Source: Steroidobacteraceae bacterium (GTDB taxonomy: Bacteria > Pseudomonadota > Gammaproteobacteria > Steroidobacterales > Steroidobacteraceae). Taken from it: 48,179 nt of DNA. Location: the NCBI GenBank assembly GCA_017853175.1, contig JAFMKA010000008.1, positions 1 to 48,179 on the forward strand, read 5' to 3'. Below, in pieces: positions 1-48,179 of the stretch (its first letter is position 1; the number at the start of each line of letters is the position of its first letter). A program made the position numbers and the translations under genes. Below the pieces are notes generated by a model, which was given only the letters and a program-made list of their open reading frames with translations, did no database searches and was not told where the DNA came from.

Positions 1-78
1 GGTCCGGACGATCTCGCCGTGTGGTTCATGCAGACCCTCACGCGGCTCGAAACGATCACCTGGAAAGCCGGCACCGAC

Positions 79-2655
79 ATGGGCGATGGCGTCACGCGCT
101 ACACCAACGGCACCAATAGCGGACCCATCTTCGTCTACGTCAAAGACGGCAAGATCATTCGCACGACGCCGATCGACTTCGATGAAAGCGACGCGGCATC
201 GTGGTCGATCACGGCGCGCGGGAAGACCTTCACCCCGAGCCGCCGAACCACCGTCGCGACACACGGCTTGTGCCTCAAGTCGATGGTGTACTCGAAGAAT
301 CGAATTTTGTATCCGATGAAGCGTGTCGACTTCGACCCGGATGGCGAGCGCAACATACAAAATCGCGGCAAGTCTAAATTCGTACGCATCAGCTGGGACG
401 AAGCGCTCGAGATCGTCAGCAAAGAAATCAAGCGGGCCAAGGCGGTCGGTCCCGGCGCCATCTGTGTCGCCAACGGCTCCCATCACCAGTGGGGGAACCT
501 CGGTCACTATTTGAGCGCGTTCAACCGCTTCTGGAACCTCATCGGCGTCACCAAACTCGTACACACCCCCGACAGCTGGGAAGGCTGGTTCTGGGGCGCG
601 ATGCACCACTGGGGTAACAGCCTGCGTCTCGGCTGCCCGGAGTTCTACGGCACGGTCGAGGATTGCCTCAAAGAAGCCGAACTGATCGTCTTCTGGTCGA
701 GCGACCCCGACGCCACCTATGGCTTCGATGGCACGGAGCGTCGCGAATGGGCGAAAGAACTCGGCATCAAGATGGTGCACATCGATCCGTACCTCAATCA
801 CACCGCGGCGCACCTCGGTGGCAAGTGGATCTCCCCCAAGCCCGGCACTGATGCAGCGATGGCCCAGGCGCTCTGCCACGTCTGGATCACCGAAAATCTT
901 TACGACAAAAAATTCGTCGCCGAACGCACGACGGGCTTTGACGAATGGAAGGCCTATATTCTCGGCGAGAGCGACGGCATCCCGAAAACGCCGGAGTGGC
1001 AAGAAAAAGAAACCGGCGTGCCGGCGCGCGACGTTCGCGCGCTCGCTCGCGAGTGGGGCTCAAAGAAAACCTACCTCGGCGCGGGTGGTTGGGGTGTCGG
1101 CCTCGGCGGCGCAGGTCGCAGCCCGATGGGTGCGCAATGGGCGCGCATGATGACCATCCTCGGTGCGATGCAGGGTTATGGCCGCCCGGGCTCGAACTTC
1201 GGCAATCTGCAGTTCGGCGCACCGCTCGATTTCAACTTCTATTTCCCGGGCTACGGTGAAGGCAGCTTCTCGGGCGAGCTCATGGCGAGCGCGAATTCCG
1301 CGAACAACTATCAGCGCATGCCACACATCGTGACCATGAGCTCGGTGCGTCAGGCGATTCCACGCATGTGGTTCCCGGAAGCCATCACCCAAGGCAAGGC
1401 GATGGGCTATCTCACCGACGTCTCGTCGATCCAGGGACAGTTCTTCCCCTTCGGCTACCCCTCGCCCGGCCATGTCCGCGTCGAGATGCTCTACAAGTAC
1501 GGCAGCTCTTCACTCGGCACTCAGGTGGGCTCGAACCGCTGGATCAAAGCGTATCAACACGAGAGTCTGAAGTTCGTGGTGAACCAATCGGTGTGGTGGG
1601 AAGGCGAAACGCCCTTCGCCGATGTCATCTTGCCGGCCTGCACGGTCTTCGAGCGCTGGGACATCAGCGAGTGGTACAACGTGGGCGCAGGCTACGTGCA
1701 CCACATGTACTCGATGAACAACCATCGCGTCATCACCATGCAGCACAAGGCGATCGAGCCGCTCGGCGAGTCGAAGTCCGACTACGACATCTTCCTCGCC
1801 ATCTCGGAGAAGCTCGACATGGGCTCGGTGTACTCCGAGGGTGGCACCTCCGAATACGACTGGTGCAAGCGCGTCTTCGACTCTTCAGATCTCGCCAAAA
1901 AAATCTCGTGGCGCGAGTTTTTGAAGAAGGGGTACTACGTCGTGCCGCCCGACCCCGAATCGGCCCGCGCACCCACGGCCAATCGCTGGTTCTACGAGGG
2001 TCGTAAGAAAGACACCCCGGAGCCCTACCCGCTGCCCTCCGAATACGTCGGCGGTCTCGGCAAGGGTCTGCAAACGCCCTCGGGCAAGTTCGAGTTCATT
2101 GCCACGACGCTCAAGCGCATCGATGACCCCGATCGTCCGCCGCTCAACCAATACATGCCGGTGTACGAAGACGGTAAACGCGAACCGGAACTCGCCGAGT
2201 TTCCGCTGCAATTGCTCTCGCCGCACTCACGTTATCCGTTCCATCTGATGGGCGATGACGAAGGCTCGAGCGTGCGCGACATCCGCGAGCATCGCGTGTT
2301 CAAAGACGGGCACCACTATCTCGTCGCGCGCATTAGCCGCAAAGACGCCGAGTCCCGCGGCATTCGCGATGATGATCTCATTCGCCTTTGGAATAACCGC
2401 GGCTCCGTCGTGTGTGCCGCGCAGATCACTGATCGTCTGCGACCGGGAGTGGTGTCGGCCTCGACGGCCTCGGCCGAGTACCGGCCGGTCGGTGAGCCTG
2501 GAAAATCCACCGATCTCGGTGGCTGCATCAACATGCTGAACCCGAGTAAGGCGATTGCGCGCAAGACTCACGGGATTCGCCCCAACACCACGCTGATCCA
2601 GATCGAAAAATGGACCGGCATCGACACTTGGCAACCGCGCGCGGAGACGGCGTGA
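79..2655 (+). CDS. Large (Mo) subunit of a transhydroxylase-like molybdopterin oxidoreductase
   Basis: This 858-residue protein of the DMSO-reductase superfamily resembles the alpha subunit of Pelobacter pyrogallol-phloroglucinol transhydroxylase (about 875 aa) along its whole length. Like that protein it has no N-terminal Cys motif for an FeS cluster. Seen: SHHQWG (His135/136), PDSWEGW (Asp165, Ser166) and YFPGYGEG (Tyr392). By recalled alignment these match transhydroxylase His144, Asp174, the Mo ligand Ser175 and Tyr404. The frame stays open to the left edge and a GTG at 19 is possible. I chose the ATG at 79 because the family starts there. The stop overlaps the next gene (TGATG), so the two subunits are coupled. 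It probably acts on a polyhydroxylated aromatic. Resorcinol hydroxylase or catechol dehydroxylase activity are alternatives. Family is sure, substrate is not. Confidence 0.88.
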   Translation: MGDGVTRYTNGTNSGPIFVYVKDGKIIRTTPIDFDESDAASWSITARGKTFTPSRRTTVATHGLCLKSMVYSKNRILYPMKRVDFDPDGERNIQNRGKSKFVRISWDEALEIVSKEIKRAKAVGPGAICVANGSHHQWGNLGHYLSAFNRFWNLIGVTKLVHTPDSWEGWFWGAMHHWGNSLRLGCPEFYGTVEDCLKEAELIVFWSSDPDATYGFDGTERREWAKELGIKMVHIDPYLNHTAAHLGGKWISPKPGTDAAMAQALCHVWITENLYDKKFVAERTTGFDEWKAYILGESDGIPKTPEWQEKETGVPARDVRALAREWGSKKTYLGAGGWGVGLGGAGRSPMGAQWARMMTILGAMQGYGRPGSNFGNLQFGAPLDFNFYFPGYGEGSFSGELMASANSANNYQRMPHIVTMSSVRQAIPRMWFPEAITQGKAMGYLTDVSSIQGQFFPFGYPSPGHVRVEMLYKYGSSSLGTQVGSNRWIKAYQHESLKFVVNQSVWWEGETPFADVILPACTVFERWDISEWYNVGAGYVHHMYSMNNHRVITMQHKAIEPLGESKSDYDIFLAISEKLDMGSVYSEGGTSEYDWCKRVFDSSDLAKKISWREFLKKGYYVVPPDPESARAPTANRWFYEGRKKDTPEPYPLPSEYVGGLGKGLQTPSGKFEFIATTLKRIDDPDRPPLNQYMPVYEDGKREPELAEFPLQLLSPHSRYPFHLMGDDEGSSVRDIREHRVFKDGHHYLVARISRKDAESRGIRDDDLIRLWNNRGSVVCAAQITDRLRPGVVSASTASAEYRPVGEPGKSTDLGGCINMLNPSKAIARKTHGIRPNTTLIQIEKWTGIDTWQPRAETA

Positions 2656-3500
2656 TGGCAAAGAAATGGAATCTGATCGTCGACATCGAGCGCTGCGACA
2701 ACTGCCGCAGCTGCTACATCGCGGTCAAAGACGAACACGCCGGCAATGACTTCCCGGGCTATGCCGCAGCGCAACCGGCGCAGGGCCATCATTGGCTCGA
2801 TATCCGTCGCAAGGAGCGCGGCGCTTATCCGCTCGTCGAGGCGAACTTCCAGCCGGTGATGTGCAAGCACTGCGACGACGCGCCCTGCATGAAGGCCGCG
2901 CGCGACGGCGCCGTGCAAAAACGGGTCGACGGCATCGTGATCATCGACCCCGTCAAAGCCAAGGGTCAGAAGCAGATCGTCGACGCCTGCCCCTATGGGG
3001 CGGTGTGGTGGAACGAAGAGACGCAGATACCGCAGCACTGGATCTTCGACGCGCACCTGCTCGATAGCGGCTGGGACAAAGTGCGGGCCGAGCAGGCCTG
3101 CCCCACGAACGTCTTCCGGACCATCCGACTTGAAGACGCCGAGATGCAGCGCCTTGCGGAGCAGGAAGGTCTTGAGGTCGAGCGCCCGGAACTCGGCACT
3201 CGGCCCCGGGTGTACTACAAAAACCTCCATCTGATGACGCAGTGCTTTGTCGGGGGTACGGTGGTCCACCGCGTTGGCGGAGTCGAGGAATGCGCGCCGG
3301 GGGCGCACGTCGTGCTACGTCAGGCCGGACGCGAAGTCGCTCGGGCGACCACCGACACCTTCGGCGAGTTCAAGATCGATCGTCTGCCCCCCGGCAGCGG
3401 CCGATACGAGCTCGAGGCCTCCGGGCCGTCCGGACGGGCGACCACGGCCTTCGATCTGGGCACCGAAAGCCCCTATCTCGGGGTGCTGACCCTCTCCTAA
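2655..3500 (+). CDS. Iron-sulfur subunit of the transhydroxylase-like enzyme, with C-terminal Ig-like domain
   Basis: The 281-residue partner of the Mo subunit matches the transhydroxylase beta subunit (274 aa) in length and domain order. A ferredoxin-type electron-transfer part (about 1-190) is followed by a carboxypeptidase-regulatory/Cna-B-like beta domain (about 200-281, with GxxVVL and GEFKIDxLPPG). Cys14, 17, 20 (motif I), Cys70, 73, 78 (motif II), Cys112 (CPYG) and Cys149 (CPT) can ligate two [4Fe-4S] clusters. The positions that would hold a third are Val24, Trp129, Asp132 and Ala145. I see no Tat or Sec signal, so a cytoplasmic complex is likely, as for transhydroxylase. The start ATG overlaps the upstream stop by one base; the longer frame from 2610 lies inside the Mo subunit gene. 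Confidence 0.87.
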   Translation: MAKKWNLIVDIERCDNCRSCYIAVKDEHAGNDFPGYAAAQPAQGHHWLDIRRKERGAYPLVEANFQPVMCKHCDDAPCMKAARDGAVQKRVDGIVIIDPVKAKGQKQIVDACPYGAVWWNEETQIPQHWIFDAHLLDSGWDKVRAEQACPTNVFRTIRLEDAEMQRLAEQEGLEVERPELGTRPRVYYKNLHLMTQCFVGGTVVHRVGGVEECAPGAHVVLRQAGREVARATTDTFGEFKIDRLPPGSGRYELEASGPSGRATTAFDLGTESPYLGVLTLS

Positions 3501-3526
3501 GCCCGGCCTAAGCCCGGCCTAAGCCC
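3498..3526 (+). repeat. 11-bp tandem repeat carrying TAA stops in all three frames
   Basis: TAAGCCCGGCC occurs at 3498-3508 and 3509-3519, followed by TAAGCCC at 3520-3526. The first TAA is the stop of the FeS subunit gene. Because the period is 11, the three TAA triplets fall in three different frames. The last unit runs into the CTTGAAA of the proposed htpX promoter. Confidence 0.85.
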
Positions 3527-3553
3527 TTGAAATACGGTGGGTAACCCCCACCT
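3526..3553 (+). promoter_or_regulatory. Candidate sigma-32 (heat shock) promoter of htpX
   Basis: CTTGAAA at 3526-3532 matches the RpoH -35 element. After a 13-bp spacer, CCCCACCT at 3546-3553 matches the -10 consensus CCCCATNT except at one fixed position. The next gene in this direction is htpX, a known heat-shock membrane protease gene, starting about 105 bp downstream. Confidence 0.65.
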
Positions 3554-3658
3554 CTGGCGGGGACCGGGGCGCTTGGCTACATTGTTGCGCTCCATGAAAC
3601 TTCATTGCTCGGAATGAGTCCAATTTCCCGTCCCAGAACTTAGGAGTTCTCGCAACCC

Positions 3659-4546
3659 ATGAAACGCATTCTGCTGTTCCTCGCCACCAACCTTGCCGTC
3701 GTGCTCGTGCTGTCGGTCGTGATGCAGCTGCTCGGCATCGACCAGTACATCGCCGCCCAGGGCGGCAGCGCCTACGGGCTGCTCGTATTCGCGGCGGTGT
3801 TCGGCTTCGGCGGCGCGCTGATCTCGCTCGCCATGTCGAAGTGGAGCGCCAAGCGCATGATGGGTGTCCGCCTCATCGACCAGCCGCGCGACAACATGGA
3901 GCGTTGGCTCGTCGATACGGTGCGTCGTCAGGCCGAAGAAGCCGGCATCGGCATGCCTGAGGTCGGCATCTTCGAGTCACCCGAACCGAACGCGTTCGCC
4001 ACGGGCGCCAACAAGAACAAGGCGCTCGTCGCGGTCAGCACGGGTTTGATTCAGCGCATGCGCAAAGAGGAAGTCGAAGCGGTGCTGGGTCACGAGGTCG
4101 GCCACGTCGCCAATGGAGATATGGTCACGCTCACGCTCATTCAGGGCGTGGTGAACACCTTCGTGATCTTCTTGGCGCGCATCATCGGCAACTTCATCGA
4201 CAAGGCCATCTTCAAGAACGAAAACGGCGGCGGTATCGGTTACTTCGTCGTCGTGATCGTCTGCGAGATGCTGCTCGGCATCCTCGCAAGCGTCATCGTC
4301 ATGTGGTTCTCGCGTAAGCGCGAGTTCCGTGCCGATGCGGCCGGTGCCCTGCTCGCGAGCCCACAGGCCATGGTCGGTGCGCTCGAAGCCTTGAAGCGCG
4401 CACAACATCCTGAGGGTCTACCTCAGCAAATGGCGGCTTTCGGCATCAACTCAGGCGTTCCGAGCGGCTTCAAGCGGCTCTTCATGAGCCATCCGCCGCT
4501 CGATGAGCGCATCGATGCGCTCAAGCGCCAGCACGGCTTGATCTGA
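3659..4546 (+). CDS. htpX: Membrane zinc metalloprotease HtpX
   Basis: HtpX is an M48-family protease of the inner membrane that degrades damaged or misassembled membrane proteins alongside FtsH. The 295 residues match the usual length. Two N-terminal membrane segments (about 4-22 and 36-55) precede the zinc site HEVGH ([13 protein letters not shown], about residues 142-155). Two more membrane segments follow, then REFRAD, which should supply the third zinc ligand. An AGGAG at 3642-3646 lies upstream of the ATG. The gene stands alone between a sigma-32-like promoter and a strong hairpin, so it is probably a single-gene heat-shock unit. Confidence 0.96.
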
Positions 4547-4552
4547 CCTTTG

Positions 4553-4587
4553 CCTCGCGGCGTCGCCGATCCGGCGGCGCCGCGAGG
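4553..4587 (+). terminator. Strong GC hairpin after htpX
   Basis: The arms 4553-4568 and 4572-4587 form a 16-bp stem with one mismatch and a 3-base loop, starting 6 bases after the htpX stop. No T tract follows, so it is either a factor-assisted terminator or an RNA-stabilising 3' hairpin. The remainder to 4688 shows no clear promoter. Confidence 0.5.
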
Positions 4588-4688
4588 TGGTCACCAAAGC
4601 CCTCGTGCCTAGAAGCAGATCGCTCGGGCACGTTTACTTCGGGGGGTGGTTGGGCTTTGGTATCTTTGACGGCAGGGATTTTTGATAC

Positions 4689-5657
4689 ATGACTGAGCAG
4701 AGCCTCCCCCTTTGGCGTCGATGGCTAAACGCCTTCATTAATTGGTTCGATACGGGTCCGCTCGTCACTGCACCCGAGGGAACCTCGCTGCCCGACATTC
4801 CCGACCGCGTCGAATGGGCGCGCATCATCCCCTTTATCGCAGTTCACGCCACCTGTCTCAGCGTCATCTGGGTGGGCTGGAGCCCGATCGCTGTAATCGT
4901 TGCGGTCGTGGCCTATTTCGTCCGAATGTTTGCGATCACGGGCTTCTATCACCGCTATTTTTCGCATCGTTCGTTCAAGACATCACGTGTGGGTCAATTC
5001 GTGTTCGGTGTGCTCGGCGCTTCCGCCGTGCAGCGCGGGCCGCTTTGGTGGGCCGCCCATCACCGCCATCATCACGCCTACTCCGACAAGCCCGAGGATT
5101 CGCACTCTCCCGTGCAGCACGGTTTCGTGCGTTCTCACATGGGTTGGTTCCTCACCACGAGAGGGTTCCGTCCCGATCTGCGACGCGTACGCGATCTCAT
5201 GCAGTTTCCTGAGCTGCGCTGGCTCGATCGCTTCGACATCCTGATCCCGGTCGCACTGGCGGTCTTCATGTTCGGACTCGGCATCGTGCTCGAGCGGCTC
5301 GCCCCCGAACTCGGAACGAGCGGTGGCCAGATGCTCGTGTGGGGGTTCTTCATTTCGACGGTCGCCTGCTACCACGGCACCTACACCATCAACTCGCTCT
5401 CGCACGTCTTCGGGCGCCAGCGCTATCGCACCGGTGATGCGAGCCGTAACAACTGGCTACTCGCTCTGATCACGCTCGGCGAAGGCTGGCATAACAATCA
5501 CCATCATTTTCCGAGCTCTACGCGACAAGGGTTCTATTGGTGGGAAATCGACATCACCTACTACTTGCTCAAAGTCATGTCCTGGCTAGGCATCATCTGG
5601 GACCTCAAGCCCGTACCGGTCGCGATTCGCGATCACTCTCCCCGCCGCATCCGCTGA
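4689..5657 (+). CDS. Membrane fatty acid (acyl-CoA type) desaturase
   Basis: This 322-residue integral membrane di-iron desaturase introduces a cis double bond into a fatty acyl chain using O2 and an electron donor. All three histidine boxes of the delta-9 stearoyl-CoA desaturase family are visible: HRYFSH (HxxxxH), HHRHHH (HxxHH) and HNNHHH (HNNHH). Hydrophobic stretches lie between and before them. It is the first gene of a six-gene run; the next starts 10 bases after its stop. Leading an operon with a Cfa-type methyltransferase suggests it supplies the unsaturated chain that is then methylated or further modified. Regioselectivity cannot be read from sequence. Confidence 0.93.
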   Translation: MTEQSLPLWRRWLNAFINWFDTGPLVTAPEGTSLPDIPDRVEWARIIPFIAVHATCLSVIWVGWSPIAVIVAVVAYFVRMFAITGFYHRYFSHRSFKTSRVGQFVFGVLGASAVQRGPLWWAAHHRHHHAYSDKPEDSHSPVQHGFVRSHMGWFLTTRGFRPDLRRVRDLMQFPELRWLDRFDILIPVALAVFMFGLGIVLERLAPELGTSGGQMLVWGFFISTVACYHGTYTINSLSHVFGRQRYRTGDASRNNWLLALITLGEGWHNNHHHFPSSTRQGFYWWEIDITYYLLKVMSWLGIIWDLKPVPVAIRDHSPRRIR

Positions 5658-5667
5658 CCTGCGCCGC

Positions 5668-7017
5668 GTGAGCCGTATCGCCATCATCGGCACGGGTATC
5701 GCCGGCCTCACTGCGGCTTGGCAGCTCCATCGAAATCACGAGCTCGTGCTGTTCGAGTCCAACGACTACGTGGGCGGCCATACGGCCACCAAAGATATCG
5801 AGCTCGGCGGCAAGCACTACGCGATCGACACCGGCTTCATCGTCTTCAACGATTGGACCTATCCCAACTTCATCGCTTTGCTCGAGCAAGTCGGCGCGAG
5901 CTGGCAATGGTCGGACATGAGTTTTTCTTTGCGCTGCGAGCGCACCGGGCTCGAGTACAACGGCACGTCGATCAACTCGCTCTTTGCGCAACGCCGAAAC
6001 ATCGTCAATCCGACCTTCCTACGCATGATCGTCGACATCCTGCGGTTCAACGGTCAGGCCAAATCCTTACTCGCGCCCCGCCACACGCCCGGCCACGCGG
6101 ATCCAGAAGGCACGCTCACCTTGGGCGAGTTCCTCGAGCGCGGGGCTTACTCGAGAGCCTTCATCGAGCGCTACATCATCCCGATGGGACGTGCGATCTG
6201 GTCGGCGACGGGCCGCGGCATGCTCGATTTTCCAGCTCGATTCTTCGTCGATTTCTTTGATCGGCACGGCTTTCTAAACGTGAACGATCGACCCACCTGG
6301 CGTACGGTCAGCGGGGGTTCGCGCGAGTACATCCGGAAAATGCTGCCACAGCTGCGAGCCGACATCAGGCTCTCCTCGCCCGTTCGACGCGTACGACGAG
6401 ACGTCGACGGCGTAACCGTCACCAGCGAGTCACACGCGCACGGCCTGCAGCCGGAGCGCTTCGACCACGTATTCTTCGCCTGCCACAGCGACCAGGCTCT
6501 TGCGATGCTCGAGGATCCGAGCCCAGCCGAGGAGCGTGTACTCGGCGCGTTTCCCTATCAGGGTAACGACGCCGTGTTACATACCGATCGACGTATGCTG
6601 CCGCGCTCGCCGCTCGCTCGAGCGGCCTGGAACTACCACCTACTCGAGCCCGATAGCGGTCAAGTCGCACTCACCTACGACATGAACATTCTGCAGTCGA
6701 TCGAGGCGGAAGAGATTTTCATGGTGACGCTCAATCGCGAGGCCCATATCGACCCGTCTAAGATTTTAGGTCGTTTCACCTATCATCACCCGGTCTACAC
6801 GCCTCAGGCCGTCGCCGCACAAGCACAGCGACACCTCGTGAGCGGCGTCAATCGCACCCACTACTGCGGCGCGTATTGGCGCTACGGCTTTCACGAGGAC
6901 GGCGTGGTGAGCGGTCTCTGGGCGGTTGAAGACTTCGCACGAGTCACGAGCACGGCACCGCCGCCCCCGCCCATCACCGAGCCCGTGCGTCGCAGCCTGC
7001 GAGACGCTTCGCGATGA
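5668..7017 (+). CDS. FAD-dependent amine-oxidase/desaturase-like oxidoreductase of a Cfa cluster
   Basis: The 449-residue flavoprotein has an N-terminal Rossmann FAD motif (IAIIGTGIAGLTAAWQL) and ESNDYVGGHT. This is the architecture of the amine oxidase/phytoene desaturase superfamily, and the C-terminal GAYWRYGFHEDGVVSG motif is typical of the subgroup found beside DUF1365 and Cfa genes. It starts with GTG, and its stop overlaps the next ATG (ATGA). Homologues co-occur with Cfa-type enzymes in many proteobacteria, sometimes in singlet-oxygen (RpoE/ChrR) regulons. The exact reaction is not established to my knowledge; oxidation of a modified phospholipid acyl chain is inferred. No ChrR or RpoE gene is in this window. 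Confidence 0.85.
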   Translation: MSRIAIIGTGIAGLTAAWQLHRNHELVLFESNDYVGGHTATKDIELGGKHYAIDTGFIVFNDWTYPNFIALLEQVGASWQWSDMSFSLRCERTGLEYNGTSINSLFAQRRNIVNPTFLRMIVDILRFNGQAKSLLAPRHTPGHADPEGTLTLGEFLERGAYSRAFIERYIIPMGRAIWSATGRGMLDFPARFFVDFFDRHGFLNVNDRPTWRTVSGGSREYIRKMLPQLRADIRLSSPVRRVRRDVDGVTVTSESHAHGLQPERFDHVFFACHSDQALAMLEDPSPAEERVLGAFPYQGNDAVLHTDRRMLPRSPLARAAWNYHLLEPDSGQVALTYDMNILQSIEAEEIFMVTLNREAHIDPSKILGRFTYHHPVYTPQAVAAQAQRHLVSGVNRTHYCGAYWRYGFHEDGVVSGLWAVEDFARVTSTAPPPPPITEPVRRSLRDASR

Positions 7018-7778
7018 CCGCGAGCGCGCTGTACGTCGGACACATTCGTCATCGCCGCTTCGGTCCGCGGCGTAATGATTTTCGATATCGGATCTATCTC
7101 ACCTACCTCGATCTCTCGGAGCTCGAGACTCTTTTCGCGGGCCGATGGTTCTGGTCTGCGCACCGACCGGCGCTCGCGAGATTTCGTCGTGCCGATTTTT
7201 TAGGCGACCCGGCGATCCCCCTCGATACCGCCGTACGCAATCGAGTCGAAGCCGAGACGGGTCGTCGGCCGCAAGGCCCGATCCGGCTGCTCACCCACAT
7301 CCGGCAGTTCGGCTACAACTTCAACCCGGTGAGTTTTTATTACGTCTTTGACTCGAGCGGTACCCGCCTCGAAACGGTGATCGCCGAGATCACCAACACG
7401 CCCTGGGACGAGCGTCATGCCTACGTGCTCCCCGTCGAGCAGGCTGAACGGGTCGGGGCCCAGGTGCTGCGCTGGCAGTTCGACAAGCAGTTCCACGTCT
7501 CGCCATTCCTGCCCATGGATATGCGGTATGACTGGCGCTTTAGCGAGCCCGGCGACACACTGTCGGTCCATATGGAAAATTGGAAGGACGGCACGTCCCA
7601 CTTTAATGCGACCCTGACGCTGCGACGCGAGCCGATCACCGGCCGCTCGCTTGCGCGGGCGCTCGCGGCGTTTCCGCTCATCACGTTCAAAGTGAGCGCG
7701 CTCATTTATTGGCAGGCACTCGTGTTACTGATCAAGCGCACGCCGTTCTTCACTCATCCGGACAAAATCACGAGCTGA
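7014..7778 (+). CDS. DUF1365 family protein
   Basis: The 254-residue protein begins with SALYVGHIRHRRFGPRRNDFRYRIY-type residues and contains the FGYNFNPVSFYY motif diagnostic of DUF1365. It has no signal peptide and one weak hydrophobic stretch near the C terminus (about 220-240). It is translationally coupled to the flavoprotein (4-base overlap) and sits 9 bases before the Cfa-type gene, the usual place for this family. Its biochemical role is unknown. The constant association implies a function in acyl-chain modification with its two neighbours. Confidence 0.88.
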   Translation: MTASALYVGHIRHRRFGPRRNDFRYRIYLTYLDLSELETLFAGRWFWSAHRPALARFRRADFLGDPAIPLDTAVRNRVEAETGRRPQGPIRLLTHIRQFGYNFNPVSFYYVFDSSGTRLETVIAEITNTPWDERHAYVLPVEQAERVGAQVLRWQFDKQFHVSPFLPMDMRYDWRFSEPGDTLSVHMENWKDGTSHFNATLTLRREPITGRSLARALAAFPLITFKVSALIYWQALVLLIKRTPFFTHPDKITS

Positions 7779-7787
7779 GTCGCACGC

Positions 7788-9083
7788 ATGAACGAGCGGA
7801 CCCAGAAACCCAGCATCATTCCGAGTCTTCCCAACCTCGGCATGGCAGATCGCCCGTCGGCACTTGCTGCACTCGGACGCCGACTGCTGCTTGGCCAATT
7901 CGCCGCCCTTCGCGACGGCGAGCTCAACATCATCGAGTGGGACGGATCACACCATCGATTCGGTTCGCGTACGCCGCGACTCGATATCGCGGTGACACTG
8001 CATATCGACCACCCCCAGCTTTACGCCGATGCCGCCTTCGGTGGCACCGTCGGTGCGGGAGAGGCCTATATCAGAGGCCTCTGGCGCTGCGACGACCTCA
8101 CGGGACTCGTTCGAATCTTCGTCGCGAATCGTGAGGTCATGAACGGCATGGACAGCCGCTGGGCACTCATCAGCCGACCGGTGCTCAAGGTTTTTCACTT
8201 TCTCAATCGCAACAGCAAAGCCGGTAGCGCCCGTAACATCTCGGCACACTACGATCTCGGCAACGCACTGTATGAACTCATGCTCGATCCGACGATGGCG
8301 TATTCCTGCGGCATCTTCGAGCACGAGCAGACGACGCTCGAACAAGCCTCGATCGCCAAATTCGAAGCCATTTGTCGCAAGCTGCAGCTCAAGCCCGACG
8401 ATCGTGTGGTCGAAATCGGCACGGGCTGGGGCGGCCTCGCGATCCATGCGGCTGCGAAATACGGCTGCCACGTCACGACCACCACCATCTCTCGCGAGCA
8501 GCACGATTACGCCAAAGAAAAAATCGCGCGTGCCGGACTCCAAGATCGCATCACGCTCCTGCTCGAAGACTATCGTGATCTCAAAGGTCGATACGACAAG
8601 GCCATTTCCATCGAGATGATCGAAGCCGTCGGCGCGAACTACCTCGATACTTATCTCGCCAAATGCTCATCGCTCCTCGCCCCGCACGGCGCGATGCTGC
8701 TGCAGGCGATCACGATCCAGGATCAGTTTTACGAGCAGGCGAGAAAGTCCGTCGATTACATTCAGCGCTTCATTTTTCCCGGTAGTTTCATTCCGAGTGT
8801 CGAGGCCATCAGTCGCTCACTAACGCGGGCGACCGATCTCAAGATCTTCAACCTCGAAGATATCGGACCGCACTACGCGCGCACCCTGCGCGAGTGGCGC
8901 CGCAATTTCTTCGACCACCTGCCGAAAGTGCGTGCACTCGGCTATCCCGACTCCTTCGTGAGACTCTGGGAGTTCTACCTCTGTTACTGCGAGGGTGGCT
9001 ACGCAGAGCGGCAATTGGGCGACGTACAGTTGTTACTGACCAAGCCCGGCTGTCGCCTACCACCGGTGGCGTACGCGCGATGA
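7788..9083 (+). CDS. Cfa-type SAM-dependent fatty acyl methyltransferase (cyclopropane synthase family)
   Basis: The 431-residue enzyme transfers a methyl(ene) group from SAM to the double bond of a phospholipid acyl chain. Seen: an N-terminal Cfa domain, an ARNISAHYDLGN substrate motif, the SAM motif VVEIGTGWGGLA, EMIEAVG, FIFPGSFIPS and DIGPHYARTL. It looks more like the plant-type/long bacterial Cfa branch than E. coli Cfa. Two positions that bind bicarbonate in E. coli Cfa (recalled as Cys139 and His266) are Thr212 and Gln306 here. The Gln also occurs in plant cyclopropane synthases as I recall them. The product could be a cyclopropane, a methyl-branched chain or a furan-acid precursor. 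Confidence 0.9.
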   Translation: MNERTQKPSIIPSLPNLGMADRPSALAALGRRLLLGQFAALRDGELNIIEWDGSHHRFGSRTPRLDIAVTLHIDHPQLYADAAFGGTVGAGEAYIRGLWRCDDLTGLVRIFVANREVMNGMDSRWALISRPVLKVFHFLNRNSKAGSARNISAHYDLGNALYELMLDPTMAYSCGIFEHEQTTLEQASIAKFEAICRKLQLKPDDRVVEIGTGWGGLAIHAAAKYGCHVTTTTISREQHDYAKEKIARAGLQDRITLLLEDYRDLKGRYDKAISIEMIEAVGANYLDTYLAKCSSLLAPHGAMLLQAITIQDQFYEQARKSVDYIQRFIFPGSFIPSVEAISRSLTRATDLKIFNLEDIGPHYARTLREWRRNFFDHLPKVRALGYPDSFVRLWEFYLCYCEGGYAERQLGDVQLLLTKPGCRLPPVAYAR

Positions 9084-10525
9084 TGCCCGGCGGAGCAGGC
9101 TCGCCGCTGCAACAACTCATCGCGCAGTTCGGCAGCTCGATCATCGTCACCGACCCGGCCCAACTCGCCGCCGTCAACGTCGATCACCGAAAACTCTACG
9201 AGGGTAAGGCGCTCGCCCTCGCCTTACCCCGGAGCACCGCCGAAGTCTCGAAGCTGCTCGCCTTCTGTAATGCGCTGCGTATCGGTGTCGTCCCGCAGGG
9301 TGGAAATACCAGCTATTGCGGCGGTACGGCGCCCGATGCCTCGGGCACCCAACTCGTACTCTCTCTGCGTCGGATGAACGCCATCCGCGAAATGAACCCG
9401 GTCAATGATTCGATGATCGTGGAGGCCGGCTGCATTCTGGCCGACGTACAACGAGCGGCGACGGACGCCGGACGGTTTTTTCCTCTCAGTCTCGGCGCTG
9501 AGGGCAGTTGCCAGATCGGGGGCAATCTCTCCACCAATGCCGGAGGTGTGAACGTCGTGCGTTACGGCATGGCGCGAGATCTCGTCCTCGGACTCGAAGT
9601 CGTGCTGGCCGATGGACGCGTGCTCTCGACGCTCAAGACTCTGCGTAAGGACAACACGGGCTACGACCTGCGTCACCTTTTCATCGGTGCCGAAGGTACG
9701 CTCGGAGTGATCACCGCCGCGAGTCTAAAGCTCTTTCCCGCACCTCGCAGCGTAGCTACGGCATTCGTGGCGGTGCAGACCCCAGCGGCGGCCGTATCGC
9801 TGCTCGCCGAGCTTCGTAAGTCTTGCGGCGATCTCGTCTCCTCCTTCGAACTCATTCCGAATATCGCCATTGATCTCGTCGCCAAACACCTGCCTGGCAC
9901 TCGATCGCCTCTCGAAGCGGGATCGCCCTGGTATGTGCTCTGCGAGATCACGAGCGCGATGTCGAACGAGCCACTCGGCGAACGCCTTGAAACAGCGCTC
10001 GCTGCCGCACTCGAGACGGGTCTCATCACCGATGCGACGCTTGCGCAGAGCGAGCGTGAGCGCCAAGAGTTTTGGTTCCTGCGCGAGCACATCCCCGAGG
10101 CCCAGCGTCGTGACGGATCGAGCCTCAAACATGACATCTCCCTGCCGCTCGATCGCCTCGCAGAGTTCATCGCTTCGAGCAGCGACTGGCTGCACGATCA
10201 GGTTCCCGAAGGATTTCTCGTCTGCTACGGCCACGTCGGCGACGGCAATCTGCATTTCAATATCAATCAATCATCGAACTCGGTAGCAACCGGAGCGTTA
10301 CTCGCCCGCCAAAACGAGATTCGCCGCGCGATCCATGATCGTGTCCACGAAATGGGTGGCAGCTTCAGTGCCGAGCACGGCATCGGCCGTCATAAAGTCG
10401 AGGAACTCGAGCGCTACGCATCACCGCTCGAGCTCGAACTGATGCGGAATATCAAACGGGCCTTTGACCCGAACGGCATCATGAACCCCGGAAAAGTTCT
10501 GCATTCAGGGAGCGCGTCGCGATGA
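9080..10525 (+). CDS. FAD-linked oxidoreductase, D-2-hydroxyglutarate/D-lactate dehydrogenase family
   Basis: The 481-residue flavoenzyme has an FAD_binding_4 domain (PQGGNTSYCGG; GSCQIGGNLSTNAGG; LRKDNTGYDLRHLFIGAEGTLGVIT) followed by an FAD-oxidase C-terminal domain with GHVGDGNLHFN, EHGIGRHK and MNPGKVL. The middle motifs closely match D-2-hydroxyglutarate dehydrogenases, which pass electrons from a D-2-hydroxy acid to a carrier. I start it at the ATG in the ATGATGA overlap with the Cfa-type stop; the longer frame from 8894 lies inside that gene. An FAD_binding_4 protein also partners a Cfa-type enzyme in actinobacterial 10-methylstearate synthesis, so a role in acyl reduction should be weighed against the 2-hydroxy acid role. 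Confidence 0.85.
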   Translation: MMPGGAGSPLQQLIAQFGSSIIVTDPAQLAAVNVDHRKLYEGKALALALPRSTAEVSKLLAFCNALRIGVVPQGGNTSYCGGTAPDASGTQLVLSLRRMNAIREMNPVNDSMIVEAGCILADVQRAATDAGRFFPLSLGAEGSCQIGGNLSTNAGGVNVVRYGMARDLVLGLEVVLADGRVLSTLKTLRKDNTGYDLRHLFIGAEGTLGVITAASLKLFPAPRSVATAFVAVQTPAAAVSLLAELRKSCGDLVSSFELIPNIAIDLVAKHLPGTRSPLEAGSPWYVLCEITSAMSNEPLGERLETALAAALETGLITDATLAQSERERQEFWFLREHIPEAQRRDGSSLKHDISLPLDRLAEFIASSSDWLHDQVPEGFLVCYGHVGDGNLHFNINQSSNSVATGALLARQNEIRRAIHDRVHEMGGSFSAEHGIGRHKVEELERYASPLELELMRNIKRAFDPNGIMNPGKVLHSGSASR

Positions 10526-11544
10526 CGGGTCGCTGTGTCGGTGGCTTGCACGAAGTGTGTGTCGGCGTGCCAGATCTCGAGGTTGCTGCAGCCGACTTCG
10601 CAGCCTATGGCTGTCATCCTGCCGAGTCGGGGGCTCTTGATGCAGCGAGCGCTCGCGCGCTCTACGGCGTCGACTCCGCCGTTCGATCGCTACGCCTGTC
10701 GCACCAACAATCTGATCACGGTCTCGTGAGGCTCATGCAATGGGATCGCCCTCTCAACGACGGCCTCGGGCTCGGCGACAACCTGCGCTGTGTCGGATCG
10801 CGCTGGGGCGTTCGCGTGACGGCAAGCGCATTCAACATTTTGAATCACGCCGAGCGCGCGCGTCAGACGGGCAGCCCTCTGAGCCTCATCGAACCCCTGC
10901 TCGCGGTCATCGGCGAGGTAAGCGGAACGGGCGCTGCACGACCGTTTCGCGATCCCGTAGTGGGTGTACGCGAAATGGTGATTCTGCAGCCTCATTATCG
11001 ACAGGTTTTCTTTGAGCGATTCGGCTACGAGAGCCCGCTTTATGGCCAAATCGATACGTCGAGCCTGTTGCGTACCAGCCAGCACACTCACTTCGGGCTG
11101 ATGATCGCGAACGACGACCCGAAGATCTTCGATTTTTATGACGACGTGCTCGGCCTCAAGCGCATGCTCGACGATCTGACGCCTTACGAGAACGCCACGG
11201 GCTCTCGCCGAATCTTCGGACTCGAGCCTGGCGAGGGTTTTCACATGGTCGATTTCGACGATCCGGCCTCCGGTCATGCGCTTCGTGAGCGTCGCTCCGG
11301 CAAACTCAAGTGTGTACGGTTTGCGGCCTCGGCCAAGATCGAGCACAAACTCGATCGATCACGCGCCGGCTGCCTCGGCTACAGCCTTTACTGTTGGCGC
11401 GTCGATGACATCGACGCCATGTGGAAGAAGATCGACTCCAGCGACGCCTCGGGACTCACGCCCGTTCAACAAGACGAGTTCGGCCGCCTAAGCTTCACGT
11501 TCTTCGCGCCCGACGGCTATCACTGGATGCTATTGCAGGCGTGA
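10522..11544 (+). CDS. VOC (glyoxalase/dioxygenase fold) family protein
   Basis: The 340-residue protein appears to hold two vicinal-oxygen-chelate modules. One begins near residue 8 (HEVCVGVPDLEVAAADF) and one near 190 (HTHFGLMIANDDPKIFDFYDDVLGLK), ending with FFAPDGYHWMLLQ. VOC proteins bind a metal and include glyoxalases, extradiol dioxygenases and epimerases. I cannot pick among these. It is the last gene of the operon and overlaps its upstream neighbour by ATGA. It ends 10 bases from a convergent cytochrome gene. Confidence 0.75.
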   Translation: MTGRCVGGLHEVCVGVPDLEVAAADFAAYGCHPAESGALDAASARALYGVDSAVRSLRLSHQQSDHGLVRLMQWDRPLNDGLGLGDNLRCVGSRWGVRVTASAFNILNHAERARQTGSPLSLIEPLLAVIGEVSGTGAARPFRDPVVGVREMVILQPHYRQVFFERFGYESPLYGQIDTSSLLRTSQHTHFGLMIANDDPKIFDFYDDVLGLKRMLDDLTPYENATGSRRIFGLEPGEGFHMVDFDDPASGHALRERRSGKLKCVRFAASAKIEHKLDRSRAGCLGYSLYCWRVDDIDAMWKKIDSSDASGLTPVQQDEFGRLSFTFFAPDGYHWMLLQA

Positions 11545-11554
11545 GATCACCCGC

Positions 11555-11941
11555 TCAGCGTCGTGCACTCTCGATTTCGATGTAGTTAATGAGCGCAGCA
11601 CGATCGGCGGCGTTGGCGATACCGGCGAACGCCATGATGTTTCCGGGAACGACCGCCCCCGGCTTTTCGATCCAGCGATCGAGCGTCGCCCTGTCCCACA
11701 CAATCTTTGACGACGACAGCGCGGCCGAGTAAGTGAAGCCCTGCACCTGACCGGCTCGCTGACCCATGACGCCCGCGAGGTTCGGGCCAACCTTAGCTAC
11801 CGTGCTCGGCTGCAGATCGTGGCAGGCCCTGCACTGAATAAAAAGCAAACGCCCGCGCTTGTATTCGGGGGTTTGAGTGACGTCGGCCGAAGCCCACAAG
11901 GGAGCCACCGCCACCAAGATCGCAATCAGGAGTCGTGCCAT
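11555..11941 (-). CDS. Small secreted class I cytochrome c
   Basis: The 128-residue protein has a Sec signal peptide (MARLLIAILVAVAPLWASA, cleaved near residue 20), one haem-binding CRACH motif with following VGPNLAGVMGQRAG, and GNIMAFAG supplying the Met axial ligand. It is a periplasmic c-type electron carrier similar to cytochrome c2/c550 proteins. I take the ATG at 11941, behind GAGGTG, rather than the preceding GTG. It lies 30 bases downstream of tesB on the same strand and may be the last gene of that unit. Confidence 0.9.
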   Translation of the reverse strand: MARLLIAILVAVAPLWASADVTQTPEYKRGRLLFIQCRACHDLQPSTVAKVGPNLAGVMGQRAGQVQGFTYSAALSSSKIVWDRATLDRWIEKPGAVVPGNIMAFAGIANAADRAALINYIEIESARR

Positions 11942-11971
11942 CACGCACCTCGTCTAGGGAGAGCCCGATTC

Positions 11972-12832
11972 TTATGGGCGGCGCACCCGCATCAAACCCT
12001 CTTGCGCCACGCTCGCCACCAGTCGGCCGTCGCGACTGTAGATGCTGCCGCGCGCAAACCCGCGCCCCCCGGATGCGCTCGGACTCTCGACGTCGTAGAG
12101 CAACCACTCGTCAGCCCGAAACGGTCGATGGAACCACAGCGCATGATCGATGCTCGCCATGACCATCTCGCCGATCGCGAACTTGCCATGGTGGGGTCGG
12201 GTCGCTGCGGTCAACAAATTGAAATCGGACATATACGCAAGCAGACAGCGATGCAGTCGATCGTCTCCCGTGAGCGGCTCGGCGATCCGGAACCATACGC
12301 GCTCGCAGGCAGGGCTCGCCGTGCGACTCAAAAAATCGATCGGCTCGACCGGACGCATCTCGACCGGGCGCTCGCGTATCAAGAAACGACGCAGCATGTC
12401 CGGAAGCTTCGCCGCAACCTCGGGCGTCGGACGACTCCAGTCGGGTAGCGACTCGGGCGCGGCGACCTCGGGCATCGTCGATTGGTGATCGAGGCCGGGT
12501 TCGCGGCGCTGGAAGGACGCCGCGCAAGTGAAGATTTGCTCGCCGTTCTGTACGGCAATGACACGACGCGAGGAAAACGAGTGTCCGTCACGGCTGCGAT
12601 CGACCTGATACACGATGGGTCGGTTGAAATCGCCGCGACGCAAAAAATAGGCGTGCAGCGAGTGCACCTCGAGATCGTCGATGGTCTGATACGCCGCCAT
12701 GAGCGCTTGCCCGAGGACCTGCCCGCCGTAAACCTGAGGGCTACCGATATCGCGACTCTCGCCGCGAAACAGGTTGACCTCGAGCCGTTCGAGCTCGAAC
12801 TGCTTCAGCAGATCGGCGACGCGGACGTTCAC
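11972..12832 (-). CDS. tesB: Acyl-CoA thioesterase II
   Basis: TesB hydrolyses medium- and long-chain acyl-CoAs to free acid and CoA. With the GTG start at 12832 the protein is 286 residues, the same as E. coli TesB, and shows the double hotdog signatures LFRGESRDIG, VYGGQVLGQAL, HSLHAYFLRRGD, SFSSRRV and HALWFHRPF. Of the catalytic triad recalled for E. coli (Asp204, Thr228, Gln278), Asp (YMSDFN) and Gln (VAQEG) are present, and Thr is replaced conservatively by Ser (MASIDH). The GTG overlaps the stop of the upstream reductase gene (GTGA). The longer frame to 12916 lies inside that gene. Confidence 0.92.
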   Translation of the reverse strand: MNVRVADLLKQFELERLEVNLFRGESRDIGSPQVYGGQVLGQALMAAYQTIDDLEVHSLHAYFLRRGDFNRPIVYQVDRSRDGHSFSSRRVIAVQNGEQIFTCAASFQRREPGLDHQSTMPEVAAPESLPDWSRPTPEVAAKLPDMLRRFLIRERPVEMRPVEPIDFLSRTASPACERVWFRIAEPLTGDDRLHRCLLAYMSDFNLLTAATRPHHGKFAIGEMVMASIDHALWFHRPFRADEWLLYDVESPSASGGRGFARGSIYSRDGRLVASVAQEGLMRVRRP

Positions 12833-13860
12833 GAGCCAGCGACCCCGAGACGCTTCTGCATCACCGGGCTCGTGGTGGTGTACTGCAAAAACTGCTTCTT
12901 CTCGGGATACAGCCAACTCTGAATGCCGAAAGCAGCCAAGGCGGCCTCATGAAACCCCGACAAAATCAGCTTTTTCTTACCAGGGTAGGTATTGATATCG
13001 CCCACCGCGAAAATTCCGGGAACCGTGGTCTGGAATTTTTCGGTATCGACCTTGAGTGCTTTGCGCTCGAGCTCCATCCCCCACTCGGCCACCGGACCCA
13101 GCTTCGGGTGTAGACCAAAAAATGCGAACACGTGATCGGCGGGCAACTCGTGTACGGCGCCGTCAGCCGCTTTCACGCGTACGCCGGTCATGGACTCGCC
13201 CTCGAGCATGAGTGAATCGGCAAGCCCCTCGATGAAGCGCACGCGACCCGCAGCCTCGAGTTCGCGCATGCGCGCGACGGATGCCGGTGCGGCACGAAAT
13301 TCGTTACGACGATGCACGAGCGTGACCGAAGGCGCAGTCGCTGCGAACTCGATCACCCAGTCGAGCGCGGAGTCGCCACCACCAAAAATCACGAGTCGCT
13401 TGTTTCGATAGTCATCGGCACCCTTCACGCGATAGTGAATGCTCCGACCTTCGAAGGTCTCGCTACCCGGGACACCCAAGCGACGCGGCTGGAATGAGCC
13501 CACACCCGCGGCGATGACGATAGCGCCCGCATCGAAACGCGTACCCGCTGACGTGACCACGTCGAATCGTCGATCACGTGGCTTGACCTCCATGACCTCC
13601 TCGCCGAGATGAAACACCGGCTCGAAGGGTTTGATCTGCTGCATCAGTCGATCGACGAGTTCCTGCGCGCCACAAACCGGCAACGCCGGAATGTCGTAAA
13701 TCGGTTTGTCGGGATAGAGCTCCGTACACTGTCCGCCCGGCGCCTTCAGCGAGTCGAGGACGTGCGCCCGCATACCGAGCAGCCCGAGCTCGAAAACCTG
13801 GAAGAGACCGCAGGGCCCCGCGCCCACGATGACGACTTCTGTTTGGATGGTCTCGGACAC
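12829..13860 (-). CDS. Ferredoxin/flavodoxin-NADP+ reductase, thioredoxin-reductase-like type
   Basis: The 343-residue flavoprotein has an FAD motif (VVIVGAGPCGLFQVFELG), an NADPH motif (VIFGGGDSALDW) and the C-terminal VPGIFAVGDINTYPGKKKLILSGFHEAALAA. Between them the CxxC of thioredoxin reductases is absent. That is the pattern of type 2 ferredoxin-NADP reductases (YumC group), which move electrons between NADPH and ferredoxin. It starts with GTG behind a GGAG. It is divergent from gabT and translationally coupled to tesB. An electron donor role for the desaturase cluster nearby is possible but unsupported. Confidence 0.9.
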   Translation of the reverse strand: MSETIQTEVVIVGAGPCGLFQVFELGLLGMRAHVLDSLKAPGGQCTELYPDKPIYDIPALPVCGAQELVDRLMQQIKPFEPVFHLGEEVMEVKPRDRRFDVVTSAGTRFDAGAIVIAAGVGSFQPRRLGVPGSETFEGRSIHYRVKGADDYRNKRLVIFGGGDSALDWVIEFAATAPSVTLVHRRNEFRAAPASVARMRELEAAGRVRFIEGLADSLMLEGESMTGVRVKAADGAVHELPADHVFAFFGLHPKLGPVAEWGMELERKALKVDTEKFQTTVPGIFAVGDINTYPGKKKLILSGFHEAALAAFGIQSWLYPEKKQFLQYTTTSPVMQKRLGVAGS

Positions 13861-13998
13861 GCGGATACTCCGTTGGGTATATCGGAAAAGACTCGAAAAA
13901 ACGGGTAAATTCTAGCAGAGAGGCCACCGTTGCTGCCGGACTCGACGCTCGTAGGCGACGTCGCCGCAGCAAACCCACCTGCCCGGAGCTTTAAAGCC

Positions 13999-15279
13999 AT
14001 GCCGACCAACGCCGATCTTTCCCGTCGACGCGCCGCAGCCATTCCGCGCGGCGTCGGCAACTCGCTGCAGGTGTATGCCGATCGTGCGAGTAACGCCGAA
14101 ATCTGGGACGTCGAGGGGCGGCGCTACATCGACTTTGCGAGCGGCATCGCCGTACTCAACACCGGTCACCTTCACGCCAAGGTGCAGGCTGCGGTCACCG
14201 CGCAAATGGCGCGACTCTCCCATGCCTGCTTCCAGGTCACGCCATACGAAAGCTATGTCGCGCTCGCCGAAAGATTGAACGACCTCGTTCCCGGCAGCTC
14301 ACCAAAGAAAACTATTTTTCTGACGACGGGTGCCGAAGCGGTCGAGAACGCCATCAAGATCGCTCGCCATCACACTCAGCGCTCTGCAGTCATCGCGTTT
14401 GGCGGCGCCTTCCACGGACGCACGCTCGCCTGCATGACGCTCACCGGCAAGGTGCAACCGTACAAGGCAGGTTTCGGCCCGATGCTGCCCGAGGTGTATC
14501 ACGCCCCCTTTCCCATCGACTATCACGGCATCAGCACGGCACAGTCGTTGGCAGCGCTCGAGCAGCTCTTCAAGTCCGATATCGATCCTGCGCGAGTGGC
14601 CGCCATCATCGTCGAGCCCGTGCAAGGTGAAGGCGGTTTCTACGTCGCGCCCCCCGAGTTTTTACGCGCCCTACGATCGATCTGCGATACACACGGCATC
14701 GTCTTCATCGTCGACGAAATTCAGAGCGGCTTCGCCCGCACGGGGCGCATGTTCGCGATCGAACACTCGGGTGTGGAGCCCGATCTCGTCACGCTCGCAA
14801 AAAGTCTCGCCGGTGGCGTGCCGCTTTCGGCCGTGACCGGAAAAGCCGCCATCATGGACTCCCCACCCCCTGGCGGACTCGGCGGCACCTATGCGGGCTC
14901 GCCTCTCGGCTGTGCGGCAGGGCTCGCCGTCCTCGAAATCATTGAGTCCGAGCAGCTCTGCGCTCGCTCGTTGCGAGTCGGCGCAGCCGTTCGTGCCCGG
15001 CTCGCCGACTTGCAGAACCGATGGTCTTGCATCGGCGACGTGCGCGGTCTCGGTGCGATGGTCGCGATGGAACTCGTCAAAGATCGACGCCCCGACGCGC
15101 CCGATGCCGAACTCACCAAAGCACTCGTGCAAGCGGCGGGACGCCGCGGCCTCGTCCTGCTGTCTTGCGGGGTTTACTCGAACGTCATCCGATTCCTGAT
15201 GCCGCTCACCATTCCCGATGCAGAACTCGCAGAGGGTTTGGCGATACTCGAAGCGGCGCTCGAAGACGTGAATCGCTGA
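13999..15279 (+). CDS. gabT: 4-aminobutyrate aminotransferase
   Basis: This PLP-dependent class III aminotransferase should move the amino group of GABA (or another omega-amine) to 2-oxoglutarate. From the ATG at 13999 it has 426 residues, the same length as E. coli GabT, and follows it closely: RRRAAAIPRGVG, DVEGRRYIDFASGIAVLNTGHLH, EPVQGEGGFY, VDEIQSGFARTG, TLAKSLAGG (Lys for PLP) and GGLGGTYAGSPLGC. An upstream in-frame ATG at 13930 would add 23 unmatched residues. The gene is divergent from the reductase and abuts a convergent hypothetical gene. No gabD is in the window. Confidence 0.93.
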   Translation: MPTNADLSRRRAAAIPRGVGNSLQVYADRASNAEIWDVEGRRYIDFASGIAVLNTGHLHAKVQAAVTAQMARLSHACFQVTPYESYVALAERLNDLVPGSSPKKTIFLTTGAEAVENAIKIARHHTQRSAVIAFGGAFHGRTLACMTLTGKVQPYKAGFGPMLPEVYHAPFPIDYHGISTAQSLAALEQLFKSDIDPARVAAIIVEPVQGEGGFYVAPPEFLRALRSICDTHGIVFIVDEIQSGFARTGRMFAIEHSGVEPDLVTLAKSLAGGVPLSAVTGKAAIMDSPPPGGLGGTYAGSPLGCAAGLAVLEIIESEQLCARSLRVGAAVRARLADLQNRWSCIGDVRGLGAMVAMELVKDRRPDAPDAELTKALVQAAGRRGLVLLSCGVYSNVIRFLMPLTIPDAELAEGLAILEAALEDVNR

Positions 15280-15591
15280 TCAGGCGCGACCGACGTTCGA
15301 GTCGTTGGGCGAGTGGAAATACTCGCTCTCTTCGGACAACTGACGGATGAGGCGCTGCAATTCGGCCATTCGCCCCTCAGCCGTGCTAACCGGCAGGCAC
15401 TCGACGCAGCGTGGGTCCTTGCAAGGCTGCCGGGAATACAGCCAGTACTGAATGGCGCCGGCGAGCAGGCCGTCGGCGATGTCCCAAAGGTCCGCTTCCT
15501 TGTCGCGTTCTGCAATTTGGTTGCCGAGATTCACGGCATCGGTGAACGCAGCATCGAAGCCGCTGACGGTGTCTGGAAGATCCTGTGCCAT
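15280..15591 (-). CDS. Hypothetical protein with a Cys cluster
   Basis: I do not recognise this 103-residue acidic protein. It is probably cytosolic and helical, with no signal peptide or membrane segment. A Cys-rich patch CKDPRCVECLP (about residues 57-67) could bind metal or FeS. The gene starts with ATG, its stop codon abuts that of gabT tail to tail, and its codon use is like its neighbours, which supports a real gene over a shadow frame. Confidence 0.6.
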   Translation of the reverse strand: MAQDLPDTVSGFDAAFTDAVNLGNQIAERDKEADLWDIADGLLAGAIQYWLYSRQPCKDPRCVECLPVSTAEGRMAELQRLIRQLSEESEYFHSPNDSNVGRA

Positions 15592-15725
15592 GGAGCAATC
15601 TTAAGCCGAAGACCCTGAAATGACCCGTGCGCCGACCCGGCAATCACGAAAATACAACTTTGTTGCGCAATAAATTACCAATTCTTAATCCAACTACCGT
15701 GCACCGGCGACTATTATTTTTATCC

Positions 15726-15737
15726 GGCGATATCGCC
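15726..15737. promoter_or_regulatory. Perfect 12-bp palindrome upstream of the AraC-type gene
   Basis: GGCGATATCGCC lies about 32 bp before the start codon, inside an AT-rich gap (15592-15768) that is otherwise unlike the surrounding coding DNA. It may be an operator for the regulator that follows or for another factor. The gap must also hold promoters for both divergent genes; I could not place them with confidence. Confidence 0.35.
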
Positions 15738-15768
15738 TGAATAGACTGCAGTTCTCGCAACAACTCAC

Positions 15769-16203
15769 ATGAAAGCCGATGTCGTCGACGGGGTCGGGGT
15801 GCCTCGCGAAGTCACCCTACCCTCCACCGAACAGGTGAGCTTGGCCGCCTCAGGCCTCGCCGCCGCGCACGTCGGGGTGCTCAAGGCAACCGACTTCGTG
15901 AGGGAGCACTACCACGAGAAATTTGCGGCGAGTCTCATCGCGTCTCATTGCGGGCTCAGCCGTTTTCAATTCAGTCGATGCTTTCATGCCGTCTACGGCA
16001 TCACCTTCCGCGAGTATTTACTGCGCTATCGCATCATCGCCGCCTGTCACCGTTTGAAAGAAGGCAAACTCCCGGTGACCGAGATCGCCTTCGCCGTCGG
16101 CTTCCACGATGGCTCGTATTTCGCGCGCATGTTCCGGCGCTACACGGGCGTACTGCCCTCGCAGTATGCTCGGTCGCATGACGGCGACAACTCGACCCTC
16201 TGA
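15769..16203 (+). CDS. Stand-alone AraC-family DNA-binding protein
   Basis: The 144-residue protein consists of about 40 undefined residues followed by a complete two-helix-turn-helix AraC domain. The domain includes the signature LPVTEIAFAVGFHDGSYFARMFRRYTGVLPSQYA. It lacks the usual ligand-binding domain, like SoxS or MarA, so its activity may be set by its own level. It overlaps the start of the following oxidoreductase gene by 26 bases, so that gene is the most likely co-transcribed partner or target. Confidence 0.88.
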   Translation: MKADVVDGVGVPREVTLPSTEQVSLAASGLAAAHVGVLKATDFVREHYHEKFAASLIASHCGLSRFQFSRCFHAVYGITFREYLLRYRIIAACHRLKEGKLPVTEIAFAVGFHDGSYFARMFRRYTGVLPSQYARSHDGDNSTL

Positions 16204-17257
16204 CGCTCGCTCCGATTCTTTGACGCGCCAAGTTTGGCGCATTCCCAAAGCCGGCTCGCTCGCGAGACTCGCCCTCGTCGAAGAGCATCTGCCTGCCCCC
16301 GGTGCCGGGGAGGTTCAAGTCGAGGTACAGACCGTCGGCGTGAACTTCGCCGACGTTTTTGCATGTCTTGGCCTGTACTCGGCCACACCTCGGGGCAGTT
16401 TTATCCCCGGCCTCGAATGCGCGGGACGCATTCGACGTATCGGTGCAGGGGTCAGCGGTTGGCGTGAAGGCGACGCCGTCATCGTGCTCACGCGATTCGG
16501 CGGCTACGCCTCGCACCTCAACGTGGACGCCCGCACGCTCTGGCCGTTGCCGCAAGGCTGGTCGCTCGATGACGCCGCTGCATATCCCGTGCAAGCGCTG
16601 ACCGCTTGGTACGGGCTCGTACCCCTCGGCGCCGCCAAGGCAGGGAGCATCGTGCTCGTGCAATCGGCTGCGGGCGGTGTCGGCATCAACGCGCTGCACG
16701 CGCTGCGCCGGCTGCAGGCGCGACCCGTCGCCCTGGTCGGGAGCGCGTCAAAGCGCGACTGGCTCATCGAACGGTTCGAACTCGATCCTAGGGCCGTGGT
16801 GATTCGCGGCCCCAGTCTCGCTCACGATCTCGATGCGGCGCTCGCTCATTACAACGGACGTGGCTTCGATCTCGTACTCGATGCCGTATACGGCGAGGGT
16901 TTTCAAATCGCCTTCGACCGTCTCGCACCGGAAGGTCGCCATGTGCTTTACGGGGCCGCAGACTTCATGGGAGCGGGCAAGCGCCCCAACTTCTTACGCC
17001 TCGCGTGGCAGTACCTGCGACGACCCCGACTTGATCCGCTCGCGATGATCCCGCTCAATCGAGGACTCCTCGCCTTCAATTTGATCTGGCTCTGGGAGCA
17101 AGCCTCGCGACTCCCCGAATCGATGCGCGCCACACTCGAGCTCATCCCCGAGCGACCGCACATCGGTGGGGCATTCCCGTTCGACCGCGCACACGATGCA
17201 CTGGCGGCCATTCAATCCGGGCGAACGACAGGCAAGCTCATCCTGCGGCTGTCGTAA
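16178..17257 (+). CDS. Zinc-free MDR oxidoreductase (quinone reductase/VAT1-like)
   Basis: The 359-residue protein of the medium-chain dehydrogenase/reductase family has an N-terminal GroES-like domain (VNFADVFACLGLYS, PGLECAGRI) and a nucleotide motif SAAGGVGINALHALR typical of NADPH quinone reductases. No catalytic or structural zinc ligands are seen. The C-terminal part (FLRLAWQYLRRPRLDPLAM, LIPERPHIGGAFPFD) resembles the synaptic vesicle VAT-1 subgroup. The ATG at 16178 lies inside the end of the AraC-type gene; the longer frame from 16109 would add unrelated residues. The substrate is probably a quinone or an enone, but is unproven. Confidence 0.87.
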   Translation: MTATTRPSDARSDSLTRQVWRIPKAGSLARLALVEEHLPAPGAGEVQVEVQTVGVNFADVFACLGLYSATPRGSFIPGLECAGRIRRIGAGVSGWREGDAVIVLTRFGGYASHLNVDARTLWPLPQGWSLDDAAAYPVQALTAWYGLVPLGAAKAGSIVLVQSAAGGVGINALHALRRLQARPVALVGSASKRDWLIERFELDPRAVVIRGPSLAHDLDAALAHYNGRGFDLVLDAVYGEGFQIAFDRLAPEGRHVLYGAADFMGAGKRPNFLRLAWQYLRRPRLDPLAMIPLNRGLLAFNLIWLWEQASRLPESMRATLELIPERPHIGGAFPFDRAHDALAAIQSGRTTGKLILRLS

Positions 17258-17301
17258 TCCGTCGCGCGGCGTCCCGAGGAACCGCGCGCTACAATCGTCC
17301 G

Positions 17302-19086
17302 ATGGCTGACTCCTCTGCGTCCGATCGTCCCAAAGCAAAATCCGCACGCCCCCTGGCCGAACTTTGGCCCTACCTGAAACCGTACCGACGCGTTCTCGCT
17401 TGGGCGATGGTGGCGCTGTTACTCGCCTCAGGTTCGATGCTCGCCCTGCCCGTCGCCCTCTCGCAACTCGTCGACAAGGGCATGAGCGCCGGCAACTCCG
17501 AGACGGTCAATATCTACTTCATCGCCTTCCTCGGCGTCGCGGTGCTGTTTGGGGCTTTCGCGGCGATGCGGTTCTATCTGGTGACCTGGCTCGGCGAACG
17601 CGTCGTCGCCGACGTACGCGAAGCGGTCTATCGCAACGTGATCCGTATGGATCCTCAATTCTTTGAAGTGACGAGAACGGGCGAGGTCCTCTCGCGCCTC
17701 ACCACCGACACGACCCTCGTGCAGTCGATCTCGGGCGTCGGCATTTCGATCGCCCTGCGCTCGACCATCAATCTTGTCGGCGCCATCGTCATGATGGCCA
17801 TCACGAGCATCAAGTTACTCGGGCTCATGCTCATCGCCATGCCGGCCGTCATCGTTCCCGTGATTTCTCTCGGCCGTAAGTTGCGCAAGCTGTCGCGTTC
17901 CTCGCAGGATCGTATCGCCGATACCAGCGGTCTCGCCGGCGAGACTCTCAATGCGATCCAGACTGTGCAGGCCTTCACCCTCGAGGCACTCAACACGCGT
18001 CGCTACGATGAGGCGGTCGAAGAAAGCTTCAAGGTGGCCGTCGTTCGTACGCGTGTTCGTGCATGGTTGACGGCACTGTCGACTACGCTCGTCGTCGCGG
18101 CGATCACGATCGTACTTTGGTTCGGCGCTCACCAAGTGCTCTCCAAAGAAATGACGGGCGGCGAGCTTGTTCAGTTTCTGCTATTTGCCGTGTATGCCGG
18201 CGTTGCCGCGGCATCGCTTAGCGAGATGTGGAGCGAGGTGCAGCGCGCAGCGGGCGCCATGGAACGCCTCGTCGAATTACAACAAGCGACGCCGGCGATC
18301 GTCGCGCCGCCCAACCCACGCCCAATGCCGCTCTTGCAGTCGGGCGTGAAAGCCGGACACGTTCGCTTCGAGGCCGTTCGCTTCAACTATCCGTCGCGGC
18401 CCGAGACCCCCGCGCTCGATGGATTTTCGATCGACATCGCACCGGGTGAAACCGTGGCCTTTGTCGGCCCCTCCGGAGCCGGCAAGAGCACTACGTTCCA
18501 GTTGTTGCTGAGGTTTTACGACCCGCAGTCAGGTCGCGTATTACTCGATGGAGTCAATATCGTCGAGGCCGACCCGCTCGTCGTCCGGCAGCGCATCGGT
18601 CTCGTGCCTCAAGACACGGTGCTGTTCGGCACGAGCGCACGCGAGAACATTCGATACGGCCGCCCCGATGCCACCGACGAGGAGGTCGAGGCGGCGGCTC
18701 GCGCGGCCGCAGCGGACGAGTTCATTCGTGCGTTACCGCAAGGCTACGAGACTTTCCTCGGCGAACGTGGCACCCGCCTCTCGGGAGGACAGCGTCAACG
18801 CATCGCGATCGCACGAGCGATTTTGAAGAACCCACCGTTGCTACTACTCGATGAGGCCACGAGCGCTCTCGATGCCGAGAGCGAGCGCGTGGTTCAGCAA
18901 GCACTCGAACAGCTCATGGCCACGCGCACGACCATCATCATCGCGCATCGTCTGGCCACGGTACTGAAGGCCAATCGCATCGTCGTGATGGATCAAGGCC
19001 GCATCATCGCTACGGGTAGTCACGAAGAGCTGATCGCCTCCAATCCACTTTATGCGCGGCTCGCTGCGCTGCAATTTACGTCTTGA
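17302..19086 (+). CDS. ABC exporter half-transporter (MsbA/LmrA type)
   Basis: The 594-residue protein fuses six membrane helices (about residues 25-320) to an ATPase domain, so it should act as a homodimer. Seen: Walker A GPSGAGKST, Q-loop LVPQDTVLFG, signature LSGGQRQR, Walker B LLLLDEATSALD and H-loop IIAHRLATV. The substrate is likely hydrophobic (lipid, drug or metabolite), but nothing in sequence or context defines it. The start codon is preceded by little SD sequence. The HAD gene follows after 13 bases. Confidence 0.93.
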   Translation: MADSSASDRPKAKSARPLAELWPYLKPYRRVLAWAMVALLLASGSMLALPVALSQLVDKGMSAGNSETVNIYFIAFLGVAVLFGAFAAMRFYLVTWLGERVVADVREAVYRNVIRMDPQFFEVTRTGEVLSRLTTDTTLVQSISGVGISIALRSTINLVGAIVMMAITSIKLLGLMLIAMPAVIVPVISLGRKLRKLSRSSQDRIADTSGLAGETLNAIQTVQAFTLEALNTRRYDEAVEESFKVAVVRTRVRAWLTALSTTLVVAAITIVLWFGAHQVLSKEMTGGELVQFLLFAVYAGVAAASLSEMWSEVQRAAGAMERLVELQQATPAIVAPPNPRPMPLLQSGVKAGHVRFEAVRFNYPSRPETPALDGFSIDIAPGETVAFVGPSGAGKSTTFQLLLRFYDPQSGRVLLDGVNIVEADPLVVRQRIGLVPQDTVLFGTSARENIRYGRPDATDEEVEAAARAAAADEFIRALPQGYETFLGERGTRLSGGQRQRIAIARAILKNPPLLLLDEATSALDAESERVVQQALEQLMATRTTIIIAHRLATVLKANRIVVMDQGRIIATGSHEELIASNPLYARLAALQFTS

Positions 19087-19099
19087 ACCCGCAGACCCC

Positions 19100-19732
19100 A
19101 TGAGTCCGCAGGCGATTCTTTTCGACTTCGACGGCACCCTGATCGATTCGGCACGCAGCATTCTCTCGGGATTCGAACTTGCGCTCGCCCGTGAGGGCTT
19201 GCGCCCTGCAGTGCCGCTCGCGCCCAGCCTCATCGGCCCGCCGCTACCGAAGACGCTCGCGACGCTTGCGGGAACGGAGGATCCGACCGTCATCGCAAAG
19301 CTCGCTGCAGCCTACCGCGAGGCCTACGACGGCGGAGGTTATCGTGAGACTGAGGTGTATCCGGGTGTCACGAGCATGCTCGAGGCCCTCGCCGAAGAGC
19401 AGATCTCTCTGCACATCGTCACCAATAAGCGCATCGCACCGACGAGATTGATCCTCGATCATCTCGGCTGGACGCGATGGTTCACGGGAATCTACGCCCT
19501 CGATGCGCTCGAGCCGGCGGCCGCGCACAAGACGGCACTCGTACGCGAAGTACTGCAGCGCGAGTCGCTGATCGCCACTCGAACCTGGATGGTCGGTGAT
19601 TCGGCCGAGGACCGTCGTGCCGCCGAAGGCAATGGCCTGCGATTTTTTTCGGCCACCTGGGGCTACGGAGCCGCAGGCCCCGATGGACTGCGCGCGCCCG
19701 ATGAACTGCTGCAACTCGCTCGGGGTGCCTGA
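19100..19732 (+). CDS. HAD-superfamily phosphatase, phosphoglycolate phosphatase-like
   Basis: The 210-residue HAD hydrolase has motif I DFDGTLIDS at the N terminus, motif II VTNKR, and motif III/IV MVGDSAEDRRAAEGNG. A small helical cap lies between, as in Gph and pyrophosphatase PpaX. It should dephosphorylate a small metabolite with an Asp nucleophile and Mg2+. The ATG at 19100 directly precedes the motif and is 13 bases after the exporter stop, so the two are probably co-transcribed. The frame extended to 19052 overlaps the exporter and is not supported. Confidence 0.88.
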   Translation: MSPQAILFDFDGTLIDSARSILSGFELALAREGLRPAVPLAPSLIGPPLPKTLATLAGTEDPTVIAKLAAAYREAYDGGGYRETEVYPGVTSMLEALAEEQISLHIVTNKRIAPTRLILDHLGWTRWFTGIYALDALEPAAAHKTALVREVLQRESLIATRTWMVGDSAEDRRAAEGNGLRFFSATWGYGAAGPDGLRAPDELLQLARGA

Positions 19733-19744
19733 AGACACCCCGAG
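19719..19744. terminator. Hairpin between convergent HAD and SDR genes
   Basis: Nine-bp perfect arms at 19719-19727 and 19736-19744 enclose an 8-base loop that contains the HAD stop codon. No T tract follows on either strand. It may act as a shared terminator or end stabiliser. Confidence 0.4.
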
Positions 19745-19752
19745 CGGCTGAA

Positions 19753-20514
19753 TCAGATTCTCATACCGCCGTCGACATCGACGCAGCGGCCCGTGAAGAA
19801 ATCGTTTTCGACGATGAAGATCGCCGCGTGCGCAATCTCGCTGGCCTCGCCGAGTCGACGCAGCGGCACCTGCGCCGTGAGTTTGTCGAGAATCTCCGGC
19901 CGCATGGCCGCGAGGATGTCGGTACGCGTGTATCCAGGGGCGATCGAGCCCGTACGAATTCCGTAACGCGCTAATTCTTTGGCCCAAACCTCGGCCATGG
20001 CTGCCACGCCCGCCTTGGTGGCGGAGTAATTCGTCTGACCCGGGTTACCGTGACGAGAGACGCTCGAGATGTTGATGATCACGCCGCCCTGTCCACGCTT
20101 GACCATGCGCTCGGCCGCTTCGCGACCGCAAAGAAAAACACCGGTGAGGTTGATGTCGATGACCGCCTGCCACTGGTCGAGGGTCATCTTGCCCGTCACC
20201 GCGCCATCCTTCGACTTGATGAGCAGCCCATCCTTCACGATACCGGCGTTGTTGACGAGCACGTCGATACCGCCGAAATCCGCGGCGACCGCATCCATAC
20301 CCGCTGCGACAGCCGCTTCTTGCGTCACGTTGACGATATAGCCGCGCGCCTTGACGCCGTGCGCTGCGCAGAGGCGCGCCGTCTCGTCGAGATCGGCTTG
20401 GTTGAGATCGAAGAGCGCGAGATTCGCGCCACGCTCGGCAAAGCTCTTGGCCATTTCGCGACCGATGCCGCGACCGCCGCCCGTGATGATGACCGTCTTG
20501 CCCTTGATCTGCAT
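19753..20514 (-). CDS. Short-chain dehydrogenase/reductase (FabG-like)
   Basis: The 253-residue Rossmann enzyme has the NAD(P) motif TGGGRGIGREMA, NNAGI, the catalytic Ser and the active-site YSATK, with the C-terminal ITFRVDGG-like VDVDGG. It resembles 3-oxoacyl-[ACP] reductase FabG. Because it stands alone and not in a fab cluster, it may instead reduce a 3-oxoacyl-CoA, as in PHA or catabolic pathways. An AGGGAG Shine-Dalgarno precedes the ATG. It is divergent from the acetyltransferase gene with a 54-bp gap. Confidence 0.9.
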   Translation of the reverse strand: MQIKGKTVIITGGGRGIGREMAKSFAERGANLALFDLNQADLDETARLCAAHGVKARGYIVNVTQEAAVAAGMDAVAADFGGIDVLVNNAGIVKDGLLIKSKDGAVTGKMTLDQWQAVIDINLTGVFLCGREAAERMVKRGQGGVIINISSVSRHGNPGQTNYSATKAGVAAMAEVWAKELARYGIRTGSIAPGYTRTDILAAMRPEILDKLTAQVPLRRLGEASEIAHAAIFIVENDFFTGRCVDVDGGMRI

Positions 20515-20568
20515 GTCGAACTCCCTAAAGTGCCTCGTGCGAGAATATCGGAGTATACCGGAGGCCTT

Positions 20569-21123
20569 ATGCTCACTCTTCGATCGGCGCGACGGGAAGA
20601 CTCCAACACCCTGCTAAATCTCATCCGAGAGCTTGCCGACTACGAAAAGCTGCTCGACCAAGTGGATGCGACCGCGACCTCGCTGGAGGGCGCTCTGTTC
20701 GGACCACGCGCCGAGGGCTTCGCACCTGCGGCGGTCTTCGCACCAAAGGTGTTCGCGGACGTCGCCGAATGGACGGAAGGCGGCACCACCTCGGTGGTCG
20801 GGTTCGCTCTTTGGTTCTACAACTTCTCGACCTTCCGTGGTCGGCACGGCCTTTATCTCGAAGATCTTTATGTGCGCCCCGAGATGCGCGGTCGCGGGAT
20901 CGGCAAGGCGCTACTCGTCAACCTCGCACGTCGCTGCGTCGATGAACATCTCGCGCGTCTCGAATGGGCCGTACTCGACTGGAACACGCCGGCTCGAAAA
21001 TTCTATGAATCACTCGGTGCGCAGGGACTCACCGAGTGGGTGCCACATCGCGTCACGGGCGACGCTTTGAAACACCTCGCCGCTCAAGCGACTCACGCAT
21101 CGCCAAAGCCGCCTCGATCGTAA
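20569..21123 (+). CDS. GNAT acetyltransferase, SSAT/thialysine-like
   Basis: The 184-residue acetyltransferase has acetyl-CoA motif A (VRPEMRGRGIGKALL) and the sequences YLEDLYV, W(A)VLDWNTPARKFYESLGA seen in spermidine/spermine N1-acetyltransferase and thialysine acetyltransferases. It probably acetylates a small amine such as a polyamine or thialysine. GGAGG at 20560-20564 fixes the ATG at 20569; an open frame reaching back to 20050 is antisense to the SDR gene and ignored. Its last 71 bases overlap the end of the convergent Nudix gene. Confidence 0.88.
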   Translation: MLTLRSARREDSNTLLNLIRELADYEKLLDQVDATATSLEGALFGPRAEGFAPAAVFAPKVFADVAEWTEGGTTSVVGFALWFYNFSTFRGRHGLYLEDLYVRPEMRGRGIGKALLVNLARRCVDEHLARLEWAVLDWNTPARKFYESLGAQGLTEWVPHRVTGDALKHLAAQATHASPKPPRS

Positions 21124-21820
21124 ATTCGTCACGATCGAGCGCCGACTCGACCTCGGCGGTCGTCAGACACAAAAATTCACTGACCTCGCCATCACGTCCA
21201 GACGGCTCGAACTGCTGGGGCAAGTCGAGGTCCGCCACAATGACGAGCTCGTCGTGAACACCAAAAGTGGTTTCACGCACGCTGCGGATCACCATGCCCG
21301 GAAAATCGACCCGCCGCGCAAGACTTGCGGGAACCCCCGCCTCTTCCCAAGCCTCGCGTAGCGCCGTGCGTCGGGGAGATTCGCCTGCCGACACGCCACC
21401 GGCCGCCAGATTGTCGAGTTTTCCCGGGTCGGCACGCTTGAGACTGCTACGCCTCGCGACCCAAACACGACCATCGGCACGATAGCCGTTCACGTGGACG
21501 GCGCGATTTTGCATACCGAGCGACCGAAACGCGCCGCGTTCGCAGCGCGCGATCTCCTCACCCGACTCATCGAGCAGCGACGACAATTCGTTACGCCAAT
21601 CGGCGATGAGCCCGAGCTTACGCAACTGCAGAGCGAGTGACTGCAATGCACGACTGCGCGCGGCTTTTGATACGCCGCGCTCGCGAAGCTTCAACCCGAT
21701 CTCGGCGGACTCGATACCGTCGAAGTCAGTGAGCGCGTGCGCCACATCGCGTCGTAGTCGACCCCGTATGGCGCCGCCGATCCAGAGCGGCAGATACGAA
21801 CCCGTGAGATCGTCGCTCAT
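21053..21820 (-). CDS. Nudix hydrolase with DUF4743-type N-terminus (damaged thiamine diphosphate hydrolase-like)
   Basis: The 255-residue protein has a complete Nudix box GX5EX7REXXEEXG within AAGGVSAGESPRRTALREAWEEAGV. It is preceded by a ~120-residue helical region and WVARRSSLKRADPGKLDNLAAGG. This layout matches the Nudix domain of fungal Tnr3/YJR142W, reported to hydrolyse oxidised thiamine diphosphate. It starts 7 bases after the alpha/beta hydrolase stop, in one operon. A clean-up role is inferred from family only. The ATG at 21820 is preferred to the extension inside the hydrolase gene. Confidence 0.83.
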   Translation of the reverse strand: MSDDLTGSYLPLWIGGAIRGRLRRDVAHALTDFDGIESAEIGLKLRERGVSKAARSRALQSLALQLRKLGLIADWRNELSSLLDESGEEIARCERGAFRSLGMQNRAVHVNGYRADGRVWVARRSSLKRADPGKLDNLAAGGVSAGESPRRTALREAWEEAGVPASLARRVDFPGMVIRSVRETTFGVHDELVIVADLDLPQQFEPSGRDGEVSEFLCLTTAEVESALDRDEFTIEAALAMRESLERRGVSKRRP

Positions 21821-21827
21821 GCGGCGC

Positions 21828-22616
21828 TCAGTCGCGCAGGAAGTCGACAACCGCCGACGTGAACTCGGCAGCTTGCTCGACATTGGAGAGATGCGCGGAA
21901 TCGAGCACGATCAAGTCCGCCCCCGTGATGCCCTCGGCAAGCTCCTCGGATCTCTCGATCGGCGTAGCGACATCCTGAGTACTACCGATAACGAGTGTCG
22001 GCGCTTGCACCTCGACGAGACGCGCTCGCAGATCGACTTCTCGTAATGCACCGCATGCTTCGATGTAGCCCTCCATCTGCGTATCAGTGAAGAGTCCAAT
22101 GATGCGCTCGATCTCAGCAGGCTCACGTTCGCGAAACCCTGCCGTGAACCAGCGCTCCGGAATCGCAGCGAACAACGGCGCGAGACCTCGCGATCGGGCG
22201 GTCTCGATTCGCTCCTCACACATCGAGACGGGCGGGAAACTTGCCGCCGTGTTGGCGAGCACGAGTCGGATGACGCGTCGCGGCGCGATCACCGCGACTT
22301 GCAATGCGATCGCTCCACCGATCGACAACCCGCACCAATGAGCCCGCTCGACTCCGAGGGCATCGAGCACGCCCAACGCATCGTGCGCGAGATCTTCCAT
22401 GCGACACGCACGTGACTCCCCAGGCTCGAGACGCGAACCGCCATGCCCGCGTAAGTCGATGCGAATCACCCGAAAAAAACGTTCGAACTCGGCGAGCTGC
22501 GCCTGCCAGCTTCCGCTGTGGACCCCAAGTGGATGTAACAGCACGAGTGCCGGAGCGTGATTACGCCCCGACACGACGTAATGGATTCCGCCGACGGTCT
22601 TGTTCTCGATGCTCAA
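21828..22616 (-). CDS. Alpha/beta hydrolase, 3-oxoadipate enol-lactonase-like
   Basis: The 262-residue hydrolase has the oxyanion region LLHPLGVHSGSW, nucleophile elbow GLSIGG (Ser), acid GSTQDVATP (Asp) and SAHLSN (His). The pattern is close to PcaD enol-lactonases of the beta-ketoadipate pathway. No other pca gene is present, so another ester or lactone is equally possible. The only suitable start is TTG at 22616. It lies 15 bases downstream of the cytochrome c' gene and 7 upstream of the Nudix gene. Confidence 0.85.
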   Translation of the reverse strand: MSIENKTVGGIHYVVSGRNHAPALVLLHPLGVHSGSWQAQLAEFERFFRVIRIDLRGHGGSRLEPGESRACRMEDLAHDALGVLDALGVERAHWCGLSIGGAIALQVAVIAPRRVIRLVLANTAASFPPVSMCEERIETARSRGLAPLFAAIPERWFTAGFREREPAEIERIIGLFTDTQMEGYIEACGALREVDLRARLVEVQAPTLVIGSTQDVATPIERSEELAEGITGADLIVLDSAHLSNVEQAAEFTSAVVDFLRD

Positions 22617-22631
22617 ACAGTCTTTCGACGA

Positions 22632-23102
22632 TCAGTCGGCCTTGTACTTGTCGTGGCAGGCCTTGCAGCTGGCACCGGTGGCACCGAAAGCAGGTTTGAT
22701 CGCCTCGAGGTCACCGCCTTTGGCGATCGTGGCGAGCGTTGCGGCCTTCGATTGCATATCGCGCATCAAGCGCTGAAATTCCGCCGTCTGCTGCCACAAC
22801 TCGGCCTTGGCCTTGCTGCTCGGCGTGATCGAACCGGCCGGGAAAAGCTCGGGGACATAATTGGCCATCAGGGCCGCGCGCTCGGCGGCGGCTCGAAACG
22901 CATTGGCGTCGTACGGAGCCCGACCCGAGGCCATGGCTCCCATGAGCCCCATCTGCGCGCCGAGCACGGTGTAGGCCGACTGACGAAGCTTCACTTGCTG
23001 CGCCGCTCGGGCGTCCTGAGCCGAGGCGATGCCGGAGCCGGCGAGCGTCATGGCGACGAACACGGCGAGGTAACGCGCGAGCCTCTTTCGAACCTGGATC
23101 AT
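22632..23102 (-). CDS. Periplasmic cytochrome c'
   Basis: The 156-residue protein has a Sec signal peptide (about residues 1-28, ending GIASA), a four-helix body starting QVKLRQSAYTVLGAQMGLMGAM, and a single C-terminal haem motif CKACHDKYK. That is the defining layout of cytochrome c', which binds NO and CO and protects against NO. AGGAG lies just before the ATG at 23102. The longer frame to 23234 lacks a signal peptide at its N terminus and is rejected. It heads the minus-strand unit with the hydrolase and Nudix genes. Confidence 0.92.
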   Translation of the reverse strand: MIQVRKRLARYLAVFVAMTLAGSGIASAQDARAAQQVKLRQSAYTVLGAQMGLMGAMASGRAPYDANAFRAAAERAALMANYVPELFPAGSITPSSKAKAELWQQTAEFQRLMRDMQSKAATLATIAKGGDLEAIKPAFGATGASCKACHDKYKAD

Positions 23103-23202
23103 GAAGTACTCCTGAAAAACGTCGATTGAGCGGACGGACGACGACCAGATTCTACGCCGAAGACACCTGACGGTCGCAACCACACCGTGGCTCTGGTACG
23201 CT

Positions 23203-23225
23203 CCGCGGCCTTTTACTTGCCGCGG
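23203..23225 (+). other. Hairpin in the typA leader
   Basis: CCGCGGC at 23203-23209 and GCCGCGG at 23219-23225 form a 7-bp GC stem with a 9-base loop, ending 14 bases before the typA start. It could influence ribosome access or be incidental. No good Shine-Dalgarno is visible between it and the ATG. Confidence 0.35.
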
Positions 23226-23239
23226 CCCGCCCACCTTAT

Positions 23240-25081
<1,842 letters not shown>

Positions 25082-25099
25082 CCTCTCGCGGCTCAAGAA

Positions 25100-25124
25100 G
25101 CGCCCTCATCACTCACGAGGGCGC
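25100..25124. terminator. Bidirectional hairpin between typA and the DUF1295 gene
   Basis: Eight-bp perfect arms GCGCCCTC (25100-25107) and GAGGGCGC (25117-25124) surround a 9-base loop between convergent genes. On the minus strand TTCTTG follows directly. On the plus strand a six-T run comes 12 bases later (25137-25142). Confidence 0.5.
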
Positions 25125-25132
25125 CACGGCGT

Positions 25133-25903
25133 TTAGTTTTTTCGCGGCCCCGGAATGAACGCGTTCGTGCGGCGGATATATTCCGCATAGGCGGGACGGC
25201 GCTCACCGATATCTTTCTCGAGTAACGCCACGCCCGACACGCGCAGCAGCAGCACCGTCATGAGGACGGGGCCGAGCACGCTCCACCATGCACCCCCTGC
25301 GACGGCGATCAGATAAAAACCCCACCACTGCGCGCAGTCGCCGAAATAATTAGGGTGACGCGTATAGCGCCAAAAGCCCCGGTCCATCACCTGCCCTGCA
25401 TTGGCCGGGTTGCGCTTGAAGCGCGACAACTGCCAATCGCCTCCCGCTTCGAACAGGAAACCGATGATCCAGAGGGCGAGCCCGAGGTAGTCGAGTACAC
25501 CGAGCGGAGTGTCGCTGCCCACGGCCCCGTGCAAGGGCATCGAGATCACCCAAGCGAGCACGGCTTGAAACGCGAATACTCGATAGACGCTGCTCAAGGC
25601 GAAGTTCGGCTGGTTGCGCGCACGGATCGCCTGGTAGCGACGATCTTCTTCGTGACCCCAATTGCGTGCCGTGATGAAGATCGACAAGCGCAGCGCCCAG
25701 ATCGCTACGAGCACGAAGAGTAGCCGACCGCGCACGGTCTCGGCGGGGAAACCTGCGTAGACGAAGATGGCTACGAGGAACATCAGCGACCAGAGAGAGT
25801 CGACGACATCGACGTTGCGACGCGGCAGCGAAATGAGCCAACCGATGACTGCGAGCCCCAACATATAGGGCAGCGCCGACACATAGCCAAAGAAATCGAA
25901 CAT
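25133..25903 (-). CDS. DUF1295 membrane protein (steroid 5-alpha-reductase/ICMT fold)
   Basis: The 256-residue protein has about six membrane segments and the C-terminal motif WRYTRHPNYFGDCAQWWGFYL. This motif is shared by DUF1295, steroid 5-alpha reductases and isoprenylcysteine methyltransferases and binds the cofactor in related structures. NADPH-dependent reduction of a lipid or sterol-like double bond is possible but unproven. The ATG at 25903 follows a good GGAGAGG. The 25904-26027 gap to motA should hold both divergent promoters, but I could not identify clear elements. Confidence 0.88.
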   Translation of the reverse strand: MFDFFGYVSALPYMLGLAVIGWLISLPRRNVDVVDSLWSLMFLVAIFVYAGFPAETVRGRLLFVLVAIWALRLSIFITARNWGHEEDRRYQAIRARNQPNFALSSVYRVFAFQAVLAWVISMPLHGAVGSDTPLGVLDYLGLALWIIGFLFEAGGDWQLSRFKRNPANAGQVMDRGFWRYTRHPNYFGDCAQWWGFYLIAVAGGAWWSVLGPVLMTVLLLRVSGVALLEKDIGERRPAYAEYIRRTNAFIPGPRKN

Positions 25904-26027
25904 GTCCCTCTCCTTTTGATCGCCTCGTTGCCGCGCCGGCAGGTTCTTGCCGCGCAACCGCTCGATTGCTCCAGTTTGAACCTACCTGCAGCCCTCGACA
26001 ACCCGGGCGACTCTACTATCGACTTCT

Positions 26028-26909
26028 ATGATTGCGCTGCTCGGTTCGATCGTCGTGGTGCTCTCCGTGGTCATCGGGTTCCTGATGGCGGGCGGCAACC
26101 TGCTGTTGCTCTGGCACCCCTCCGAAATCGTGGTGATTTTGGGTGCGGCCCTCGGCGCGTTCATCACCAGCAACTCCCTCAAAACCTGCAAGGCCGCCTT
26201 CGCCGGAGCCGTTGGCCTCATCAAGCCCATGCGTTATTCGCGCGAGGTCTACGTGGAGCTGCTGAAGCTCGTGTTCGATCTGCTCGTCAAATCACGCAAA
26301 GAGGGCTTACTCGCCATCGAAAACGACATCTCAGATCCGGCCAAGAGCCCCGTGTTCTCGAAGTACCCCAAGATCCTCGAAGACGAACACATGATCGAGT
26401 TCATCACCGACTGCATGCGACTCATGGTCGGAGGCAATCTCGATCCCAACGAACTCGAGGCACTGCTCGACTACGAACTCGAGACCCATCACAAAGAGGC
26501 GCACGAACCCTCACATGCCGTACAGCAGGTCGCAGACGCCCTGCCCGGCTTCGGCATCGTGGCGGCTGTGCTCGGCATCGTGAACACCATGGCGGCGGTC
26601 GCCGACTCGACGAGCGCCGAACTCGGCGCCAAAGTCGGCGCCGCGCTCGTCGGCACCTTCCTCGGCATTCTCGTCGCCTACGGATTCGTGGGGCCGATCT
26701 CTTCGGCGATGAAGGGCCGCGCCGAAGAAGAAGGCAAAGCCTTCGAGGTGGTGAAGATGGCGCTCGTCGCGAGCGTACGCGGCTATCCGCCGCAGGTCGC
26801 CGTCGAATTCGCGCGCAAACTACTCTTCAGCGACGTCCGCCCGAGCTTCTCGGATCTCGAAGATTCGCTGAAGAACAAACCGAAAGCCGCAGAACCGCCC
26901 AAGACCTGA
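26028..26909 (+). CDS. motA: Flagellar motor stator protein MotA
   Basis: MotA and MotB form the proton-driven stator that turns the flagellum. The 293 residues show four membrane segments (about 1-21, 29-50, 170-190, 200-222), the long cytoplasmic loop with KYPKILEDEHMIEFITDCMRLM, and PGFGIVAAVLGIVNTM with the conserved Pro at its head. motB follows after 13 bases. No other flagellar or chemotaxis genes are here, so the stator operon is unlinked from the flagellar clusters. Confidence 0.95.
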   Translation: MIALLGSIVVVLSVVIGFLMAGGNLLLLWHPSEIVVILGAALGAFITSNSLKTCKAAFAGAVGLIKPMRYSREVYVELLKLVFDLLVKSRKEGLLAIENDISDPAKSPVFSKYPKILEDEHMIEFITDCMRLMVGGNLDPNELEALLDYELETHHKEAHEPSHAVQQVADALPGFGIVAAVLGIVNTMAAVADSTSAELGAKVGAALVGTFLGILVAYGFVGPISSAMKGRAEEEGKAFEVVKMALVASVRGYPPQVAVEFARKLLFSDVRPSFSDLEDSLKNKPKAAEPPKT

Positions 26910-26922
26910 GATCACGCGGCTC

Positions 26923-27891
26923 ATGGCAAAGAAAGGCAAAGGCCCAGACGATAAACGACCGATCATCATCCGACGCAAGAAGGTGATCGCCGGGGGCCAT
27001 CACGGCGGCGCTTGGAAAGTCGCCTACGCCGATTTCGTCACTGCACTCATGGCCTTCTTCTTAGTGATGTGGCTCGTAGCATCGGCCAACGATCAACAGA
27101 AATCTGCAATCTTTGACTACTTCAAGAATCCGAGCATGGAGCGGGGTCAGGCGCCGATTCAGGCACCAGGACAAAACGGCCCCGGAGGCGCGAGCACGAG
27201 CCCCATCGAATTACGCGGAGGGCTCACGGCCTCGGCGCCCGCGCCCATCGCCGAATCGGGTGCAGGGACACCCGCCTCTCCCGGACCTCGCGACGAGTTA
27301 AGAAGCCCTCGGGCGCTGACGGGCGAAACCAGCGAGACCAAGCGCTTCCAGGAAATCCGCAAGGACATACTCGCAGCCATCGAGAAAAACGAGACGCTAC
27401 AAAAATATCGCGACCAGCTGCTCATCGACATCACGAGCGAAGGTCTGCGCATCCAGATCGTCGATGCGCAAAATCGCCCGATGTTCGACTTGAGCGGTAC
27501 GACCATCAAACCCTACGCGCGAGAACTGCTCCTCGAGGTCGGAAAATCCCTCGAAGGCGTACCGAATCGCCTCAGCATCTCGGGTCACACGGACGACACC
27601 CCATTCGTCGGCAGTGCCCGCTCGCGATACGGCAATTGGGAACTCTCGGCCGACCGCGCCAACGCCGCGCGCCGTGTGCTCGTCGAGGGAGGCGTCGCCG
27701 AGGACAAGGTCTCACGCGTCGTCGGCATGTCCTCGTACGTTCGGCTCGATCGAGAAAACCCGAGTAATCCCATCAATCGACGAATCAGCATCGTGGTGCT
27801 CAACAAGGCCACCGAAGAAGCCCTGAACCGCTCGGACACCTTCACGCCCAACACGCCGACCCGCGACCCGATAGCGCAGCGCGCACCCTGA
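26923..27891 (+). CDS. motB: Flagellar motor stator protein MotB
   Basis: The 322-residue protein has a short basic cytoplasmic N terminus, one membrane helix carrying the proton-binding Asp (VAYADFVTALMAFFLVMWLV), a Pro/Gly/Ser-rich linker and a periplasmic OmpA-like peptidoglycan-binding domain. That domain contains ISGHTDDTP and NWELSADRANAARR. The arrangement is standard for H+-type MotB. It is co-transcribed with motA and ends 18 bases before the YebC-family gene. Confidence 0.95.
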   Translation: MAKKGKGPDDKRPIIIRRKKVIAGGHHGGAWKVAYADFVTALMAFFLVMWLVASANDQQKSAIFDYFKNPSMERGQAPIQAPGQNGPGGASTSPIELRGGLTASAPAPIAESGAGTPASPGPRDELRSPRALTGETSETKRFQEIRKDILAAIEKNETLQKYRDQLLIDITSEGLRIQIVDAQNRPMFDLSGTTIKPYARELLLEVGKSLEGVPNRLSISGHTDDTPFVGSARSRYGNWELSADRANAARRVLVEGGVAEDKVSRVVGMSSYVRLDRENPSNPINRRISIVVLNKATEEALNRSDTFTPNTPTRDPIAQRAP

Positions 27892-27909
27892 CAGTTACCA
27901 TAGCGGCCT

Positions 27910-28632
27910 ATGGGTCGCATATTCGAAGTTCGCAAGGCCACCATGTTCGCCCGATGGAACAAGATGGCCAAACAGTTCGCACGTATCGCCAAAGACATCA
28001 ACATGTCCGTGAAGTCGGGAGGCCCCGACCCGCAGTCGAATCCGATGCTGCGGCGCATCTTGCAGAATGCACGTGCGATCAACATGCCGAAGGACAAGGT
28101 TGAGGCCGCCATCAAGCGCGCTTCGGGGCGTGACGCCACCAACTACGAGACCGTGATTTACGAGGGGTACGCCCCACACGGTATCGCGCTGCTCATCGAA
28201 ACCGCGACCGACAATCCGACTCGCACCGTCGCCACGGTTCGCAACCTCATGCAGAAAGGCGGCGGCAACCTCGGCACGAGCGGCAGCGTCTCGTTCATGT
28301 TTCGCAAAATGGGTGTATTTCGACTCGATCCGACCGGCATCGACCAGGACGATCTCGAGCTGTACCTCATCGATCACGGACTCGACGAAATGGGCGAGAG
28401 CGTCGGCGAAAAAGGCGAGCCTCAAATCGTCGTGCGCTGCGCCTTCGAAGATTTCGGGCGCGTGCAAGAAGCGCTCGAGGCACGCAAAATCTCACCGCTC
28501 AAAGCCGAACACGAATACATTCCGATGGCACCGACCGAGTTATCCGAGACCGACGCCGCCGAGGTGCTCGCGCTCATCGACAAACTCGAGCAGGATGACG
28601 ACGTCCAGAGCGTGTTCCACACGCTCGCCTGA
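27910..28632 (+). CDS. YebC/TACO1 family protein
   Basis: The 240-residue protein opens with [23 protein letters not shown], unlike the MAGHSKW opening of E. coli YebC, placing it in the YeeN/second-paralogue branch. Family motifs [30 protein letters not shown] and GSVSFMF are clear. Family members have been described both as transcription regulators and as factors easing ribosome stalling; which applies here is open. It lies on the motAB strand but may have its own promoter. Confidence 0.9.
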
Positions 28633-28656
28633 CGAAAGGCCTGCGACACTACAGAC

Positions 28657-28860
28657 TCAAAGAGTCGTTTTCGTCTCGCTCGACGTATCGGCGTCAGTCG
28701 TTTCAGTCTGTGAAGACCCCGCGCGTCTTCGCTTGATCGCCTCGCGCAAGATGATCTCCACCTGAGCATTCACGCTGCGCAGCTCGTCGGCCGCCCAGCG
28801 CTCGATCTCGCCCCAAAGCGCAGGGTCGACCCGCATCAGAAAAGACTTTCGTTCCGCCAC
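28657..28860 (-). CDS. Small Arc-type ribbon-helix-helix protein
   Basis: The 67-residue protein starts with GTG and reads MAERKSFLMRVDPALWGEIERWAADELRSVNAQVEIILREAIKRR-like over residues 1-45, the beta-strand/two-helix plan of Arc/CopG DNA-binding proteins. A Ser/Thr-rich acidic tail follows. It lies 16 bases downstream of the SPFH gene, in the same operon. It is a good candidate for autorepression through the tandem palindromes at 29849-29867. I see no toxin partner, so a toxin-antitoxin role is not supported. Confidence 0.82.
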   Translation of the reverse strand: MAERKSFLMRVDPALWGEIERWAADELRSVNAQVEIILREAIKRRRAGSSQTETTDADTSSETKTTL

Positions 28861-28876
28861 GGCCGAGCCCTTCGAC

Positions 28877-29791
28877 TCAGCCGTAGAGCGTGCCGGTGTT
28901 GATCACGGGCTTGGCTTCAGAATCGCCGCAGAGTACGACCATGAGGTTACTCACCATCGCCGCCTTGCGCTCGGCGTCGAGCTCCACGACGCCACGCTTC
29001 GACAAATCGTTGAGCGCGAGTTCGACCATGCTGACGGCGCCCTGCACGATCTTCTGCCGCGCCGCGAGCACCGCCTCGGCCTGCTGACGACGCAGCATCG
29101 CCTGAGCGACCTCTGGCGCATACGCAAGATGCGTGAGCCGCGCCTCCTCGACGACGACGCCGGCGGGCGCAAGTCGCCTCTGCAACTCGGCCTGTAGCGC
29201 TTCCGAAACCTCATCGACGCCGCTGCGCAGCGTGATCTCATGCTCTTCGCCATGGTCGTACGCGTACTGACTACCGAGATGACGCACGGCTGACTCCGAC
29301 TGAATACGCACGTATTCCTCGTAATCGTTGACGTCGAACATCGCCTGCGCGGTGTCGTGAACGCGCCAAACGACGACGGCCGCGATTTCGATGGGGTTGC
29401 CCTGCTTGTCGTTTACTTTGAGTCGATCACCGTTCAGGTTGCGCGAACGCAGCGAGATCTTCATGCGCGAATTATTATTGGAGTAGAACGGGTTGCCGAA
29501 GTGGAACCCCTCCTTCCGAACGGTGCCCTTGTAGTCACCAAAGAGCAGCAGCGCCCTCGCCTCGTTAGGCTGCAAGGTGAAGAAGCCCGCAAAAGAGACG
29601 AAGAACGCGACGATCAACGCGATCCCGATCCCGAAGAGCCCGGGGGAGTCGTCGACTTCGCCGCCGATGCAGGCCGCGATGCCAACCACCAGCATCATGA
29701 GAACAAGGGGTAAGGCCAACCAGCCGTTCATGACGTTAACGTCACGTTCGTGGCTGACGGGGCGGGGGGACGTCTGGGATGACGATGTCAT
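28877..29791 (-). CDS. SPFH/band 7 membrane protein
   Basis: The 304-residue protein has two closely spaced N-terminal membrane segments (about residues 22-42 and 48-70). An SPFH domain follows (LQPNEARALLLFGDYKGTVRKEGFHFGNPFY ... VVVWRVHDTAQAMFDVNDYEEYVR), then a helical region rich in Ala/Glu/Gln (AQAMLRRQQAEAVLAARQKIVQGAV) typical of stomatin-like oligomers. Such proteins form rings or scaffolds that organise membrane domains and modulate proteases. The ATG at 29791 is preferred over the upstream extension to 29821. It heads a two-gene unit with the ribbon-helix-helix gene. Confidence 0.9.
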   Translation of the reverse strand: MTSSSQTSPRPVSHERDVNVMNGWLALPLVLMMLVVGIAACIGGEVDDSPGLFGIGIALIVAFFVSFAGFFTLQPNEARALLLFGDYKGTVRKEGFHFGNPFYSNNNSRMKISLRSRNLNGDRLKVNDKQGNPIEIAAVVVWRVHDTAQAMFDVNDYEEYVRIQSESAVRHLGSQYAYDHGEEHEITLRSGVDEVSEALQAELQRRLAPAGVVVEEARLTHLAYAPEVAQAMLRRQQAEAVLAARQKIVQGAVSMVELALNDLSKRGVVELDAERKAAMVSNLMVVLCGDSEAKPVINTGTLYG

Positions 29792-29839
29792 AGTCGAGAC
29801 TCCTGTACGCGGGCTCACCAAGAGCCCTGAACAGCCTCG

Positions 29840-29868
29840 ACCTTACACTGATATCACGATGATATCAA
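29840..29868 (-). promoter_or_regulatory. Promoter of the SPFH-RHH operon overlapped by tandem TGATATCA boxes
   Basis: On the minus strand TTGATA (29868-29863) and TAAGGT (29845-29840) are 17 bp apart, a plausible sigma-70 pair with a weak -10. Two identical 8-bp palindromes TGATATCA, at 29849-29856 and 29860-29867 and separated by CGA, cover the -35 and the spacer. Tandem short palindromes are how MetJ- and CopG-class ribbon-helix-helix repressors bind, and such a protein is encoded in this operon. Confidence 0.55.
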
Positions 29869-29890
29869 CCCCTGCGGCGATCGCAGAAAC

Positions 29891-29967
29891 TGGCGCGCCC
29901 GGAGAGATTCGAACTCCCGACCTCATGGTTCGTAGCCATGCGCTCTATCCAACTGAGCTACGGGCGC
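29891..29967 (-). tRNA. tRNA-Arg (ACG)
   Basis: The 77-nt cloverleaf on the minus strand has acceptor arm GCGCCCG/CGGGCGC, D arm GCTCAGTTGGATAGAGC, anticodon loop CTACGAA giving anticodon ACG, T arm with GTTCGAATC, discriminator G and a genomically encoded CCA (29893-29891). ACG should be read as ICG after deamination. In E. coli the tRNA-Arg(ACG) genes follow tRNA-Ser(GCT) at csrA; here the two are 4 kb apart on the same strand. Confidence 0.97.
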
Positions 29968-30006
29968 GTCGCCGAAGGGGCGCGAATCCTACCACAAGCT
30001 GCCGGC

Positions 30007-31155
30007 TCAATACCCCTCGAGGGCGGCGAGACGGTCGAGGTGGTGATGCTGGTCCCCGTAGGCCTGCTCCAGAACGCGCGCGCGCTTGATGTAGAGGCCG
30101 ATATCGAAGGCGTCGGTCATGCCGATGCCACCATGCATCTGGATCGCCTCGTTGGTCGAGAGCTCAGCCACCTGTGCAAGCTTCGCCTTGGCCATGCTGC
30201 AGAGCATGTCGGCCTGGCGGTACCCCTCGGCATCCCTCGCCCGATCAAGCGCGAGCAGCGCCTCCTGGACGATGGTGCGAGCGAGCTGCACCTCGACGAA
30301 CCAATGCGCGGCACGATGCTGCAGCGCCTGATAGCTGCCAATGAGCTTGCCGAACTGCGAGCGTTCTTTGAGGTACTTGAGCGTGCGCGCAAAGGTCTCC
30401 TCGCAAATACCGAGCAACTCTGCGGCGAGCCCGGCGTTGATGACGCCTGCCAGACGCTCGAGCGCTACCGACGTTACACCGGTCAGTCGGCAGCCGTCAT
30501 CGACGACCACGTCGTCGAGCGTCAGCGTTCCGCATTGCCGCGCATCGACCCGCGGCGTCGCCTCGACGCTCACGCCCTTCGCATCGTGCGGTACGACAAA
30601 TACGCCGAGCCCTTCGCGATCGCCCGGGCGTCCAGACTCGCGCGCCACGACGATAAACCGATCGACCGAGGAGAGATCTTCGACGTGGTGCTTGACGCCC
30701 GAGAGCTGCCAACCCTGGGCTGTTTTCTCCGCACGAGTCGCCACGGCGAACGGCGCAAAATGCGCTCCCTCACCCCAAGCCAAAGAAAGCGTGAGACTCC
30801 CGTCGACGATCGCCGGCAGCCAGGACGTCTTTTGTGTCTCGCTGCCCATCAATGAAATGGCCGTTGCACCCGCAAGCACCGTCGCGTTCATCGGTGTGAT
30901 GCTGAGATGCCGCCCGAACTGCTCGAGCACGAGGGCGAGCCCCGAGTAGCCGAGCGCCGAGCCACCGTAGGCCTCGTCGATGGCGATACCGCACCACCCC
31001 ATCTCAGCGATCTCGCGCCAAAGCGCCGAATCGAACGCGGTCTCGGTCGTGCGATCGCGCCACGCTCTAAACTGCGTGATGGACGCTCGATCGGCGACGA
31101 ACTCCGCCACCGAGCGGCTCAGCATTTCTTGTTCTTCGGTGAGCGGCAGCGTCAT
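30007..31155 (-). CDS. Acyl-CoA dehydrogenase subunit without the catalytic Glu motif
   Basis: The 382-residue acyl-CoA dehydrogenase-like flavoprotein has the FAD/substrate motifs SQFGKLIGSYQALQHRAAHWFVE and QMHGGIGMTD. Its C terminus (RARVLEQAYGDQHHHLDRLA) lacks the EGTSEIQ stretch that carries the catalytic base. The partner gene immediately upstream has that stretch but lacks the RxQFG motif. Complementary pairs of this kind form alpha2-beta2 enzymes in steroid side-chain oxidation (ChsE-type/FadE pairs). The start ATG at 31155 overlaps the partner stop (ATGA), so equal synthesis is expected. A steroid or isoprenoid acyl-CoA substrate is inferred only. Confidence 0.87.
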   Translation of the reverse strand: MTLPLTEEQEMLSRSVAEFVADRASITQFRAWRDRTTETAFDSALWREIAEMGWCGIAIDEAYGGSALGYSGLALVLEQFGRHLSITPMNATVLAGATAISLMGSETQKTSWLPAIVDGSLTLSLAWGEGAHFAPFAVATRAEKTAQGWQLSGVKHHVEDLSSVDRFIVVARESGRPGDREGLGVFVVPHDAKGVSVEATPRVDARQCGTLTLDDVVVDDGCRLTGVTSVALERLAGVINAGLAAELLGICEETFARTLKYLKERSQFGKLIGSYQALQHRAAHWFVEVQLARTIVQEALLALDRARDAEGYRQADMLCSMAKAKLAQVAELSTNEAIQMHGGIGMTDAFDIGLYIKRARVLEQAYGDQHHHLDRLAALEGY

Positions 31156-32324
31156 GGCAACCCCAGCACGCGCTTGGCGATGATATTGAGTTGGATTTCG
31201 GACGTACCGCCCTCGATCGAGTTGCCCTTCGAGCGCAACCAGTTGCGCGCCCACGCTTCACCGGCCGGTCCGCGCGCGTCCCACAGCAGCGCATCGGCGC
31301 CCTCGATGTCGAGATAGAGTTCGTTACGCCGCTTGTTGAGCTCGGTCCCGTAGTACTTCACGGCCGAGGACATCGCGCCCATACCGGCGCTCGCACTCGG
31401 ATGACGCTCACCGTGCTCGATCCAGAGCCGGAACGCCGCCGCATCGAGTTGATAACGAGCCAGCGTCTGCCGCAACGACGCGTTGCGTAAGCGTCCTTCG
31501 CCATCGGTGCCAAAGATTTCGAGGGCACGGCGACCTGGGTCGGTGTCGTGACGGATCTTGCCGAGACTCGAGATCATCTCGCGCTCGTGCGAGAGCAGAT
31601 AGGTCGCGATCGCCCATCCCTGCCCTTCCTCACCGACGCGATTGGTTTTCTCGACGCGAACGTTCTCGAAGAACACTTCACAGAAGGGCGATGCGCCGCT
31701 GATCAACTTGATCGGCCGCACGGTGACCCCGGGAGTGTTCATATCGAAAAGTACGAAGCTGATACCTTCGTGCTTCGGCACCGATGTGTTCGTGCGTACG
31801 AGGCAAAACATCCAGTCGGCCTCGTCACCATAAGACGTCCAAATTTTTTGACCGTTGACGAGATAGTGGTCGCCCTTATCCTCGGCGCGTGTCATCAAGC
31901 TCGCGAGGTCCGAACCTGAGTTCGGCTCCGAGTAGCCCTGGCACCAACGAATGGCCCCCCGCGCAATATCGGGTAAGAAGCGTCGACGCTGATCGTCGTT
32001 GCCGAACTTGAAGAGCACGGGCGATAGCATGCTGATACCGAAACTGAAAAGCGGCTGCTGCGCGCCGATGCGGCGCATCTCTTCGCGCAGAATCGCCGCG
32101 TGCTCACGAGAGAGACCTGCGCCACCGTACTCCACGGGCCACTCGGGCACCGTCCACCCCCGCGAAGCCATCGCGGCACACCAAGCCGGTTGGTCGGGAT
32201 GCCAGACTTTGGCGCGTCGTCCACCTCCGTAGAGATGCGAGATCTCGGGCGGCGCGACGCGCATGGAGGGCGGACAATGGGCCGCGAGCCAGGCTCGCAC
32301 CTCGTCACGAAAGGAATCGCTCAT
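31152..32324 (-). CDS. Acyl-CoA dehydrogenase subunit with the catalytic Glu motif
   Basis: The 390-residue protein shows GYSEPNSGSDLASL (substrate/FAD binding), WTSYGDEADW and the C-terminal SIEGGTSEIQLNIIAKRVLGLP. The last motif contains the position of the catalytic base and is characteristic of the FadE26/ChsE-like branch. It forms a coupled pair with the next gene. It is divergent from the iron-dependent alcohol dehydrogenase (51-bp gap). The predicted reaction is alpha,beta-dehydrogenation of an acyl-CoA, feeding electrons to ETF. Confidence 0.9.
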   Translation of the reverse strand: MSDSFRDEVRAWLAAHCPPSMRVAPPEISHLYGGGRRAKVWHPDQPAWCAAMASRGWTVPEWPVEYGGAGLSREHAAILREEMRRIGAQQPLFSFGISMLSPVLFKFGNDDQRRRFLPDIARGAIRWCQGYSEPNSGSDLASLMTRAEDKGDHYLVNGQKIWTSYGDEADWMFCLVRTNTSVPKHEGISFVLFDMNTPGVTVRPIKLISGASPFCEVFFENVRVEKTNRVGEEGQGWAIATYLLSHEREMISSLGKIRHDTDPGRRALEIFGTDGEGRLRNASLRQTLARYQLDAAAFRLWIEHGERHPSASAGMGAMSSAVKYYGTELNKRRNELYLDIEGADALLWDARGPAGEAWARNWLRSKGNSIEGGTSEIQLNIIAKRVLGLP

Positions 32325-32375
32325 GGCTCATTATCGATTACTTTCTGATACTTTTGCGATGCCCCGATTTTTCCG

Positions 32376-33554
32376 ATGGCAGACATGACGACGACTTCGG
32401 CCTCTCGCCTTCGCTTTAATACCCCGAGCGACATCACGTTCGGCATCGGGTGCGTCCGCGAACTCGGCGAACTGGCCAAGCAAAGCGGCATCCGTCGGGC
32501 TTTGCTCGTCACCGATCGCGGTATCGCCTCGCGCGGCATGCACCACTCGGCCTGCGCGAGCCTCGAGGCTGCCGGTGTCGCCGTCACGGTCTACGACGAC
32601 GTCGTTGCGGACCCGCCGGTCGAGGTGATCCACGCCGCCACCGCACTCGGTGCGCAGGCCGACTGCGATGGCGTCATCGGTTTCGGGGGCGGCAGCAGCA
32701 TGGACACCGCAAAGCTCGTCGCCACACTGCTATGCAACGAACAGCCGCTCGACGCGATGTATGGCGTCGATCAAGTCCGCTCGACTCGAAAGTCCCTCAT
32801 CCAAGTTCCGACCACCGCGGGGACGGGCTCCGAAGTGACCATGATCTCGGTCGTGACGACGGGCGCGAACACCAAGCAAGGCGTGGTGAGCCGGACGCTG
32901 CTCGCCGATCGCGTGCTGCTCGACCCGGAGCTCACCGCCTCGATGCCGGCGCACGTGACCGCCGCGACGGGCATCGATGCGATGGTCCATGCGATCGAGT
33001 CCTACACCAGCGCGAGACTCAAGAACCCGATGTCCGATCTCTTCGCGCGTGAGGCATTGCGACTTCTTGCTGGGAATATCGCCGCTGCCGTACGCACGCC
33101 CGAAGATCTCGAGGCGCGTAGCGCCATGCTGCTCGGCGCCATGTACGCCGGTCAGGCGTTCGCCAATGCACCCGTCGGCGCCGTGCATGCGCTCGCCTAC
33201 CCGCTCGGCGGGAACTACCACGTCCCGCACGGACTGAGTAATTCTTTGGTGTTGCCGCACGTGCTGCGCTTCAACGCACCGGCCGCCGAGTCGATGTATC
33301 GCGAGCTGCTACCCATCGTGGTGGGCGACACCCGCAATAAAAATACCGAGAACGCATCCGAGCGGCTCGCCGAACATTGCCTCGCGCTCGCGCAGCACCT
33401 AGGTCTACCGACGCGACTGCGCGAGCTCGACATTCCTCAAACTGATCTGCCGAAACTCGCGCGCGAGTCGATGCTGCAGCAACGACTACTCGTCAACAAT
33501 CCGCGCCCCGTCACCGAGGCCGACGCGCTCGCCCTCTACGAACAGGCTTATTGA
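32376..33554 (+). CDS. Iron-containing (group III) alcohol dehydrogenase
   Basis: The 392-residue NAD(P)-dependent enzyme has GFGGGSSMDTAK (nucleotide binding), TTAGTGSE, and the metal-site segments HAIESYTS and AVHALAYPLGGNYHVPHG that supply the His ligands. It oxidises an alcohol or reduces an aldehyde or maleylacetate-type ketone; the branch is not resolved. It is coupled to the following thioesterase gene and divergent from the acyl-CoA dehydrogenase pair, so all four may serve one acyl catabolic route. Confidence 0.92.
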   Translation: MADMTTTSASRLRFNTPSDITFGIGCVRELGELAKQSGIRRALLVTDRGIASRGMHHSACASLEAAGVAVTVYDDVVADPPVEVIHAATALGAQADCDGVIGFGGGSSMDTAKLVATLLCNEQPLDAMYGVDQVRSTRKSLIQVPTTAGTGSEVTMISVVTTGANTKQGVVSRTLLADRVLLDPELTASMPAHVTAATGIDAMVHAIESYTSARLKNPMSDLFAREALRLLAGNIAAAVRTPEDLEARSAMLLGAMYAGQAFANAPVGAVHALAYPLGGNYHVPHGLSNSLVLPHVLRFNAPAAESMYRELLPIVVGDTRNKNTENASERLAEHCLALAQHLGLPTRLRELDIPQTDLPKLARESMLQQRLLVNNPRPVTEADALALYEQAY

Positions 33555-33562
33555 GCATCGCC

Positions 33563-34000
33563 ATGACCGAACATCGACAGACCCGCGCCGATTATTTTTA
33601 TTTCGAGACTATGACGACGCGCTGGATGGACAACGACGCCTACCGACACATCAATAACGTCGTGTACTACAGCTTCTTCGACACCGTGGCGAACAATTAT
33701 TTGATGAAGGCCGGCGTGCTCGACATCGGCAAATCACCGGTGATCGGGTTCATCGTGGCGTCATCGTGCAGCTACAAGAAGCCTCTCGCCTACCCTGCGA
33801 AAGTCGATGCCGCTTTTCGAGTCAACCGCATCGGCACGAGCTCCGTCGAATACGGCGTCGCCGTGTTCGCCGAGGGTGATAACGAGCCCGCCGCCTTCGG
33901 CACCTTCACTCACGCCTTCGTTGATCGTGAGAATGGAAAGTCGGTGCCGATCCCGGCGGAGACGCGGGCGGCGCTGGAACGCGCGGTTACGACGGGATAA
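33563..34000 (+). CDS. Hotdog-fold acyl-CoA thioesterase (YbgC/4-hydroxybenzoyl-CoA type)
   Basis: From the ATG at 33563 the protein has 145 residues. RWMDNDAYRHINNVVYYSFFD is the hotdog signature, with Asp in the position used for catalysis by 4-hydroxybenzoyl-CoA thioesterases. It should hydrolyse an acyl- or aroyl-CoA. A TTG at 33551 overlapping the previous stop (TTGA) is an alternative start that would add four residues. The gene ends 5 bases from the 3' end of the convergent tRNA-Ser gene. Confidence 0.9.
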   Translation: MTEHRQTRADYFYFETMTTRWMDNDAYRHINNVVYYSFFDTVANNYLMKAGVLDIGKSPVIGFIVASSCSYKKPLAYPAKVDAAFRVNRIGTSSVEYGVAVFAEGDNEPAAFGTFTHAFVDRENGKSVPIPAETRAALERAVTTG

Positions 34001-34005
34001 AAACT

Positions 34006-34095
34006 GGCGGAGAGAGAGGGATTCGAACCCTCGAAGAGCTTTTGGCCCTTACGCCCTTAGCAGGGGCGCGCCTTCGACCACTCGGCCATCTCTCC
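34006..34095 (-). tRNA. tRNA-Ser (GCT)
   Basis: The 90-nt class II tRNA on the minus strand has acceptor arm GGAGAGA/TCTCTCC, D arm GCCGAGTGGTCGAAGGC, anticodon loop CTGCTAA (anticodon GCT), a long variable arm typical of tRNA-Ser, T arm with GGTTCGAATCC, and encoded CCA (34008-34006). It lies 30 bases downstream of csrA, the position of serV in E. coli. Confidence 0.97.
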
Positions 34096-34125
34096 GCGGC
34101 GCGGGGACGCGATGATACCCGATGG

Positions 34126-34335
34126 TCAGGCCCGCATGCCGCCCTGTTCGCGAGGCGGGTTGTCGGCCGGACCCTCGGATTTGATCCGCTCGAAAATCTC
34201 CTCGCGATGCACGGCAACGTTCTTGGGCGCGTTGATGCCCACGCGCACTTGGTTGCCCTTGACGCCGAGGATGGTGATCGAAACTTCTTCGCCGATCATG
34301 ACGGTCTCGCCGACACGTCGAGTGAGTATGAGCAT
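34126..34335 (-). CDS. csrA: Carbon storage regulator CsrA
   Basis: CsrA is a dimeric RNA-binding protein that represses or stabilises mRNAs by binding GGA-containing leaders. The 69 residues start [15 protein letters not shown] and include [23 protein letters not shown], with the RNA-contacting Leu4, Arg6/7 and Arg44 region conserved. The ATG at 34335 is fixed by family start and a preceding GGGGG. It lies 140 bp downstream of alaS on the same strand, the standard gammaproteobacterial order. That gap contains no clear hairpin-T terminator or confident promoter. Confidence 0.97.
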
Positions 34336-34475
34336 GTGAGCCCCCAATGAGGCGCTCTTTCGAGGCCGCCGAACTCGGGACACCGCACCCCCTGTGGGGC
34401 CCCGCCGACGGCCTGACTTCCATGGCAGGCGCCTTCCCGGTCGAAGATAGAAGAATCTGCCGGGGCCGTCTACCG

Positions 34476-37131
<2,656 letters not shown>

Positions 37132-37145
<14 letters not shown>

Positions 37146-37616
37146 CGGCGGGATTTTCGAGTGTCTCGGGGTCCTGGCCCATTGCCAGCCGGATATGATC
37201 CGATGAAAAGCCCCGATACTGCAAAAATCTCGCCTGCTTACCCTTTTCGGCCCAGCTGGCGGGTGCTTTCTGACCAAACTTTCGTGCCCGGACCTCGCGG
37301 CAGAGGGCGACATAGTCGGGCCCCGCCTCGATAGCGGTCTCGATCGCCTCGCCCCCGAACCCGAGCTGCCGGAGCTCTTGACGCATCCGCGCCGGCCCCT
37401 GCCCACGGGCCGTGTGGGATCGAACGAAGTTTTCGAGATAACGCCCGTCGTCGAGCAGGCGCTCGAGCCGCAGGGCGTTTAAGGCCTCACCGATGGCCGC
37501 GGCGGTGTATCCCTTGGCCGCGAGCTTCTGGGAGAGCTCGAAGGACGCGTAGTCGCGACGGCCGAGCAGCATGAGTGCTGCTCGGCGCGCGGACTCGGGT
37601 TGGTCGGGATGGTCAG

Positions 37617-37620
<4 letters not shown>
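37132..37620 (-). CDS. recX: RecA regulator RecX
   Basis: RecX binds RecA filaments and limits their growth. The 162-residue helical protein has the RecX three-helix repeats: [70 protein letters not shown], and RKFGQ..A. The start is TTG at 37620, overlapping the recA TGA stop (TTGA). This would keep its level low and tied to RecA translation. Its end overlaps alaS by 14 bases. Confidence 0.92.
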
Positions 37621-38645
<1,025 letters not shown>

Positions 38646-38694
38646 GAATCCCCCACGAAGGAAAACTGAAAAGAGTAGAAGCGGAGTGGGCGGA

Positions 38695-38723
38695 ATTATC
38701 CCACACGAGAACCGTCGTGGAAG
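38695..38723 (-). promoter_or_regulatory. Candidate recA promoter
   Basis: On the minus strand GATAAT (38700-38695) is a five-of-six match to the -10 consensus, 50 bp before the recA ATG. A weak -35 CTTCCA (38723-38718) lies 17 bp upstream. No LexA-type CTGT-N8-ACAG site overlaps it. Confidence 0.45.
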
Positions 38724-38770
38724 CCTGTAAAACCCGATGAATGCGTTTATTTCGCGTGGCGTTCACGCGA

Positions 38771-38803
38771 TATACAGGAGCGCTCAGGAAGCACTACTGT
38801 ATA
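38771..38803. promoter_or_regulatory. Two LexA-like half-sites in reversed order upstream of recA
   Basis: TATACAG at 38771-38777 and CTGTATA at 38797-38803 are perfect 7-bp inverted copies separated by 19 bp. Each equals one half of the consensus CTGTATATATATACAG, but they point the wrong way round for a single operator. They span the 3' end of pncC and the first bases of the recA upstream gap. Confidence 0.3.
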
Positions 38804-39266
38804 AACCGCGCAGCGCGACTACGACGGCTTTGCGGCGAACGTCATCACGATTACCACGGAAGCGTTTGACGATCGCGGTGACGACCACGGGTCGCCCCCG
38901 TCGCCGAGCGAACGCGAACCACACCGTCCCCACGGGTTTACCTGGCACGGCGCCGCCGGGCCCGGCGATCCCGCTAATGGCAACGGCGACATCCGCGCCG
39001 CTGCGCGTCAAGGCATTTCGGGCGAGCGCGTGCACGACGTGTTCGCTCACCGCTCCGTGACGACGCAAGGTGGCAAGCGGTACCCCGAGATCGCGATGCT
39101 TGGCCTCGTTGCTATAGCAAACCCATCCGGCCACGAACCACTTGGAGCTGCCGGGAAGATCGGTCAAGGTTTTTGCGACCCAGCCACCGGTGCACGACTC
39201 GGCGGTCGCCACGGTCAGACCCGTGGCGAGCAGTCGGCGAGAGAGTCGTCGAAGGTCCCGTTCCAT
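38784..39266 (-). CDS. pncC: CinA-family nicotinamide-nucleotide amidohydrolase
   Basis: The 160-residue protein is the stand-alone C-terminal CinA domain, which deamidates NMN to nicotinate mononucleotide in pyridine nucleotide recycling. Motifs: TVATAESCTGGWVAKTLTDLPGSSKWFVAGWVCYSNEAK, GAVSEHVVHALA and VAVAISGIAGPGGAVPGKPVGTVWFA. Ser and Lys of the active site are in place. It precedes recA, as ygaD/pncC does in E. coli. Confidence 0.93.
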   Translation of the reverse strand: MERDLRRLSRRLLATGLTVATAESCTGGWVAKTLTDLPGSSKWFVAGWVCYSNEAKHRDLGVPLATLRRHGAVSEHVVHALARNALTRSGADVAVAISGIAGPGGAVPGKPVGTVWFAFARRRGRPVVVTAIVKRFRGNRDDVRRKAVVVALRGLYSSAS

Positions 39267-39287
39267 GCGGAGCGGGACGATATCAGA

Positions 39288-39872
39288 TCAGCCCGTAGGT
39301 GACGGAGTGTCCGCCGTCGACGCAGGCGGGCGCTTTTTGAAAACGAGCTTTCGAATGATGACGCTACCCTGATCGGTACGCTCCAGGACAAGATCGACAT
39401 CGCGATCTTTGACACTGTTGACCATGGCGCGCTCGTTCGAGGCCGCCTCGAAGGTCTTCATGAAATTATAGAGACCACTGAAAAGCCCGACGACCGCCAT
39501 GACGCTGCGAGTATTCGAAGCGTTCTGCGGTTGTACGATTCCGACCTGACCGCCCTCTTTACGCAACGCGGCCAAACGTCGCTCGATACGCGGCGGGATG
39601 GCATTCGGCGAGACCGGCGAATAAAACTCCACTTCCACACTACGGTCGTTCGCCTTTTTGAGCTGGGCGTTGAGATCGTCATCGAAGGCCTCGAAGTCCA
39701 GAAAGCTGACGACGATCGGCGCCGGCGCCGGCTGAATAGGCACGGATACCGGCTCCACTGGCTTGGTGACGATATCCTCGGCTCCTGGCGCAGCGTTTTG
39801 CGCATTTGCCGCGATCGAAGCCGAGGCTAAAAGCCCCAGGACGGCAAATTTGGCAGATATAACGGTGGACAT
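39288..39872 (-). CDS. Secreted hypothetical protein
   Basis: I do not recognise this 194-residue protein. It has a Sec signal peptide (about residues 1-24, cleaved near ANAQ), a Pro/Val-rich stretch (about 33-55), a mixed region beginning VVSFLDFEAFDDDLNAQLKK, and a moderately hydrophobic segment SVMAVVGLFSGLYNFMKTF (about 123-141). It is probably periplasmic. It lies 21 bases upstream of pncC on the same strand and could be co-transcribed. It ends with a Pro/Thr/Ser-rich tail. Confidence 0.7.
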   Translation of the reverse strand: MSTVISAKFAVLGLLASASIAANAQNAAPGAEDIVTKPVEPVSVPIQPAPAPIVVSFLDFEAFDDDLNAQLKKANDRSVEVEFYSPVSPNAIPPRIERRLAALRKEGGQVGIVQPQNASNTRSVMAVVGLFSGLYNFMKTFEAASNERAMVNSVKDRDVDLVLERTDQGSVIIRKLVFKKRPPASTADTPSPTG

Positions 39873-39927
39873 GGTGAGCTTCCCTGAGCTTCCGCGGCCT
39901 CTATCTCGGTGATGTTGTATCTCCGGG

Positions 39928-39933
39928 ATTATA
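39928..39933 (-). promoter_or_regulatory. Perfect -10 box upstream of the secreted hypothetical gene
   Basis: TATAAT on the minus strand lies about 56 bp before the ATG at 39872. No convincing -35 lies 16-18 bp upstream, so the promoter call is weak. The rest of the gap to mutS (39873-40016) holds a small CCCC/GGGG hairpin at 39952-39969 and no clear mutS promoter. Confidence 0.3.
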
Positions 39934-40016
39934 TTGCCGTCAAATAATCGCCTCCCCGAAATTGGGGGGTCTGCGTCTGGGCAGGTAAACTCGCCGGCCT
40001 AATTTCCCGAGCTCGA

Positions 40017-42653
40017 ATGATGACAGCGTCCGCCGATCACACCCCGGTCATGCAGCAATACCTTCGCCTGAAGGGGCAGCATCCGGATGCCCTCCTCTTC
40101 TACAGGATGGGCGATTTCTATGAGCTATTCTTTGACGATGCGAGGCGCGCCGCACAACTTTTAGACATCACTTTGACAGCCCGCGGACAGTCCGCCGGAG
40201 CTCCCATCCCCATGGCCGGCGTACCGGCTCATGCGGTCGACAACTACCTCGCACGACTCGTGCGTAAAGGCGAATCGGTCGCGATCTGCGAACAAATTGG
40301 CGATCCGGCGAAGTCGAAAGGGCCTGTCGAGCGAGCCGTCGTGCGCATCGTCACGCCGGGCACGGTGACCGATGCGGCACTTTTAGACGAGCGACGCGAA
40401 ACATTGATCGCCGCGATAATGCCCCTGACCGCATCGAGCGATGAGCCTCTCGAGGGGCGCTTCGGCCTCGCTTGGCTCGATCTCGGCGCGGGTCGGTTTT
40501 CGGTACTCGAAGCGAGCGGCTCGCAAAGTTTGGCCGCCGAACTAGAGCGACTTCGGCCAGCCGAACTACTGATGCCCGAAACATTGAGCGTGGCGCTCGA
40601 TCGTTCGCTACCCGAATCTCTCGCTGCGATGCTGCCCTCAGCGTTGCGGCGCGCTCGGCCGCCTTGGCATTTCGAAGAGGACACAGCAGCCCGAACCCTT
40701 GCCGAGCAACTCGGCACCCTCGATCTGCACGGATTTGGCGTGGACTCACTCCCGCTCGCAATCAGCGCAGCGGGTGCGTTACTTCAATACATCAAAGAAA
40801 CACAACGTACGGCACTGCCTCACCTTCGATCCCTGCGCGTCGAGCGACGCGATGCGACGCTACAAATTGATGCCGCAACGCGACGGAATCTGGAGATCGA
40901 TACGAGCACGAGCGGACGAGAGGACGCAACACTCGTCGCCCTGCTCGACAGCACCGTCACCGCGATGGGTGCGCGCGCCTTGAGGCGCCAGATCAATCGC
41001 CCGATCACCGATCATGAGGAGTTACGCCAGCGACTCACGGCGATCGGCGAACTGATCGATACCGGGTATTACGCGACGCTGCGTGAGGCCTTGCAGCCGA
41101 TCGGCGATGTCGAGCGCATTCTCGCGCGGGTCGCACTTCGATCCGCGCGACCTCGCGATTTGACCGGCCTGCGTCTCGCCCTCGCCGCGTTACCGAAACT
41201 ACGAACGTTTTTAACTATGCTCGCGTCACCGCGCCTCACGTCGCTCGCGAGCGGCGTATCCGATCATGGCGCCGAGACCGTGCTTTTGCAGCGCGCAATT
41301 GCAGAAGAGCCCTCTGCATTGATCCGCGACGGCGATGTCATCGCGACCGGCTATGACGCCGAGCTCGATGAGCTCCGCAGAATATCCACTGACACCGACG
41401 CGTTCCTGCTCGAGCTCGAGACGCGCGAGCGAGAACGTACCGGACTCTCTCAACTCAAACTCGGTTACAACCGAGTTCAAGGATTCTTCATCGAAATACC
41501 GCGCAGCCAGTCCGAGAACGTACCCACCGAATATCTTCGCAGGCAGACTGTCAAGAATGCCGAGCGATTCATCACGCCGGAGCTCAAGACTTTCGAGGAC
41601 AAAGTACTCGGTGCGCGTGAGAAGTCACTAGCCCGTGAGAAAGCCTTGTATGACGCGCTGCTCGATGAGCTCTGCAGCCGTCTTGGTTCACTACAAGATA
41701 CCGCGGCTGCGCTCTCGGAGCTTGATGCTCTCGGCGCACTCGCCGAGAGAGCCGTGAGCCTTCGTTGGTCGGCCCCCACGCTGAGCGCTCAGCCGGCGCT
41801 ACGCATCACGGGTGGCCGTCACCCTGTCGTCGAACGCTTTCTCTCAGAGCCTTTTGTTCCCAACGATATCGCGCTCGATGCCGGCACCCGCATGCTCGTG
41901 ATCACCGGTCCCAATATGGGCGGTAAGAGTACCTACATGCGCCAAGTCGCCCTCATCACCCTGCTTGCGCACATCGGAAGCTATGTGCCTGCCGAATCCG
42001 CGACGATCGGTCCAATCGATCGGATCTTCACACGGATCGGCGCAGGTGACGATCTTGCAGGAGGTTGCTCAACGTTCATGGTCGAAATGACCGAGGCCGC
42101 GAATATTCTGCATAACGCCTCGACCCGCAGCCTCGTGCTCATGGACGAGATCGGTCGCGGCACCAGCACCTTCGACGGACTCTCGCTCGCTTGGGCGACC
42201 GCGCGCCATCTAGCGTCCAAGATCGGCGCATTCACCCTGTTCGCGACGCATTACTTCGAGCTGACCGCGCTCGCATCCGAGCTGCCCGGCGTTCTCAACG
42301 TACATCTTGATGCGACTGAGCATCGCCAGGGGATCGTCTTCATGCACTCCGTTAAGCCTGGTCCGGCGAGCAAAAGCTATGGCCTGGCCGTCGCGAAGCT
42401 CGCCGGAATACCGCGGGACGTACTCGTCGAAGCGCGACGCTACCTGAACACCTTAGAGGCGCAAGCGCGAAATACCTCGGGACCGCAGGCCAGTCTCGAA
42501 CTCGATTCACCCATCACGACCCACCTCGAGATCGAGTCGAAAGACGAGCAGGCCTTACTACGGAGCGCATTGGAAGCTTTGGATCCTGACTCACTGACGC
42601 CGCGCGACGCTCTCCAAAAACTATACGAGCTGAAAAAACTGCTCGCCCAGTAA
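40017..42653 (+). CDS. mutS: DNA mismatch repair protein MutS
   Basis: MutS recognises mismatches and recruits MutL. The 878 residues have the mismatch-binding motif [15 protein letters not shown] (Phe-x-Glu: FYELF), connector and lever domains, and the ATPase with Walker [10 protein letters not shown], Walker B/signature [22 protein letters not shown] and [13 protein letters not shown]-terminal dimerisation tail follows. It starts ATGATG with little Shine-Dalgarno. It is monocistronic; a MarR-like gene follows after 100 bases. Confidence 0.97.
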
Positions 42654-42703
42654 TTGGGCGCACGCCTCACGTGTCGCGAGGGTCCATATTCGTGCCTGTT
42701 TTC

Positions 42704-42733
42704 CGCGGATTGTCAGCATGCTGACAATCCGCG
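42704..42733. promoter_or_regulatory. Perfect 30-bp palindrome before the MarR-like gene
   Basis: The two 15-base halves 42704-42718 and 42719-42733 are exact reverse complements, centred on CAGCATGCTG with core TTGTCAGCATGCTGACAA. Imperfect symmetry continues outward to GTGCC (42692-42696) and GGCAC (42739-42743). It ends 20 bases before the preferred start codon. Autoregulatory operator or mRNA leader hairpin are the main options. No T tract follows, so a simple terminator of mutS is less likely. Confidence 0.7.
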
Positions 42734-42753
42734 AACAAGGCACTCTCAATCTC

Positions 42754-43434
42754 ATGCCCTCACCCCTCACGAACGCTCACCGCGCAGACAAACGCCGCCG
42801 CTATACCTTCGATCAACGAGTTCAACTCGTTGATCGACTGGCCCACAAACTAAAAGCCTTCGATTGCCGACTTACGCGACTTCTCGGGAATCTCAACGCA
42901 GATTTCGGACTCACCCGCGCGAGGCTGCGGATTCTGGACTGGGTTGTTCGATATCCCGGCTGCAATATGAGTCGTATCGCGTATGACCTCGATTTATCGA
43001 GGCAAACGGTACAACGAACGATGCGTGCTATGGAGCGAGCCGGTCTTCTCGACCTCGACGAAGGCCCAGATCAACGCTCGATCTACCCCAGCCTGACCGT
43101 CGTCGGAAGCGTGGTCGCCAAACTCAGAGTGACGCAGGCCCATGAGTGGTCACATCGGATGGCAGCGCCCATCGATACAGCAGAAGTCAGCGAGGCGGAG
43201 TGGCTGCTCGATACGATGCTGCGTCACTTACCGGAGCGTCTGGATCCTTACTCGATTGATCCAGACAACCTTCCCGGCGGTATGCCGCCGAGTTTCGATG
43301 AGGCTTTGCGTCGACAGCGCCAACGTAATCCATTCCCGGTGCCTGCGAAACCCGTTCACCCGATCATGGAAAACGGGGGCGCGAAACTATGGCCCAACGG
43401 AAAAGAGAAGCGCGGGCCGCTCTCTTCAGGTTGA
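42754..43434 (+). CDS. MarR-like winged-helix regulator with C-terminal extension
   Basis: The 226-residue protein has a winged helix at about residues 50-115. [50 protein letters not shown] and [13 protein letters not shown] represent the helices, recognition helix and wing of MarR proteins. About 80 extra residues follow that are Pro- and Arg-rich and not recognised. The ATG at 42718 lies in the middle of the 30-bp palindrome; the ATG at 42754 is more likely. The last 9 bases overlap aspS tail to tail. Confidence 0.82.
42809..42837. repeat. Second long palindrome, inside the MarR-like coding region
   Basis: Perfect 14-base arms at 42809-42822 and 42824-42837 flank a single central C. It covers codons for about residues 19-28 ([10 protein letters not shown]) of the regulator and lies 75 bases after the first palindrome. 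The core is AACGAGTTCAACTCGTT. Confidence 0.7.
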
Positions 43435-45204
43435 AGCGGTCGGCGCCTGCCGAACGCGAATATGCAATTCGCGCAGCTGCTTCTCGGAGACCTCGGTCGG
43501 CGCATCCGTCAACGGACACGCTGCGGTTTGAGTCTTCGGGAAAGCAATGACGTCGCGGATGCTGTCGGCGCCGGAGATGAGCATGGCAAGTCGGTCGAGG
43601 CCGAACGCGATACCGCCATGCGGCGGAGCGCCGAACTTGAGAGCGTCGAGCAAAAATCCAAATTTGCGCCGGGCCTCCTCGGCATCGATGCCGAGCAGAT
43701 CGAAGACGGTGGACTGCAGGTCCTGTCGATGAATACGCACTGAGCCCCCGCCGATCTCGGAGCCGTTCAGTACCATGTCGTAGGCCTTGGCGAGTGCCTG
43801 ACCCGGTTCGGCGCGCAGCGCTTCGGGATCGAGATTTTTCGGCGAAGTGAACGGGTGATGCATCGCACTCCAGCGCTTTTCATCGGGGTCGAACTCGAAC
43901 ATCGGGAAGTCGACCACCCAGAGCGGCGCCCACGCACCTTGCACGAGTCCGAGATCGTGGCCGACCTTAAGACGCAGTGCACCGAGGGCGTCGTTGACGA
44001 CCTTCGTCGAATCGGCACCAAAGAAAATGAGGTCGTTATCGGTCGCGCCCGTGCGCTCGAGGATGCCGGCGACGGCTGTGTCATCAAGGAATTTGATGAT
44101 CGGCGACTGCAGACCGTCGCGTCCTTTGGCGCGCTCGTTGACCTTGATGTACGCCAAGCCCTTGGCGCCATAACGCGCGACGTAGGCGGTGTAATCGTCG
44201 ATTTCCTTGCGCGTGAGTTTACCGCCGCCCGGAACACGCAGCGCGACCACTCGACCATTGGGATCTTTGGCAGGTCCCGCGAAAACTTTGAAATCGCACG
44301 ACGCCACGAGATCGGCGACATCGACGAGCTCGAGCGGAATACGCAAATCGGGTTTGTCGCTGGCGTACCGACGCATCGCCTCGGCGTAGCTCATACGCGG
44401 GAAAGGATTCGGGAGATCGACGTTCGCCACGGTCTTGAAGATGTGACGGATCAACCCTTCCATGATGGACATGATCTCGTCTTGCCCGAGGAAAGACGTC
44501 TCGATGTCGAGCTGGGTGAAGTCGGGCTGCCGGTCGGCGCGCAGGTCTTCGTCACGGAAGCAACGGACGATCTGATAGTACCGATCGAAGCCGGAGACCA
44601 TCAGCAGCTGTTTGAAGATCTGCGGCGACTGCGGCAACGCAAAGAATTTTCCAGCATGAGTTCGCGAAGGCACGAGATAGTCGCGCGCACCCTCGGGCGT
44701 CGCCTTCGTGAGCATCGGCGTCTCGATATCGCAGAAGCCGGCATCGTCCAGATAATGGCGCATCGCACGCGTGATCTGATGGCGTTGACGCAGGCGCTGA
44801 CTCATCTCGTCTCGACGCAGGTCGAGATATCGATATTTGAGGCGAACCTCTTCCGATACGTTTTCATCGAGCTGAAACGGCAGCGGCTCGGAGCGGTTGA
44901 GCAACTCGATGCGACGAGCGAGCATTTCGATCTTGCCCGAGGCGAGGTTGGCGTTGGTCGTACCCTCGGGGCGCGCACGCACGAGACCCGTGATGCTGAC
45001 GACGAACTCGTTACGCAGTTTTTCGGCTTCTGCGAACAGCTCAGCCGCATCGGGATCGCAGACGATCTGCACGAGACCTTCACGGTCACGCAAGTCGACG
45101 AAGATCACACCACCATGATCGCGACGGCGGTGAACCCAGCCTGCGACGGTGACCGTGCTGCCGATGAGAGTTTCGTTGACGTGACCGCAGTAATGTGTGC
45201 GCAT
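43426..45204 (-). CDS. aspS: Aspartyl-tRNA synthetase, probably non-discriminating
   Basis: This class IIb synthetase of 592 residues is collinear with E. coli AspRS, including the OB-fold anticodon domain, KYRYLDLRR, the flipping loop, [29 protein letters not shown], a bacterial GAD insertion and [13 protein letters not shown]. Residues recalled as setting tRNA specificity are His30 (HRRRDHGG) and Gly81 (RPEGTTN). E. coli has Leu and Lys there, while Pseudomonas-type non-discriminating enzymes have His and Gly. It may therefore also charge tRNA-Asn for GatCAB. It starts 40 bases from the GS-like gene end. Confidence 0.96.
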
Positions 45205-45244
45205 AAGGGGCGGGGATGTTACAAACTCGGCCGCCCTGCCGCCA

Positions 45245-46612
45245 CTAGGATCTGAGATACCACGCGCGGTCGAGTTCGGTCACCTCAGCCGAAAAGCGGT
45301 CACACTCCTGGCGCTTGATCGCGAGGAAGACCTTTAAAAACCCCTCCCCCAGCGCGTCTTTGAGGAACTCCGACCCGGCGGCGCGATCGATGGCCTCCTG
45401 CCAAGTCTGGGGTAGCTCACGAGCACCCGCGCTGGGCGCGCCAACGCTCTGTTGATACCCGTTGCCGGTGACCGGCGGGCCTGGGTCGAGCTTCTGGGCG
45501 ATCCCTCGCTCGATCCCAGCAAGCACTGTAGCGGCCGCCAGGTAAGGGTTGGCATCAGCGCCTGCGATGCGATGCTCGACATGTCGCGACGCCGGAGGCC
45601 CCACCGGAATGCGCAGGGATACGGATCGGTTGTTGACGCCCCAGCTTGCCGCGATCGGCGCGTAACTTTGACTGCGAAACCGCCGGTAGGAATTTCCGTT
45701 AGGCGCGAACACCAGCAGGCTTTCAGCCATCGTGGCCTTGAGACCGCCGATGGCGTGGCGCAGCAGCGGCGTCCCGGAAGGATCTTCGGAGGCAAAAAGA
45801 TTTTGACCGGCCCCGCTGGCAGCAGCGCCGTCGGCCAGACTCACGTGCAGATGCATGCCACTACCGGCGAGATCGGCGAAGGGCTTCGCCATGAACGTGA
45901 CGATCAGTCCGTGTCGGGCAGCGACACCTCTCAGCAGCCGCTTGAACATCACCGCTTCATCGACGGCGCGTAGGGCGTCGTCGCGATGGGCGAGCGTGAT
46001 CTCGAATTGACCGGGCGCGTACTCCGACATCAAAGTTTCGGCAGGAATACCCTGGGCGCGCGCTGCCGCATATACCTCATCAAAAACGGGCGCGAGTTCT
46101 TCGAGGCGCGCGAGGCTGTAGGCGTCGATGCGGCCCGAGTCGCGCGCGATGGAGCCTGCGGGCGTGGCGTCTGCCTCGCGCAGCACGTAAAACTCGAGTT
46201 CGACGGCGAGCACGGGTCGCATGCCGCGAGCTTGCAGACGCGACATCGCCCGCGCGAGGACGTGCCGGGGATCAGCGGGCGCGGGCTCTGCGCTCAAGGT
46301 GTACATCGACAGCATAATTTGAGCCGTCGGTCGCGTGAGCCAAGGCGCCCGTGCCAATGTTCCTGGCACAGGTCGGCAAATCAAATCAGCATCGCCCGTG
46401 TCCCACACCAGCCCTGTCGCATCGACGTCCGTCCCGGTGATGTCGAGTCCGAGGATAGACCCCGCGACGGGCCGACCCTGCAGATAAAGCCGCTCGAGTT
46501 CCCCGATGCTCGCCGTCTTGCCGCGAGCGACGCCCGAAGGATCGGTTATGAACAGCTGCACCGCCTCGATATCGGGGTTTCGCGTCAGGAATTCTTTGAC
46601 TTCGTCGATCAT
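45245..46612 (-). CDS. Glutamine-synthetase-like ligase (gamma-glutamylpolyamine synthetase type)
   Basis: The 455-residue GS-fold enzyme has [10 protein letters not shown] (metal-binding Glu), [26 protein letters not shown] (ATP/Glu site) and [12 protein letters not shown], as in PuuA and related enzymes rather than GlnA. It lacks the adenylylation loop. The expected reaction is ATP-dependent joining of glutamate to a polyamine or other amine. It follows the class III aminotransferase by 16 bases. That pairing is common in polyamine catabolism loci. The substrate is not defined by sequence. Confidence 0.88.
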
Positions 46613-46628
46613 GATTCGAGACTCTCGC

Positions 46629-47989
46629 TCAAGATTGCAATGTCGCTCGGTCGACGGCGTCTACGAAACTCTCGATCCCCGAACACAGCGCATCGACCTG
46701 CTGGGCCTGAAGCATCGGCGCGGTCAGCATCATGTTGTGAAACGGCGTGACCAGAAATCCGCGGTTGAGCAACCAAAGATGTAGCGCGTGTTCGAGCTCG
46801 GGCCGCATCGCCGCATCGCCGCCTCGGCCTCACTGCCATTGCCGGGCGCAGGTCCGAAGCCGAATTCGATTCGCGCACCCACGCGCGAGACATGCCAGTC
46901 GAGATCGCGATCTGCGAATATTTTGAGCAAGCCCCGCTCTAGGCGGGTGGCCGCCTCCTGCATCGCCCTATGAGTCGGCTCCGTGTGCAGATGCACCAGC
47001 GCCGCCTCGAGCGCTGCAAAAACAAGTGGATTCGCCGCGAGCGTCGTACCCATCCCGGAATGACCGCCCGTACGCGAGGCGAGCACGTGCCGCATACGCG
47101 CTTCGACGTCGGCCGTGAAGCCGAGTACGGCGCAGGGCAGCCCACCGGCGATCGCTTTGCCGCAGACCCAGAAGTCGCCACTCAAGCGATGCGTTCCGGC
47201 ATAGCCGCCAGGCCCAGAGGACAACGTATGGGTTTCGTCGATGATGAGTAGCACGCCGTGACGACGGCACAGAGACTGCAGCGTCGCGAGATACCCCGGC
47301 GCGGGCAGAACCATACCGATGTTCGTCATCACGGGCTCGGCGATCACGGCCGCGATGTCGCCGGCCTGCAGGGCACGTTCGAGCGCCGAGACGTCGTTGA
47401 ACTCGACGGCCACGGCCGCCTGCGCGTAATCGAGCGCCGGTCCGATCGCGCCTTCACGCAGCACAGCCTGCCCATCGCGAAGACGAACCATCGTCTCATC
47501 GACAGTGCCGTGGTAACAGCCCTGAAAAACCAAAATCTTGGATCGACGGGTCAGTGCACGAGCCCAGCGTAACGCGGCGCGATTGGCATCGGTCGCGGTC
47601 TGCATCACCTGCCAGAACGGCATGCCGAATCTTTGAGCGAGCTGCTCGCCGACCGCTGCAACGCGCTCATCAGGCAGCATGCAGGTGAGCCCGCGCGAAG
47701 CTTGCAGCGCGATCGCGGAGGCGACGGCGGGTGGCGAATGACCGAACATCGAGCCGGTGTCGCCGAGACAAAAATCGGTGTAGGACTCGCTGTCGACGTC
47801 GGTCAGGGTCACCCCCTCGGCGCGCGCGACGAAGAGCGGATAAGGCGTGCCCCAATCGGCCATCCAATGCATCGGCACGCCCGACAACCAATGTGCTCGT
47901 GAGCGCCCGGCAAGCTCGCGCGAGCGCGGTCTTTTGGCCACGAACGCCGCCCGCTCACTCTCGAGGAGCCGGGACAGCGCGGGTGTCAT
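46629..47989 (-). pseudogene. Class III aminotransferase, frameshifted near the C terminus
   Basis: This PLP enzyme of the glutamate-1-semialdehyde aminomutase/omega-aminotransferase family is intact through about residue 380: DVDSESYTDFCLGDTG, FQGCYHGTVDETM, EPVMTNIGMVLPAPGYL, IDETHTLSSGPGG and FWVCGKAIAGG with the PLP Lys. The frame then shifts at 46805-46820, ends in an unrelated tail and stops at 46730. The shifted frame continues the real family ending (ELEHALHLWLLNRGFLVTPFHNM.. in part, then MLTAPMLQAQQVDAL) to TGA at 46629. Removing one 8-bp copy joins the parts as AAMRPELEH. The ATG at 47989 overlaps the upstream stop (TGATG). Confidence 0.85.
46805..46820 (-). repeat. 8-bp tandem duplication causing the frameshift
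   Basis: GCATCGCC is present twice in direct tandem on the plus strand (46805-46812 and 46813-46820). One copy restores the aminotransferase frame; two copies shift it. Either a recent slippage mutation or an assembly error would look like this. Confidence 0.85.
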
Positions 47990-48179
47990 CACTTGGCCTT
48001 GCGAGGTTTGGCGCGAGCCGATTTAGCAGTCGCCTTCGAGCGCGTCGCCTTAGCGGACGTCGCCTTAGAGGACGTCGCCTTAGCGGGCCCGCTCTTCGAG
48101 TTCTCCGATTTCGAGCTCTCCGACTTCGAGCTCTCCGACTTCGAGCTCTCCGACTTCGAACCCTCGGTCTTCGCCGCAT
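47989..48179 (-). CDS. C-terminal part of a Lys/Ser/Ala-rich repeat protein (5'-partial)
   Basis: The correct minus-strand frame runs from the right edge (two leading bases, then GCG) to TGA at 47991-47989 and gives 62 residues. The first part is a run of SKSES pentads, then AKATS-like pentads, ending AKSARAKPRKAK. It is strongly basic and low in complexity, like the tails of histone H1-like, AlgP-like or PHA-granule proteins. The head of the protein lies outside the window, so function is unknown. Overlap with the aminotransferase start (TGATG) places it in the same operon. The Arg-rich reading in the other frame is a shadow. Confidence 0.65.
   Translation of the reverse strand, partial: AAKTEGSKSESSKSESSKSESSKSENSKSGPAKATSSKATSAKATRSKATAKSARAKPRKAK
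48043..48087 (-). repeat. 15-bp tandem repeat, three copies
   Basis: Three 15-base units beginning CGTCGCCTTAG at 48043, 48058 and 48073 encode AKATS-like pentads in the minus-strand frame. Confidence 0.85.
48095..48169 (-). repeat. 15-bp tandem repeat, four copies plus a degenerate fifth
   Basis: Units of TTCGAGCTCTCCGAC begin at 48095 (two changes), 48110, 48125 and 48140, with a diverged unit at 48155. The 15-bp period keeps frame and encodes SKSES pentads; copy number could vary by slippage without frameshift. Confidence 0.88.

Follow-up and report, generated by a model that had tools for sequence, protein, structure and literature searches.

A transhydroxylase-family molybdenum enzyme with a predicted SCP2-fold domain and a reduced set of iron-sulphur ligands in a gammaproteobacterium

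The window (the whole stretch of 48,179 nucleotides of a Steroidobacteraceae bacterium that was analysed) opens inside the gene of a serine-ligated Mo-bisPGD enzyme of the transhydroxylase family (PF21423). Complete relatives of this enzyme carry an N-terminal domain of predicted SCP2 fold, its active-site residues are conserved, and its small subunit has lost the ligands of one iron-sulphur cluster (FS2). We give about even chances to the reading that it is a transhydroxylase-like enzyme acting on hydrophobic phenols, with its electron wire cut.

The large subunit and its N-terminal domain

The features of the large subunit, numbered along the window, are the following.

1..2655, + strand: large (catalytic) subunit, 5'-truncated (5'-open reading frame, contig edge, Pfam, TthL match, complete relatives)
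1..60, + strand: end of the predicted N-terminal SCP2-fold domain, its final helix (residues 103-122 of the complete relatives L033 and L054)
481..483, + strand: H161, aligned with TthL His144 and invariant in 75/75 SCP2-fused rows
505..510, + strand: H169-Y170, replacing TthL Tyr152-Arg153 in 20/20 rows of the window's clade; a probable pocket change
571..576, + strand: D191-S192 (codons at 571 and 574, respectively), aligned with TthL Asp174 and Ser175, the latter the Mo ligand by homology
1252..1254, + strand: Y418, aligned with TthL Tyr404

The reading frame is open to base 1, which is the edge of the contig (G000:C66:1). Met79, at which the original prediction placed the start of the gene, is not the start of the large subunit, because the window opens at this edge and the 5' part, about 102 N-terminal residues, is lost. 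The 26 residues before Met79 are identical in the protein of a 99%-identical complete relative (L033), with two synonymous and no non-synonymous differences between the codons, and in that relative they run on into a domain roughly 120 residues long; the position of Met79 itself is aligned with an isoleucine there. The intact large subunit is expected to have about 986 amino acids (985-1010 in complete relatives) as opposed to the 875 of TthL. Thus, the earlier claim that both subunits match TthLS held for the nearest relative and for the order of the genes, large subunit before small with a TGATG overlap between them, but not for the length of the intact large subunit.

The portion left in the window comprises the final 20 or so residues of the SCP2-fold domain, a linker and the transhydroxylase-type Mo-bisPGD core, with Pfam matches to PF21423, PF00384 and PF01568. 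Comparison of the core (79-2655) with TthL of Pelobacter (4v4c_A) gave an E value of 1.1e-274 across 843 residues, and a complete relative, as modelled by AF2, superposed on 4v4c_A with a Z of 46.2 at 1.7 Å over 841 residues. The NCBIfam search returned no family above the curated cut-off for either subunit. In phylogeny the core branches with TthL, leaving paralogues of 47% and 36% identity outside (SH-aLRT 94), in agreement with the prediction that a respiring gammaproteobacterium has a Mo enzyme of the transhydroxylase type. Stops appeared inside the 47%-identical paralogues; in the one examined by coordinates (G443, L047), the alignment merely overran the C-terminal stop. Identity with acetylene hydratase, which gave a weak partial sequence match (E 2.2e-15), was also rejected: a cysteine metal ligand would be expected, and serine occupies this position in 75/75 SCP2-fused rows.

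The catalytic residues His144, Asp174, Ser175 and Tyr404 of TthL, predicted to be kept, align with H161, D191, S192 and Y418. Their loss, named beforehand as contrary evidence, was looked for by alignment, and the residues were conserved. Throughout the window's clade, substitutions are found at the TthL-aligned positions 152 (Y to H), 153 (R to Y), 354 (W to L) and 557 (C to V), which we take to be pocket positions.

The complete N-terminal domain was modelled and searched in the relative L054, the window keeping only the end of the domain. The mean pLDDT of its AF2 model was 81 alone and about 90 within the full-length model. Foldseek matched it to the SCP2 domains of alkylsulfatases, AF1534, UbiJ and insect and mammalian SCP2, with E values from 7e-6 to 1e-3 and a probability of 1.00 against solved SCP2 structures, and the VIA Z was 12.6 against 8af3 (human sterol carrier protein) and 12.4 against 1ikt (liganded SCP2-like domain of MFE-2). 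The domain is recognised by fold alone, because the Pfam SCP2 profile (PF02036) gave no significant match (E 0.22 in L008 and no match in the other relatives tried). The models nevertheless make the assignment of an SCP2 (sterol-carrier) fold, absent from TthL, a secure one. In characterised proteins this fold takes up sterols and acyl chains. It was found in relatives of at least six phyla, among them Moorella, Sporomusa and Dehalococcoidia, and a full-text literature search found no relevant description of a fusion of SCP2 with a Mo enzyme.

The small subunit and its iron-sulphur ligands

The features of the small subunit are the following.

2655..3500, + strand: small (iron-sulphur) subunit, ending in a CarboxypepD_reg-type domain (TthS match, Pfam, overlap with the large-subunit stop)
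2694..2714, + strand: CDNCRSC, three of the four FS1 ligands, the fourth being C149 at 3099 (homology to NarH)
2724..2726, + strand: V24, replacing TthS Cys23, a lost FS2 ligand (alignment)
2862..2888, + strand: CKHCDDAPC, three of the four FS3 ligands, the fourth being C112 at 2988 (homology to NarH)
3039..3050, + strand: W129..D132, replacing TthS Cys126 and Cys129, lost FS2 ligands (alignment)
3087..3089, + strand: A145, replacing TthS Cys145, a lost FS2 ligand (alignment)

The small subunit matched TthS with an E value of 3.4e-72, but the likeness to TthS is incomplete, since four of the 12 ligand cysteines are absent. The eight that remain are those of FS1 and FS3, and the set of the middle [4Fe-4S] cluster, FS2, is V/W/D/A. 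These ligands were assigned by homology to NarH, whose ligand sets were taken from PMC5338063; the clusters pair by domain as FS1:FS2 and FS3:FS4, with FS0 adjoining FS1 (PMC8301774). Among the 78 small subunits scored, FS2 ligands vanish as a set, FS1 and FS3 ligands are nearly invariant, and the tryptophan and aspartate at the lost positions are invariant in all 59 FS2-less subunits, which argues against neutral decay. Alignment thus makes the FS2 ligand loss, like the SCP2 architecture, a secure assignment; we presume that the remaining clusters are occupied and that Mo is present. The fused domain, the cluster loss, the substituted positions and the frequency of the enzyme in its order had been overlooked when it was taken for a simple match to the anaerobic one.

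Retention of the FS1 and FS3 ligands would be odd if the small subunit carried no electrons at all. This near-invariance is consistent with a net hydroxylase or dehydroxylase resembling resorcinol hydroxylase, with electrons exchanged with an external partner over a shorter or altered route via FS1, or at the large subunit itself, and the resorcinol hydroxylase is likewise Ser-ligated and belongs to the same branch as transhydroxylase (PMC10100899). However, the bridging cluster is without ligands and no recurrent gene for a dedicated electron-transfer partner was seen beside the enzyme, so that we consider this explanation doubtful.

Distribution, oxygen and gene surroundings

The enzyme is present in 64 of the 296 genomes of the order, and GTDB genomes hold at least 580 loci of the subfamily; the annotated records that we inspected name it merely a 'molybdopterin-dependent oxidoreductase', and no measured activity for any member was found in the literature searched. 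In a tree of 83 sequences, the SCP2-domain and FS2 traits each change once. Most FS2-intact members belong to lineages of anaerobes, and oxidase-bearing Pseudomonadota hold an entire clade of the family, homologues being found in culturable Rhizobium, Ensifer and Paraburkholderia. With this distribution, to call the enzyme unexpected in a respiring host was too strong. The respiratory setting itself was borne out by a haem-copper oxidase COX1 in the window's genome (E 5e-164) and a fatty-acid desaturase at 4689-5657, but for the cytochromes c also proposed, the window holds only two CxxCH motifs, in reading frames 203 and 132 residues long.

COX1 was found in 31 of 32 FS2-less genomes versus 6 of 18 FS2-intact ones (Fisher p 1.7e-6, a naive value that ignores shared ancestry). 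A protein resembling dihydrophloroglucinol cyclohydrolase showed the reverse distribution, from 17/18 FS2-intact to 4/32 FS2-less genomes (p 9.7e-9, equally naive as to ancestry). Under phylogenetic control only one independent pair remained for FS2 loss and the oxidase; this association is therefore a coincidence of traits from a single evolutionary event and not a statistical test. No cyclohydrolase homologue was detected at E <= 1e-20 in any of 14 genomes of the window's clade, namely its own, whose assembly is 81% complete, and those of 13 relatives, all more than 90% complete and including single-contig genomes.

The neighbours of other FS2-less members, taken from other branches of the clade than that of the window, include an extradiol-type VOC protein, an FAA hydrolase, an acyl-CoA synthetase and FadL/OmpW-type porins. 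No aromatic-degradation genes are obvious near the enzyme in the window; the VOC partner of the related families has no homologue in the window and was not found at E <= 1e-40 in its genome (81% complete). In same-genus genomes, the Mo-cofactor genes moaA, moaC, mobA-moaD and moaE-thiF lie beside the enzyme, on its left side.

The enzyme could also be an ordinary pyrogallol/gallate transhydroxylase gained horizontally by an aerobe, with SCP2 as an assembly or docking module and a neutral loss of FS2. The conserved active site fits this explanation, as does the location of SCP2-bearing relatives, in anaerobes, within clusters like the phloroglucinol pathway of PMC10470551; in view of these clusters, a substrate different from pyrogallol does not follow from the SCP2 domain by itself. 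Against it stand the missing cyclohydrolase homologue in the 14 genomes above, the four TthL-aligned positions altered throughout the clade, and the invariant tryptophan and aspartate, which do not look like neutral decay. We regard it as unlikely.

Possible function and comparison with known systems

For an SCP2-fused enzyme of hydrophobic phenols, the SCP2 domain would hold the greasy tail of the substrate and present its ring to the Mo site, where the Ser192-ligated Mo, together with H161, D191 and Y418, would move or insert a hydroxyl by a transhydroxylase mechanism. The small subunit would keep FS1 and FS3 without FS2, the bridging cluster by homology to NarH. Because this bridge is lost, electrons can hardly leave via the wire, and because the wire is cut, catalysis is expected to be internally redox-balanced, by hydroxyl transfer between phenols or with a bound co-substrate. 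The product would be kept out of the reductive phloroglucinol pathway, and the gene surroundings in aerobic relatives suggest oxygen-dependent extradiol cleavage downstream. We thus infer the hydrophobic phenolic substrate, the reaction, its redox neutrality and the downstream pathway from these features. It is possible, as a more tentative proposal, that respiring bacteria use the enzyme on phenolic lipids (alkylresorcinol-like), SCP2 delivering the lipid, the Mo site rearranging or adding a ring hydroxyl without O2 or an external acceptor, and O2-dependent extradiol enzymes cleaving the product, with the bridging cluster lost on the move into aerobes.

Taxon spread, ligand type and gene neighbours led us to rate two other explanations low. 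The known binding of sterols and acyl chains by the SCP2 fold would suit a hydroxylase or hydratase of steroids or terpenoids, with the steroid bound by this domain, but the catalytic residues are those of a phenol transhydroxylase, S25dA, a Mo hydroxylase of steroids, belongs to the Asp-ligated group (PMC10100899) and the aerobic neighbours suggest aromatic ring cleavage, which makes it very unlikely. Most improbable is an oxygen-independent hydroxylase of isoprenoid quinone biosynthesis, for which the SCP2 proteins UbiJ and UbiT offer an analogy: UbiJ structures are among the Foldseek matches and quinone precursors are greasy phenols, but the enzyme is patchy in the order (64/296 genomes), its close neighbours are not quinone-synthesis genes, and the SCP2-fused family spans Moorella, Sporomusa and Dehalococcoidia, lineages of a kind in which ubiquinone is not known to be made generally.

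In this large and mostly unstudied subfamily, a lipid-binding-type module is joined to a hydroxyl-transfer Mo chemistry for which very few enzymes are known. With the bridging cluster cleanly lost here and retained in a closely related group, the subfamily offers a natural experiment on the need of transhydroxylases for their electron wire. The findings also suggest that respiring bacteria of soil, rhizosphere and water widely possess a chemistry that has been considered strictly anaerobic; the culturable Rhizobium, Ensifer and Paraburkholderia make the enzyme genetically testable. If the phenolic-lipid reading is true, the pathway would be a hybrid of anaerobic and aerobic aromatic metabolism.

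Comparison with TthLS of Pelobacter acidigallici (PDB 4v4c) showed the same two-subunit core and fold, the same Ser ligand position and His, Asp and Tyr catalytic residues, a colinear large-subunit core and a small subunit of the same layout, whose C-terminal domain can be aligned. However, TthL (875 aa) has no SCP2-fold domain, TthS has 12 ligand cysteines for three clusters where the window's FS2 ligands are gone, the probable pocket positions carry other residues, and the window's genome yielded no cyclohydrolase homologue. RhLS of Azoarcus anaerobius, compared by description only, shares the Ser-ligated branch of the DMSO reductase superfamily (PMC10100899). The phloroglucinol clusters of Clostridium scatologenes (PMC10470551) resemble the FS2-intact SCP2-fused loci in their SDR, PF04199 cyclase, 3HCDH-type and BKACE genes, whereas the window's clade is without a detectable cyclohydrolase homologue. 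The SCP2-fused alkylsulfatases SdsA1 and Pisa1 and human MFE-2 have the same fold as a lipid-binding module on a catalytic chain, but in these proteins the module is joined to a sulfatase or to an enzyme of beta-oxidation rather than to a Mo enzyme.

Identity and true start of the enzyme

The window is the beginning of one contig of a genome of 1.92 Mb that is 81% complete (G000:C66:1-48179), and the two subunits of the enzyme lie at its start:

1-2655, forward strand: large subunit, 5' end off the contig; Pfam domains PF21423 (pyrogallol hydroxytransferase large subunit-like, domain 1), PF00384 and PF01568
2655-3500, forward strand: small subunit; Pfam domains Fer4_11 and CarboxypepD_reg-type

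Comparison with the pyrogallol-phloroglucinol transhydroxylase TthLS of Pelobacter acidigallici (PDB 4v4c) showed that the residues encoded from base 79 onward match its large subunit, TthL, with an E-value of 1.1e-274, while the small subunit matches TthS with an E-value of 3.4e-72. The His144, Asp174, Ser175 and Tyr404 of TthL align with H161, D191, S192 and Y418 of the window's frame, and these catalytic positions were kept in 74-75 of 75 sequences fused to an SCP2-fold domain. The original prediction of a transhydroxylase-like enzyme was thus correct, far beyond chance. In an AF2 model of a whole relative, the core superposed on 4v4c with a Z of 46.2 and 1.7 Å over 841 residues.

The predicted gene start at position 79 had to be abandoned. 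The frame is open up to base 1, and its first 26 codons differ from those of the complete, 99%-identical gene of the same genus (L033, 986 residues) by two synonymous changes only. Residue 1 of the frame corresponds to residue 103 in that relative. Translation must therefore begin beyond the contig edge, which makes Met79 an internal residue.

The N-terminal domain and the Fe-S ligands

Complete relatives showed that the part absent from the window's large subunit forms a domain some 120 residues long. It was modelled in isolation (mean pLDDT 81) from a 60-sequence alignment headed by a Nevskiaceae MAG relative, and its pLDDT stays near 90 within the whole-protein model. A fold search matched the isolated model to SCP2 domains of alkylsulfatases, Archaeoglobus AF1534, UbiJ and insect and mammalian SCP2, and with VIA-align Z was 12.6 against 8af3 and 12.4 against the SCP2-like domain of human MFE-2 in its liganded form. 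The SCP2 sequence profile barely detects the domain, which may be why the annotated plasmid records that we examined name such proteins just 'molybdopterin-dependent oxidoreductase'.

When GTDB genomes were pattern-scanned using the family alignment, at least 580 loci were confirmed, and the alignment or the frame spans the N-terminal domain in every locus with an available 5' end. The best 80 of these include Gamma-, Alpha- and Betaproteobacteria, Acidobacteriota, Actinomycetota, Chloroflexota, Desulfobacterota-type lineages and Bacillota such as Moorella and Sporomusa. A match is held by 64 of the 296 genomes of the window's order, mostly as an open frame about 985-1010 codons long.

The Fe-S clusters were named after those of NarH, with ligand sets FS1 (16, 19, 22, 263), FS2 (26, 244, 247, 259) and FS3 (184, 187, 192, 227) (PMC5338063); FS1 and FS2 share one domain, FS3 and FS4 the other, and FS0 adjoins FS1 (PMC8301774). 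We mapped these sets onto TthS (ligand-position cysteines 13, 16, 19, 23, 68, 71, 76, 109, 126, 129, 145 and 149) and scored 78 small subunits from the best 80 loci. The FS1 and FS3 ligands were retained in nearly all 78, four having a serine at one FS1 position, while the FS2 set was complete in 19. The remaining 59 always had Trp and Asp at Cys126 and Cys129, the loss of Cys23 and Cys145 being more variable; the window's small subunit has V24, W129, D132 and A145 at the FS2 positions. By homology, the missing cluster would be the middle one, and hence the electron wire would be cut. An intermediate state, with Cys23 still present beside Trp/Asp at Cys126/129, was seen in the small subunits of L088, L098-L100, L108, L114, L116, L117 and L125, which suggests that the ligands were lost in a certain order.

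A maximum-likelihood tree of 83 sequences, built on the catalytic core without the N-terminal domain (quick search, SH-aLRT supports, no bootstraps), placed the SCP2-bearing sequences in one clade adjoining TthL (SH-aLRT 100) and, nested among them, the FS2-less sequences in one clade (SH-aLRT 100), with one change each for the SCP2 domain and the FS2 state. The FS2-intact sequences come from Bacillota, Chloroflexota, Desulfobacterota-type lineages, Actinomycetota and others, the FS2-less ones from Pseudomonadota and a few Acidobacteriota. A COX1 haem-copper oxidase was present in 31 of 32 FS2-less genomes versus 6 of 18 FS2-intact genomes (50 tested) and in all 17 genomes of the window's clade, the window's own included; because FS2 loss occurred once, this link associates one event with a lifestyle change and is beyond statistical testing.

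Gene neighbourhoods

Several FS2-intact members adjoin an SDR, a PF04199 cyclase, a 3HCDH-type dehydrogenase, a BKACE enzyme and a cupin. These neighbourhoods resemble the phloroglucinol pathway of Clostridium scatologenes, with PGR, DPGC, HOHD and TAL (PMC10470551); the matching of protein families to these enzyme names is ours. A homologue of the dihydrophloroglucinol cyclohydrolase-like cyclase was found in 17 of 18 FS2-intact and 4 of 32 FS2-less genomes, and in none of 14 from the window's clade, among which several are single-contig (the window's own assembly is 81% complete). The window's enzyme is therefore unlikely to feed this pathway. In relatives of the same GTDB family, a separate cluster (L044:499-16356 and L046:2033-17656) encodes two AhtL-like proteins (869-872 aa, 36% identity, lacking the SCP2 domain), an intact Fe-S subunit, an NrfD-resembling membrane protein, another Fe-S protein and homologues of phloroglucinol-cluster genes, and is possibly a membrane-linked respiratory version.

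The FS2-less loci of Paraburkholderia, Burkholderia, Rhizobium and Ensifer hold an FAA hydrolase, a long acyl-CoA synthetase and an OmpW- or FadL-type outer-membrane protein. Those of Paraburkholderia and Burkholderia adjoin a VOC protein whose closest models are HpaD/catechol 2,3-dioxygenase, with scores below cut-offs, and a LigAB-type dioxygenase lies near one gammaproteobacterial FS2-less member. A tandem VOC protein (about 330 residues, weakly similar to lactoylglutathione lyase models only) adjoins the enzyme in several genomes of the window's order:

L039:6603-7610, tandem VOC protein
L041:6743-7738, tandem VOC protein
L038:11582-12574, tandem VOC protein

It is encoded in 23 of 26 enzyme-bearing versus 0 of 15 enzyme-free genomes of the order, a comparison confounded by kinship, and was not found in the window's genome at E <= 1e-40.

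In same-genus genomes the gene pair is flanked by moaC, mobA-moaD and moaE-thiF, and by moaA where the contig reaches; the upstream Mo-cofactor genes (L033:15474-19580, L034:64-3075, L035:820-4780) include mobA-moaD(ThiS) and moaE-ThiF-rhodanese fusions. Window positions 3659-10525 encode an M48 protease, a fatty-acid desaturase, an FAD amine-oxidase-like protein, DUF1365, a CFA-synthase-like methyltransferase and an FAD-linked oxidase. Four genomes of the genus retain this block beside the enzyme; it looks like a lipid-modification operon and may be independent of the enzyme. DUF1838 proteins, of an uncharacterised family, recur beside clade members (L070:14827-15621, L075:375-1085), and a functional link to the enzyme is possible.

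Proposed working and comparison with TthLS

Transhydroxylase-type chemistry would be expected at the Mo site because the Ser, His, Asp and Tyr are conserved. At the positions aligned with TthL 152, 153, 354 and 557, presumably pocket residues, the window's clade has H, Y, mostly L/V, and V, consistently unlike TthL, and these changes would fit another substrate. The SCP2 domain, together with the porin-type proteins and acyl-CoA synthetases encoded nearby in relatives, would fit a hydrophobic phenol, and the cut wire would fit catalysis that is internally redox-balanced. In the papers searched, no description of an SCP2-domain/Mo-enzyme fusion or of the cluster loss was found, which is no proof of novelty.

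The enzyme is not TthLS proper, from which it differs in domain content and length (an N-terminal SCP2-fold domain and a longer large subunit in complete relatives), in lacking the FS2 ligands where TthLS has three clusters, and in the link to the phloroglucinol pathway, to which TthLS is tied. It is within the same superfamily branch as TthLS and probably works like it.
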